From Hymenopellis radicata (taxonomy: Eukaryota; Basidiomycota; Agaricomycetes; Agaricales; Physalacriaceae): a stretch of DNA of 64,000 bases. The translations under genes were made by a program, and so were the position numbers. Each line of letters begins with the position of its first letter. Within the stretch, counting starts at the first letter, position 1. Positions 1 through 64,000 of this stretch are shown here, piece by piece. Under the pieces are notes generated by a model. The model was given only the letters and a program-made list of their open reading frames with translations. It did not search any database and had not been told where the DNA came from. The stretch is taken from contig JADNRX010000028.1 of assembly GCA_015501595.1 (NCBI GenBank), positions 229,711 through 293,710 of the forward strand, in the 5' to 3' direction.

Positions 1-752
1 CGCGTTCCTAGCACAGCTTGATGCATGAATAAGTGACAGAATACTTAAGTCTTCGATGCCAATATTGGCTGTCAAACGGTGGAGCATCATCACGTTCCAG
101 ACGTGTGCTCTCAAGGCCATTTTCAATGAAGTCGTTCCGGATGATTGGAAGTCGCAAGTCGTGGGTTTTGATCAAAAGGGTCTTGAATTACGTAACGAAT
201 CCAAACTTGTCAACGTACCGCCACATAGTAAGATGGCCTTGCGGAAACCAGTACTCGGTGGCTGCTATCGAGAAAACTTGGAACGCCAAGAAGATGAAAT
301 CGTCTGCAGAGTCTGCTCTACTTTCGTTATCAAGGACGGCAATCTTAGTAAATAGCGGTCAAAGCGACGCGCTTGACCTAGTTGTCCACGCCGAGCTCTC
401 CGGAGCAATTTACCCATTGTGTTCCGAATGGAGAATGAAATTCCCCCGTAAGTCATCTTGTCCACACTCTCCAGCCATTGTACCACCATACTTACTTATC
501 AAATACAGACAGATACTATTATACAGCGCTGACGAACTCATCGTGGACCTGAAAAGGCGACGCGGAGGCCGCGTTGTCGTCCAACTTCGGGCATTCATCC
601 GTGGTCAACGACGGCGCATTATTTGCTTGCCGAAGTCTAGAATTTCACGCCGACGTCCCTCACTCTTTTGCGGGTTCTCGAAGATTGTTCTGTGAGTTGA
701 TCTGTCCACACTGTCCACCTATTGTACCTAAATATTTGCCGAATCTACCCAG
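1..752 (+). other. Exon-like sequence upstream of family X copy 1
   Basis: Two good 61-nt introns can be read on the plus strand, 448-508 (gtaagt...aaatacag) and 692-752 (gtgagt...acccag). They imply an exon at 509-691 leading into the recognisable family X exon at 753. The conceptual translations before 753 hit stops in every frame and match nothing I recognise, and I could not align them convincingly with the start of the copy at 57-58 kb. They may be 5' exons of family X copy 1 or of a separate decayed gene that runs off the left edge of the window. Confidence 0.3.
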
Positions 753-1818
753 ATACCATTGTCCGGCACTGGTCAAAGCACAAAGGTCGTATGTCCTCCC
801 CCGACTATGGGGTTGTATACAGCGGTGTCTACGAGCTAGTGTACTCGCATTACCAGACTCCCTTCACTCTGTTTCAAATCATCGTCTTCTCCTGCCGGTT
901 TTACTCTCAAACTCCGTTACTTGCCCCCGACGAATTTGGCGTCACCCACGTTGTCGCAGAGTTTCTTATAATCCTGAAAATATTCTATCTCGTGGCACTA
1001 CAAGTTATGGGCGAGGTCACGCTCAGCAATGCGGCACAGTGAGTCTCATACGTTCCTGAGTAACCGTTTATTCGAGACTAATCATTGTGTAGACTTTACA
1101 TCTCCGCCCTCACCACTTTCTCCGAATACCAGCATATCAAGCAGAATCTGACGAACACAGTCATTTCACCACACACGGGAACAACCGAAATCGGACATGC
1201 CGAGTGGGAGTGATAGACATTGCCCATCTGACGGTGCTCATGCCATACGAGGGCGCCGCGGCGGACCTGCACGACATGCAGGCTACTATCGAAGCCCTTT
1301 TGCATTACATGCAATACACCTCCAGCATGGGAAATATACCGTTGAGCGAATTCCCTCATCACCCCCACGCAGTGCGTTCCCCACGCGGCTTTGACGTGCC
1401 ACCATTGCGACTTGAGATCGGCCCTGTCGACACGGACCTCGTTTCGCTTTCTGTACCCTCGACAACATTCATGATACCAGACTTTCACGGCGACCTCCAC
1501 CCATCGCCGCACTCGTTCTCCGCCGCGTTGTCCGCCTCTTTCGAGTGGATTCCTTCATGGAACCCTTCTGACGATCCAGTCATCGATTCCGGGCGACGAA
1601 GGACGAGGAACATCGCCCCAGGTTCTGCTCAGGCCGTCTACGACCTAGGCGGTACTGTATCCTCCAACCCCATGGGCTTGGTCAACCTGGTGCACGATTT
1701 TGGTCAGCTCACGCTCCATCAACCAACGCCCAAGCGCATCGTCAACGTTGAGCTGATCGAGCTCAAGGCTTCGGTGCAGGAAGACAGTGGCGTATCCTGG
1801 CCGTACCTATTCTGGTGA
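753..1818 (+). pseudogene. Family X copy 1 (unknown repeated gene), broken
   Basis: I do not recognise a named domain, but this is clearly the same gene as the copies at 57275-58475, about 46.8-47.6 kb and the right edge. Exons are 753-1038 and 1093-1818, separated by a 54-nt intron. Conserved blocks are a YEL(V)..HYQTP stretch with a hydrophobic, Phe-rich segment, 'TFSEYQHIKQNLTNTV', 'IGHAEWE', 'LTVLMP', the Pro-rich 'WNPS.DPV' region and 'GRRRTRNIAPGS'. In the 57-kb copy, 'EWEDYLVDI' continues unbroken. Here a small deletion after 'EWE' puts TGA TAG in frame at about 1210, so the downstream reading frame (to 1818) is cut off. The last 40 or so residues of the 57-kb copy (the region with W.NWIDWC) are also missing. 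I infer a pseudogene. The function of the intact protein is unknown. Confidence 0.6.
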
Positions 1819-2465
1819 CGTTGATGCGAAGCCGCCTCTAAGTGGCATCGGATTGAACATGGAAGCATTTCTCATTTACATTTCATTTGGGCTCTCAGTT
1901 CGTGTAAGAGCATGCATAGCACCCGCCAATAGTTGATTGTACTAGTATTCCAATTGGATCTTTCTTTCGCAGACGCAGCTTGGCCGCGCAAGTCCTATAG
2001 CCAAATCATCAAGACACTCTACTGATATTGTATATATCGATGCAAATTGTATGATGAGCGCAGTGGATATGAACAAAGCAAGAGGGGTATAAATATGATG
2101 TGAAGCAATTTCAAGAGAGGTAAGGAGATGGAAAGAGTCCTTCGACAAATAGACAGACGACCCACTTCATCACAGCGGCTGTTCCTTCCTCACTGTCACT
2201 GCCGGCGACTCTGTCCTCAATGGCGATCCACCGGACTCTTCACCGCCTCTACCTTCACAACTGGCCTTGGCGCCAAATTCGCCCTCTTCAATGAACGATC
2301 GCACGACGATTCCGGCAATGGTCTCTTCACCGCTGGCGAGGGCACGTGAAGGTTTGGAAGCGGGGCCTTCTTCCGCAGCGGTTGAAAGCCAAGGATGAGA
2401 AGCTGGTGTGGATGATTTGGTAGAGGCGATCGATGGAGAGCGAGATGAGGAAGACGAATATTCAA

Positions 2466-3048
2466 TCAGAGTCGTGGGTGTGGGTGCATCGATGTCCGGG
2501 GTAAAGACGTCCAGGATTTGGGGTCGGTGCTGGGAGGTACATGGCACTTATCGGGATCGTACGTTTCGTCCGGACCCCATGTGAGGGAGTTTTGGTTCTT
2601 CAGTTTCTAAGAGTTGATGAGGAACGGCCAGAAAGGTAAGAGAAGGAAAGGCATACCTGGAAAAGGAAGCGACACATAAGTTTGTTCTGCTTTCCTTTCT
2701 GCCGCCATGCCTGAGCCCGTCATTAGGATAAAGAGAGGAATCGTAGGACTGACTTACATGAGTGATTACATAGAGCCCATCGTACCGATACCTGTATTGT
2801 TGGTAAGTGAAGATCGAATAACGGGAAAACATTTGCAAGTGCGTACCCCTTCTCAGTTGCAAAACTCGAATTTCGCTCGCCATAACCGCGTATCACACGG
2901 ATGGCCGACCTCTTCTTACAAACATTCTGCCAACAAGTTAGCGAGTGGGCCGGATTATCCACGAAGACTCACCATATGCATGAGATGAAATTTCCCTTAC
3001 ACCACGCCTGGTCCTCATCCTGGATTTTAGACCGATCTTCGCGTCCAC
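2466..3048 (-). CDS. SRA-YDG domain protein (UHRF1-type), incomplete
   Basis: Five minus-strand exons join in phase: 3048-2973, 2926-2847, 2791-2758, 2710-2657 and 2597-2466, with introns of about 45-60 nt that have normal ends. The product carries the hallmarks of the SAD/SRA (YDG) fold: 'GREDRSKIQDEDQAW' (the GGR...DQ.W motif), 'IRVIRGYG', and 'GYRYDGLYVITHAWRQKGK' across two splice junctions. SRA domains bind methylated or hemimethylated DNA, and in fungi they usually occur as short single-domain proteins. The exon at 3048 begins with an acceptor site, so the amino-terminal part of the domain should lie upstream. I could not find it in 3050-3200, where the decayed ankyrin copy begins. The last exon ends at TGA 2466 without the usual PGQ motif, although a Ser-rich frame continues to 2170. 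It is either a truncated gene or one with an unresolved 5' exon. Confidence 0.65.
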
Positions 3049-3189
3049 CTGTCGTTCGGGTATGAGTAAGAAACACAAAATAAAAACATCTGCAACTACG
3101 CACCTTAGATACTGCGTCGCAATCGCCGCCGCCGAATCAGCGTATGAATGCCAGAAAGCAGAGACGACGTACAGATACGTCCCTTCATG

Positions 3190-3780
3190 TCATCTTTGTA
3201 TCGTCAGACCTAGCGCATGCCCAAATCCGGCACACATCCATTCTCCCGCAAATAATGAAGAATATCCCTTGCATCCACCTTGATCGCGACCTTGAGCAGC
3301 TGCGGATACTCGCTACGGCGCACCCTATCCGGAATCCTCTGCCTCTTCGAAGAAGACCCCTGCTGCGGCTCAATGAGCATGCGCACAAGTTTGGGATCCG
3401 TCTTGCGAATGGCGACAACCATCGCTATAGCGTCCTTCGCGGTGGGGGTTCGCACCCATTTTGAGGAGGTAACGCACGAGGGGAATGAACGAAGCGTGCA
3501 CGGCCATCGTGAGTGCGAATCCTTTGTGGGCGTCGACGTTGAGAGGGGGTATGGCTGGCATGGTCTATACGATGTCGACTGGGGGTGTGCAAAGGCGGTA
3601 TCGGAGGACCTTGGAATATAGATTGGGCGGTCAGTCGAGAGGGGTTCAGGATGATTCTCCGAGTTATGTATTGCGCGCGGAAGGAGTTTGGGGTGGAGTC
3701 GAATACGTTTTTGAGATGGCGGGCGTGTTCGGATAAGGCGAGTAGTTACAATGTTAGGGATGTCGCATAAGAGCTATCAA
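3190..3780 (-). pseudogene. Ankyrin-type gene, decayed duplicate
   Basis: The minus strand encodes the same protein as 53907-54740, at high similarity: 'NVDAHKGFALTMAVHASFIPLVRYLL' in one frame and 'KDAIAMVVAIRK...LLKVAIKVDARDILHYLRENGCVPDLGM' in the next. Two lesions are visible by comparison with the other copy. One extra base near 3455 shifts the frame between the two ankyrin-like units. About 150 bp coding for the central linker (the Arg/Pro-rich and LRLIEANPAIP segment of the other copy) is missing near 3560. Homology continues upstream through the first intron and beyond, to about 4195, so a segment of roughly 1 kb was duplicated. I call this the dead copy. Confidence 0.7.
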
Positions 3781-4195
3781 GGCGGTCGGCTAAAGCCTTG
3801 AAGGGAAATATGCACGCACCTCTACCGACGAATCCTGCAATCCCAAGGACATTTAGATGTCTCTGTCCCGTGTCGGAATTTAGACTCTGTCCTGTGTCGG
3901 ATCCAACTTTGCAGGCTGCCGTCGCGGTTGATGCTGGATTCCCAGAACAAAATCCCTGCGAGGACGCGTCAATAAGTATTTACTGCAGAAAAAGCGTGCC
4001 TACTCTTTTTCCGTCCTGACCATTAACCGACTTTCTTCCTATCAATTGCGAAAGGACCAGGTTGGGAACAGGTTGCGTGAGATTTTCTAAGCGACTTGCA
4101 GCGCCGAGGAGAGAGACCTTAAAGAACGACTATCGCATGTCGAGTAATAATCGTAAGTGCACCAGTAGTTCGTGACAGTAGCATGGAAAGAGGTG
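3190..4195. repeat. Segmental duplication, unit A (partner 53.92-55.02 kb)
   Basis: The sequence from about 3190 to 4195 matches about 53925 to 55015 in the same orientation. It covers the ankyrin-type gene and roughly 500 bp upstream. Landmarks shared by eye include 'ggcaggctgccgtcgcggtt' (one base different), the stretch around 'cgaggacgcgtca', and 'agtagcatggaaagaggtg' at the far end. Beyond 4195 the two copies diverge abruptly. Copy A carries a small local expansion (a repeated cctgtgtcgga-like piece near 3870-3900). Identity appears to be about 75-85%, judged by reading rather than computed. Confidence 0.75.
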
Positions 4196-4199
4196 TGCT

Positions 4200-6400
4200 C
4201 ATATTGGCGCACGGTCTCGTCGGCCCGTGATCCCGATCTGGGCAAGCATCGACCCGATCATTTAGCAGGTAGCGTTTTCTTCCCGCCGTCATCATGGCTG
4301 GCGTACGGACACTTCAGGCGTTCAACCGAAAGGATTCACGCTTTCGAAACCTGTACGTCTCTACCAATAGTCCTGTGGGTCAACAAGAGCCTTACTTTTC
4401 ATTTTCATGCCTACAGGGCCCCTTCATTCTGGTCTACCCGACATCGTAATCGACGCATCGGCGCCCAATTGCAGGGCTTGGCTGTCGGGAGTACATGGGC
4501 GATGCTGGGATGGCGTCGCTTTGTTGGCGCGATGTCCTGCGGAAGAGATTAGGTGCGCTTCCCAGTGTCGCGCTTTGCCCTTCTAATCTTGCATACAGCA
4601 CTTCTCTGGCGCTGCGAGCCACGTCTTACTAGCGCCATTTGTTCCGCTCGCCGCCCTGTCCTGCCGTTACCACTGTGAATATCACTGCGAATATCACCCC
4701 ATAACCCTCTGATTCGGTTCCCCACTCTGTCGCATTTCTTCCTTTTGTCAGTGAGAACCCGGACCACCACCACAGCAAGCGTCACGACGACCACAAAGAC
4801 GGCCAAGCCGACAATGTCGACGATGACAGCTAGCATTCTGACGACGTTGCTACGGAGCCTCGACGCGGACAACATTTGCAGTGACTACATGACGAGCAAT
4901 AGCTTTCCCGCTCAGAGGTAGTGCCCTCAGCTTCACCTACGAGCCCGCATGACGACACCAGCAACCGCGACCAATGCCATCACCGGAGGGCTGCACGACA
5001 GCCACTGCGAGCGAAACCATCATGGGACAACGACGTGGTCTGCCTGCCTGAACGTCGGGTTTCAGGAATGCGTACGGTGCGCCTATTTCTTCTTGTCCCC
5101 ATCTTATCATCACTGACCTTCAGCGCAGTTAGCAGTTATCTGCCCACCCTCGCCGCCCCCGTGCAAATAGCACCCTAGTTTAGCGTTAAGCATTGGACTT
5201 TCTTCGCCTGCTTTGGGTTTATCGTTCTTCTTCTTGACGACGCGCCTCCGTTTAGATGTCTTGTAATACCCTTTTCTTTCGAATAGACTTGCGAGTTTAC
5301 CTTTTCGCTGCGACCTCTCATCAAGGACATGTGAAGCCGAAGGAAAAGTGAGGCGTTTTCCAAACGCTGCTGCCGAAAGCTTTTCGATCAAGCTGAGGAC
5401 ATAACTTGTGTCGAGATTGGAAGCGAGCCAAACAGAAAACGTCGCCGTCACCTGTCGTTAACAAATGTAAGCTTCACGACGTCGTGCAATGAAACATCGT
5501 CCGTCTTCAAGTAGCAGTTTTAATGTTTAACAAGAGCCATGAACGGTGTTCGGGCAGATGCCGGCCAAGTATCTCACGGTTGGTTTTTCTACATCCCTCA
5601 TCTGGAAATGGTCTAAGCTTTCATAGGTCTGATGATTGCCATGGAGGAATCGTTCTCTGGGTCCGTGTTATGCCATACATGCGTGCATTTTGCCTTGAAG
5701 ACGACCAGCACGATACATGTTCTCTGTGTCTCGTCGGAACTCGCAGAACCTAAAGCACAGGTCTTTTCTGTCAGCTTATCTGCAAATTCACTCCCGTCTA
5801 GATATTGTCTTTCTGCTTATGGGAATCTATACGTTCTGCAGCCTGAACTGTCAAGGTGCTAGAAGAACCGATGCCTACACCGGTGAACTACGCGTTCACG
5901 CTGATAGAGTTAATAGGGATCTTATCTCCACGTTCTTACCGACGAACCTCGAGAACAACGCTAATGCTTTCGAAGTCGAGGTATGCGCAACACATACGGC
6001 CTCTGGATGCGCTCGAAGGTACGATAGCGGTATAGGAACTCGCCTAATGTCCAACGGTATCTCTCATGCTGCGTCTTGAGCCGCATGGCCACGTACAGGT
6101 TTCGAATATGGTTCTACGGTGGCCACCGTCCATGTAAGCTTTGCAAATCATCAGTTCCTTCCTGTCACCATCACATACAGGCTTACGTTATTTTCAGGTC
6201 AAGACATGAATACTATCCGACGCGAATTCATAGATATTCGCCAGACGTTCCAGGGCCGCTACGTACACATGTACGGATTCTGTGATCGGCCTAGGTTCTA
6301 GTGAGTTCAATCTGGTCTCCCACTTCGACGTACTCACGAGATAGCGACGATATTGTGACCGCTGCATGAGACGCCGGCATTGGCGTCCATACTCTTATCT
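4200..6400. other. No confident gene; weak coding-like stretches
   Basis: I see no recognisable protein here. Three stretches look coding-like. At 4670-4900 a plus-strand frame is very rich in Thr/Ser/Val (a linker-like stretch), with a His/Asp-rich alternative frame. At 5110-5451 a minus-strand frame of 113 codons has a Lys/Arg-rich middle ('KTSKRRRVVKKKNDK'). At 5523-6301 several short plus-strand frames are separated by plausible introns, the last ending at a stop at 6301. None can be tied to a family, so I leave them unassigned. Confidence 0.3.
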
Positions 6401-6418
6401 GGCTACTCTGAGCTCGTC

Positions 6419-6860
6419 TCATACGATGAGTCGATGCTCAACGCCAAGAAGCAGGCCATGGGCGCTGCAAAGAGGCAATTGATTGGTAAAAATGCGGACT
6501 TCATCGGGGAATGAACTTGTCATTTGCTGCGTGCGACGAGCAATGACCTCAGCACTAGGACCACCAGCTATGAATTCACCGTCGACGGAGCACTCGGGAA
6601 GAGGATGGTCGTTGTAGTCCCAAGAGCCTATCACCTTGATAGCTGAACCTAAAATCCCGGCAAATGGTTATCCTCTATTCGTGTTCAGACGAATTCGCAC
6701 CTCTAAAATTGAACGAAAACTGATCCCCTTCGAAGAAAGTCATCGCTTGGGAGCCGCCATACACAGGAACACCGTATCCATCCTCAAAGGGGCCAACTGT
6801 TGTCCAGTTCTCCCCTGTATAAAGTACCCGGGGGTCAGTGTTGTCTATAACAACCGTTCA
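6419..6860 (-). CDS. Part of a probable fungal surface/membrane protein
   Basis: Two minus-strand exons join in phase across a 52-nt intron (6700-6649). The first reads 'VVIDNTDPRVLYTGENWTTV', the second 'IKVIGSWDYNDHPLPECSVD'. This layout is common in basidiomycete type-I membrane proteins of unknown function: a 'DDTDP.I.Y...W' start followed by a beta-rich galactose-binding-like module with a Y/F..G..I.V.G motif, and later a Ser-rich stalk and one membrane helix. I cannot locate a convincing start codon, and the carboxyl part stops at 6419, where neighbouring frames contain plausible continuation ('SYETSSE'). The gene is therefore incomplete or frameshifted. The family assignment is from memory of similar proteins and should be treated as tentative. 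Confidence 0.4.
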
Positions 6861-7796
6861 GTGAGGAAAGGATGGATGCCTAAAGCGACGCGTAAAAAGG
6901 AAACCAGGAAAGGGAGGAGGCGAAACACATCATCGAAAACTTGTGACTATATGCCGCCTTAGCATGTGGTGGTATATACAGTCGGGAATCAGATCTAGAA
7001 TCGAACAGCGGAACAGTGGGGTTGACTTTCCACATACGTTGGACAACTTCTGGTTGGATAAGTAATTGCCCCGTCGCCGGCTTTCGAACAGGAAGGAAAA
7101 AATGAAGCTGGGGGCCTTTCGAGTACTCCAGGTTTTCTACACAGTTGTACAGTCAATGCAAAGGTAAATCCACTCACTGCGCTGGAGAACCCCATCAGGC
7201 TTGGCTGATCTAGAAGAAATTCCAGGGAAGAGAAGATGCATAACCGGTTGACGTTTGAATGGGCTTAACTGGACCCACAGCTCTCGAAGTCTTGGACATG
7301 AAACACCGAATACAAACGTCTGGAATGTTCGCGGACATTTACAGAAATGCCAGCTTTCTTCGGTACCTGTGGGAGGAACGAGCAGACTCGCACGCCAGAA
7401 GTATTCGCATGCGATTACACAGTGAAGTAGAGTGGGCGAAGAAAAGAACCCTCATCAGAAGCGCCCGCCTGACCCTAACGAGCGACTCCGGGCTGCGTTC
7501 AGAAAGTAGTGGTGGCGACGGGTCATTGCCTCCGGTGGTGGTCCGTGGATGTACGGACAATTATACGGCAAACCTAGAACATTAATCCGATATCGTACCT
7601 TTTCCCGCGCAAGAAGGAGGTGTAAACAGCTAGTTCAACGCAGGTCTAGGTTCAAACTGACGATACAGAGAAGCCCGGATGCCCACAATGTTTGGCATTT
7701 GACGCGCCGAAACCTGCTCCGAAAGGGAGGCTCATCACGTCACGGTCCCACGTATTGCTGAGGCATCTGGACGAACGCCAGTGATATAACACACAT

Positions 7797-8207
7797 CTAG
7801 GTGGTCGGAACGCTGTAACTCGACGTGGCAAGTTCGCCATTCGCGTCCTGATTCGTAATGGAGGCGACCTCAGGCTCCCGGGAAGACCTGCATTCTCCCA
7901 AAAGAAAGAACAACCAAATTTCAGAGTTTTCATTGGAAAAAGACCACCTGAAATATCGGTGCGAGGATAGCAGGTGATGACGAGTCATGATCAAGAAAGA
8001 GGACACGTTGATTGATCCTTTTTGGGCGTGATCGTTGATCAATAATCTGATTTCTTCTTCAACATCCACCTCGATTGTCTTCGACAGATTGCCCGCTGAG
8101 TCGCTGGTCTTATTCATCATCTCCTTTTGCCCACCTTTTTCTCTGGTGAGGCCACGGTCGACGTACTCGCGCTTACTGCTGGCAGGAAAGCTGACAAGTA
8201 CAATCAT
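7797..8207 (-). CDS. Hypothetical protein, doubtful
   Basis: A minus-strand frame of 136 codons contains a hydrophilic, acidic stretch ('KTIEVDVEEEIRLLINDHAQ') that looks protein-like, followed by a Ser/His-rich and then a Phe/Trp-rich part that may be intronic. I find no family signature, no clear splice partner and no obvious start. It may be a real exon of a larger unknown gene or a chance open frame. Confidence 0.2.
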   Translation of the reverse strand: MIVLVSFPASSKREYVDRGLTREKGGQKEMMNKTSDSAGNLSKTIEVDVEEEIRLLINDHAQKGSINVSSFLIMTRHHLLSSHRYFRWSFSNENSEIWLFFLLGECRSSREPEVASITNQDANGELATSSYSVPTT

Positions 8208-8279
8208 TGCGACTTACAAGACGTTTTCCGACGCTCTCGAGGACATGATCTACGATGAACGAGCGCGCGCCATCTGAGG

Positions 8280-9430
8280 AACCTTGAATTCGTGGACAGC
8301 TGGAGCGAGGGACCACGCTCACGGTGATTCGCGGTAGCCTTTTATGACTGGTGGAGTTCTAACCAGCGTTGCGCGATACTGTCGACGGCAGTCTATGCCG
8401 CCAGCACATTAACGCTGTCTGGTCTTCGGATCATCACGGATTAGCCTCCCGTAATTGGGAAACATGACATGCTTCAATTCACTGGCTGATATTCGCTGGA
8501 ACTCGCTGTGGCATAACCGCGGCGGTTTACGAGTTCAAGAAGTCAGTGTGAAAACTGTGCTCACTCGGATTATTAGCCTTGTGTAAACGTGAACGTTTAA
8601 ACCCGATTCAGGTCTGCGCGCTAGAACGACTGTATGCCGGACTCAGTGGGGATGATCAAGTGGTTGGGCTTTTAGAAGTATGTCTATCGTTCTGTTCCGT
8701 CTGGCTTTTGGGGCTGACGCAGAGTTAGAACGCGTATCGTAGACGGCAATCGCCTTGTGTCCTCCTAGTTGTTCACCTTCCCCAATAAACGCCATCTCTC
8801 AACGATCCGTTTAGTGCCCGGACAACCCCACAGACCAACTTGTTTCCTTCTCCAAACCCTCCATTCGCTGTATTTGTCAACGTCAATCCACCATCCATCA
8901 TGTTTGAGGCAGCGTCGAGTAACAAACGCGCGTGTTGCTGCCCTGAGTCTCGTTAGAACTGCCTCCTATGCCATCGACCACCCCCATTCAGAAATAAAAC
9001 GAATATGCCCCTCCCTCCTACTCTACTGGCGCGGATCTCCTCCATGCATAACCATCGGCATAGGAAACACGAGTCGTCGTTGGACAACCATGACACAGGA
9101 TACACCGCAAACACGGTGGCTTTTGATGGACCGCAGCTGTATTCGATAACGCAGTGGCAGCCAGTGTCATGCCGTCTCCTGCCGCTTTAGATGGCTAGGA
9201 ATCCATTCGCGTCGTTCCCGGACCCGCGCAACACCTCGTTCCGGCCCACCACCTACCATCATCTGGGCGCATTTCCCTGTTCCATACGCCTCCGCATTTC
9301 CCTCTTTCAACAGCCTCTATTTCTGTCATCTTCCCGGCTCCTACTGTTGATTTTGTCCCAGACGATCATTACCGCCCCCTGCTATAACCTGTCCACTTTT
9401 CACGCCTCCTATCGGCTTATGGTGCTGATA
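8280..9430. other. No supported gene
   Basis: 8280-8770 holds nothing I can identify. 8770-9430 has overlapping plus-strand frames rich in Ser, Pro and Leu, none longer than about 125 codons and none with a recognisable motif. The sequence may contain 5' exons of the gene relic that follows at 9440. Confidence 0.3.
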
Positions 9431-9439
9431 CATTGTTCA

Positions 9440-9850
9440 GGTACGTTATGTTGATTTACCTAGATTCTCGACTAATTCATTATCCTGAGCGGCGTAATAC
9501 TACCTTGAATGCAGTAAACAGCGGCGCTTTCGCTGCTGTGCTCGCGCATGCGGGCTTTTTACTGACAGACGCCATTCCGACAATGGACAGTCCAAATTTC
9601 GTGTCGTCTCACTTAGACACTGGATCTTATGGGGCGTCGTCGTTATGCAGTCCGATTGACTCATCTACGGCTGCACTCACATCAAACCTTTCATGGACTC
9701 ACGCTCATCAGTGCGGCCAGCCCAACGTTTAGGGCCTCTTTGGGACGAATTCATCTTGGTACGTCTCAGTTTCTCGTCCGTTCCCTACTAACGACTTAAT
9801 ACAGTCTTCAGTGAATAGTTGCACTGCCGCCGACGATTTTAGTGATGGGG
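9440..9850 (+). pseudogene. Duplicated gene relic (partner near 44.4-44.9 kb)
   Basis: This stretch and 44395-44940 share an intron-exon-intron layout and obvious sequence similarity. Both have 'gtacgtta...ctaattca' introns, then an exon reading 'NTTLNAVNSGAFAA' here and 'NITLNLVNSGALAA' in the partner. A second junction has 'NSSW' followed by a gtacgt donor and an intron ending near 'acgacttaata'. The exon here is open from about 9500 to a stop at 9732. Between the shared ends the two copies have drifted. I do not recognise the family. Both copies look like decayed remnants of one gene. Confidence 0.4.
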
Positions 9851-11480
9851 AACGAGGACTGAGCTGTTAGACGTAGTGTGACTTGTGGGAGGGAGGATCG
9901 CGAGATGGAAGACGCACGTTTTTCGTCCATGGGCTCGGACGCTCTGGTTGAAATGGGCTAAAGTTATGGCGCTTCTTCTCCCAAAAGGACTACTGATTCA
10001 CGACAGCTGAGAGAAGGCTATGTACTACTACAAACTCTGACAAGATAGTTTTACACTGCGGATGCGAGGCCATCATGAAGAAGATAAGGAACTATATTGA
10101 AACCGGTCGTCCGCCCGACAGGATCTATAAGCCTGTAGTACAGAATGAGTTGAAATGAAACTATCAAAAGAGAAGTGCACACCGTGCTGTGATGAAAGCG
10201 GCTATCTATCTGATATCGCGGCTTCTGAGGCGAGCCGTGCTTGGGCGCGAACGATCGCTACAGGATGCACCGGCGGTTTGGGAGGGCGACTTTCGTCTGG
10301 TCAGGGCAAGTTCAAGCAGCAATAACCGTCCCATTCTGTCTAGCTTGAACATATTATACTACAAAGTTCATGGAGTAACGCAGTCGTCCTATTTGAAAAC
10401 CAAACGCTGCCCCACTCAATAATAATCCCGAAGTCCAGGTTCGTAATAGAAGTTGCTCTCCTTGTACGCGCACCCGCCCGGTATCATCCCCCACTGCATA
10501 TCAATATCGCGCAGGATGGCGAGACCTCCGACGAGTCATAATCATCCTCGTAAGCATAAGCATTGTCTCCATAATCGCTGAATTAACCAGGTGTGATTAC
10601 GCGGTCGGAGCCAGGCGTATTCGGGACCGTTGGAGGAGGCTACGACAGATGCGACATCAACGTGGAGAATAGAGAAGCACTGGTTTAGATTGGGTTTAGA
10701 TCGGGTAAAGCCGTAGACCACGTGTCGACTTTTCGTCCTACTTTCATCATTAGTTTCGTCGTAGCGTCCTCGTCTGGTCTTACCGACTAGCGAGGACTCT
10801 ACAGTCTCAAGTAATTGATGTGTTTGACGTGGCCATGTCGAATTACTCCTTCAGGTTGAATCGGACATCCAAACAGCTGATGGTACGTGTTCCTTGAGGC
10901 TGCTTGCTCCTTTAACCGTATAACATCGTCACCAGGTACTCGCATTCATCTCTGAGAACGCTCATAATCTAACATGACGCGGTTTTTCGCGCTCCGACGC
11001 GCTTGCTTTGTGAGTTGCCCTTTTGGGACCGATTCCTTTCGCATTGGCACTCTGCTATAATATCACATAACCGAAACTGGCATCGTCGACTACGCGGCGC
11101 TCTATGTTTTCCAGGTCATTTTGTCAGCGCGCTTTCTGCCACTCGTGGCGGAGACTCAACGTCACCCACGTACTTCTCAAGACACACAGCGGTATCATCC
11201 TGATGAATTTGTGCTAATCTTACAACTTGTTCCTTCCTTTTGCCTGACCATCTCACAAGATCACATCTCATCATACATACCTGGATGTTGCAGCTGGGAG
11301 AGTTTGTCTCAAGGCGCTACGCGAATCGCTGCTCGAACAGTAATCAATAGGTGGACAATGGACCCAGTCGACGACCCAGAACCAAATAATGGTTATAAGA
11401 ATCCAATTGTCCTTCTCCCACTTCCATCCCGTGCTGGTTCGAAATGCGCAACATCGTCTCTAGCATCGAGGCGAGTTTTC
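9850..11480. other. No confident gene
   Basis: The only protein-like piece is a minus-strand stretch ending at a stop at about 10422 that reads 'LRDIDMQWGMIPGG', then 'CAYKESNFYYEPGLRDYY'. It has the look of the last exon of a real protein, but I could not find upstream exons or a family. Frames in 11000-11500 on the plus strand are probably the 5' flank of the F-box pseudogene. Confidence 0.25.
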
Positions 11481-11531
11481 CTTCCATCCTATGTTGGTCA
11501 CCACTGACTCTGCTTGCAGTATCCTCTCTCC

Positions 11532-12633
11532 ATGTGCCGTATTCCGCAGGAACTGGTCGATCTCATCATCGACCTCATCGCGTCTGCCAGCCTGGATGAC
11601 GATGATTGGCGGCTACATCGCACCGCCGCCTTACAAGCTTGTACGCTCATCTCCAAGGCATAGCTCCCGCGCGCCCGGAAGCACATTTTCCATCACATAT
11701 ACCTTCGCATGGAGCCGTCGTCCGTGGTTCAACCCGACGCATACCAGGAGGACCCAGAGGAGGATTTCAAGCTATTCTGGCTTTCCCCCGAGCCGCCCAA
11801 TTACCTGGCATTCCTCTCAATATTCCGAAAGAGCCCCAGAAAGCCGTGGGTTACGGAGCTGGTTGTCAAGGACCTTACTGTGAACACGAGAGGTCCATTC
11901 GTGGAAGTCATGGCCTGCATCGCGAGGGTGGAGAGTATTACCTTTGGCGGCGGGTCTGACCCGCCTGTTGATGATCATCTACGTGTGGGTAGCTGCGGGT
12001 GGTATCCATATCTCGATCGAGTTAGGCATCTCCGCCTGCAGACGATTTCCATCCCATCGCTTTGCGTACTCCCGCTCATCCTTCAGAGCATGCGCATGCT
12101 GGAATCTCTCACTGTCGTATGGCCCATCACCATCGAAAACCCTGCGTCATCTCCCACCGACTCGTTCGGAAATAAAATGCTCATATACACCAGACATATC
12201 CTCTTGCCCGCCTCCCTTCGATCGTCTCCTTCTCAACCTCTTCGCTTTAACGAACTTTAAAGCGCTCCTCATCTCTCCTACCCTGGATCCCGGCGACGTC
12301 GCAGTCGACTTCCGGGCGCTACGCATTTTGGAGATCGACCATACTCATCGCCATGTCCTTGACTTGCCTCCTTCAATCAGGCTGGCGTTCCCATTTTATG
12401 ATGTGCCGAAAGTCGTGTTACCGCTTACTTGCGAGGCAGACCTTGATGGGTATATCCAGGCGCTGGAGGATGTGGTGGCACGGACGACGGTGGGGCTGCG
12501 CGTCGATCTACTCGTCATGCGCGAACTCCATGTACATGTGTTCTCCGATGACTGGGAGTCGCAGCAGCATGTGTGGGAACGGCTGGACTCTGTATTGGGC
12601 GATATGGTTGGACTGGGTGTGATCGTCTGGTAG
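11532..12633 (+). pseudogene. F-box/LRR-like protein, nonsense and frameshift
   Basis: The frame starts at ATG 11532 with an F-box-like 'IPQELVDLIIDLIAS' followed by 'ALQACTLISKA', stop, 'LPRARKHIFHHI'. In related basidiomycete F-box proteins this motif reads 'S..W...SR..LF', so the in-frame TAG at 11661-11663 replaces a TGG Trp codon by a single G-to-A change. The rest of the frame encodes Leu-rich, LRR-like sequence ('HLRLQTISIPSLCVLPLILQ'). Around 12150-12230 the coding sense jumps to the next frame ('DRLLLNLFALTNFKALLIS') and runs to a stop at 12633, with no intron that would explain it. Total length without lesions would be about 365 aa. I infer a pseudogene of an SCF substrate-adapter type protein, unless both lesions are sequence errors. 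Confidence 0.65.
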
Positions 12634-12639
12634 TTTCCT

Positions 12640-14300
12640 CTCCATCCAGTGGCGAAGCTATGGAAGGCGATGAAGTTGTTGGGGAGGATGCAAATGTTGA
12701 ATGTTGTATCGCAAATTTAGATATAGAATTGTTATTTTCTTTCGCGATCTGTCGGACATGTTTTTACCGTTATTTCCGACAGGATGATATAAAACCATGA
12801 TGATCATTACTGTGTGGAAGACGTTCCAAGATCTCGATAGTCACAAACTGCACGGACATCGTATCAATGCTAAGAAGACCAATTGAGGCGAATGGTCTAC
12901 GGTCGTACTCGGGAGAGCAAATCACGTAGACGTTATGTTCTACACTTGGCTTGTCGGTGAGATATCGTAGAGAGTAACAAGAGGAAAGTCCCAGAGTTGA
13001 CGACAAGGACAAAGAGGTCTTCATGGGTGGAAGCTTCGTATCATTCGGTGTGGCGTGAATTACAGTAGTGTGTCGGCTCGCAAGTCAAGTATGAGCGAGA
13101 CAAACCTTTTCGAGTATCGCGACGATGTCAGTATTGTGCAGAACAGAGATGATAACTTGCTGGGCCTCGTAGGAAGTCAGATAACAGCGACATACAGAAT
13201 AAAGGCAGGCGAACTCATTTACCGTGGCCACCGCCACGAATGTTACGCGTCCTCCAGAGCGCGTTATCATTTGAAGTGGAGGAGAATAACCGTGTGAAGC
13301 TTCGCATGTCGCCTCTTCACGTCTCTCCTCTTCGAGTGTCGTCCTCTTGTAGTGATAGTTGCTGGCGGAGAACCCGAGTTCGCTCTGCTCTGCTTGCTGG
13401 TCACTGTCACGGAAGATGATCAGGCACAAGGAGACGCGTTAGATGGCCGGTCGGTTAACACATTAGATGGCCTATCGGTGACACTTTGGATGGCCGGTTA
13501 TCCGCAATTCGAGTCGACGTAAGTAAGTAGGGGACCGGAGTTAGCTCGGCTCAGTTGTATCGAGTTGAGATTGAGCTGCAAGCAAGGCACCTTCTTCCTG
13601 ACAACAGAAACAGCCAAAATCATGAATATTGAATACATAGTGGTAATAAGAGGATGTCCATCAATGCTAAAATCCCAGAATAGAAGCGAGGTCGAGGTGA
13701 CTTGCGAGTCATCAAAAACTCTGCCTTGCTTGCCTTATCAGTAACAGCGAGTCGAGCCACAGGGTTCAAGGCAGCTCGAACTTGCGGCATAGTCAGATCA
13801 AGTGCCTCGGCACTGACCTCGGCTGAACATCTAGCATGATCCGGCAATGATGCGGCTCTTGCTCATTCTTGCACTTGGCAAACAGGAACGTGTATTCAAT
13901 GATATTTTAAGTCCAGGGTCCTTAAGCATCGTGGTGAGCTTGTGGGACGCCTCAAGGCAAGCAACCGATAAGAACAATGACGGGAATCAAAACGTGGTCA
14001 ACGAACTCGAATTTGAGGGATCATCTTAATTTAGGAATGTCACAATCCGCATCATCATCATCATCATCATCAATTACACGGCATGAGGCCTGATGGAGCC
14101 AAACAGGAGTAAACTTTCCGTTCGCGTTAATGCACTCATGTGGTCCAAGCTTTGCCGACCTCAGCTGCTGCTGTTGAGCAACTTTCGGCCCCTTGAAGAA
14201 CCTCCTATCGCTACTGACAATGAACGCCAGCCCCATACAAGAGACTTTAGTACGTCGCTCCCATTTCACCCTGACCATTGTGCTGCCGGTGGTGCTGCAG
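12640..14300. other. No supported gene; short repeats
   Basis: No recognisable coding sequence. Small features are three imperfect copies of a unit near 'agatggccggtcggtta' at about 13439-13510, and a (CAT)n run at about 14049-14070. Frames on both strands around 13055-13430 and 13620-13850 are short and lack motifs. Confidence 0.35.
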
Positions 14301-14339
14301 AGCTATAGAGTCCATACTAGTCGCGTCGTGGCTGTGTTT

Positions 14340-16850
14340 ATCGTGCCCAATGCTGACCCGATCTCCCAGAGATATGTAGTTATTGGCGGCATTGCCGAGG
14401 CAATTCGCCCTGTATTGAGTTTCATATGGCGCAGATTATTGAATTGTCAGTATTACTTATTTTCCGTGTTCTCTATAACTAATAATTCTCACAGCATTAT
14501 TTTTGACAGCGCAGTTCAGTCAGGACGATTTTTCATACGACTGGATCGTTCACTGGCTTTCAAAGGTGCGCGCGCACCACTCTACACCACTCTTCTAATC
14601 CATGACATAGCAACCCGCCTGGGGACATTCCAAAAGATTTGACATTACTACGCGCTTCTCGGGACTTATGGGCCTTACGACGAGCACCACCGGAGACCTA
14701 GACGATGACGAAGAGGCGCTCATCCACGGGCGTAGACGCTTTCGGCTGGCACTTACGCCAAGCGTCGGTGAGTGTATCGATTGCTCCCTTGCACCTTTTA
14801 CTCACCCATCCTTTTATTGCCTACAGGCACCACCCACACCATTTACTACCGAGGGTACTGGCTTCGTATATTGCGTACCAGATCCTCTTCCGAGTCAGCG
14901 AGTGCCTTGACGATCAGGTGTGCCTCCATGCCTTCTTGTTGTCTCCACGCTATTTCGCTCCGCCACACCACTGCTATTTCTCCTTCTTTGACAAATGTAT
15001 TTCATCTCTACGAGTTACCATCTGATGCGGTAACGGCGATTTGCGCTCGTACGCGGTTGCGTCACCTTGACTTTTTCCTCTTTCCCCGTCTGCACGCGCT
15101 ATTGCCTCAGGGTTTTAATCTTATCATATTGACGTCCGGAGCGCGTTGTAATCTGCGCTTTTATCGGCCTCTTTTGCTTACCACGTTTCCTTTATTAGCG
15201 TCATAGCGCGCAGCAATGATATCTTCAAGAAACTCGTCCTCGAGGCGAAGCGAGGATATGAAAAGGACGCAGAGCACCGTGTGCACGTCTTCATCGCTGA
15301 CACGTAAGTGTTCTGCACATATCCCTTTTCCGTTCCCGCAGTCTATTCTCTATGTAGTCTCCCGCCGCATTGGTTTCATCGTGGACCACAGATACAATTT
15401 TTGCCCTTTCCATTTTATCATTCTCATTACATGCTGATAGACGTCTGTTCTAGGACGTCCTCCCCGTGTTGGCAATGGAATGGCGCTCGGAAGAAGCGCC
15501 CTATGTCATCTATCGTCTTACAGGCCGATGTAAAGGATAAGTTACTCGCCGACTGTAAGGATTTCTTACAAAGCGAGGAATGGTGAGTTGGCCCTCTTTA
15601 CACCCATTCACACGCATTGGAAACATTTCATCTAGGTATGCTGAGCGTGGTATCCCATTCCGCCGCGGCTACCTTTTGCATGGTGTTCCCGGCTCGGGAA
15701 AGACGTCCCTCATTCACTCGCTCGCCGGGGAACTAGATGTCGACATATATGTCTTGTCTCTGAGCATCAAAGGGTCAGTCCCCCCTGCGTTATAGGTATG
15801 CCACAAGAATGCTAATAACTCTCAAGCATGTCCGACAACACACTCACCACACTCATGGGACGCGTTCCCTCGCGCTGTATCCTCCTTCTTGAGGATCTCG
15901 ATGTCGCCTTCACTCGAGGCGTCTCCCGCGATGAAAAATCTACTGGCGCTCCCACTGCCGCCACCTCCGAAGAGAAGGACAAGGCCAAGGCCGAAGCCGC
16001 GGATGAAGCACTCTCTCGCTTAGTGGATTGTTGAACAGTCTCGACGGCGTCGCCGCCGCCGAGGGCAGGTGAGCCGGTCCCCTACCGCTAATGTATCTCT
16101 CTAATCTGTTCTTCCGCGTTCCGCAGACTGCTATTTTCTACCACAAACACGTCGAACGTCTGGATCCTGCACTGTCGCGTTCCGGACGGCATGGACGTTT
16201 GGGTTGCATTCACGCACGCTACCAAGTGGCAGGCCGAGGGCATCTTCAAGTGTTTCTTCCCATGCAGGAAGGAGGTGAGCTACGGTGTTTCATGCCTAAT
16301 TTATGGACTACTGACGACGGACGTGCAGGAGAAGGAAGCCAAGGACCGTGAGCTTGCTGCTGCCGCTGACAATGGCGAGGCTCCCGCCAGCGCCGACCTG
16401 ACCAAGGCTACATCACAGAAGAACTTGCCCGGCTCCAAGAAGAAGTTTGCGCACCAGATCCCGCTACTGAGCGAGAAGGAAATCTGTGAGCTAGCGAAGC
16501 GCTTCGCCGATGCTATTCCTGAAGGCGAGCTCAGTGTATGTCGCCTCTACCCTGCGCTATGTTTACCTGACGTTGATATTTGTTTAGGTCGCCGATCTTC
16601 AAGGCTACTTGCTCAAAGAACAAGACGCGCCCGTGTGAATGCGTCGAGGAGGTTGCCACATGGGTCATCCATGAACGTAGATGCGCGAGATGCTCAAGAA
16701 GGAGAAGGTGGAGAAGGAAGAGCAGGAGAGAAGGGAGCGCGAGGACGAGGAGAACAAGGAGAAGGAGAAGGAAGAGAAAGAGAATTCTTCCGGTCTTTCT
16801 CTCCTTCTTTCGTTTTTATTCGTACAGCTCGCATGTGTGTGATTTCTTGA
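14340..16850 (+). pseudogene. BCS1-like AAA ATPase, frameshifted
   Basis: Eleven plus-strand exons with consensus splice sites (for example 14495-14565, 14611-14767, 14827-14917, 15214-15303, 15454-15582, 15636-15773, 15827-16068, 16127-16274, 16329-16535) reconstruct a mitochondrial BCS1-type protein. It has a BCS1 N-domain ('DDFSYDWIVHWLSKQP', 'YYRGYWLRI', 'LVLEAKRGYEKDAEHRVHVF'), 'KRPMSSIVL', Walker A '[12 protein letters not shown]', Walker B 'CILLLEDLD' and a C-terminal 'LSEKEICELAKRFADAIPEGE' followed by a charged coiled tail. Reading the family pattern reveals single-base lesions. One base is lost near 16005, before 'TLSLSGLLNSLDG'. One is lost near 16148 and one gained near 16189, scrambling the TTNH.ERLDPALSRPGR arginine-finger region. 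Shifts follow near 16610 and 16680. Splice signals are intact, so decay is recent or reflects sequence error. Fungi often carry many such paralogues besides true BCS1. Confidence 0.8.
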
Positions 16851-16899
16851 CTTATCTGCATAGATTGTGATGTAGCACCAATAATAAGCAATGTAATGT

Positions 16900-18300
16900 T
16901 TCTAAGCTCTGGTTGGCGCATGAGCATAGGTCCGTGCTGGAAATGTTATGGGCTCTGAACAAGATACGAAGATTTAACGGGGGCGTATGGTTTCAGTTAG
17001 TCGAGGAAGCCACGGCGACGATTGGAGGAAATTGACCCGAAGCACTGAGATTGGTGTGATTAGTCTAGACGTAGCGACAGCAACTGTCGCATGACGGTCA
17101 AGTCTAATCCGGCGATTGTTGAACACGAAGTCCAGACCTACTTTCAGATGATTAGATGCAGTCTGGCGACGTCTTCGGATTGTTCCCCTCATACAGACGA
17201 GCCTACCTCGAGACCAACTTCACTGTCCATTCTGCACCCCCCATCAATAGAGTCAGTTCTCGTGGTCCAGGAAACTGATGAGTGATATGCGGATGGTTCA
17301 AGACCATCAAAGACAGAAAACATGACCGCGAGCTACTTGTGGAACACTTGATCTAGATGCGTCGCAAAATTCGCGCAGTGGGACTCGTCAGCGAGGACAG
17401 TGAAAGGATGGAGATATTGGAGCTGCGGGTGGTGTGGCCGGTGCCCGTTGAGGGAAATGTGTTTCTAGAGGCTACGGAAGAGATTTGGGTCGCGGCTCAT
17501 TCGGCCGAACGTGGACAAGAAAGTGGTGTCCGGGCTTTAATGTGCGAAGTTTGTGAGGCGATAGGAATAAGAGCGCTCGATGCTGGGAGTGCGACGCGGA
17601 TGTTGACACCACAGATCATTTGACTGACACACACTCTTTCTTCTCAATCGTATCTGCTGCTAGCCATCTTGTTGGAATCATGTCAAGTGCTCGCTTGCGC
17701 ATCATACCTATATTTAGCCTCTGACTGTCGTGACTCCCAACTCGTACCCGTAGTGACTTGCAATGACTTGTATATACTGTATAAAAGACCTGTTCATAGT
17801 CAGTACAATCCAGTTCGTATTTGCAGAGGTCTACCGCACCTTTCTATCGACCCCGAACATCCTCTGCCAAATCTTACTCACGCGTTGCTTCTCGTATTCT
17901 CACACATCTAAGCGCTACGGGACAAGATGATGTATGGATTGAGATGCGTCGGTGGAGGAAGGACCTGCTCACACCGCGGATCGCTGTTCCCAATAGAAGC
18001 ACCGCTATTGCTTTGTTCAGGACGTTCTTCTGCTTCGTGCTGCGGATTGATTCACGGTTTATCTGTGAGTCAAAGCCTTGACGTCCTGCCAGCCGATTGA
18101 CGATTACCGAGACGCGCCATTGGTTTGGGAGCTGGCAGACTTCCCGAGCACTATCAGAGACTAGGGTCCAGAGGCACGTCGCTTGGTTTACCCGTACAAG
18201 TCTCCACGCTAGGCCGCCAGTTCACTTCTGGTCGTCAGACCCGGCGGTCATACTTTCCTAGACCGCCTTATATCGGGATGTACGATAGTACGAGTTGATT
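16900..18300. other. No confident gene
   Basis: A plus-strand open stretch at 17357-17623 (88 codons, 'LELRVVWPVPVEGNVFLEATEEIW') is protein-like but unassigned. A TATA-like 'tataaaag' lies near 17781, ahead of short frames at 17820-18080. I see no family signature, tRNA or repeat here. Confidence 0.25.
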
Positions 18301-18389
18301 TTCTTAGAAATGATACACGTGTTGTTAAGAATTTGAATCTAAAAGACTGTGGCGCGATGTTGCAAGTACTACCAATAATAAGTATTCAC

Positions 18390-19263
18390 CCAACGGAGTG
18401 TTCATGTAGTCCTCGTTCGAGTGCTTCCTGGCTTTCATCGTGCCGAGATGTTTACTGGTCATATGCTTGACGAGATCCTCACGGTTCGCGAACGGCAGGA
18501 CCGTGCATCTCTGACAAGCAAAACCCTGCCACAAAGTGAGATAGTGATACACGATTACCCAGATGTACGTACCGGAAGCATGGGACTGCGTACGAGGTGT
18601 ACTCGAATGTGAAGGCCTCGCCTCCATCTGATTCACGTACGTGGGTGAATTGTGCTGCGGCTCGTAGTTGTTTAGGCTCTGAATCAGTGAACGGCTCTCG
18701 AGGCTACTCTGCATTATCTCCCGGAAAGAGCCTTAAGTTATCGTACTTGGGAAACTCATAAGTACGCCGCAGACTTACAAGCAATGTGGAGCTGCTCACC
18801 TCTGTGGTTTATCCCCTTTCAACTTGTTTGTGAAGGTGGCTTGGAGTCTAGGGATTTCGACCAGCCAGGGCGGTGAGTGATGCCTTGATTGTTGTGGAAG
18901 AGTGCGAATGATAGTAGGACCTCAGAGAATCCCAGCATACCCTTGAACAGACCGGGAGTCCGTCGTTTGCTGATGCGTCTGTAGCGGCTGATTTCGCACC
19001 GAAGACCCTCGATGGTTGCGTACCGGGTTGTAGTCAGTCTGTGGATAGCCCGGTGGCACCGTGGGCACAGCGGAAGAGCTTTGATGATCCTGTACCCGAT
19101 CGTACTGTGGCATGCCAGGATCTGAGTAGTATAATGGTTCTAGATGAACCGATGCGAGCTGGGGAAGAGATAAATGCTGAACAGGTGGAAAGATGGTCGA
19201 GTCCAATGAATAAATTCCATTTATATACTTCAGGAGAGACGATCCTCGTACCTGATGCACCAC
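18390..19263 (-). CDS. Probable C2H2 zinc-finger protein
   Basis: Minus-strand exons can be read as follows. A hydrophilic, Gln/Pro/Ser-rich exon lies at about 19178-18922 ('HLSLPQLASVHLEPLYYSDP'). A second lies at about 18712-18566 ('MQSSLESRSLIQSLNNYEP'). After a 45-nt intron starting gtacgt and ending gtggcag comes an exon with one finger: 'CQRC', 13 residues, then HMTSKH, i.e. CX2CX13HX4H. The Gln/Ser-rich region ahead of a single carboxyl-terminal C2H2 finger is a common layout of small fungal transcription-factor-like proteins. The start and end are not resolved: an intron (gtacgag...ttcag) appears to precede the first exon, and the sequence after 'HSNEDYMNTPLG' enters another probable intron. 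Confidence 0.4.
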
Positions 19264-19303
19264 TTCCAGGACAAGAGTGGCTGTTACATGCGTGGGAGGG
19301 CGA

Positions 19304-19720
19304 TCAAAGGAAAGCTCTCGAAGTGGCCGTGTGTAGAAGAAGACTTATGAAGTTTGAACAATAACCGTTGCTAGAGTGTACGCGTGGGAGTTCGTCCCAC
19401 ACAGAAACCCCTCGAAGAGACGAGTTGAAGGTTGCAGCAACGGATCGCAAGATCATGTAAAGCTTCCAAGCGAAGAGAAAAGAGGTACTTATGTCAAGAT
19501 CCAAGACATACATGAGTGGCACGCGAACTAGATGACCAAAAGCATCTCGGCGACTAGACGAGTCCATAGATTGCATCAATCGACACCGATAAGAGGCAGA
19601 GGCGCGACTTACAAGAGTACAGAGACGGTTGTCGAAGGAACGGAACTCGAGGATAGAGTTGAACAAATGAGATGCGGGTAATGTGATGCTAAGGGGGTTC
19701 AGTTTGAGTACCGTAGCAAG
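19304..19720 (-). CDS. Unassigned exon, possibly F-box/LRR remnant
   Basis: The minus strand reads 'LKLNPLSITLPASHLFNSIL' and on to 'EFRSFDNRLCTL' before a gtaagt donor near 19613, a pattern like the Leu-rich tails of basidiomycete F-box proteins. The open frame continues unspliced to 19304, but that part looks intronic. No start or F-box is visible. Low confidence. Confidence 0.2.
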   Translation of the reverse strand, partial: LATVLKLNPLSITLPASHLFNSILEFRSFDNRLCTLVSRASASYRCRLMQSMDSSSRRDAFGHLVRVPLMYVLDLDISTSFLFAWKLYMILRSVAATFNSSLRGVSVWDELPRVHSSNGYCSNFISLLLHTATSRAFL

Positions 19721-19781
19721 GAAGAGGACATGTTACAGATGTATACGTAAATGAAGTCGCCCATCGCTTCAGCTTGTAGAG

Positions 19782-19831
19782 ATCTGGACGGTAAGATCGT
19801 CTAAGACTCACCAAGATCTTACCGTCCAGAT
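19782..19831. repeat. Perfect 17-bp hairpin
   Basis: Positions 19782-19798 (atctggacggtaagatc) are the exact reverse complement of 19815-19831, separated by a 16-nt loop. No gene ends obviously here and no U-tract follows. It may be a tiny palindromic repeat, a remnant of a foldback element or a transcript hairpin. Confidence 0.8.
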
Positions 19832-20256
19832 AACGTTCTGGAGACGCGCCTCTATATCTATGGCGGGAATTTTCTGCTTAGCTGAGTAAACAAGGAAGCA
19901 AGTTCGCGATTTCCTCTTGACAGGGACAGGTCCACGGGTGACGGCTCACAAGAGATTAGTACAACATTTGAACTTCGTCCATCATGAAATTCGAGATGCT
20001 CGACCCAGGCGTCCCAGACGATCTATCAGATATGCAGCGTGTAAAATCGTTAGAATTGAATACACATACATAAAGTGTACGCCGCTGACTCGCATTTTTC
20101 AAAGTGTCCAAGTCGTTGAATGAATGCAAGGCGCTACACTCCGCAACACCCGGCAACACCCGGCACAGCAGTGCTTACTAATCACTGTGGTCAGTGCCTT
20201 CCGTTACCGTCCACAAGCTAAAACGCGAAAACGGCTACGCAGGAGGAACCGCGCTC

Positions 20257-20868
20257 TCATGTGTATAGTCGCACGTAAACCCACCGCATATCAGCCAACT
20301 TCTTCAACACCGAGCTCACCCAATACGCGCATCCCTCGTGATGATCTGTAAACTTATAACAATCTAGATGGTTCTTCACACCTGGTTAGTCGTGTCTATG
20401 GTCGTCGATAAGGCGAGCACGCACCTGCATCATAAACCTAACGACCTCTTGGAGGGACACGGCAGCCGCGAACTCGCCGGAGGTCCTGCGCGCGTGAATA
20501 ATAAAGGCGTCCGAATCTACAGCGGCCATCATTGCGAGATTCAATGACCCCGCATATTTTGATGATTCTCCTGACTCCATGCTGAATCGCAGAGACGCCG
20601 GCGAAGAGCCGGGATGTATGAGATCGACGATGAAGACCCAGTGGTTTCCTGGCAGTCTTGCAATCTCAGCCTGGTCGCCTTCGTTTAAGTACGCGACGGC
20701 ATGTATGGCACAGACGCGCGCTGGGAGATAGATGACTTGATCCTGCTCGGAGAACGCCTCCGCATCCCAGATCCAGGAGTTGTTGAGCTTGCGGCTCACG
20801 TCCGTCATGCTCTCTATAAATGTTTGATTAGATTTTAACATGTTCGCAAGTTTGGACCACACTAACAT
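20257..20868 (-). CDS. Small protein resembling fungal DUF7770 group
   Basis: ATG is at 20868. Exon 1 (20868-20425, 148 codons) joins exon 2 (20352-20257) across a 72-nt intron (gtgcgt...ttataag) in phase 0, giving 179 aa. Characteristic features are 'LPGNHWVFIVDLI' in the middle, with 'ASLRFSM' after it, and 'HEGCAYWVSSVLKKL' at the end, contributed by exon 2. The combination of an NHW motif, a short amphipathic strand and a carboxyl G-C-x-Y/H-W motif is what I remember for the uncharacterised fungal DUF7770 domain, often found in secondary-metabolism and accessory regions. Function is unknown. The reading frame has no lesion, which sets it apart from most neighbours. An alternative start at the internal Met before 'TDVSRKL' is possible. 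Confidence 0.55.
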
Positions 20869-20973
20869 TTAGTCGTCATCCGAGATCAATAAAGAAGAGG
20901 ACGAAATTTACCCTGTCTATCTGCGCAATGCAAATAGAAGGCGTCCTGTCCCTTCACAGAACATGGTAACAGG

Positions 20974-21311
20974 CTATACCGCGACCACGGTATGTTGCTC
21001 ATACGATTGCGATATGATGATCAAAGGAAGAAAGGTGATAATAGAAACCGAACAACACAGACCACTCTTCCTACGCAACATATACCGTAACCGACGAGCT
21101 TCGAGACATGTGGGTAAGTCCAAGTGAAGGTAAAGTAAAAGTCGCACACCGTACAACAACAATATAGAGTCCATGAATTAATACCTGCACTCCAAATTGC
21201 CCCTAATCGATCCGCTTTATCTCCAGACCTACCCCGGAACCCAACCAAGCCCCAAGATCCTCCACTGCCAGCATCACTGGGAACAGTCGTTGTCAAACAA
21301 TCACTCGTTGT
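20974..21311 (-). pseudogene. 3' half of EEP-jacalin gene split by transposon
   Basis: The minus strand from 21311 reads 'TTSDCLTTTVPSDAG', then 'WGLVGFRGRSGDKADRLGAIW', the second half of a jacalin-like lectin fold (the G-F-x-G-R-x-G-D-x-x-D-x-L-G motif). It ends at a probable donor near 21184. The first half of the same domain ends at 31786, more than 10 kb away, with 'NVVSAGKTTS'. The 9 bases coding for 'TTS' are present in both halves as the duplicated target site. Exons beyond 21184 are uncertain. In the intact gene this tail would follow an endonuclease/exonuclease/phosphatase domain. Confidence 0.75.
21303..21311. repeat. Left 9-bp target-site duplication (actcgttgt)
   Basis: actcgttgt lies immediately outside the left terminus of the 10.5-kb element and is repeated exactly at 31786-31794. 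On the coding (minus) strand it is acaacgagt, coding Thr-Thr-Ser at the join of the two gene halves. Confidence 0.85.
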
Positions 21312-21474
21312 ATGAGTGTCCAAGTGCATATTTATTACAGTGTAAAATAGTGTACTAATCGAGAGATTTTGGTGTTTTCCGGGGCCATTTTCCGAGAGGT
21401 GTTGATAGTCAAACACGAGTACTTGTTTTTCACCCACGCAGAATTCCGGAGCCAGCAAATGTGCGAGCGTTTTA

Positions 21475-21835
21475 CGCCCTCTTGTCGTCGAGAGTTTGAG
21501 CTGTCGTCAGAGTCGACTGCGAGAATTCGGGTTCAGATCGCGAGAGTCTTGAGAAGTAAGGGCGCGAAACGGCTGTCTCTGCTCACATCACGAGAATTCT
21601 TTCAAGGTCGAACACGCGAAGTTCCACTTTAGAAAGTTGTCAGGAGGACCTATTTCAACCACACAATTTACCACGAGACCTCTGTCTGAGTTCACGCGAA
21701 ATTTCAGCCTCATTCCACGCGAGATTTCCAACTCATTTCACACGAGATTTCCATTGGAATAACACACGAAGAAGAAGTATTATAGCACGAGAATTTTCTG
21801 TATGTACGCGCGAGATTTGACCACACGACAACAGC
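21475..21835. repeat. Left subterminal repeat array (CGCGAGATTT-like)
   Basis: About a dozen variants of a cRcgaga(a)tt(t) motif occur at roughly 24-bp spacing, for example acgcgagatttcc, acacgagatttcc, cacgagaattttc and cgcgagatttg. The mirror image (aaatctcgcg) forms the right array at 31.26-31.56 kb. Subterminal arrays of this kind usually serve as transposase-binding sites. Confidence 0.75.
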
Positions 21836-22268
21836 AACCGGCCTCCGACAAGACATGCTGCAGGCCATGGTAAGCCTATGGCGGGATATGCAGGAGCCCA
21901 TGGTAAGAGCACGGAGGACTGGGATACACCACACACACACCGTTGTTGTAGTTCCCACTGCCACCCTTGCCTCCAGTGCTGCCCTCGCCGCCGTTGTCAC
22001 CGTCCTCGTCAGCGTCGCCACCACCGTTGCCTAGCCAGCCAAATTTCTTCCAAGACCAAGTAATGCTGGAGTTCCAGGCTACGTTCAGCCTGACGTCGAA
22101 GATTTTCCGGCCTCTCTCTGTTTGGTGTCCGAGGCATCGTCGTCGTCGTCGTGTGGTGATGGCAGGAGGCAAAAGTAGGCACAGCCACTTCGGTCTGATG
22201 GCACGTCACGTTCACGCGACGCGTCCTTGTTTACCGTTTACCACCATCCTCAATCACTCCTCGTCATC

Positions 22269-24422
22269 ATGCCTGAAGGTGGCCAGAACATCGGATTCTA
22301 CGAGAAGACCAAGAAGACACTAAAGGAGCATCAAAGACAGGAGCATAGAACCATGCAAGGTAGGTCTATTATCCTTGATACGGTCATTTCCAATATCATC
22401 GGATGCAGGTCGACTTGTTCTCCATCCTTCCAACTTCTGTATCGGAACCAAGATAAAACCCTACTCCAATCTAACTGTCGATGACTCCCGCTTTGACAAG
22501 GCCCTCGAGCCTACCGATCCAAATTACCGACTCCGCTCTGAGGACGAGCTGAAACTAACGTGCAAGGAGGGCAAGCCCTTGTATTCTTGCTGCCGATACC
22601 TCATGAATACCCTTACCTCTGGCGACATTTGTATTGCTAAACGAGGGAAACTATTTGCTTTCGCTGTAGGACATGTGAGTACTCTCTTTTCAATCGCATT
22701 CAATATTAAACATAAGTCTCACAGCACTGCATTGTTATCCACTGGGGTCTTGAAGCTCAGCTAATTGAGCTCGACCTCCAGCTCTATCAAGAGATCACCT
22801 CTCGGTCTGTGATCGGCCCTAATCCCAATCGCACCAAGGCCAACAAGCTGCGACGCTTCATCATTCCACCGGAATATAAAGTGAAGGGCTCCAGCGATCT
22901 GACAGAGATCCGCTATATCACCATCCTTGCCGCCATTATTGGGGAAGGCAAGGCCTGGGTCGTTGCCGATTTCTCCAGACTCGCCCGGTTTCATATTATT
23001 AGTCGTAATGAGCCGTGGACTCAGGACGATCTTGCGCCGGACTCGAAGGTATGTTCCAATTCTCATCATTCGTTAACAAGTATTAACAACATCCTTACAG
23101 GAATGGGAAGCCCTATGGTCGCATTTTGGCGGTGGCTATGATTGGCAACTGGAAAGTAAACTCGCAGAGGAGGCTCTTCGCACGACATGGCGATCTATGA
23201 TTCTTGACAACGCCACCTATCATTCTCTTCCTATTCTCGACCTGATGACCACCGATGCGCAAGCTGAATTCTTCTTCAGTCCGTTCGGCAGACATCTAGC
23301 GAATGACGCACTGTTCTTTGTTGGAGTTCTGCCTTCGACGCCGGGGTATATGATTGTATCAGATGATCATGTATTCGACTCCTTTGTTCACGTTCTCCAG
23401 GAGTTCATGAACCGCTATCACACCCCTCAATTCCTTGTCGATTGCTGTGCGCGCACTACCGGTGACAACCCTTTCGCATTTCAGCTCTCTGTTGATCGCA
23501 AATACGATGCTTCGTACATGTTCGTCTTTCGCAAGGCGGTCGTCAAGGTACCTGCAGCCTTGTTTAAGAAGTTGGCACTTTCTGGCATGTTAGACCCTGG
23601 ACATACGATAGGTACAGTCTTGTCATCTTTTGAATTTTGTTGTCCATTCGCTCATTCATCAGCAGGAGATCTCTATACACCGCGAGATCATGTGCTCGAG
23701 CCTCTCCATAACCAAGGGGGGCTCTCTGTCCGGTTGCCTGTATATTATCGCCAGTCGCCAGCCGACTTCTATACAATCATTCGTGCCCGTGCTCCTGAGG
23801 GTTGGAATGATGGGGCTGAGGTCTGTATTCATCCATACTTTTCTACTTTGAACACTAATATCGTCCTATAGAAGGATTCATACGATCATCTTCTTGCAGG
23901 CTATACAACTACCATTGGGAACACCAATTTTCGAGAGACCAAGGTCAACAAACCCAATGTTAATGCCAATCTTGACGATGTTAAACTGCCCCGGGGGCGT
24001 CCAAGCGGGAGTGGAAAGGCATGTATTCATGACTCCGTTTGCCTCCTTATGCTGACACAACATAGAAGAAGAAAAATCGAGTATCTGCTGGCTCTGCTGG
24101 AGATGTCACGCTCTACGAGATTCAGAACCTCATCAAGAAGGAAGAGCGAATAACAGAAGAGAGCAACCGCCTTCGAATCAAATATAACGCCCTCTTTGGT
24201 TATGACCGTTATCTTAATGTTCCACAGACGGCACAGAGTGCTGAGCTTATGGAGCATGATAGCAGCTCTGGTCCTTCTTCTCCTCTGCGTCCAGTTCGTA
24301 CTTGCCGTTCTAAGCGCAAGTCTTATGTGGAGGACTCGATAGTGACGATGACAAGGAGAATGATATCCCCTCTAAACCTTTACAGAAGCGTTCCAGACGT
24401 ACATTGTGACTGTATCATGTAG
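22269..24422 (+). CDS. Unknown 616-aa transposon-encoded protein
   Basis: Seven exons join with all phases consistent: 22269-22359, 22409-22674, 22725-23048, 23101-23611, 23666-23820, 23872-24018 and 24066-24422. The sixth intron starts with GC (aaag|gcatgt). I do not recognise the fold. Visible features are a basic start ('YEKTKKTLKEHQRQEHRT'), an aromatic, mixed alpha/beta core ('ILAAIIGEGKAWVVADFSRL', 'RSMILDNATYHSLPILDLMT', 'PSTPGYMIVSDDHVFDSF', 'PQFLVDCCARTTGDNPFAF'), an AT-hook-like 'LPRGRPSGSGKKKK' and a coiled, charged C-terminal region with Ser-rich ends. Near 24340 a Lys/Asp-rich continuation ('DSDDDKENDIPSKP') lies one frame over, so the extreme C-terminus may carry a one-base lesion. 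The rest is open. It lies just inside the left subterminal array, where transposition genes often sit. It may be a novel transposase, an accessory DNA-binding protein or captured cargo; I cannot decide. Confidence 0.7.
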
Positions 24423-24503
24423 TACAATTGTAGAGTATGAGTTTCATGGCAGGAATTAATGTTTATTGTCTTCACCCTGCAGTGGCTTGTAGCTAGAGCT
24501 TGT

Positions 24504-25140
24504 CTTCCGACATCCGCCATCTGAGATTTCAAGATGTTCTAGGATTGTGCCCACATGGTCAGAGAGGGTAGCTAAGGGCTATATGAGTCTCCTAGTACCA
24601 TTTTTGTAGCAGGAAAAAATGTCTGAAGAGACGTGTACTGTACTATTACGGGCAAGTCTTCACAGATTTTCCTAATTTTTTTTTGATGGAAACCCGATTA
24701 GGATTTCCAGGCGATCGGCGGGGTTTGATAAGATCAAACGACCCCCCCGTTACGCGTTATGTGAAGACCTTACCATAATAGTACAGTAGTCAGATCTTAT
24801 CTTCCGACAGCAGCCGTCGGAGATTTCGAGATGTTCTAGGATTGTGCCCACACGGTCAGAGAGGGTAGCTAAGGGCTATATGAGTCTCCTGGTACAATTT
24901 TTTGTAGCGGGAAAAAATATCTGAAGAGACGTGTAGTCAGATCTTATCTTCCGACAGCGGCCGTCAGAGATTTTTACATGTTCTAGGATTGTGCCCACAC
25001 GGTCAGAGAGGGTAGCTAAGGGCTATATGAGTCTCCTGGTACAATTTTTGTAGCAGGAAAAAATATCTGAAGAGACGTGTAGTCAGATCTGATCTTCCGA
25101 CAGAGGCCGTCGGAGATTTCAACATGTTCGAGGATTCTGC
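24504..25140. repeat. Left inner array of 146-bp tandem repeats
   Basis: Units start at cttccgac at 24504, 24801, 24948 and 25094 (the last is partial). The unit is about 146 bp and contains 'ttctaggattgtgcccaca', 'agggctatatgagtctcct' and 'ctgaagagacgtgtagtcag'. The first unit is interrupted at TA 24636 by the 149-bp MITE. The same units recur in the opposite orientation at 30.15-30.77 kb, so the two arrays could form a foldback enclosing the BTB and minus-strand genes. Confidence 0.85.
24638..24786. mobile_element. 149-bp TA-flanked MITE (Tc1/mariner-like)
   Basis: The element begins ctgtactattacgg and ends with the near reverse complement (22 of 26 terminal positions match). It is flanked by TA on both sides. 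Removing it restores a continuous 146-bp repeat unit identical in layout to its neighbours, so the insertion site is certain. The interior has 'gatcggcggggtttgat' and a run of seven C's. No coding capacity. Confidence 0.9.
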
Positions 25141-25289
25141 TCTCTTATCAAAGGGGACAACTTAAACTCAAATCAGTAGCTTATTACATTCTTGATAGGT
25201 AGAGTTGAATCTAGCTATAATAGACAATCTACATGCAAGTAAGTAGAGTCTAACGATGTCCGTTGTCTGTATATATTGTTCGAGTACTA

Positions 25290-27247
25290 CAACTTCCTCA
25301 ACCATGGATTGGACTTGGTAGGAGCGGGACCACCAAGAGAGGAAGTATAGGTACTGGGTCCCGCCTGAGAGGTGTAGGCCATCGCCTCAGGAGTGGGAGC
25401 CGTGTCCTGAGAGGTGGAAGCGGCGGCAGATGTGTCGAAGTGTAGGATGAAGTCGTTGTCGTTGTCCTCGCCCTCCGAGTCCAGAAAGAACAGCGAGGAA
25501 GGTGCAGATGATGAGGAGTTCAATCGAGAAGAAGAGGCTGCAGTGAAGAAACGGTTACTAGATATGAAAGGAGATGTAGATGTGCTAGTACCGGCAGGCA
25601 TGTTCTCTGAAGACGACATGTTATCACCCTTGGAGTCGTTATCCTCCCAGGTATCGAGATCGATAACTGAAAGAATGACCAGTTAGTACTAAGGATTACT
25701 ACAGCACTGGATTGCGCGACGCCATACCCAGGAGTGCCGCAGTGCTTGTTTCTCTAACTGGCCATCGCACTCCTCATTGACCATCCCATCACACTCCTCA
25801 TTGACCATCTTTTTCTCAGTCGTTGAGCAGGCCGTTGGGAACTCGCTGTGAGCTTGACCCGTAAGTTCTCGCGTCCTACCTTTCCCGAAGCCATCACACA
25901 CCATGGGATGGAGCCCTGGACGATGTATATTCGGGCGACTTTACCCGCTGCTCCCATCTTGCGACGAGTGCAGAGACTCGACGTGATCTGGTACGTCGCC
26001 CTTGCTCTTTGTTTCCAAGGGGGTTCCAAAATTAAAATTTTGTACACTGGGCTGTTTAATTTTTTTCGGACCTCGGCGTAGACCCTACCTACCTCTATGA
26101 CATCATATATAGCACGTGATGCGCTATTTACCGTATTGGTACTAGCCCCTGATCTCACTTCCTTTCTCGCGCCATCATCCACGGCACTTTCCTTCTCTTG
26201 TGCCACAGCCGCCGCATGCCCAATGCAGCGGAATAAAGTCCATGCCTATGGAACTTCCAGGCTTCTGGTCAGTAAGATTGTTATTTGACACTGACCCATC
26301 CTATCTCACACCCACCTCGTGTGCACTTGGCTGCACTTTCTCTCTCTTCACCACATATCATTCACTGAGCATATCCGCCACTGTCTTCCGCTTCAATGTC
26401 CGAGAAGGTCTACCAGTGTTCGTGCTCGCTGTACTCGTGAGCGAAGGTGGAGCAAGGGTAGTTACTATATTTGGACTGCTGTCGTCTGCTACATGTTTTA
26501 GCATTGCCGCAGGCGCGGATATGTCTCATTATAGTATAGAATGACAGCTAATACTTCAATACACAATTTGGGACCCAAATATGACCCAAAATACTATAGT
26601 TTAAGAAAACTTTTTTGGGACCCCGAGGCTGACCCTACCTACCTGCCGGATGTATCGGACTTTAAGTCCGGAACCCCCTTGTTTGTTTCTTCCCTGAGAC
26701 TATCACTGACTACCTCTGACAGACCCTACGACGAAGATGGACTTGTTGCATTGCCCGCGTCCTTGTCCCATTTGGCTTTGTGCCGGTGGGAGCGATGCCT
26801 CTCTGAGTAGAGGACCACAAATTACCGCCTCCTTCGACACCACAGACATCGCCCACACCGGCATCTTCAGCAACGTCGCCGACTCACCGTTTCAGGCAGG
26901 ATGCGTCTTTAGATAGTGCCAAGACCTGGAGCACTGCGTCAACGACGGCGGGTGTCGAGTCTTCGTTCTTTGTGAGCGAAATCATGTTCGGGCTGCTGGA
27001 GGGTGTCAGCCATAAACCCTTGCCTGAACTTGAAGTCTTGTCCTGTTGGCAGGCGGCCTTGCACGGTGAGTCCACTCACATTCAATGTATTGTGGAATTG
27101 ATTGTTGAAAGGATTTTCGATTCCAAAGGTGTACACGTAGCTAACATGTCCGATGAGTGGGACTGACTTGGTGAGGTTGAGACGATCTTGTTGTTGAAGC
27201 ACGGCCTTCATTTTTCTGATATGGCCATTCTCGATCTTCTCGCTCAT
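25290..27247 (-). pseudogene. Minus-strand gene in transposon, interrupted
   Basis: A minus-strand coding trail starts at ATG 27247 ('MSEKIENGHIRKMKAVLQQQ') and passes through exons near 27190-27090 and 27030-26890 ('KNEDSTPAVVDAVLQVLALS'). It continues past 26690 ('SDSLREETK') directly into 'SKGDVPDHVESLHSSQDGS' at 26015-25950 once the 666-bp element at 26016-26681 is removed. It ends with a Ser/Thr/Asp-rich C-terminal exon (about 25660-25290) rich in 'SSSS' and 'DSEGEDNDND'. I recognise no domain, and exon joins are only partly resolved. Because the 666-bp element lies within coding sequence, this copy is probably inactive unless the element is spliced out. Confidence 0.4.
26016..26681. mobile_element. 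666-bp nonautonomous element, 8-bp TSD
   Basis: The termini are caagggggttcc and ggaacccccttg, a perfect 12-bp inverted repeat. The flanks carry an 8-bp direct duplication, tttgtttc (26008-26015 and 26682-26689). Just inside both ends is a direct rather than inverted repeat around 'gaccctacctacct'. An 8-bp duplication fits a hAT-type mover. No transposase is encoded. Confidence 0.8.
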
Positions 27248-27315
27248 GCTAGTGACAATATTTCATTTGAGCCGTAGATAGATGTGAGATTGCTACAGCT
27301 GTAACTAGTTAGATA

Positions 27316-28554
27316 CTGTACTATTACGGGCAAGTCTTCACAGATTTTCCTAATTTTTTTTTGATGGAAACCCGATTAGGATTTCCAGGCGATCGGCGGG
27401 GTTTGATAAGATCAAACGACCCCCCCGTTAGTCACGTCCATGAGTGTAGAGTGTTTAAGGGTGCACCCGGGTGCACTCGCATTCAGCACCCGAGTGTTGA
27501 GTGTTTGCCGGAGGCGGGTAGGGTGTTTGCATGGGTGTGCACTCGAGTGCGGGTGTCTGGCTTTGGGCCGCGAGTACCCGTCCTCAAACACCCGTGCAAA
27601 CACTCAACTATTGAGATACATATTTATTACAAATTTACAAATTTCTTTTAACTCCAACGGCCCATACGCCGTCCAAAACGACGCGCACAAGAATTTCTCG
27701 CGATCCGGCGCATCGGGCCGAGTGCCGATGCGACGCGTAAGCCTGTGATCGGGTTGGTTTCTCTTTACATCCTCACTACGACGACCACCACAGGCTCTCC
27801 TCCGACCCGCCAACGACCCGTCGCTCGACTTTGAGTCGGCGACGAAGACACCGGCGCCCGACTCTGAGTCGGCGTCGCTCACTAGGAGACGACTTTATGT
27901 CGTCTCCATGGATACACACGACCACGCCGACGCCAGGATAATACAGATGATGGACGCGGACATGGCGGCTGCAGGATGTGGCAACGACGAAGACGATAAT
28001 GGACATGGTCTTGGGCAGGATTTGAGGACTTGCTGACGTTGTGCTGCCTGCTGCATGCCGCGTCGCTAAGGTGCGCTTTTTTTCGCTCTCTTTGATTAAT
28101 GATTTATCTTTTATTGATACCACCGACTCACGGATGACTGCGTCGTCGTCGTCGTCCAATGACGACGACACAACCACTGCTACTCGCGCCGCCACTGCCA
28201 CCCACATCGCCGCCGCCGCCGCCGCTCTACCACTACCACCACCTCCCCACCACTGTCATGCACATGCGAGTGTCCCCGTGCCATTGCCCGGGGACGCTCG
28301 CTGAGCATGAATATCAGTTGGGTGTACTCGTGTACACCCGCCACTACACACGAGTGTTTAAACACTCGTGTATGCGGAACACCCGCGAATGGGTGTCACA
28401 CTCGAGTAGAGTACTCGGGTGTTGCCCGAGTGCGGGTGTCCAGCTTTGGGCCACGAGTGACCCGCCGTGCGAATGCGAGTGCACTCGGGTGGGCACTCGT
28501 GGACATGTCTACCCCCGTTACGCGTTATGTGAAGACCTTACCGTAATAGTACAG
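27316..28554. mobile_element. Second MITE copy, enlarged by a nested insertion
   Basis: It has the same terminal sequences (ctgtactattacgg...) and the same interior as the 149-bp MITE at 24638, again flanked by TA (27314-27315 and 28555-28556). It is split after the C-run by the 1.08-kb hAT-like element. The MITE halves are 27316-27430 and about 28512-28554. Confidence 0.85.
27431..28511. mobile_element. 1.08-kb hAT-like nonautonomous element
   Basis: It is inserted in the MITE with a duplicated flank (cccccgtta at 27422-27430 and 28512-28520; 7-9 bp depending on where the ends are drawn). The ends are gtcacgtccatgagtg and, inverted, gacatgtccacgagtg. About 150 bp at each end is crowded with cgagtg/cactcg and cgggtgt motifs. 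A 'tttgggcc(g/a)cgagt' block occurs near both ends in direct orientation. The interior has only low-complexity Asp/Ser- and Pro-rich frames and no transposase. The 8-bp-class duplication and ends point to the hAT superfamily. Confidence 0.75.
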
Positions 28555-28758
28555 TATGCTCATGTTCAATGTCGTCTGCTGTAATATGCAACCTGTACCG
28601 AACCGGAGCCATTCTTCCTGGTGCATTACAGTTACGGGTAGTATGTGAGAATCCATCTGTATAAACGCAGTAGGTGGCGATCCCTAGCGTGATGTCGATC
28701 AGGCGTCCAGTCAAGCTTTTGGATTAGATAATCAAAGTCCTTCTTTGACACGCCCATC

Positions 28759-30059
28759 ATGCTACTAGACCGAGACGCGTTTTTGAGATCTGGACCCTTC
28801 GTCTTTAAAGTTGCAGAGAAATTTGTCTATGACAATATCGGTGGCTTGTGGTTCGCTGTAAGTTAGGCATTGAATTGAATCATTATATGTGCTGATTCGA
28901 ATCTGATAGTGTATAAAATCAGACGACTGCATGCATGAACTAGTTTGCTACAAACTCATCCCAGACATTCTGAAGGACCGGTCTGCATACTTTCAAGATG
29001 CACTTGGCTTAGATGACGGAAGCTGCAGTCTCCTTGGAAAGGACAAGCTGCATCCGTACGTTCTACCACAAATGATCGTTAAGAAGGATTGGGAATGCAT
29101 ACTTCTTTTGTGGTTTGGAGAGTTGAGTGAACATTACATGGATTTTTTCAGAATTAACATGCTTGCAGACTCTCTCAAACAGAGGAAGAATCTGCTGATT
29201 TTTGGCGGTCTGTCCTTACGGTCAGCATCGTGCTGCAAGCAAGGATCAGCGAGGAGAGAGCCCGCAGGTATCTCGAAAGGTTCAACTCTACTGAGTTTCG
29301 ACCGGCCACTAAGCTCAGTGCTGCCTGCGAGTGCAACATCGCAAAGTGGATCTCCCCTTCTTTTACTGAGCTGCTTGGTAAACCTTGGTCTTATTGGACC
29401 ATTAACGACACCGCAACCCTTGGAGCACCACTGGTGTTACTTATAGCTAAGACCCGAGGTGCGATTCCTTCTCTGCATTAACGTGTGGCTGACATGCATA
29501 CTCGCTAGAAAACATTCAGAACATGAGATCCGGCCTAGCATTCAATACACCTGAGTTTGTCTCTGCCGGAAATGCTTGTACGAGGACTCCTGCGGACTGT
29601 GAAGCAGCTTGGCCTGCTCAATGGTGGAGCAGTATCGCCTGCTTACTTTTGCATCCAGACACTCCATTAACCATTCACGCTCTGTTCGCCAAGGCCCAAG
29701 CTTAAGGCTCCTGAAACCACATTCAGTGGTGTTTGCGAGAGATGTGCTAGTGCTACGGTGCGTAGTACTATAGCTAAGCATGCGGATTTGGAGGAAGTCG
29801 AGACTCGAGAGGAAGGAAATGGAACAAGGAGAACGTGATCTCAAGCAATACCTCCGTGGTATTTCTTTCGATAAGTAAGATTGCATGTTGTAATGCATGT
29901 TTTACGCTGACACCCATGTTTAGAGCAGATCCTCGTGACTACATGATATGTGTGGGGATTCATACAGAGTCGAATGTTGGGACTAACGACGAGGAAAGTA
30001 ATTCAGAGGAAGAAACTTCGGCAGAAGAAGAAGGTAACGGTGGCGGCGGCAGTGCATAG
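28759..30059 (+). CDS. BTB/POZ-like protein carried by the transposon
   Basis: Exons 28759-28857, 28910-29126, 29183-29458 and 29509 onward join in phase. The order is typical of basidiomycete BTB proteins: a first strand block ('MLLDRDAFLRSGPFVFKVAE'), 'YKLIPDILKDRSAYFQDALG' (the helix of the BTB core where the peptide inspects S..F), 'VLPQMIVKKDWECILLLWF', then 'ADFWRSVLTVSIVLQARIS', the C-terminal 'CNIAKWISPSFTELLG', and finally a 'GVCERC' Cys pair with an acidic tail ending at 30059. A stop at 29702-29704 ('FAKAQA' stop) is probably a one-base shift, because the expected 'PETTFSGVCERCASAT' continues one frame over. BTB domains mediate dimerisation or cullin-3 binding. Its role on a transposon is unknown; it may simply be a captured gene. 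Confidence 0.6.
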
Positions 30060-30149
30060 CCAGTTGGAAGTTATTATCTCTTAAAAATATATCTTGATCC
30101 TCTTAAGGCTTGCTTGATCTGCCATAACAAAAAGCAGTACTAAGGATAA

Positions 30150-30770
30150 GATCTGACTACACATCTTTCCAGACCTAGTACAGAACTGGAGGACTCATAT
30201 GAACCTTGACTGTCCTGTCTAACAGTGAGGATACACAATCCTAGAACATGTCAAAATCTCCGACGGCCAGTGGGCCACTGTCAAAAGATAACATCTGACT
30301 ACACGTCTCTTCAGACATTTATTCCTGCTACAAAAATGGTATCAGGAGACTCATATAGCCCTTAGCTACCCTCTCTGACCATGTGGGCACAATCCTAGAA
30401 CATGTCGAAATCTCCGACGGCCTCTGTCGGAAGATAAGATCTGACTACACGTCTCTTCAGATATTTTTTCCTGCTACAAAAATTGTACCAGGAGACTCAT
30501 ATAGCCCTTAGCTACCCTCTCCGACCATGTGGGCACAATCCTAGAACATGTCAAAATCTCTGACGGCCGCTGTCGGAAGATAGGATCTGACTACACGTCT
30601 CTTCAGACATTTATTCCTGCTACAAAAATGGTACCAGGAGATTCATATAGCCCTTAGCTACCCTCTCAGACCGTGTGGGCACAATCCTAGAACATCTCAC
30701 AATCTCCGACGGCCGCTGTCGGAAGATAACATCTGACTACATGTCTCTTCAGACATTAATTACCACTGAA
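30150..30770. repeat. Right inner array of 146-bp tandem repeats (inverted)
   Basis: This is the reverse complement of the array at 24504-25140. Unit boundaries at gtcggaag fall at 30426, 30572 and 30718, giving a constant 146-bp period, with a more diverged unit at the left edge (about 30150-30290). Confidence 0.85.
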
Positions 30771-30871
30771 GAAAGAATGCTGAGATACTTGTAGGACATC
30801 TACTAACCTTCTGTGCTGTGGAGCCACTCTTCCTGGAACTTGATAAATAATACTCTATCAGCACAACTTAG

Positions 30872-31138
30872 CTAAGTGGCGCTGGCTGGCAGGGCGGTCA
30901 CGTGATGGGAGAGTTGTGGCAGTGTGGGAGCTTTGACAATTTTCCTCCTGACGACCAGCATGGCCACCGCCGCTATATCCTCCCCTTGAATGTACAGTTG
31001 CTTGAGGCGTCTGGAGATCGCATGGCTTGGGAGTAGGAGGATGTAGGACTCTCCTCCCTCTGTGGGCACATCTGTGGGCTTAGAGCGGTGCGCTAGGGGC
31101 TCTGTACGTGTTTGCTTTTGTTCCAGTAGCTGAGCCAT
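30872..31138 (-). CDS. 88-aa hypothetical protein near right end
   Basis: ATG is at 31138 and the stop at 30872, on the minus strand, between the right inner array and the right subterminal array. The start 'MAQLLEQKQTRTEP' is hydrophilic, followed by 'ISRRLKQLYIQGEDIAAVAM' and a basic stretch. It may be a short transposon protein or the first exon of a longer gene. No family recognised. Confidence 0.3.
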   Translation of the reverse strand: MAQLLEQKQTRTEPLAHRSKPTDVPTEGGESYILLLPSHAISRRLKQLYIQGEDIAAVAMLVVRRKIVKAPTLPQLSHHVTALPASAT

Positions 31139-31257
31139 ACTGATTTACTATTCCTACACCATCCTTTGAACTCACTTCCTTGTCCAACCGCAGTGTACTG
31201 TTGAGCTGTCGCCCGTGTCTGTGGTTAGTATAGGTATAGGATGTCTGCAGTACAGGA

Positions 31258-31565
31258 TCTCGTGAGTTCTACTAAGAAAATCTCGCGCTTTATCTGTTAG
31301 AAAATCTCGCGCTTTATTTGCAAGAAAATCTCGCGCTTTCTCTGTAAGAAAATCTCGTGATTATTCCTTGAAAAAATCTCGTGCTTTGTTGGCACAACGA
31401 TCTCGTGCAACAAATGCTACAAGATCGCGCGGTAGTGATCGAGAAAGACTCGTGATTTTGCTTTCCAAAACTCTCGCTGTTTGAGTGCCAGGAATCTTCG
31501 CGGTCTCTACTACCTGATCTTCGTCTGTTAATCTCGTTGTTGTTGGAGGCTGAAACTTCGCTCAA
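31258..31565. repeat. Right subterminal repeat array (AAATCTCGCG)
   Basis: Clean 24-bp periodicity at the start: aaaatctcgcgctttatctg, then aaaatctcgcgctttatttg, aaaatctcgcgctttctctg, then aaaatctcgtg versions and increasingly degenerate copies to about 31565. It is inverted relative to the left array at 21.48-21.83 kb. Confidence 0.85.
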
Positions 31566-31785
31566 TGACCATGGCATCCCGGAAGACTCGTCCGAAAAAC
31601 TGCTGAAAGATTGTGGATTCTATTAGCCTCTTCGGTACTCGTAGCGGGACTCGGGAGCCGCCTCAGTCTTCCTCGCTGTATCAATGGGCAACTTCTCGTG
31701 TATCATTTTCCATCGATATCTCTCGATTTACATGAAATGACGAGGATTCTCGGGAATCGTAATAAATGTGCACTCCGCTGATGAT

Positions 31786-31794
31786 ACTCGTTGT
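31786..31794. repeat. Right 9-bp target-site duplication (actcgttgt)
   Basis: Identical to 21303-21311, and adjacent to the right terminus of the 10.5-kb element. Confidence 0.85.
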
Positions 31795-32680
31795 CTTCCC
31801 AGCGGACACGACGTTGCCCAGATTAGTTGTCAACTGTAGGTAGAAAACCCGTGTGTGGCTGTTGTACTCCGCGCTCAATACTTTGGTGATGTACTTGCCA
31901 GAAGCGAGAGACAATGTGTTCGCTGTCCCTCCTGTACCGCCATGTATGATGGTAGATGATGCTCCGCTGGGATATGATAGGGAATATGAGACGGCGTCGA
32001 CGCGATTTCCACTACGAATGGTAATAGACGTGATCTTGGGAACAGCAGAAGTGGTAAGGGCGGAGGCGAGGTCATTAAAGGCGTTCCGTGAGGACCACCG
32101 ACAGGATCTGCCATGCGAAGGGCGCTGGAAAGTCTCCAGGATGCTGTGGTGGAGATGGGGTAATGGTCGTTCAGAGGCGCACCGGTATCATCCACGAAGG
32201 AGTCGTTCTCATTTGTGAATGTAGTCATAATGAGGGTGGTAGCGGTCCCAGAGCGCACGAAGATTTTATCGACGACCTCACAAGCCACCATCTGCGCCTG
32301 CGTCGTCCCATCAGCGAACGGGAATGCGCGTCAGTGCCAGCGGCAGGGAACGATCCGCCTCTGATATTAGATACCCACGCATCTACGACCCCGTGCTGTC
32401 AATTAAATTATGGAGTGACGCCCCGTTGACTGCGTCCCGTCGACTGCGTCCGTGTACCTCGAGTTCGTGTCGCCCAAGACAACTGGCATGCCCGCAGACC
32501 AGGTTGGGATGTAGTCGATGACCTGTTGGATGTTGGACTGTTTTCCTAGAAAAAAAGCCTGGCCGGCGATGCCACCACACGCCGTAGTTGTCACAAAACG
32601 GCGTGCTCCTGAGATGTCGCGTTGCTCCTCAAGCTGTTTGAGCGTGCGAGGAGGCGGCTTCGAGTTATCTAGAGGAAGTC
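31786..32680 (-). pseudogene. 5' part of EEP-jacalin gene split by transposon
   Basis: The minus strand encodes 'FVTTTACGGIAGQAFFLGKQ', then 'VVLGDTNSRYT' (the D-x-N motif of endonuclease/exonuclease/phosphatase enzymes, as in fungal neutral-sphingomyelinase-like proteins), 'VVDAWVSNIRGG', 'CEVVDKIF', 'LNDHYPISTT' (the S/N-D-H active-site motif) and 'GGPHGTP'. A jacalin-like half follows ('GNRVDAVSYSL', 'HGGTGGTANTLSL', 'HTRVFYLQLTTNLG'). The blocks lie in three different frames: one base appears lost in the G-run near 32394, another shift lies near 32320, and one T is lost near 32080. The gene is cut at 31786 by the 10.5-kb transposon and resumes at 21311. Upstream of 32680 an exon 'KPPPRTLKQLEEQRDISGAR' seems to belong to it, but the true start is not found. 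Enzyme activity would be a phosphodiesterase; substrate unknown. Confidence 0.7.
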
Positions 32681-33048
32681 ATAAGCTGAAGAAGAGCGGA
32701 ATATCAGGGCGAAACGTACCGTATTTAACGAGGCAGTCGATTATATCTAATGAAAACAGGTTAAAAGTTGAAGCTTCATAAGCAATGTTGCGGCAGTCAT
32801 ACGAAGAGTACAGAGCGCACACCCGCCGCGGAAAAGGTTGCACCTGTCAAGGCTGGACTGGAACTATATTTTCTGGTCGCTGCTTCAAGAACCGAAACGA
32901 AGTAAGTCATCATCTGTCTTTACGTCCTTAGATGCTAACCTGGCGACTCGAGGAGTGCAACTGGTAATACATGTAGGCTACTACGAAAGTCGATGCGCGC
33001 AAGAAGTCCTTCCACCTCCATAGTCTGAACAAACACCGGGCTTCGTGT

Positions 33049-35272
33049 TCACCGCAGTCTAACCATGTCGCCCTCCAATTCGATTCTGAGTGGCGCTTCA
33101 CCGCGCCTGCCGTCTTCGTCGTGTGCGTCTCCCCATGCTCCTTCCCGCTCAATGATACCGACTCCTCTCGCAACCTCTCGCAGATCGTATTCCTCCCATC
33201 TGTCTTCTGGCATGCTTGCATTCATGAATGTTACCAGCGCAGCGATGGGTATACCGGCTCGGAATGTCGTGACCAACAAATGGGAGATGGAAAGTGCAAG
33301 ATGGGTAAGACGTGCAGAAGGCGCGTCCAAATCAAGATACGAGGCTGAAGGTTGAACAAGAGTCTGGCGCGGTGGAGGAATCGGATGGCTGGCCAACGAA
33401 TGATGCTGGCCGTTGCTGTAACGCTCCACCATCGTGTCCCTATAAGGCGGCGCATGATGGCTCACATGGCGCGACGTCTGTAAATGCGGCGGGGCCGACA
33501 TTGGTGGGGCCTGAGGCTCTTCCTCGTCCCAGCTTCCTTCCGCATCCTCAGACTCAGCGTCAATCTCAATCTTCTCCATCCGCTCGCCAGAATGAACACA
33601 TTCCTTCGCTGCGCGTTTCTGGCTGAGAATATGGTCAGAACATGAATATACGCGTCGAAAATAGAGGATATACCTTCGCTCGAGACACTTTGTGCGATGC
33701 TGGAGCCAGGGATATGCACAGTAACTTGAGTCTTGCCTCAACTGGACCCATTTCTGACAAAGGCTGCAGAAGACCCTGTTCGGCTCTACGTGCAAGATAA
33801 GTGAATCTGCCCGGAGCGTAGCAGCGCGCTGCTCAGCATTACGATGACGCGACTCGTTAAAATGGGATTGGGGCACTCCTGAGTCGGCATGTTTGTGGGC
33901 GTGATGAGCCGAGAGGGATTGAACATGGGGAGGTGGCGCATGAGATGGAGACACCACAGGATGAGAATGTTCTTGAGCATGTGCGCCCGCGGCAGAAGAA
34001 GGTGACTGAGACTGTGCGACCGCGATAACGCTCACGCTACTGCTTGAACTACTGCCAGCGTTGGCACGACACGCAGTTTTGTGTGCCTGCCAGACCTGAC
34101 GCTCGTCCGGCACAGGAACTTGTATCCAGGTATCGCATACTGCGCAGAGCACGCGTTCGGCGTCGAATTTACGAGCGTCGGGATCTTTCTCCAACGATTT
34201 ATTCCTCTGTTGAAGAGCGTAGGTGTTTTTATTCGCACTATATGAATGAAAGTTAAAATGATCGTTGTCATGTCAGAAGGATGAACGCACATTTTCTTGG
34301 CCAGGCAGCTCTTCCTGTGGGCATCCCATGGAATGCTACAGTAAGTTGAATTGGGACGGAGCCGGATCCATTTATCGCAGCTCTTGCACAACACGCGGTA
34401 GGCCTCAAACTGCGCCACATAAGGATCGGTGTTGAGGTACGTGATACGCTCTTCCTCTGTACGCTTTGCTCGACGTCGTTTAGTTGGCGGTGCTGAGGCC
34501 AGCGATGGCGGCGGAGGGCTACCCGATATTGTCAGCTTAATCTTGCCCATCTACCGGTTCGGAGACCTACCAGACACTACGATGAGCCTCCCAATGTTCG
34601 ATGGTGGAATTGCCGGTTCCTTCGTTGCGTATGGTAATGATAACGCCACGACGTTCGCAGGCTATTTGTCCTGCTTCGTATTCAGAATTGGACCGCTCAC
34701 GGAGAGCGTCGATAGCTGCCATTGGATCTACACTTAGTGTCAGTGATAGGTTCAGCTAGTCATGGGTAGTGGAACTTGCCATCCTCGTACTTGCGCTTGA
34801 GCAGCGGTCTCGGCGAGGACGACGCGGAACGTTTGATCGTGATCGGTGGCGAGGCGCGTCGAAGTGACTCCGTTCGTGGCGACTCCACACCCTTGCGAGA
34901 GGAGTCTGTGCTAGCCTGAGGTGGGTCGGGTCTGTGCGGTTCATGAGAAGGGTGCTCTTGCCGGGGAGCATCAGTTTGGGGAGCGTCCTGATGTGGTCCC
35001 ACCTCGTCGTGCGTTGGGCGCGGAGGATCCCGACGCTCGATTCGGGGTGACCGATGCTCTCGTGGAGGCGATCGGTAATCTGCTTCTTGTTGAGTCGGAT
35101 TCTCCCGAGGCGACCGACTGCCTTCAACATGTCGTAGCTGCGGAACTGGCGCTCGGCTGGGTTCTCGCTCAGAGCATTCTGTGGGCTGCATGTGGCGTCG
35201 CTCCTCCATCGGTTTGGGCGTGCGCCCTCGCAGAGTCGGGGAGCGGGGAGCTGAAGCAACGACCGACGACAT
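33049..35272 (-). CDS. Triple CX2C...H...C protein, 660 aa
   Basis: Five exons (35272-34780, 34727-34571, 34518-34291, 34204-33674, 33622-33049) join with perfect phase to 661 codons from ATG 35272 to the stop at 33049. The first intron begins with GC (gatg|gcaagt), the strong GC-AG consensus. The protein starts with a long Pro/Arg/Ser-rich disordered region, then has three copies of one module: 'VLCKSCDKWIRLRPNSTYC', 'VLCAVCDTWIQVP' and 'VFCSLCQKWVQLRQDSSYC'. Each is followed by W..H...C, giving CX2C...H...C, a probable zinc-binding knuckle. Between modules are His/Ser/Ala-rich linkers. The C-terminus is acidic and then helical. I do not recognise a named family; nuclear localisation and DNA or protein binding are inference. 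It has no lesion and is one of the best-supported genes in the window. Confidence 0.75.
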
Positions 35273-35439
35273 ACCCAAGTATGGGACGACGGCAAGACGG
35301 AGGGAGAGGAATGGATACAGATTGTGCAGCGCTGTCTGGACAGTGAACACGGCGAGGACGACGAGCTGTCAAGACAAGCAGACAACAAATGGGAACGGAA
35401 GACAGACAAACGCCTCGTACCTATAGATATCACGGCTGG

Positions 35440-36780
35440 GCTGCATCTCCATTACATACCGTTTCCGTCACACCCAAACCTTGTGCTTGGACGAGTTTCG
35501 AGAACCGAAAACTAAAACAAGAACATCTCGATTCGATTTAGAGCACTGTCACCGTCACATCTATCCATTTCCTTTTCCCAACGTCGGAGTCCAAGGCAAC
35601 GTAGATGAAAGTTTGTCCATATTTGGTTGCAGGCCTCATGACTGTACGCAGACTGTCGAGTCTATTGATTCTATTGTTGTCCACTCACTTAAACTTGTGG
35701 CGTTCCCACCATGAGGTGCTACACTTACCCTTGCCCAGGACCCCGGACTTACTGTGTCATTGAATGATGCGCACCCAGTTACAATGTTACAATGTTGATT
35801 CCGCCTACACTAAATAAATAGCTAAGGTACTAGTACCCCGACGGACCGTGTATACAGTTGCCAAGGTTGCGATGATAATGACTAGGACCAAGATTTTTGA
35901 TGGCAAATTCAAATCCGGATGGCAGGCTAGCGGCCAGAGACCCAGATCCAGCGTACAGACATCAACTTTGGCAGTTTGGGAGGAGCATTCCGGGGAGTGC
36001 CAGCCTGTATGGTTCAATTACATTTACAGCTCGGCATGTCATTTCGTCGTTCGAGAGGATCGCGACGCGCGTGAAGCTTCTCCCAATGTGGCGGCTGGGA
36101 TGCTGTCCGGAGATGATGGGTGAAATGTCCGAAATCAACCAACCGGCCAATTCTTCCTTGTGCCTGATCCTAGGAAGTTGCGTTATGTGACAGGGATCGG
36201 CTTTGGTGAATTGAAGTGCTTTGATGACCGGATTTCTATCAATTTCAGGACTCCGGTTCGCTATCTAATATATGGCCCGGATAATCAAGATGGGTTTCGT
36301 CGAATGGAACACACACTTACCGTTACGGCCTTTGGCACCCTTATCATCCTTTCAAACCCCCCTACCTTCGTTCACGTATAGTGTACTCCTTTTCATCCTT
36401 CGTGTCTGAAGAGAATTTAGTCTCTCCAGAGATAGTCAGCCACCCACGGAAGAAGTGCACCGCCGACCATCCCGAAACATATCCGCCTCAGCCAAACCCT
36501 CCCAAGATGAATGAACAACATACTTGTGGGTGGTGCCTCAAATAGCGTCCCATATAACATACGCCTCGAGACCCACATCATCATACCACGACTAGGATGG
36601 GAAGTGCCATCCAGATTAAAGCGAAGGTAAGTACGGGTGGGCTACGCTTACCTTCAGGACCGGATAATGCCACCGGAAGTTCCGGTCATCAAACACGTCT
36701 GTAATTGTGATCGGGTCAGAGATATTCCGAGGTGAAATAGGAGCATATCGAAGCAGTGTTAGTGTTTGTTCTGATTCATA
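35440..36780. other. No supported gene
   Basis: Short frames on both strands, for example 36160-36381 (+), reading 'INFRTPVRYLIYGPDNQDGF', which looks protein-like but has no partner exons I can place. No family, RNA gene or clear repeat recognised. Confidence 0.25.
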
Positions 36781-36785
36781 GTGAA

Positions 36786-36893
36786 CAGCCCGGGTGTCCC
36801 GCGGGTATTTCAGTTTGGACCCGCACCCGAACCCGTCAAGTACCCGCACCCCAAGGGTGACTACGGGTCTGGGGGTGACCCGCTACCCATGTG
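36786..36893. repeat. hAT-end-like GGGTACCCG-rich sequence
   Basis: The block starts cagcccgggtgtcccgcggg and is packed with cccgcaccc/gggtgacccg motifs, the style of terminal and subterminal sequence of hAT elements in fungi and plants. It resembles the ends of the 1.08-kb element at 27.4-28.5 kb in composition but not in exact sequence. I could not find the matching second end, so it may be a solo end or relic. Confidence 0.35.
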
Positions 36894-36909
36894 CAGACCA
36901 AACATCATT

Positions 36910-37323
36910 TCATGCCCACTGATATCCCCGAGCAATTGCGCGGGGGCACACAGTGTGCATGATGCACGATGTGGCCAAGCAGGAGAAGGGAAAGAGAACC
37001 CCTCCATAATCAACCCCCCAGCTCGTCCGCGTGCATATACCATGTATCACACAGCATAGCGTGCATCCTCCAGCGCGCGGCTCATCTAGAGGGGATGCGG
37101 GTGTGGGTGGGAGCGTGGGGGGCGAAGACGGCAGGAGTGAGGAGCGCGGACTGAGGACAGTGTCGATAGGGTCCTCGTATGAAATCGACTTCAGCTCGCG
37201 TCTACGTCGTCCATAAGTGCTCGTGATTTTGAGCGCCCTCGGCAAGTCTGGTATACGACTGTCGTCGGCGTCGTCGCGATAGCGGTCGGTCAGACGGTCG
37301 GTCGCTCTAGTCGTCGTGCTCAT
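36910..37323 (-). CDS. Hypothetical Ser/Thr-rich then Cys-containing protein
   Basis: ATG 37323 opens a frame of about 137 codons: 'MSTTTRATDRLTDRYRDDAD', then a Ser/Pro-rich run and a C-terminal part with several Cys ('GGCTLCCVIHGICTR'). No domain recognised. The Ser/Pro section may be genuine disordered sequence, but the frame could also be fortuitous, because the region is repetitive in CGTCGT. Confidence 0.25.
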   Translation of the reverse strand: MSTTTRATDRLTDRYRDDADDSRIPDLPRALKITSTYGRRRRELKSISYEDPIDTVLSPRSSLLPSSPPTLPPTPASPLDEPRAGGCTLCCVIHGICTRTSWGVDYGGVLFPFSCLATSCIMHTVCPRAIARGYQWA

Positions 37324-37735
37324 CACCGTCGTATTGTGTTTGTCGTTGTCATCGATGCTCCTGGGGACGGTGGATGGTAGTAAAACATACCTTTGTAACA
37401 GAGATGCGCGCGCCACGCCATCCTAGCCAAAGATTCAACACAAATACGTGCGGCGGGGGCCAATCTGGCGTCTTCAAGCCCGCACACGTACTCCAGGTAG
37501 GAGCTGCCTCAACCTGAGGGCTTACGCTGGGCGAATCCGCGTAAGTATGGTGCCGTCGCGAAGACGAGCACCAGGCAGCCCGGGAATGCATCCTAGGGCG
37601 TCGACAAGAGAAGAAAAGAACATAAACAAGAGATGAGAAGCCCCAGGGAAAGTTCTAGGGCCGACGAGCATGTCTATGCGACGTGCTGTGATGGCAGAGA
37701 TGGACGATTAGACGAATCTGATCCTTATCCGGCGT

Positions 37736-38548
37736 TTGCCGGAGCGTGCCGATACCGCCAAGACCCAAGGGTATGACTCGTATGAGAAAACCCATGTAAC
37801 GTCTCCTCCTTCTCATTCCATTCACCCATCGCCTACACATCCTCCATTGTCTTCCAACACCAAGGACTACGACAAGCACGATTCAAAGCGCCCACCGACG
37901 GGACTACGAGCAGATCCTGCGAAGCATAACTCACCTTCAAATTTGCCTGATCGTCTTGTAGACTCGTCCTCTCCCTGTCTTGCCTTCTTTGTCTCAAGAA
38001 CTGCCAGCTTATCCTTCGTCTTTGTCTGCAGCGATACCGCCAGGACCTAAAGCGGGTCGTGAAGGACGTGCAGAATCTTTGTCGTCGGGCCTACACCAGT
38101 GTGACAGAGTCACATCTATCACAATCACCAATCCTAGTACATATCTTCTGGGGCTCCTAGTCGTAAGCGAGTATGAGTATGAGTATGAGGTATCAACAAA
38201 ATATGATAGATATACCCAAGATAGGACACCACAGTGGACAACTGCTTCTGGTCGTGGCAGACACTCACAGTGGCATCTCCGCCGCTCGATTTCTACAAAG
38301 GCTCTTATGTTGGAGAGTTTGGGAGAAGTGTGCCGGTCAAGTACCGGGAACAGCTTCCGAAGAGTGCGCCCGTAGCCGTGAAAGAGGGTGTAGATTCTGG
38401 GGAGGACACGGAGCCTACTGTGAAGCGTCGCAAGGTAGCAGTTGAAGGCGCAGAGGCCGCCAAGGCGTCAGTGGATGTTATCGCGCCGGTGCAGGAGGAA
38501 ACGGGTCCGACTCTCCGCGAGAGCACGAAGCGCAAGAGGTCCGAGTAG
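37736..38548 (+). CDS. Hypothetical protein with basic nuclear-type tail
   Basis: A hydrophilic frame at 37736-38050 ('HVTSPPSHSIHPSPTHPPLS') and a second at about 38285-38548 appear to be exons of one plus-strand gene separated by one or more introns. The last exon reads 'PLDFYKGSYVGEFGRSVPVK', then 'TVKRRKVAVEG' and ends 'STKRKRSE', two clusters like nuclear localisation signals. No family recognised and the joins are not resolved. A (GAGTAT)n run lies at 38169-38187, in the presumed intron. Confidence 0.35.
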
Positions 38549-38889
38549 ATTCCCCACATTTCTCTTTCATTATGCCAGTGTCGTTTTCTTCTTCCCGTTA
38601 TGCTGTCGTTCTTCATTCTCTTTATGGTCGTCAATATTTCTCCCTATGCTGTAAATAGTGTCTCATTTTATGAATAAGTAAATGCTCGCACAGGAGAGTG
38701 AGGAAGCGGAGAACGGGAAGGGAATGGTTGCGCGTCCCGGGATGGCCAAAGTCCGTGTGCTCGAATAGAGGAAACAGAAGTGACGGTAGAAGCTCATTGA
38801 GACAAAGTTCGTACGTACGGAGTTCTAGAAGTGCATCCTTGGTGCGTGAAACACAAGTGATCATCTCAAGCGGGCCGGCATAGCATTAA

Positions 38890-39480
38890 AACTCCGACGC
38901 AAATTGCCGAAGTGCATGAAATTTGCATTTTCTCTTTTCTCTTTTCCTCATTATGCATAGTCCTAAGTGTTGGTCTCCGCTACGGGAAATTGCTCGTTTT
39001 CTCTCGTTGTCAATCTCTTGTAAGTCCTATGGACTATCGACCACCTTTTCCTTTCCTGCCTGAACACTTCTCCTTAGGCAAAGGTTAAATGATGGGCATG
39101 TAAAAACACTTGCCCAAAACCCTCGACCCATGCGACACGCTTGTTCTCGATTACAGTCGTCCCAAGCAAATCGGGTATGCTTCCTGTAATCGGCCATGCT
39201 AAATCTTCTGATATATAGTCAGCGTTTCGCTTCGATCTACGCCTAGAAAACTGGATTCACCGGCGGCCATACCGTATATATATTGCTTCCCTTCTTGACG
39301 TCAATGCCGCTCGACGCGCCAAGGGTCGTGGCGCAGAACACACATGTATAGGCGTCACGGGTTCGCCTCTTCTCCCCCATCCGCTCCTACGGACCGGCGG
39401 CATCAACTGGCTTATGACCACGACGGTCTGATGAGAAGGGCGTTTCGCCGCTCATAAGAAGAGAGGAACGGAGATTACGG
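38890..39480. other. Intergenic, promoter-like
   Basis: No gene. A TATA-like tatatatatt lies near 39274, about 215 bp before the Met of the secreted-peptide frame at 39491. Confidence 0.3.
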
Positions 39481-39490
39481 TTTGGGCAAG

Positions 39491-39673
39491 ATGAAGAAGT
39501 CCTTTCTTCTCCCCGCGGCGCTACTAGCAGCGACGAGTTTGATTCATGCGCATCTTGTTGGACGGCAGTCTACAGCGGACGAGAGTTCGAAATATGTTTT
39601 GCCAATTGGATCGCGTGCGTGCTTTTCACGTTCCCCTGCTCGCAATGGCACGTCCTCATGTTATGTTGTGTAA
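39491..39673 (+). CDS. Putative small secreted protein (5' exon)
   Basis: ATG 39491 begins 'MKKSFLLPAALLAATSLIHA', a textbook signal peptide (basic start, hydrophobic core, small residue before a likely cut at A-H or after G-R). The mature start is 'HLVGRQSTADESSKYVLPIG'. The frame continues to a stop at 39673, but a probable intron begins at a gtgcgt near 39617 and ends at aaaacag near 39680, after which an open frame continues to 39822. No domain recognised. Confidence 0.4.
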   Translation: MKKSFLLPAALLAATSLIHAHLVGRQSTADESSKYVLPIGSRACFSRSPARNGTSSCYVV

Positions 39674-39999
39674 AACAGCGAATTTCTAATGGACAATCGT
39701 CCGCGGCGGTAACCATCGACCAACACTCTCTGCGACCCTTCCGGAATCCGACTTGGCTCATATCAGCCAAAGGGCGGGGTTTAGCGGCGAACAGAGACCT
39801 CAGACAGCCGCGACGATGGTGAGAATGAGCGGCAGGACATGGAGTACAGGAGCTGCTTGCATGGGGGATGCCTCGAAGTCCATTCGGGATCGTGTCTGGA
39901 AAGTACTTATGATTAGTAGAAGTGTACCGTTTGTGCACTCCCTGTGCACGAAACAGTAACAATCCCTCTTTCCGGGATTGCCCAGGGTTTTCCCCTCTC

Positions 40000-40900
40000 C
40001 TTTCATTCCCGCACCCTCGTCTCAGCTCGGGTGCCTTGATGACCCTTTCCTCTTCATTTTCCTTCCCATTTGATTCCCTTGATTTAGGAGACTCCTTTTC
40101 ATTATAGTATTTAGTCTACATACAAGCCTCCTTTGTACAGTAATTAGGAACCCCCACAATCGAGGCCACCTTCTGCCTCTCTCTCTGTGGGATTCTCTCC
40201 GAAGCTCACTCCCTTTCCGTGATCAGTGGATCCCGCGCGCAACGATATGTTCTTGCGCACGGCCGGACTCAGGTGCACAGAAGCAGCCGTCGGGAAACTT
40301 CAAATGCGCACCCCGAGCCAATGAACATACAGGAGGCTGAGTATGCGCCGCGTCGAGGACCTCGCGAGGATGAAAGGAGGAGTACGTGACGTCCAGCACG
40401 CCCTCCTGATCCCGTCCACCACGCTTCTTCTTGCCACCTCCCACCACCAGGGACTATGACACCCTCCTCCCCATATCTTCACACGAAGGAAGAGTTGACG
40501 GAGCCACCTCACCACCCATCAGCGAGGAGACTGCGAAGAGCCGTACATACCGTCTCCGCCCACGGGAGATATGCGCGAAGAACACGTATCATCTTCTCCC
40601 CACGGGAGACATGCGCGAGGAGCACCCACGGGAGACGCGCACGAAGATGTGCCTCCAGGATAGAGGGAGAGCGCTCGAGGATATTGAAGGAGAGGAGACC
40701 ACTCCCTAGGGAGTCGGCTTGAGGATGGTCCGAGGGAAGACGGTGTGTGCGGGCGGCTCCAATGAGGAGACGATGTGGTGGGTGTGCTGAGGAGATGGGC
40801 TTGTGGGGGTGTGATAAATAAGACGCCTGTGATTATTGATACATACACCGAAACATCTAGACACTATTGTGTAAACGATAATAAGACCGAAATCAGTACA
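40000..40900. other. No confident gene; short minisatellite
   Basis: At about 40555-40645 a unit like cccacgggagacatgcgcga is repeated with variation three to four times, and a weaker match lies nearby. Frames on both strands through this region are low-complexity (Ser/Pro- or Arg-rich). No gene supported. Confidence 0.4.
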
Positions 40901-41146
40901 AACTCGACCAATAAAGTCACCTCTGGCTGAGCCGCCATATGGTCCCAGACGCGTCAAAAGAATCGGAGTAGCTACACAGCGTGTGAAGGAATATCGCTGA
41001 CCAGGTTTCCGCCGTGAGACCGCGATGCAAGGAAACGAGGTTGTTGTACTTCTTCCGGACGTTTTGCGGACCCACTTAAGCGTGTATGTCTACCAGTTCC
41101 AGTCAACGAACGGGCTTTCCTTGATCCTAATCTAGGACTTACCGGT

Positions 41147-43087
41147 TTAATCCGCTCGGTGCTCTTGTACACCTCCATTGCATCCCCATCTTTGAGTACT
41201 GGACACTTCACTCAGCCTGACGCCGCCAAACGTTATTACTGGAAAGCGTTCAGGCCAGCAGCGAGCGAGGACGCCATGTTCGCGGTGGGCGACGCGGCCT
41301 AAGCCATAAGTAACTGTCTGAGCTTGCTGCACAGCCATCTGCCGAGACTTGGGGAGATACGCGCATCGATCCTTGCAAAAATCAACACGCTTCGACACGA
41401 TAACACGGGGATCGCATGTGGTCGGCTTCTTTGTTACATCCCCAAGAGATGAAGGCAAAGAGCTCGCCACGAATATTGACAATGGGGGATGATTTGTCGT
41501 ATCCAAGTCGTTAGTGCCCAGCGTCGACGAAGATGATGCAGATGGCTTAATGGATGGAGAGATGGGGGAAGGACTTGAGAATAGGTACGAGGATGAATGC
41601 GATAGGATGCTCTGCAGGGAGGGGAAGGCGCCCTCCTCCGGTTCCTTGACGTTCGCATACCAAAACTCCCAAGCAATCTTCTGCGCGGGTGAGAGCTCCG
41701 CAAAGGACAGCGCGGAGACAGTACGGCCTGGAGCTTCCATTGCATCCTGATCCCTCCCTTCACTGCTTCTCTGACTACCATTCCCACCACTGGGTTGGTG
41801 CGTACCGCCACCTTGAGTACCACCACTTCGACTACCACTCCCAGACGCTTCAGCACCAGAAGGAGTGCTAGAGAAAGTATGGTCGTCCAACGTCATCGCT
41901 GACATCGACGAGTTAAGAGTGGGAACATCGTCGTGCCGGGTTGAAGGAGCCCAGACTGGCGTGCGCGGGAACCTAGTATAAAAACGAGCGGCAATGGCCG
42001 TGAAAGCCACAAATTGAGCGATATGCTGTTCTTGGGAGATGTATCTGCCAAATTTGTCCATGAGCCACTGTTTGATTTCTCCTTCAAGTTCGATATCGAG
42101 TGCTTCAGTCCAATCAGCCCATGGAGCGCCGTGCGCAGAAAGGGTGTCAATGAGACGTAGCATGAGGAGTAATGGATGCGCAAAGGTGCGGACTGCGACC
42201 TTGTTCCCCTTATTCCACTCTTGCGTATCTTCGTCAAGGCCTAGAAAGCAGATGGCACAGCGACGACCCTGACACTAAGAATATCAAAAGACTGGATGAC
42301 GAATGGGATTAATTCCACTTACAAGTAGCGGATCATATAGACGTGCAAATGAAAACCAGTCGACGTAGCGTGCATCTGGATCGCTCTCGACACTTGTGAG
42401 GAAGACAAAGAATTGGTGTATTGCTTCGAGAACGTCCTTATCAATGACAAGGACAGCGAAAAGATTTTGGTCCCACTCGTCGTGCTGGGTGGACTGCACT
42501 GCTATAGATGAGATTTCACTGCAAATTTAAAAAAATGGAATAGACGTACAGGGTACAAATATAAGGCGGGAAAAAAGAGAGAAGTAGCCGCCAATGACAC
42601 GACAGCACATGACATAGGTGGCGTCTGGGGTGGCTTGACGAATAGTGTGACAGGCTTTGACCACAGATCCTTTCCCTGTTAGCACGCACATAACCTTCCC
42701 ATTAGTGTTAGTGATACCCTGACCGGAGTGTCCTTTGAGGAATCTCCAGAGATGTTTCCTCGCGGTCGCGTGCCGATCAGTGCTTTGATTGCTGCGGGGG
42801 CTGCTTTTCAGGGAGGAAGGCTGACTTGTCTGACGCAATGCGATGAAGTCTATTGCGTCTGTTTGCAACCTTCTTTCACTGAGCCATGGAGGAACACCAG
42901 GAGGTAGAGGATCCGGCAAGTTCGTGCTGGTGTGCTCGAGGTCGACAAAGGCGAGTTCCTGCCATTGTTCCACGGTACGGAAAGCCAAGGCCTCTCTAAT
43001 AGTGGGAAGGGCCGCAGTATAAAGGACTCTAAGACGCGCTGATGGTTCACGGCTCCAAGTAGACGCAGGACGAGGGACATGTTGCAT
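41147..43087 (-). CDS. Unrecognised intact protein, about 614 aa
   Basis: Exons 43087-42550, 42501-42323 and 42274-41147 join in phase (introns of 48 nt) from ATG 43087. The product begins 'MQHVPRPASTWSREPSARLR' and has a mixed middle ('DQNLFAVLVIDKDVLEAIHQ', 'SDPDARYVDWFSFARLYDPL'). A Cys cluster falls exactly at the third exon start ('CQGRRCAICFLGLDE'). A helical block ('HPLLLMLRLIDTLSAHGAPW', 'QHIAQFVAFTAIAARFY') precedes a long Ser/Gly/Thr-rich disordered tail. Another frame at 41211-40972 ('VYKSTERIKPVSPRLGS') may be a final exon after a further splice. No known domain identified. The absence of lesions over more than 1.8 kb suggests a functional gene. Confidence 0.6.
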
Positions 43088-43099
43088 GTTTGGAAACAC

Positions 43100-43690
43100 G
43101 TCACTATTGACACCGATCGGCTGTGTCCGACGATGTCATCAATCTTGGTCATGTCAACTCGGCTTGATGGAGAGCCGCGATGTCTTCGGAATTGTCCAAT
43201 TAGTATAATGGGAATACTTGCACTGAAGGCCTCAATACTCTAGGCCATCATCTCCTTCTCCAGCCATTATCTGGCACACTTTCCTCGACTCTGAAGCCCC
43301 CATCGCGTTTGTCCTGCCCTCTACCACTGTTTTAGAGGCATGTAAACTGTTTGTGTTCCGCCCTAGATGACAACAACCTCCTGCTACAATTTTTTGGCTG
43401 CATTTTGTAGTAGTTGTATCGTCACCTTGTATCTAGGCTTACTTTAGACTGTAATTTCCCGTATTCGGCAAGTGGACACTTACCCTCTTTTCATACCTCC
43501 TTGATCCTCAAATCAGATTCGTTTGGTCAGCGACGCGTCAGCACCTACGGCGCCTCCAGAATCACCGGAAACTCGACTGCTCTAGGAGCTCGAAACGCGT
43601 TCAACGGAATTTAGAGTAGCGTGGATGGCCTCGCCGGAAGGCGGCGATAGGCTGTCTGCGTCCAGAGGAACAGCCTCACTGCCATGGATA
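43100..43690. other. Intergenic, no gene seen
   Basis: Short frames only. It probably contains the promoter of the minus-strand gene ending at 41147 and the 3' flank of the next minus-strand gene. Confidence 0.3.
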
Positions 43691-43693
43691 CTG

Positions 43694-44192
43694 TTATTTG
43701 AATCTTAGACAATCCTGGTCGTCCTCGCTGGACTGGCTCGTGGTCCTGGCGAAAGGTGCGTATCTGAGCTCATCTTGATATTCGATTTCTGTTTCTTTTA
43801 TATATTCGGCTATCCAATGCAGTACATATTCCGTAGTTTTCTTCACCTCATCGGTTTCCATTTGTCGAGGCAGCTTCGCCGCCTCCAGACCCATTCATAC
43901 GACTTGAGGAAAATCGCCTCGTCTTAGGATCCCGCTATCCTCAGACGCCGCGGCGTGTGTTGGCCTCGACAGCCAGGAAAAAAGTGCCAATATCTGCTTT
44001 CCATTTCAGGTTCAATTCTGGGTTGGTTTGCACCAGTGTGAAGGTCTGGGCAGGACCTTCCGACTTAGGCAAGGAGAAGAAGACGAGTGCGAGTGATAGC
44101 CAAGTAGATGGCGTTGATAGAACGAGTACTATAGCTGTAGATACAAGGCTTATATACTGTAAACGAGGATCGCGGGTGAAACGATGAGTCAT
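43694..44192 (-). CDS. Hypothetical protein with N-terminal membrane segment
   Basis: ATG 44192 opens 'MTHRFTRDPRLQYISLVSTA', followed by a hydrophobic stretch with 'IVLVLSTPSTWLSLALVFF', i.e. one or two short membrane segments or a signal anchor. It then reads 'WKADIGTFFLAVEANTRRGV'. A second frame at 43894-43694 ('DEVKKTTEYVLHWIAEYIKE') is probably the next exon. No family recognised. Confidence 0.35.
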
Positions 44193-44394
44193 AGCGAGTC
44201 ATAGACTCGAACGCGGGCGATGTGCAGGATTCGTGCGTTTATGGCTACATCAGGAAGTGTGATCATTACAACCAGATTATCATCAAATTGACTGGAGTTC
44301 CTTCTTTACGGGATAATATGCTATGCTGATGGATATCTAGATCTGACGGGCTTCGTGTTTGTGGCCGAATTGGGATACATTCGTGACGAACTTG

Positions 44395-44940
44395 ATATGG
44401 TACGTTACCTTGTTCTTCCTGTATTAACGCGCTAATTCAATATCCCAGTGGCACAATATCACCTTGAATTTAGTGAACAGCGGTGCTCTCGCTGCGAGCT
44501 TTTCCCTGCAGGGACAGTGGCGTCTGGCTTCCAGTTTACGCCACCCTTTGATTTTACTCTCAACTTTCTAGACCCTGTATTTGATAGGTAGTCGGTGTTA
44601 CAGACTTCCCTTAGTGCTCCATCACGGTTCCCTTCTTGCCTCTGAAACCAGGGTGTACATGCCAGAAATTCTCAACTCGGCTGGAACCTTGGACTTCCAA
44701 CATGGAACTAGCCTTACCCGCCATTCCTTCCGCTAACCGCAGCCGCTGATGTCGATTTATATCTGACGAAGCTAGGGTTTATGACCGCTTTGGGAGTTCC
44801 CACTGATGAATTCGTCTTGGGTACGTGATATTGGTCTCCCTCGTTTCCTGGACTTACGACTTAATGTAGACACTCGGCTTCGAGTTAATCGCAGTGAGAA
44901 ACAGTGCTACCCTCGCTGCACTCGAGCTGCGACTAATCTC
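44395..44940 (+). pseudogene. Duplicated gene relic (partner 9.44-9.85 kb)
   Basis: It has the same intron-exon-intron layout as 9440-9850, with 'NITLNLVNSGALAA' in the exon and 'MNSSW' before the second gtacgt donor. Unlike the partner, the exon is interrupted by several stops, so this copy is the more decayed. After the second intron the sequence 'TLAALELR' is open for a short distance. Family unknown. Confidence 0.4.
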
Positions 44941-45292
44941 ATGGGCAGTCTATACAGACGATGACGCAAGGATGGACACCATTTACTGGGCTACGTGCCG
45001 GTGAAACGCAGTTTGGCTGCGCGCCGGCTGCTGAGTGTTAACCGACGCGACGCCATCTTGTTGGTATCTTCTTTAGTTTTGTTTCACCAAGGAGAAACAA
45101 GCTCACTGCATGAAACAAGCTAACTACGTAGAGGCTCATCAGCGACGCCACCGCCGCCGATTACGCAGGCCCAGAGGCCCCTTCTTAGAACTGGTTCTAG
45201 TCGCTGGCCAGAACTATTACTGTTGGTGACAAGAAGTTTGAAGGAGGAGTTTTGTATCGTAGTGTACACTACTAACTGGAGTACTTACCTGT

Positions 45293-46022
45293 TCATTTCC
45301 CCGGGGTGTATGTGCTAGAAACTGACTCGGACATGAAGCGACAGATGAACATACTGCCAGGAATCAGCGTGTTATCATTGCGAGGAACGATAAAGACAAT
45401 ATCTTCGTCTTCCCCGCGAGTATCGTCGTGGGTTACTACAGCGAGGGCTTCGGTGACTTTGGGGAACATCTTGCCATCGTTGACGACACCGATGAGAGCA
45501 CCACGGAGGGGATAGACGGATGCATCACCAGTGAGCTCAAGGCCCGCCAGACCAGTCGCGTTGACGATGGCGTCCGCGCCGTATTCGACAAGCAGTTCCT
45601 CTTCCTGGTCGAGTAGGTCCCCTGCGATTCGACGAGTTTCCATGACGGCGCCTTTGCAGACTAAGACAAAGCGCAGCCAGTTCATGTAGGCGTCGGTGTC
45701 GATGACTGGGGCCAGATGCTGGTATGCATCGATGTCAGCCTTTTGATTGACGGCATGTTCTTGCACGATATGGGCATCTCGGCGGACTCCTTTGATCTGG
45801 AGTAAAGTTAGATTAAAAACTCACACTGACAGGTATGAGATGGGGCCTTACATCCTTCTGAGCCATTATCTCTTCAAACTTGTCGAGCTGGCCACGGTGG
45901 GGCATATCTTCCATCTTCTCGCCGAAGAAGAAGTTGGCCATGCGCATCTGAACGCCGTGATCAAGGTATTCGCTTCGGGGTGTAGTCTCCTGTAGCTTGT
46001 CGAAGACGCGATACGCGGTCAT
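45293..46022 (-). pseudogene. D-amino-acid-oxidase-like flavoprotein fragment
   Basis: Two minus-strand exons (46022-45852 and 45796-45293) join in phase over a 54-nt intron. The second contains 'YGADAIVNATGLAGLEL', 'SVYPLRGALIGV' and 'IVFIVPRNDNTLIPGSM', the family signature of D-amino-acid and D-aspartate oxidases (the V-N-x-T-G FAD contact, the Y-P-x-R-G turn and the P-R-x-D). The amino-terminal Rossmann motif (GAGVxGL) is not detectable upstream, where the sequence at 46060-46430 looks unrelated. The C-terminal block with R-P and HNYGHGG is absent downstream. Intact family members are about 340-380 aa; this piece covers roughly the middle 220. I infer a truncated remnant or a gene with unrecognised outer exons. 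Confidence 0.65.
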
Positions 46023-46807
46023 GCACCAGCGCTTTGAGTTGTGCAGAGATGACCTGTCATCCTAGGTAAGATAAAGGAAGACTCCAAGAAGAAAGTAAGT
46101 ACATTGTCCCGGGTCTCGAGAAAGCAGAGTACGATCCCAATGCGCCTTTGGTACAGGGTCTACACCCATTCCGAGGATCCAACGTTCGTGTAGAGCGAGA
46201 GCTGCGCTCGAGAAAAGATGGATCCATGAGTCGCATAGTCCACTCCTACGGACAAGGCGGCGCTGGCTTCTCCCTCTCCTTTGGGTGTGCCAGCGATGTC
46301 CTCTAGTCGATCCAAGAGGTGGAAGGTGGTCTCCACGCGCTGAAGATGTCTTGCCGGCCACGACAGCAGCACAAAGCCGCTGGAATGGGTTCTCGATAAG
46401 TTCAAGGCACAGATACTTGTCTTCATGCCTCATATGTATTACCTATTTCTCCCTCCGAAGCAGGTGTTGCTGCAGAGAGAGGAAGATAGCACCTTGTCCT
46501 ATCATGTTGACCAGTAAAGTAGAATACTACCTGTGCGGTGTACTTACTAGTCCCTCAATACCAGGTGTAAGAAAAAAGACTGCTCGCTCGCAAGCTACAA
46601 GTACAGTACCCGAATGAGTTGATAGATAACCGAAGTAAAGAACGAGAAGAAACACAGAAAGCTTAACAGAAAAACTACCTACAGTCCAAGACATCTATCC
46701 ATCCAACTCCTCCAAAACTTCTCATCCCTCACTTTCACACTGACAGTAGCAGTTGGCTCCACCCCTACATGCCGCTGCAATGACACGTCAAGATCAGCCT
46801 CATGCAC

Positions 46808-47600
46808 TCACTCGAAGGACCTGGCAGAGCTATCATCCAGATACACCTTCAAGGCGTCAACAGCGACGCTCTTGGTCCACGTCTCGCAATCGTCCCATAC
46901 ACTCCACACGGGATCGGCAACAAAATCCCACTCCGCCTCGGTGAAGAAACTCGACTCTGGATCGAGGTCAAAGTCGACAATAAACCACTTCGATGGAGGG
47001 AACGACATCGGACCCGCAGTAAGTGGGGAGGTGGATGTGTCGAATGGGAACGAGAGCTCGCTCGAGGGCATGTGTCCCTTGCTCGACGTGATCTGCATGT
47101 ACCGAAAGAGCACGTCAATAGTGCGCTCCATGTCGTCGAGCTCCGTGTCGTAGTGCGGCACAAGCACCGTAAGATGCGCGATGGCCACCAAGCACGCCTC
47201 TCATTCGCCATGCCCAATTTGGATTGAGCCCCGTGGGTGTCGAAACAACAGTGTTCGTGAGATTTTGTCTGATATTCTTGTATTCGCTGAGAGTCGCGAG
47301 TCCCGATAGGTTGAGCCTGGACATTGGTTAGCTTCTCGCGATTTGAGAGGAATCCAAGGCGATCTGCGAGGTAGTGAGCAAGCAATCAACAGTCGCAAAC
47401 GTTGGAAGACTTACAAGGCCAGAGCAGGATGGCGACGGTCGCTGTGATCTTGTCCAGATCAGGGCTGTGGAGTCTTGGACGCTTGTTAAGATGAAAGTCA
47501 AAGGTACGAAATGGACGAGTATACACAAGCTTACCGAACGCGAACTGTAAAAAGAGCACTGAAGAGACCGCGCTTTCGTGTATCACTACGTCTTGGTTCA
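46808..47600 (-). pseudogene. Family X copy 2, broken
   Basis: The minus strand shows 'LATLSEYKNIRQNLTNTV' and 'IQIGHGE', a TGA stop, then 'EACLVAIAHLTVLVPHYDTE' and a Pro/Asp-rich tail ('MPSSELSFPFDTSTSPLTAG', 'DPVWSVWDDCET') ending at 46808. Compared with the 57-kb copy ('GHTEWEDYLVDI'), the TGA stands where Trp (TGG) is expected, a single G-to-A change. The sequence before it is also one base out of frame. An upstream exon at about 47601-47386 probably corresponds to the hydrophobic N-terminal exon of the family. The GRRRTRNIAPGS block seen in two other copies is missing. Confidence 0.6.
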
Positions 47601-47699
47601 AGTCGGGGACCTCCCGATCACGAGCCGCGCCACGTCTGGCGGGTTCAGCGCCTGACGCAGGACGCCGTATCCTTCATGACGTGGTAGGGTTCGTCCGAT

Positions 47700-48600
47700 C
47701 TCGACTATCTTCAGGCTCACGAGCTAGTCTAGATGATGAAATCAGCTTTTGAAGAAATGACTTGAATTTAAAAATCTCACCTGAGCATGACGGGGACAAC
47801 CGTGCACTCCATACTTGGGATAGAGCGGTTTCAAGGTGTTGTCCTTCAAACGAGTGAAGGACTTCTAGGTCGGAGTCATAGTCCCGACGTAGCGCCCACG
47901 TCCCGCCAAAGTATCGTCCGCCAACGAGCGAGTATGATTTACACTTGGACCGGCCAACGACACGGGAGAGAATCGTGCGCGTGGGTCATCGCCGTCCAGG
48001 GAACAGTAGCGTGTTCGAATCTGTTCAACGGCGTGAGATACGGTCCAAAGTAGCAACAATGTCATACATCACTCGCCGGCGCGAAGCCGAAAGGGAAAGG
48101 GCGCGTCTCGAAGACAACATCCCGAACATTACAGCCGACATAGACAGACATCCTATAGTCCCGAGGTCTGGCAGAGGCGTTAGTAAAGTGTAAACGATAA
48201 CTCAACGAGGTCTACTTACCATTCAAGACCAAGTCTGCATGCCTGTTGTCTTAGTCGGGTCAGAATATGTAGCTAGGGATGAGACTAGTGGGCAAAGTCG
48301 CTTGGGGGGTCGTCCAAGCCCACGGGAGGAACGGTTTGTATCTATAGCGACGGTAAGAATGGTCCGACTGCCTGCTGACGTCTGACTAAAAGGCGGTGAT
48401 TCAGTAGGATTAAAACCAGCTAGAACGACGACGCACCAAGTAAATGGTAGCCCAAATTATATCCAAGGAGGAGAGACGCAAAAAATATCGTTCACGTCGT
48501 GATAGACGGCGCACACATCTGCGAGAATCGTTAGCGAACTAGTCAAGGAGAAGCCTAACAAAGCGACATACCGCCGCGTTGAAGAACGGCGCTGTGAGAA
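47700..48600. other. No confident gene
   Basis: Short frames only. A basic, hydrophilic plus-strand stretch near 48060-48193 ('YITRRREAERERARLED') may be an exon of something unrecognised. The left edge of the LINE lies somewhere between about 48600 and 48700. Confidence 0.25.
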
Positions 48601-48850
48601 AGCAGTAGTGAGTAAGGGAATCGACGATGATGGTAGCGTCAGCAAAAGTGGATCCCCACGTCGTCTCCCCAAGGAGGTTGCTTGGGTGAAAGACTCCTCC
48701 TATGTCACGGTTCACTTCAACACCGAACGCGACCGCGATGAGTTTGTCTCGTGTTGGGGTGAAGGCTGCGCTGGCTACGAGCGGGTCCGCTGCACTCGCG
48801 CTTAGGATGTTGGGACGGGCGGTCCTCCAAATGCTTCTTTATATTCCATT

Positions 48851-51240
48851 GTGCCTACTACTGCTACTTCGTCGCCCTCTGGGCCTTCCACTCTTGTATC
48901 TGAGCTCTGCTCTGATAGTATACCTCTTGTCTCGCCCTCAGGGCCCTCTCATCATGTAGCTGAGCCTAGCTCAAGCAGTATACCCTCGATTGTCCGTAGT
49001 TTACCTTCAAATACATCTGTCATTGTGCCTATTGCACAGTCTGATGAGTATACCATTAAGCACTGGAATATTAAAGGTCGCCTTGCAGTTGGTCTGACCT
49101 GTCCCACGTTTCGTCAAGAACTCTCTAAATTCGACATCAACCTCTTTCAGGAATGTCATTTAATCTCCGACCAGCAGCGCAACATGAAGCTGCCTTCCGG
49201 ATATGCAATCAAGCTGATCGCACGCACTCCGACTCGCTCCTTTAAGCGTACCTGGGGCGGTGTGTGCGCAATTTACCGCGCGAATCTCTCTATCAGGAAT
49301 ATCCCAGAGCTAGAAGGTCCTGACCTTCAGGTCCTAGATGTGGGGCCATTCATTCTCTATAATGCATACATTCTGCCCGATAAAAGTCCATGGGCTGCAT
49401 GGGCGACTATACACCCGTTTCAACGCCTGAGTGAGTCACTCACCGCGGCAACTCTGCTGGACAAGCCAGTCTTTATGGTCTCAGACACGAACGGCCGAAT
49501 AGCTAATCAGACAGCTCTTCCAACGCATCCCTTGCGCGTCTCGGACGATCCAACACATAATGCACGGGGTAACGCGCTGCTGAACCTCGCCGGCGACTGT
49601 GACATGGTTATCCTGAATGGCATAGCAGCCCTTCCGAAATCTGGATCATGGACATCGTTTCAAGGAAAGACAGGTACAGATAGAGTGTCGGTGATTGACT
49701 ACGCCCTCTGTTCTGCTTCCGCCCTCGCCTCAGTGAAGAGCATGACAGTTGCACAGTACTCTAAGGAGCTTACTGACTGGTCAGATCATGCATACATCTG
49801 TCTCTCTCTTGAATTCCCCAAGTTCTGCATAACCCCCCCACCCACACCACCGCCTCGCTTGACGACCGCGGATGCACGCCCCATATCGTACCTCGATCAC
49901 CGCATCACACAGATGCTCGACAGTACAGTGACGCCCGAACATGCGCTTATCCAGTTGTATGGACTCGCATCCACTCCTTCTCAGCGTCTTAAACGAGTCT
50001 ACTGTGATGGTTCCTGTCTTAGTAATGGATCTTCACGGGCGAGAGCTGGCGCGGGTATCTTCTTCGGCCGTGATTGCAGCATGAATATCTCCATCCGAGT
50101 GACAGGTCCACAGACAAATAACCGGGGTGAGCTGCTGGCCATCCTGAAAACGCTGCAGGCTGTACCAGCACACTTCGCTCTCCAAGTATTTACAGACTCC
50201 GAATATGCTATTCGTGCAATTGTGTACTGGGCGCCCAAGCACGCCCTGACTGGTTGGACATGTGAGAATGCGGATCTTCTTAAGAGCATCGCCGCCTGGC
50301 TAAAGGCACGGACTGCCCAGCTATTTCTGGTCCACGTGAAGGCCCATAGCGGAATCCTTGGGAACGAGGAAGCTGATCGCCTGGCTAAGATTGGTGCTAC
50401 ACTGCCAATGCTTGAGCCTCTGCCAATGGAGCCACCCGTCGGCTGGGCAGCACGTCAGGCTGACGCCATGGACGTGGATAGTACTCAGCTCCCGAAGGTG
50501 GTCACAGCACTACCAGAGATGACGACACAACGTCAGATGCTGGAAGCCGAAGCGGTCCCCAACAGTGCAAAGTCCACTCATCGTGGTCGAGCCTCCGCAC
50601 GTTCCACATATGCCGCAAATCTAGCAGAACTGACAGATGCGGCTCAGTCATCGAACAGCTTCTGGAAGACTATTCGGAAGCTTCATGGTGCACAGCCTCG
50701 CCCGCTCCCAGTGTCCTTGGACGCGCTGGCAGACCATTTTAAGGAGAGAATGAATCCACCTCTCTCCCCGGACTCAGAGGAACAGTCAGCCCGAGAAGAG
50801 ACTGCTCGGAGGGCTCAGGAAATCCCACTTCCTTCTCCAGAACCCCCCCCAGAGAGTGCCTATGCTAAATATGGTCAGAAGTGGTCAGTGGAAGACATCG
50901 GAGAAGCAAAAGGGCATCTGAAGACACATGCCTCCTCGCCTTCATGTGGGTTTGATAAACATACTGTTGCTGTTGTGTTGAGCATTGACAATGAGCTGCT
51001 CTGTGATCTGTTTAATGAGTGTATGGATCGCGCGGAGGTGCCTCTCTCCTGGCTCACGGCTCGTATTATCGCGATCGAGAAGAAGGACAAGGATCCAAAC
51101 CGTGCAGACGGTTATCGCGCGATCGGTCTTGAAAGCTGCATTCTCAAGCTCCTGACATTAATGACCCATAAACGGCTATATGCATGGGCGTCCGAGCTTG
51201 GAGCATACCAGCATCACAGAATGGGTTCCGACCAGGTTAT
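48851..51240 (+). pseudogene. LINE ORF2 part 1: endonuclease, RNase H, start of RT
   Basis: The frame begins in a Ser/Pro-rich lead. The APE-like endonuclease runs from about 49060 ('HWNIKGRLAVGL', 'LFQECHLI') through 'VFMVSDTNGR' and 'VIDYALCS' to 'WSDHAYICLSLEF' near 49810 (the SDH motif). RNase H follows at about 49990-50400 with all four acidic residues: 'VYCDGSCLSNG', 'NNRGELLAILKTLQ', 'VFTDSEYAI' and 'HVKAHSGILGNEEADRLA'. The reverse transcriptase starts near 50990 ('VPLSWLTARIIAIEKKDKDP', 'YRAIGLESCILKLLT'). At about 51200 the coding sense moves to the next frame, although this frame stays open to 51451. RNase H in most LINEs lies after the RT; here it lies before it. Confidence 0.85.
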
Positions 51241-51780
51241 CGCACGAATAACAACATCTTCATCTTGCGTACGCTCGTTGACCAAGCCTTTGCGTCAAAT
51301 AAAGTGGTTTGGACAGCATTTGTGGATATTAGCAATGCATTCCCATCCACTAATCACGACGCACTATGGATCAAGCTGCATGAAATGGGGGCAACGGGAA
51401 AGATTTTCGACTGGCTACGAATCCTATATCGAGATATGGTGTACATCGTAAGCAAAGGCGATGCGATGTCGGAAGAGTTTCGTGCCCGAATGGGAGTTCT
51501 TATGGGGGACCCGGCTTCACCGACGCTATGGATACTGTTTATGCATGACCTAAAGATCATTCCACACGATGATGACTTTACGTTCATTCTGACTGTGATA
51601 TCACACTTAGAGCATGCCGACGATATTGTCCTCATATGTGGGTCTTGGGTTGGTCTACAGGCGCATCTCAACTGCCTCGCAGCCTGGTGCAAGCGTAACT
51701 TCCTCTTTGTCAATGCTGGCAAGTCCTGGATCATGGTTTTTGGTCGCCCACGAAATATCCCGACCCGCTACCGCGCCTAA
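51200..51780 (+). pseudogene. LINE ORF2 part 2: reverse transcriptase core
   Basis: It continues the RT after a one-base shift: 'IPASQNGFRPGYRTNNNIFI' (the QxGF motif), 'WTAFVDISNAFPSTNHDAL' (first catalytic Asp), 'GVLMGDPASPTLW' and 'HADDIVLI' (the catalytic pair, xADD in place of YADD), then 'LFVNAGKSWIMVFGR'. It stops at 51780, where a second one-base shift leads into the next frame. Confidence 0.85.
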
Positions 51781-51797
51781 CGCTAGATGGTAAGCCG

Positions 51798-53069
51798 GTG
51801 CCGTACACTACTGAACACACGTACGTGGGAATCACGATCAACTCAGCCGAATCCAACATGTTCGCCCAGCACTGCAGGAAGATGACGAGTGCCGCCCGCC
51901 GCACTGGCAATGCCCTGTTCTCTATCGAACGCGTAATTGGTAGTCTTCCACCGGTTGAGGGTCGCATGCTGTATAATGCGCGAATCGACCCCTACTTCAT
52001 AAGTGGAGCCGACGTCATCCTTGATATCTCACCTGCGCTGATCGATGACATGTACTCAGTACAACTGAGCTTGCTTCGCCGGCTGCTGGGTATCAATGCA
52101 CAGTCGATGACTGCCCCGCTGTTCACTGAGCTTGGACTACTCCCCCTACACTTCCGTCGTGTCACGATGGCGCTGCGTCTCCTACGCGAATTGCTTGACT
52201 CGCCAGAATCCGAACTGGCAAGGCTAACACTCGACGTGTGCGTTGATCTCCATTCCGGGAAATATGGGTCGTGGCTAGGTGACATCCAATGGGCAATCGA
52301 TCACCTACCACGGCCGCTAGGAATGGACGATGTACCCGCGATTCTAAAGCTGCCGCCTGATGTTCGTACTTACAGTGCGGTTCAGGTTGATGAGATGATT
52401 AAAGAGGTTACTCACATCGCGAAGACGGGTCTCCAGCTGCAGATCGACTCCTCATATCGGACATATCTTCTCTGGAACCGTCTCGAGCCTCTGCCTCAGC
52501 CGAACGAACCAGCACATCGAGTCATTTTCGTGAGACACTACCTCCGGCTCCGGGTCACTAAACACAGGAAAGCGCTGACGCGGCTCCTACTCTCTGATCA
52601 CCCTCTGGCTCTTGAACAGCTAAGACGGGCAGACAGGTATCATCCCTTCGTCCCTCGTGACGAGAGGCTCTGTCGCCTTTGCGGGTCATCAGTCGAGTCG
52701 CCCGAACACGCCGTCCTGCTCTGCGAAGGTGATCCGGACTTGGTATCCATTCGCAGTGCTGCATTAACTCTTCTCATGCCTAAGCTGCCTTACCTCGACC
52801 TCTCCTGCCCCATACCCCCTGAACAGGCTCTTGATACTCTTCGGGGCATGATCTTTCAGGATATATGCCTACCACCGGTGGCAAAGCTAGTGTACGACGT
52901 GATGGAGTTGTTCAAAGGCTTCGAGCTTGAACGTCCACGATACGACAAGCCACTGCCGGTGCTACGGACATGGCATAGGAGGATTCCAGGCTGTGCTCCC
53001 GCCGTTACCCAACCAGCCACCCAACAGATGGACAGCGATAGCGACTCAGATTCTGATTACATCCCGTAA
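51798..53069 (+). pseudogene. LINE ORF2 part 3: thumb/C-terminal region with CCHC knuckle
   Basis: It opens at 'YTTEHTYVGITI', the usual post-RT strand of LINE polymerases ('YLG' equivalent), then has a long helical region ('MLYNARIDPYFISGADVILD') and the C-terminal knuckle 'CRLCGSSVESPEHAVLLC' (CX2CX8HX4C), ending in an acidic 'DSDSDSDSDYIP' at 53069. The Cys/His knuckle is typical of LINE ORF2 C-termini. It is separated from part 2 only by a one-base frameshift near 51765. Confidence 0.8.
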
Positions 53070-53357
53070 TACTGTACTACTTACGCATGTATCGTCGCCA
53101 GTCGAGTTCCTTAATATACCTAATTTTTCTTCCCCCCTGGTCCCCCTCCGTAGTTGGGCTACCAGCCTTATGCTGGTGTCGAGGCCTCGTGCCTCTGAAT
53201 CAGCGGCGAGAGAAGCGTGCGCACCTTCTTAAATGCGGAGATATCCTCACGCCTACTCAGTCGTTGAGTGAAAACACGGTCTAGCCCGCCTCTAACGTTT
53301 TCACACCCGGCCGTTCCTGATTGGGACCTGGTGCCGTCTCTACCTACCTACCTACCA

Positions 53358-53664
53358 AAAGTGGTGATCTGCCGACAACATTAACGCATTAAGATGAAAG
53401 GGAAGTAGAGAACATACATGTTCCTGTGCCCACTCGAGCGCAAGCTGCTGATCCAACAATCCAGCATTAAGCGCTCTATCTTTCTTCCTTCCTTTCCCGC
53501 GAGAAACCCAAACATTTCAAGGCGGTACTGCAAGAGCACCACGACCGCCCCATCCTCTCCGCCTTCGACTTCGACTTGTTGCATTCCGTAGACGAGGTCG
53601 TCGCCGTCTGAAGCCAAGCACACTTTGAATGGAGCCAGTAACAAATCCGCCTCCGTGAATCCAC
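53358..53664 (-). pseudogene. Type-B carboxylesterase/lipase fragment cut by the LINE
   Basis: The minus strand reads 'GAVVVLLQYRLEMFGFLAGK' (family: VVVxxQYRLGxFGFLAG), then after a one-base shift 'ALNAGLLDQQLALEWAQEH', an intron (gtatgt...cggcag, 53416-53371) and 'ITTFG', the first residues of the ITxFGGDPxxVTIxGESAG block that carries the nucleophile. The frame ends there because the LINE 3' tail begins. A probable start of the fragment, 'LLLAPFKVCLASDGDDLVYG', lies near 53650. The nucleophile-bearing region is missing, so this remnant cannot be an active esterase. Confidence 0.7.
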
Positions 53665-53906
53665 AGCGACTAGACCGGGGGGTTCCGGATATTTCTGGCC
53701 AAAGCTATGTCAGCCGTTGAATTCTTGACCTCCCTCCAGTCTGACAATGAGGGGTATATTAACGTGTATCGTGTTGTTGAAACACTGAAAGCGACAACGG
53801 ATGTATGCATGGAAGAGTAGTGATTGAGTATTTTCGTCCGTGATACATTTCCTAGATCTCTGTCAGCGCCGAACAACAAACGGAGTGACAAAGAAACCTA
53901 CCAGTA

Positions 53907-54740
53907 CTAAGCCCCCAACCACTGGATCATCCCTAAATCGGGCACACACCCCTTCTCCCGCAGATACATAACAATATCCCTCGCATCCGCCTTCATCGCG
54001 ACCTTGAGCAGCTCCGGAAACTCGCTGCACCGCATCCTGTCCGGAATCCTCCGCCTCTTCGAAGAAGACTTCTGCTCCGGTTCGGCTAGCATGCGCATGA
54101 GTTTGAGAGCCTTTTTTCGAATGGCGACAATAACCGCTATAGCATCCTTGGCGGCAGGATTCGCAGCTGATTCAAGCAGGTAGCGTACGAGGGGAATGAA
54201 CGAGGCACGTACGGCCATCGTTAACGCGAATCCGCTATGGGCGTTGACGTTGAGACGGGGTATGGCTGGGTTGGCCTCGATTAGGCGGAGGAACGGGAGA
54301 GGCTCATCAGCGTCCAAGCGAGGTCGTTTACGGGCGTCTAGCCGTCGAAAGAGGTGCTTGGGGAGCTCGGTGGTTTTATGTAGATTCATGGCAGAGGCAC
54401 AGCGCATGCATATGATGTCGAGGACTCGGGGTGTGCAGAGGCGGTATCGGAGAACCTTGGAATATAGATTGGGCGGCCAGTCGACGTGGTCTGTGATGAT
54501 TCTCCGCATTATGTATTGCGCGCGAAATGAGTTGGGGCTGGAGTCGAATACGTTTTTGAGGTGGCGCGAGGTTAATGGGAGGTGTTCGGATAAGGCGAGT
54601 AGTTGGATGTCGTATAAGAGCTATTTAGGCGGTCAGCTAAAGCTTTGAAAGGAAATGAGCACGCACCTCTATCCCATGATTCCCAAGGACATTTAAATGT
54701 CCATATGTCAGATCCAACTTGGCAGGCTGCCGTCGCGGTT
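53907..54740 (-). CDS. Ankyrin-type protein, better copy
   Basis: Exon 2 (54620-53907, 238 codons) joins exon 1 (ending 54667) across a 46-nt intron in phase 0. The exon 1 end reads 'LTYGHLNVLGNHGIE' and continues 'LLYDIQLLALSEHLPLTSRH'. The rest contains 'MRRIITDHVDWPPNLYSKVL', an Arg/Lys-rich linker, and two or three ankyrin-like helices pairs: 'GFALTMAVRASFIPLVRYLL', 'KDAIAVIVAIRKKALKLMRM' and 'LLKVAMKADARDIVMYLREK'. It stops at 53907. Basidiomycete genomes carry families of such short ankyrin proteins of unknown role. The start codon is not resolved: no in-frame ATG lies just upstream of 54710. Its frame is uninterrupted, in contrast to the duplicate at 3.2-3.8 kb. Confidence 0.6.
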
Positions 54741-55015
54741 GATGCTTGATTCCAAGAACAAAGTCTCTACGAGGACGCGTCAGTAAGGATTTACTGCCGG
54801 AAAAGAGGGCTTACTCTTTTCCCTCCTAGCCGTTAACAAAATTCAAGACGACCTTCTTCCTGTCAACTGCAAAAGGTTGGAAAGAAACTGCGTTAGATTT
54901 ATTGGGCAACTTACAGCGGCTAGGAGGGAGGACCTTGGAGAATGGCTGTCGCACGATAAACTTGAGGCTACCGAGCTTCCTGGCAGATCGTGACGGTAGC
55001 ATGGAAAGAGGTGCC
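53925..55015. repeat. Segmental duplication, unit B (partner 3.19-4.20 kb)
   Basis: Same-orientation partner of 3190-4195, covering the ankyrin-type gene and its upstream region up to 'gtagcatggaaagaggtg'. Sequence beyond 55015 is unrelated to that beyond 4195, giving a sharp breakpoint shared by both copies. Confidence 0.75.
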
Positions 55016-55379
55016 GCCGGAAATCATCGTCCTCGCTGATTCAAGGTGAACGGCTTCACCGGCCCGGATACCGGCGCTGGCTCCGACCTCCACCTCAACC
55101 ACGCTGAACAGTACAAGTACTTCGCTTGCAGCATCGAGTTTGATCCAAACAGTACGTCTTACAACTTCCATATGTTGCTGCTATGCTGATGTACAACCCA
55201 ATAGCCGAAATCGTCGTTTTGGAAGCCGCGCGAAGAGTAAAAGAATCGTGTGGCCTTTCCGACCGCGAAATTGACGCGTCCAACCCTCCTTCCGATGAAG
55301 CTTCTCGAGGATAGTCCGAAGTGGTAACTGCGCAAGTAAGTTACGCTTCCTATCTCTCTACGCGCGCCTATCTAACTTG

Positions 55380-55872
55380 GCTAGAAGACTTAGACGTGTT
55401 GAAACAGACCTTGGACTACTCTCCGGACTTGTTTCCGTGTAAACTTGCTGAAATATGCATGAAGCAACGTCGTGAGGTATTTTATTCTCATCGTCTGTCC
55501 CACAAGAGTCCTGAAATCTTTGGTTTTTACACACCGCGCGGACATTATCCCAGATGAGCAGCCTGCTTCCCAAGAGACCCAGTCGTAAGGCCGCTTTCCA
55601 GATCTTCTAGATATCCGTGACCCATTTGCAATATATTCAGACCGTACGTGTGCATATCGTGGTGACGGAGTTTGCTAACACACCGTCGCAGTGACGCGCC
55701 GTGTTCTCATGACGGACGTTGTGCAGACGATTCATGTCCTTGCTTTGCCAATGGCGCTTACTGCGAAGCTTCTTGTCGATGCGAACACGACCATGTAACG
55801 CTCTTGTGCAATCACAGCAAGGAGGATGCGAACTGCATCCCAGAAGGTGCGTTACTGATGTGCTATCGTTGA
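55380..55872 (+). pseudogene. E(z)-like CXC domain fragment (histone methyltransferase relic)
   Basis: Exon-like segments read 'LDVLKQTLDYSPDLFPCKLA' with 'EICMKQRREVF' and, at 55690-55865, 'CSHDGRCADDSCPCFANGAY' followed by 'CEASCRC' and 'CNHSKEDANC'. The spacing CX5CX4CXCX6CX3CXC matches the pre-SET CXC domain of enhancer-of-zeste-type H3K27 methyltransferases, and 'LDPD..PC.LA..C' precedes it in fungal members. Normally a SET domain follows, but none is visible in 55870-56250, and the frame closes at 55872 or at a donor near 55844. I infer a truncated duplicate. Tesmin-type CXC proteins are an alternative but fit the spacing less well. Confidence 0.5.
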
Positions 55873-55879
55873 ATTGAGA

Positions 55880-57260
55880 TGACGGGGAGCATAGGATATC
55901 GTTTCACGCTCATGAGTTAAATTTCCCTGCCGTCCTTTGCCGTACGAGCTTACTTATTCTGCAGTTAAGACAGGGAAGAGCTTCTGTTTAGTTATGGAGA
56001 TGAATCCTGGTAGGCTGTCGGTCGCATGTGAAGATCAGTGTGAAAAATGCAACGACTGATTATTCTATGATCCCTAGCCCCGCGGTGTCAGTTTGCGAGT
56101 GAGACGCACAGGATCTGGCGCACTCCGTGATCACTGAACAAACCTCCTATGACGCACGGACAGGCCTAGCTAGTCCCCATTCTTTCACTAACCCTTATCA
56201 ACATACTTTTCACCTTCAACATTTCCTCTTTACATGCTTTCATCCTGATGGTCTTCATAAACAATCAACGGCGTAGAGGTCGAAGATTACTCCTGGCCTT
56301 ACCTCAGCCCCACTCCCAAAGACTACGTTTCCAAATATCCTGCTACCCTGAAGACGAAGCCGTTACTCGCCCTGGACGGCGAATGACCCGTTCGAGTTTC
56401 GGTCTATCGATCTCTCTGCCGTCTATCAACGCCTCTAGAGACTGCACCCGGCATACTGGCTGGTCGACCAGCCGCCGAGCCTTCGCCATACGAACCTTGG
56501 GAACACTTTTCTTTACCGCCTTTTGACAAGCAAGGAACCGAGTGCTGCCGCGCCTGGAGGACTGCAGCGTCGGAAGTCTCAGCGGATATCACACGCCCGT
56601 CCCTATGCCCGCCACAGAGTCCCTCTCGAGTGATTCAACTCCTACACCTTCGACAGTAGAGGAGCTTTCTTTCTCTACCATCCCGATCGCACCAGAGAAG
56701 GTGTTCGACAGTTCGCGCTGCCCAGAACGCCGCTCACTCATAGCTCAGGCGATGAAAGCAGCACACCTTTTGGGCAGTATCAGCGGGCCAATACGTTCGA
56801 AACGAGTAAGTCATCCTATTCCAGTATCCCCTTTGTGTTTACTTACGACGAGCTCCAGGTTTACCCATACTCTTGGAAGACTGAACGGCTACATATCCGT
56901 CAGAGCGTTTTTGCGATTTCACAGTTGTGATCTGGCCTGGACATTCTTTTTGTACTCTATCACTTGAATGAAGCAATTTGGTGTTCGTGATTTATTCGGC
57001 CGCCCAACAGCGTATAATGGAACCGCCGCAGCTTGTGCTCCTCGAGCGCTATTATGGACATATCTCTCAGTGCGGCGGTACAGCTATAGCTGTCGAACTC
57101 ACTAGTAGCAGCCTGCAGGAATCTGCGTTCAAGTTGACAACTTACTACAGCTCGGTTTCATCAAACTCGTGTGGGGAGAAGCAAGCACTGATGAAATAAT
57201 ACAACGAGTCGGTCAGCGCGATAAAAATTCAAAAGCAGTACAATAATTGAAAGAGCACAA
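55880..57260. other. Unassigned plus-strand frames
   Basis: 56248-56526 and 56542-56967 are hydrophilic plus-strand frames ('YLSPTPKDYVSKYPATLKTK' in one frame; 'STVEELSFSTIPIAPEKVFD' in another) that could be exons of an unknown gene. An intron with gtaagt near 56812 is plausible. No family recognised. 55880-56240 holds nothing I can name. Confidence 0.25.
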
Positions 57261-57274
57261 TTTCTGTAAATATT

Positions 57275-58475
57275 CTACACCTGCACGCGACACCAATCAA
57301 TCCAATTCCTCCAATCACTCGCTTTCAAGCCACTAATACGCGACTCCTTCACCGGCAGAACAGGTGCGCCTACGTCTGACGCCTCGAGCTCGAGCAGGTC
57401 AAGCGTTATAGCACGCTTGGGGCTGGGATGGTAGAGTTTCGCATCCTGCACCGAAGCGCTATCGTACACCGCTGCTCCAGAACCAGGAGCAATGTTCCTC
57501 GTCCTTCGTCTACCACAATCGACAACGGGATCCTCGGCAGGGTTCCACGCCCCCCACACCGGGTCCGCAGAAGGATTCCATTCCGAACTTGGAGAGGAAG
57601 GCGCGGTGAAGAAGCGCGGTGAGGATGGTTCGAGGTCGTCTAAGGATGGAGATAACGAAATGAGATCCGTATCGACTGGTGAGGGTGACTCGTCAAAGAT
57701 CAGCGGGGGAAGCGAGTGATGCGGGAAGGAAAGCTCGCTCAAGGGCATGCTTCCCTTGCTAGATATGATCTGCATGTATTGGAAAAGCACGTCGATAACA
57801 GCTGTCATCTCGTCCAGATCCGCGGAGTCGTCGTGGGGTATAAGGACCGTCAGACGAGATATGTCCACCAAGTAGTCCTCCCACTCGGTATGTCCGATTT
57901 GGATAGTTCCCGTGTAGGGTGAAGCGACAGCGTTCATCAGATTCTGCCTCACGATCTTGTACTCGGAAAGAGTATTTAAGCCAGAAATTTCAAGCCTGAA
58001 CACGGTTTAGCCTCTAATCAATGACAACAGACGACATTCGAACTCACTGTTGCGCGTCGCTGAGCTCGACATCACTCGTTATGCAAAGCAATAAGGAAGA
58101 ATACTCTCATCGTCATCGCAAGCTCTTGAACGTCCCCAGTCAGGCCCACGTTCAGCCCACCAAGTAATGTGGTGCGAGAGTAGAAGCGGAGGGCAAACAC
58201 GAGCATCTGCATGATGGTCAAAGGCGTCTGGTGTGGAGAACAGACGAGTTCATAGCCTGGGACGAAGACAGCTCTGTAGTGTGGCGACAATACGAAATCC
58301 CTAAATTCTCATGAATGAGAGAAGGGCACGAAACAGAAGAAATGAACACGGACACGACTTTGGCATCATCATCGATGCCGGATGCGATGGCGAATACAAC
58401 GGGACTTAGCCAGTTGGCTAAGGTTTTATAGGTAGCCTCGGTTTGAAAAGCGGGCGAGTGCAAACGAGTCGACAT
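57275..58475 (-). pseudogene. Family X copy 3, nearly full length
   Basis: Exons 58475-58354, 58300-58048 and 57995-57275. ATG 58475 starts 'MSTRLHSPAFQTEATYKTLA', followed by 'NWLSPVVFAIASGIDDDAK'. Exon 2 has 'SPHYRAVFVPGYELVCSPHQ' and a Leu/Phe-rich helix. Exon 3 has 'GLNTLSEYKIVRQNLMNAVA', 'IGHTEWEDYLVDISRLTVLI', 'MPLSELSFPHHSLPP', 'GRRRTRNIAPGSGAAVYDS' and ends 'DWRNWIDWCRVQV'. This is the reference for the family. One lesion is visible: at the end of exon 2 'IALHNE' runs into TGA, whereas copy 1 reads on to a splice site; a one-base shift restores 'DVELSDAQ' and the gtgagt donor. Outside this spot the frame is open. A TATA-like ttatata lies about 90 bp upstream of the ATG. Total length would be about 360 aa. 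No domain recognised. Confidence 0.65.
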
Positions 58476-58559
58476 CGTGCAATATGGCGACGGGAGGAAT
58501 CTTTGTGTGGTTAAGCGGGTCGTGGGGGATGAAAAGATACCCACCACTCGCCAGAGCCA

Positions 58560-59269
58560 TCGTTTATATACGTCGCGTCCACACTTTGGCGGTCAAAGGG
58601 TGTCTTGCGTAATCAAAGCCAAAGAGCAGACAATGGCCCAGTGGCGCAGATTCAGGGCCAGGCTGCCAGATGGCATACAGGCCTTGGATTTCGGCCCTTT
58701 GACCACTAGCTGAATATTTTTAGTAGGATCGGCGGACTGCGACAAGGTGTAGACAAAACGACTTACGGGAGAGTTTTCATGTCGACAATGATAAAGCGAG
58801 TCGGCGTGGATTCCGGGCGCTAACAAAGAGGGTGACGCTCATCATTATTGAATACCGTCAAATTGCTTGTCGAATTGGAGAACAAAGCGTGCGCGCGCAT
58901 CGCTTTGACCAGCTTGGACCGCTTTTTATTGGTTCCTGACGATCAGGCCTGGACTCGCTGCATTCTTGAGGTGATCGCTTTCAAAAGCTCAAAAGCTACT
59001 TACTGTGTCCTTCAATAGCGCTATCGTTCGAGGTGTATGCGCCCTAGATGAAGGTTGGTGAAGAGAGGTGTTACATCATAGGGATCACTGCTCTTCGGAA
59101 CTTCCCGCCTCTTGCCATCGCCTCCCATCCAACAATTTGCTCGACGAGTCCGGCTCAGGCTGTGTACAGGTCAATTCAACACTGATTCCCTGAGGCCATC
59201 ATGATCTCACGCCGAGTATAGTTCAATGCGGAAGACAGAACACAGCATCGCTTTGATCACTGCACAATC
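58560..59269. other. Intergenic, no gene seen
   Basis: Short frames without motifs, plus the probable promoter of the minus-strand family X copy. The 8-bp target duplication of the MITE lies at 59262-59269. Confidence 0.3.
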
Positions 59270-59822
59270 AGGCCCCGGGAAGCTCCCCTAGACCGCCGGC
59301 GAAAAATTGAATATTTGAGGGCCAAAATGAGCAAAAATCACGGCCAAAAATTGAATATTTGAGGCTCTGGCAGCCAGAAGTCCAGCCACAATTTGAATAT
59401 TTTACATGAGGACAAAGACCCCAAGCACAACTTCAAACAGTACCATGGTCTAGTGGTTGAGCTGGACAGTGTCTTATGTTTTTATTTTCTCGCTCGTAGG
59501 TTCGAATCGCCATGCTCCATTCTACGGCGATATGAGTCATGCCATCGGGCCGGCTTTCATTTTGGAAGTTTTCATCAGACCACGACTAATGACTGCACGA
59601 CTCGCGCTTCCAGAACACACGCGTCGCAAGATAGATTAGGTTTTGTGGCGACGAAATGACCTACAACGCCGCCTAGAAGCGATTTTTCAAGGCGCGTGAC
59701 AGACGTGACGATGTGTGACACCCCCGGCCATTTTTGAATATTTGAGGCCCTCTGAGAGCCAAAAAATTGAATATTTGAGGCTCTGAGGCTGGCCGGCGGT
59801 CTAGGGGAGCTTCCCGGGGCCT
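59270..59822. mobile_element. 553-bp MITE, perfect 31-bp TIRs, 8-bp TSD
   Basis: 59270-59300 (starting aggccccgggaagctcccct) is the exact reverse complement of 59792-59822. The flanks carry gcacaatc twice (59262-59269 and 59823-59830). Inside both ends 'ttgaatatttgaggc' is repeated several times (around 59306, 59351, 59390, 59738, 59767), a subterminal repeat. The 8-bp duplication suggests a hAT-type mover. Perfect termini indicate a young insertion. A tRNA-like pol III promoter lies in the middle. No coding capacity. Confidence 0.9.
59446..59508 (+). promoter_or_regulatory. tRNA-like pol III promoter (A and B box) in MITE
   Basis: The A-box match tggtctagtgg is at 59446-59456 and a consensus B box ggttcgaatc at 59499-59508, 42 bp apart, in tRNA order. 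The flanking sequence does not fold into a proper T-arm or acceptor stem, so it is not a functional tRNA. It looks like a tRNA-derived (SINE-type) segment within the MITE. Confidence 0.6.
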
Positions 59823-59829
59823 GCACAAT

Positions 59830-60404
59830 CAGCTTCTGAACATTCCACTGTGAGTAAAATTGAACACAAGCGATTAGCAGCGTTCATTGTGCGCTTGACC
59901 CTGTTTTGTCCCTTTGTTGCGACGCGTTTTTAAATTTGAAGCATTGGACTAAGAAACCCTCAGGTACATACCGTCTTCCCAATCAGCTTCTTCCGGCGAC
60001 GATGCTTTACCTGTTAGTTCTTGGTTGATTTCGCCCAACCGGCACGCCTTACCAGGAATTGATCTAGAGAACTGACATCGTATCATCAAATCATGATGCC
60101 CCGCTTCCTGGACGACCTCTTATCGATAACCCTCCCAGAACAGCTAAAATGTCCCCGGTTTGACATAGAAGCTTGATTGTTTCAGCGTGATTCTTTCCAC
60201 TCTACTCGCACACGCAATTCATCGGAGTACTGTCGAGGGAAACATTTAGACCTTCCCCTCGACTGATGATCTTTCACCGGCGAACAGCGTTCTTCTAGTT
60301 GCCTCCGGAATACTGGCTCTCTCCCAGTCCCTGGCGTAATGCTGATATAAGGATGGCTCGTGGGGCTGTGGCCCCAACTACTCCACTGGCACGCTTCCCT
60401 TCTC
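59830..60404. other. Intergenic, no gene seen
   Basis: No recognisable coding sequence. It contains the 5' flank of the membrane protein gene. Confidence 0.3.
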
Positions 60405-61595
60405 ATGTCCGCCAACGACGCGCAGCCACTCTCCGAACAATACGGACTGAACGAAGCGGGCGTCAAATACGTCCTCTCCACCACGCTCAACACCTTCTGC
60501 TTTGTGGTATATACCGGCGTATACATCCTTTCGATGTATCAAATCCGTACGTCCCTCCTCTTCATCTTAGCGTTGCAGATTTCTCATGATTCTGGTGTAA
60601 TCAGTGTTCACCTCGCGCCAGAGAATCGTCTTCAATAAGCAGCGGAAAGCGCTGGCGGGCACAATCACGCTCCTCTGGGCAATCTTGACCATGCGCGTGG
60701 GCTGTGTGTGGCATTTCCTCAACGCCACGTTCATCGATGCCGCTGCTACGCGAGAAGACGAGTTCGTGTGGATGTACGGTCCTCGTGGACCCGTACCCGT
60801 TGAGACCTTCGGGTCAGTCACTTTGTTTGCGATGATACTCGTGGCAGATTTGATAATGGTCAGTGCTCTCCGGCCTTCTATTGAACACTGACCATCGTTT
60901 GGTAGATTTGGCGGTCATGGGCAATATACGCGCGCAGTTGGACAGCAATCGTCCTCCCGATACTCACCATGACCACAGGCTCGGGTAAGCGACCGTATCC
61001 CCTCCTTCAGAAGAGTTGATTAAGAGCCGTACAGCCGCTGTCAGTATACAACTCAGCCTCGACTACCTCCCCGCTCCCAGCGACGAAGCATTCGAAGTCG
61101 GTGATATTCCTCTACTGTGGAAGATCGACTGGAACACGATCTACTTTGCCATGATCGTCGTGACGAATTCGCTGTGTACGCTCTTGATCGTTGGGCGGAT
61201 TATCTTCCTTATAGGGTGGCGCCCAGCTTTGAAGACGTATCGCGGTATCGTGACCATCATACTGGAATCGGCGCTCTTATATTCGGGCGCGTTCATTATT
61301 CGTATCGGCATGGTGACCTCTCTCGATGAGGATAGCTGGAACAGTTCGTCGTTGTATGTGGACGCATTGCTTCCTTCAATCACGGTATGCCGTCCATCAT
61401 TATGTGATCGTAGAACTGTCTTAACATGTTCGGCAGTGCCTAGCCCCAACGCTGGTTATCGTCCTAGTACTCGCAGGTCACAGCACTCCCGCTGTTAGTC
61501 ATATCAGTCCGCCAAGTTCTCTACCACCGAAGCCGCTTCCCGAAGGAACATTGGACTCCCGAGTGCATTTCATCAGGAAAATGGTCCTTTGGTAG
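60405..61595 (+). CDS. Seven-helix membrane protein (fungal orphan receptor-like)
   Basis: Exons 60405-60546, 60605-60858, 60906-60984, 61011-61384 and 61437-61595 join in phase to 336 codons. Hydrophobic segments in order: 'LNTFCFVVYTGVYILSM', 'LAGTITLLWAILTMRVGCVW', 'VTLFAMILVADLIMIWRSWA', 'WTAIVLPILTMTTG', 'IYFAMIVVTNSLCTLLIVG', 'GIVTIILESALLYSGAFII' and 'LAPTLVIVLVLAG', seven in all. The motifs 'IWRSWAIY', 'N.LCTLLIV.RI' and 'ILESALLYS' are typical of a large basidiomycete-specific family of seven-helix proteins often annotated as hypothetical or GPCR-like; no ligand is known. The N-terminus is outside by analogy. One joint needs a very short intron (60985-61010, 26 nt). Otherwise the gene is clean. 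Confidence 0.75.
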
Positions 61596-61599
61596 TTAC

Positions 61600-63770
61600 C
61601 AATGATTAGCTGTTAAATACCGCAAAGCGATAAATACATCAAGTATCTGACTTACCGAGTTGTCGAGTAATTACGCCGGTCCCCTTCAAGTTTTACTGCA
61701 CATCACGATTATTACTGCTGCTTTATCAACAATTCTGCCCCCATTCCGCAGGGTTTCTCTTTGATTTCCAAGGTATTTAAATCATTTCCCAAGCAGAAGA
61801 TGATATTAAACAGTAGCCCAAGGGCGCTTTATTGAATGAGAGTAAAGACGGTGCAGGTAGACTATGTAAGGATCGAGACCGGGACGGAAGAAGTACAAGG
61901 TATAGATCAATCAATCACGGCCGTACACAAGGGAGACGCCAAGTCAACGACATACACACGATACGGTAACTATGAGGGTGGCCATGTGGCAGCAGCGTCT
62001 TCGTTGTGCGTATAGACGTCTGCACCTAAGTAGGAAAGGGCACTATGAGCAGGCACAATGGTTGTCATTGAACGGACAGCTTACAGTTGCGTGATTTAAA
62101 TCCTCATAGGAAGCTTCTGCTCGTCCATATAAAGTCATCATTGAAGTGGAGGTCATATGCGCGTCGTCGTCGGTTGGTCCAGGGGTTGTCATTGTTATGG
62201 CGTGTTCATCGTGCAGCTTCGGGGTGTCCTCGTCAGTATCGGAAGTATCGTTAACGGGTGTCGTAGGGGTCGTCCTGATAGTTGTGGTGACGCCACTGGA
62301 GTCGTTTTGCGGATTGTCTGGGATGCAGGGAAGGGTCGTGCTTGCGGTTCTGGGTGAGCGTTCCCATCAAGATAGTATTAGGCGAGTGTCGGCGACATGG
62401 CGTTCGTGGTTGTCTTGGTTCCCGTCGAGCGTCGGAGTCCTGAGCGATGACGACTTCTTCATTGTGGTTGCACGGGCGCAGCGGGCGTAGTCGTCGCTAT
62501 GCGAACAGCGTGCTGGCAGGTGCAATTCTTGGGTGCATCGTCGTTGTTGAGTTGGCGGGCATCCTGTCACATGGTCGAACCCGCCAAGCTGCAGCACAAG
62601 TCACTACAATGACAGCGCAGAAAGCAAGAAAACGCGCCGTATCTGAACATGGCACATGCAGCCACGACATAACTACAAGCGCCACGGATGCCAGGGCAAA
62701 TAGGGGAGTCAGAGGGGAGTTCAGTAATCGTTGTGGTAAGAAGACAAGAGGTGTTGATCCATGTTTGGACTTGGTTCGTTTTGATCTGGCTCTATCGGGT
62801 CGAACGGTCCGCTGCGGAGTTTGAAACGCACTTGTGTGATTTCGTTTCTTTGTTCCGCAGCGAGGCTGCCGCATTCAAGGCAGAGTATCTTGCTCATTAT
62901 TTCTACTCATACCTTGCTTTGCAACTGCCACCTTTTGAATTTATTGCTTGGTTCAGCATATATGTAAACAGTCGGAACCAACGCCCTTGTCGGCCGCCTC
63001 GCCGGCGTCGAGTAAGTATGATTTTGGAGCTGACAGCGTCAAGCTCTAGGTTGGTCGTCAGCATTATCAGGAAGACAAGACCCGACATCTACTCACTGTT
63101 GATGTAGTCCCTATGGACAAGGTCAGCTCGTCGTCAGCTGTGATACTACGTTCACATACTCCATGCCCTGGCCCCTCACTGACGATGAACAATGTCAAAT
63201 CCGCACCGAGTTTCCTCGTGGATGCTTACAAGTGCTGCAGCTAAAGATGGCGGTGTCATACCCGGTCATCGGCGGTCAAAATGTTCTTGGTCGAAGCCGT
63301 GCCCTTAGTTTCTACACTAACCTGCGAACTTTCTTCAATTTCTGTTGATAATTGTACAGCGGTCATGCCTGATTCAAGTAATATTGGAGATTTATCAGTA
63401 ATTACAAGAGATAGCAAGACTACTGCACATTTCGATAAATATCTAAACTTTCTCGGGACATTATCAGGGGGGCATTTTCCTGATGTTTGCGAGCGTCAAT
63501 CCGACAACTGACCTGGAAAGGAATCTGGACGAGTCATACGAGCTGAGCCTCGTATCACGAGACGAGCCAGATGTGAAGAAGGTAATCGCGATGTAGATCG
63601 GAACATACGCCACGGACAGCATTTTATAGGTTAATTCCCTGTCGATCTGGTCGGGGGGTGGAATAAGGTAGTGCAAAATGGAACGAGGTCGTTAGGATGT
63701 ATTTGAGGGTGGGGGTTCCCGAATAGGTAAATTCTACCTGCCGTTCTATACAGAGTACGACAGAAGTGAT
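61600..63770. other. No confident gene; weak Ser/Thr- and Val-rich frames
   Basis: 62146-62490 (+) is Val/Ser-rich, and its opposite strand is Thr/Pro-rich in another frame, suggesting a stalk-type glycoprotein exon on the minus strand ending near 62040. At 62497-62874 the minus strand has a short hydrophobic segment ('LFALASVALVVMSWLHVPC') that could be a membrane anchor or signal. Nothing can be assigned. 62900-63700 has only short frames. Confidence 0.25.
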
Positions 63771-63773
63771 AAG

Positions 63774-64000
63774 TTACAAACCGAACATCATATCAAGCAA
63801 ACATCGACAAGCACGCGCCTCATTCCGACACAATCCTATCCACAGTATCCAAACAGCGATCCAACCAACTCCTCCAGAACCCGTTATCTCGTTCCTCCGA
63901 CTCAACCTGCACCAGTTCTTTTCCCTCCGCAGCCATAGCCTCGAGCTCAATGAAATCAATTTCAATCTCGCGTTTCGGCTGTGGTTGAAACAAATGCAGC
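63774..64000 (-). CDS. Family X copy 4, C-terminal part (runs off the edge)
   Basis: The minus strand at the right edge reads 'LHLFQPQPKREIEIDFIELE' and then 'NGFWRSWLDRCLDTVDRIVS', stop at about 63822. This matches the end of the 57-kb copy, where 'PKRAITLDLLELEA' and 'DWRNWIDWC' occupy the same positions. Only the last 60 or so codons are in the window, so I cannot say whether the gene is intact. Confidence 0.6.
   Translation of the reverse strand, partial: CICFNHSRNARLKLISLSSRLWLRREKNWCRLSRRNEITGSGGVGWIAVWILWIGLCRNEARACRCLLDMMFGL

Follow-up and report, generated by a model that had tools for sequence, protein, structure and literature searches.

An insertion in a jacalin-domain gene

The window analysed here, a 64,000-nucleotide stretch of Hymenopellis radicata DNA, contains a jacalin-domain gene that is interrupted by a confirmed insertion of 10,474 bp at positions 21312–31785. 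The sequence ACTCGTTGT stands at 21303–21311 and again at 31786–31794, forming the left and right copies of an unstranded target duplication on either side of the insert. When the flanks are joined with this repeat counted once, an open frame on the minus strand runs across the junction, and the joined flanks contain a jacalin domain (PF01419, E = 1.3e-9). A first-pass annotation of the locus had described an EEP-jacalin gene resuming in frame across the gap; the frame and the jacalin domain are upheld, whereas no EEP family was found in the two pieces of the host gene that were scanned. The same annotation had suggested empty sites as a check, and these exist: contigs C862 and C584 carry uninterrupted relatives of the joined flanks (92% over 973/974 bases), each with a single ACTCGTTGT at the junction.

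The left terminal inverted repeat, ATGAGTGTCCAAGTGCATATTTATTAC, occupies 21312–21338 on the plus strand and the right one 31759–31785 on the minus strand. Because the outermost T (21311) and A (31786) may be part of the element, its target duplication measures between 7 and 9 bp; the direct repeat reported earlier stands, with 9 bp as the upper bound of its length. If it is 7 bp, the termini read TATGAG..TGATA. The imperfect inverted repeats with a shared core that had been described at the gap ends are indeed there, with 20 of 28 positions alike between left and right and the core AGTGCAYATTTATTAC at both. Long terminal repeats reaching past the core of about 27 bp find no support, the local score of 26 equalling the best of 200 random comparisons. 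Further inside lie subterminal repeats, on the left at 21515–21820 (plus strand; three copies of SCGAGAWTT on that strand, a motif picked after the sequence was read) and on the right at 31273–31400 (minus strand; 24-bp units with three copies of SCGAGAWTT on that strand).

One intact gene and a composite interior

The only intact gene of the element, here called gene A (BDZ89DRAFT_982264; 22269–24422, plus strand), has 7 exons and encodes a protein of 616 aa that is predicted to be a divergent Fpg/Nei-family DNA glycosylase. Of the 25 interior open frames that are 100 aa or longer, 19 were scanned for Pfam families, and neither they nor gene A contain a transposase or TET/JBP family. As the search of the window copy revealed no integrase, this copy is probably non-autonomous, which is the best reading of it and agrees with one of the options in the earlier annotation, as well as with its remark that a recognisable transposase is lacking.

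Downstream of gene A, two arrays of a 146-bp repeat lie inverted relative to each other (24455–25140, plus strand; 30142–30774, minus strand). Three smaller, unstranded elements are nested in the insert: one of 149 bp (24636–24788) with inverted ends and TA flanks, one of 666 bp (26016–26681, within a feature at 26008–26689) with ends CAAGGGGGTTCC and flanks TTTGTTTC, and one of 1239 bp (27314–28556) which shares its ends with the 149-bp element and likewise has TA flanks. A decayed gene, gene C, follows at 28759–29900 on the plus strand, its end being approximate. It belongs to no Pfam family, and its read-through contains no transposase or TET/JBP Pfam family and no match to the alpha-kinase that is the partner gene of rust IS3EU elements. 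Relatives of gene C occur on contigs C600 and C617 only, both of which also have gene A and integrase matches; the match on C617 near gene A is weak (E = 4.6e-4). The block at 24.45–30.78 kb may be either a separate nested transposon or an internal block inverted between the 146-bp repeats, and both readings remain because these repeats also occur on other contigs, yet on both C600 and C617 gene C has gene A in its vicinity. The description of the insert as a giant with multiple genes thus needs qualifying. Only one gene is intact and a second is decayed, alongside smaller nested elements; the size, correct as a length, is partly an illusion because of the three elements nested inside.

Related copies and the superfamily of the element

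The ends of the window element are members of a family of ends spread over the genome, found at 26 places against 1 for a reversed-pattern control. Exact matches to the core AGTGCAYATTTATTAC itself number three in 75.5 Mb, against none for the control; two are the ends of the window element and the third lies on C741. Related ends elsewhere, another check suggested by the first-pass annotation, are therefore present. On C741 there is another left end like that of the window element (89%); no opposite end was found in the 39 kb read there, nor any gene A match among the matches listed.

In four related elements both ends could be read. Three of them (C357, C1125 and C940) have the termini TATCGG..CCGATA and the fourth (C1073) TATCAG..CCAGGATA; the 6-bp duplication is exact in three (CTCCGA at C357, GTGTGC at C1125 and ATGCAA at C1073) and matches in 5 of its 6 bases on C940, as compared with 7–9 bp in the window. 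In the scan of 13 sequences for duplications, matches at poor ends (L045, L046 and L048) were left out, and none of at least 6 bp was found for L039, L041, L042, L052, L009 and L013. The genome-wide transposase search was confined to the PF24764 family. A PF24764 integrase-core fragment lies inside the C1073 element, and the integrases of C600 and C617 are represented by match places only.

By the termini and duplications of the relatives and the integrase-core genes beside some of them, the lineage fits IS3EU/GingerRoot rather than Mutator. Mutator-like elements make target duplications of 8–11 bp, and the 9-bp direct repeat had been taken as a hint of that superfamily. A Mutator-like element, or one of another superfamily with 9-bp duplications whose nearness to integrase genes at other copies is coincidental, is nevertheless very improbable, given the 6-bp duplications and TA..TA ends of the relatives, the fact that 5 of the 10 gene A loci have an integrase match nearby, and the absence of any MULE family from gene A and the 19 of 25 frames scanned. 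The Mutator hint thus finds no support, because the related elements C357, C1125 and C1073 combine TA..TA termini with 6-bp duplications, and an undescribed family is too strong a term for the transposon as such because these relatives look like IS3EU/GingerRoot.

Relatives of gene A are found on 10 contigs of the genome. At 6 of the 10 loci an IS3EU-like end stands 1.0–1.5 kb upstream on the same strand, and at 5 of the 10 a PF24764 integrase-core match lies within 8 kb. A 28-mer form of this end, beginning TATCAG, accounts for five of the six: when no more than 3 mismatches are allowed it has exactly 5 places in the genome, against none for the control, and each has a gene A relative 1.2–1.5 kb downstream in the same orientation. 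No such upstream end was found at the other four loci (C600, C671, C1007 and C248), of which C1007 and C248 are weak gene A matches (27% and 26%). On C600, gene order also differs from that on C617, where the element lies at about 43–55.1 kb. The loci are not independent of one another, the C1073 and C915 copies being 99.4% identical; their alignment begins exactly at the TATCAG end and their left flanks differ, so that the element has moved recently. The gene A sequences of these two copies differ by 3 synonymous substitutions and 1 non-synonymous one, numbers too small to test for selection.

These loci also bear on whether gene A is simply a host gene captured by chance and carried as neutral cargo. 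Fungal transposons do pick up host fragments (a sugar-transporter-like stretch is seen by eye in the C1073 element), and the 4 loci where no transposon end was found beside gene A are in keeping with such capture. Unused cargo would be expected to decay, whereas intact 7-exon genes persist in two divergent elements whose proteins are 38% identical along their whole length, and the place and orientation of gene A behind the left end are constant at 6 loci. We therefore consider chance capture rather unlikely. The presence of other gene A copies inside related transposons hints instead that the transposon uses the predicted enzyme, perhaps against silencing marks.

A predicted base-excision enzyme and its possible role

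None of the six gene A members searched matches a Pfam family, and the assignment of gene A to the Fpg/Nei (MutM) DNA glycosylases, as a very divergent member with predicted activity, comes from comparisons of modelled fold and sequence profile. For two models of different proteins, the 50 matches listed in each of four fold comparisons are all Fpg/Nei chains; no other fold appears among the matches listed, beyond which others may exist. The models reproduce the Fpg/Nei N-terminal fold and are weak overall (mean pLDDT 53 and 58), with TM-scores to Fpg of 0.19–0.29 by target length. In a PDB profile search all 21 weak matches were Fpg, MutM or NEIL1 (best E = 0.39, none under 0.001), and hhalign scored gene A against Fpg/Nei at 26.5 (probability 2.9%), whereas 30 column shuffles reached no more than 18.75 and the reversed control 12.4. 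Sequence support taken alone is weak. That gene A lies outside Fpg/Nei and that the fold match reflects a common arrangement is nonetheless improbable, as the two models, the profile search and hhalign converge on one family, with both the N-terminal Pro and the helix of the H2TH motif in register.

The catalytic Pro2-Glu3 and hairpin Lys of Fpg/Nei are found in the gene A family. MPE stands at the beginning of 5 of the 7 sequences, another having its start elsewhere and another being partial, and MPExPE at that of 4, the window copy reading MPEGGQ; the hairpin GK is present in all seven. The H2TH region aligns, but by eye Arg or Lys takes the position of Fpg Asn169, and no zinc-finger Cys pattern is seen by eye, the finger part being of low confidence in both models. 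Together with GRPRK/GRKPK-like basic motifs at the C-terminus, the apparent loss of these residues could point to an Fpg/Nei-derived DNA-binding protein without catalysis, acting as an end-binding or architectural factor of the transposon. Such a role is conceivable, and the retained catalytic features speak against it, as does the existence of zincless Fpg/Nei enzymes.

We favour, with a probability of roughly 0.7, the reading that the window element is a non-autonomous IS3EU/GingerRoot-like mushroom transposon carrying a divergent Fpg/Nei-family DNA glycosylase gene. Much more tentatively, the lineage may encode its own base-excision enzyme, which would strip marks such as methylated or oxidised cytosines from transposon DNA, or make nicks for transposition or its repair. 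We hypothesize that a related copy, through its integrase-type transposase, mobilised the window copy in trans. Modified or oxidised bases would be cut out by the glycosylase, which would also nick the strand; base-excision repair would then put plain bases back on the transposon DNA, and the element might thereby evade silencing by cytosine methylation, a parallel to the TET/JBP genes carried by other fungal transposons. No transposon-borne Fpg/Nei gene was found in the literature searched. If correct, this would give fungal transposons a second, non-TET kind of anti-silencing tool or, alternatively, base-excision repair a new role in transposition. Gene A also points to a protein family lacking a Pfam model in six Agaricomycete species; homologues occur in Moniliophthora roreri, Dendrothele bispora, Lyophyllum shimeji, Coprinellus aureogranulatus and Peniophora.

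IS3EU/GingerRoot DNA transposons, in the parts of their description used here, have TA..TA termini and usually a 6-bp target duplication (Kojima 2023, PMC10045372). The relatives of the window element resemble them in termini and appear to do so in duplications (an exact 6 bp in three of four) and in an integrase-type gene in or near the element, whereas the window copy differs in having no integrase found, a repeat of 7–9 bp and an Fpg/Nei-like gene. The rust-fungus IS3EU elements, likewise as portrayed in the portion drawn upon, are multi-gene and combine a TET/JBP passenger with an alpha-kinase partner gene (Kojima 2025, PMC12730594). The present lineage is similarly multi-gene with a predicted DNA-modifying passenger, and on C600 and C617 gene C lies opposite the integrase, as the rust partner gene does to the transposase; in contrast, its passenger is Fpg/Nei-like, gene C lacks an alpha-kinase match and the host is an agaric. 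With Mutator-like elements the window copy shares a direct repeat that may reach 9 bp, and it departs from them in its ends, in the duplication length of its relatives, in the adjoining integrase and in the lack of a MULE in the scanned frames. Compared with Fpg/Nei enzymes such as MutM and NEIL, the gene A family has the predicted N-terminal fold, mostly the MPExPE start, the hairpin lysine and the H2TH region; unlike them, its members are about 550–600 aa long, appear by eye to lack the H2TH Asn and the zinc finger, end in a basic C-terminal tail and are transposon-borne.

Insertion into a jacalin-domain gene

The transposon in the window (C607:229711-293710 of a 75.5-Mb assembly) spans 10,474 bp (21312-31785) between direct repeats of ACTCGTTGT at 21303-21311 and 31786-31794. 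The first-pass annotation had proposed insertion with target duplication into an EEP-jacalin gene, and the search for empty sites yielded two, C862:19479-20468 and C584:60177-61166, which match the joined flanks (repeat kept once) at 92% over 973/974 bases, lack the insert and each carry ACTCGTTGT once, at the junction. These uninterrupted relatives of the site, whether alleles or paralogues, thus show both the insertion and its target duplication. The host gene, on the minus strand, is open through the junction once the flanks are rejoined and then contains a jacalin domain, while its EEP half was not confirmed.

Ends, target duplications and nested elements

The proposed search for other copies of these ends also succeeded. 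The end core AGTGCAYATTTATTAC occurs exactly at 3 places in the genome versus 0 for its control and loses specificity at 2 mismatches (49 versus 42); the longer end GTGTCCAARTGCAYWTTTATTMC, with up to 3 mismatches, occurs at 26 places versus 1 for the pattern reversed. Short elements of about 0.7 kb on C940, C1125 and C357 bear such ends on both sides. Subterminally, SCGAGAWTT, a motif picked after the ends had been read, lies three times on the plus strand at the left of the window copy and three times on the minus strand at the right, and is absent both from the 9.0-kb interior and from the remaining 53.5 kb of the window. The 8.13-kb element on C1073 repeats this design with CGAGAGA (left 6 plus/0 minus, right 0 plus/9 minus).

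Both ends were read in four related elements, three of which have TA..TA ends flanked by an exactly duplicated 6-bp sequence: C357 (CTCCGA), C1125 (GTGTGC) and C1073 (ATGCAA; maximum repeat TAATGCAA, length 8). The fourth, on C940, has TTTGAG on one side and TTTCAG on the other. Given these relatives, the 9-bp repeat, earlier taken to hint at a Mutator-like element, is a weak argument for that class here. The direct repeat of the window copy is at most 9 bp, and the duplication shortens to 7 bp (CTCGTTG) if the element, as its relatives do, starts TAT and ends ATA.

The length of the window copy, which we call non-autonomous, takes in elements of 149 bp (24636-24788) and 1239 bp (27314-28556) that share inverted ends CTGTACTATTACGGGCAAGTCTTCACA and TA flanks, as in Tc1/mariner-type elements; a 666-bp element (26008-26689) with ends CAAGGGGGTTCC and, on either side, the 8-bp repeat TTTGTTTC, a hAT-like duplication length; and mutually inverted arrays (24455-25140 and 30142-30774) of a 146-bp repeat that is also present, including as tandem copies, on C1074, C583, C136 and further contigs.

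Gene A and its neighbours

Gene A (22269..24422, plus strand), a candidate divergent Fpg/Nei-family DNA glycosylase gene identical (100%) to Hymenopellis radicata protein BDZ89DRAFT_982264, travels with the transposon. It has matches on 10 contigs, those on C1007 and C248 being weak. The 28-mer TATCAGTTTCAAAATGCACATTAAATAA, at up to 3 mismatches, occurs at exactly five places in the genome (control 0), on C617, C915, C1073, C997 and C1026, each 1.2-1.5 kb upstream of, and co-oriented with, a gene A match; including the window copy, whose end lies 0.96 kb upstream, such an end precedes gene A at 6 of 10 loci, and none was found at the other four (C600, C671, C1007, C248). Independent events are fewer than loci because some copies are near-identical: stretches from C1073 and C915 share 99.4% identity over 5.2 kb, beginning exactly at TATCAGTTTCAAAATGCACATTAAATAA, with differing left flanks. 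The C1073 relative of gene A is intact (7 exons, 593 aa). Separately, stretches from C1001 and C446 are 98.2% identical over 9.97 kb, so both haplotypes of some regions seem to be in the assembly, which may inflate copy counts.

The C1073 element also holds an integrase-core gene that is truncated: its match to PF24764 covers profile positions 117-189 (E 7.3e-10). PF24764 has 76 matches across the genome and lies within 8 kb of gene A at 5 of 10 loci (C600, C617, C915, C1073, C1007), for which a rough binomial figure, assuming about 50 integrase loci and independence, is 3e-8. A minus-strand stretch of the C1073 element, roughly 4.5-5.3 kb into the two joined C1073 sequences, resembles, by eye, part of a sugar-transporter gene and is perhaps a captured fragment. 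Gene C, a decayed gene of the window copy (28759..29900, plus strand), has relatives at two other places, C600 (51%, E 1.2e-22) and C617 (28%, E 4.6e-4), and both contigs hold gene A, integrase and gene C matches. By match positions only, their order in C600:1690-9742 is unlike that on C617; this segment could be two adjacent copies.

Possible function and comparison with IS3EU elements

TET/JBP enzymes borne by transposons are argued, in Kojima 2025 (PMC12730594), to counter methylation silencing. A base-excision glycosylase from gene A could enter the same pathway one step later. Alternatively, it could act directly, in the manner of plant DME/ROS1 enzymes. We infer such an anti-silencing role for the predicted glycosylase; a product that only binds, or a gene that is neutral cargo, remain as rival readings. 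Full-text literature searches on transposon-borne glycosylases and on IS3EU, in a collection without preprints and most subscription papers, listed none on an Fpg/Nei gene carried by a transposon.

TA..TA termini are a constant feature of IS3EU elements, whose duplications are usually 6 bp long (PMC10045372). The related elements here agree in their ends and largely in their duplications; the window copy agrees in its ends, but its duplication is not a clean fit. On ends and duplications, set against the published description, we call the lineage IS3EU/GingerRoot-like. TET-bearing IS3EU elements of rusts end in TAYGG..CCRTA, and the rust IS3EU layout has an alpha-kinase opposite the transposase (PMC12730594). 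Gene C likewise lies on the strand opposite the integrase on both C600 and C617, although it has no Pfam match.
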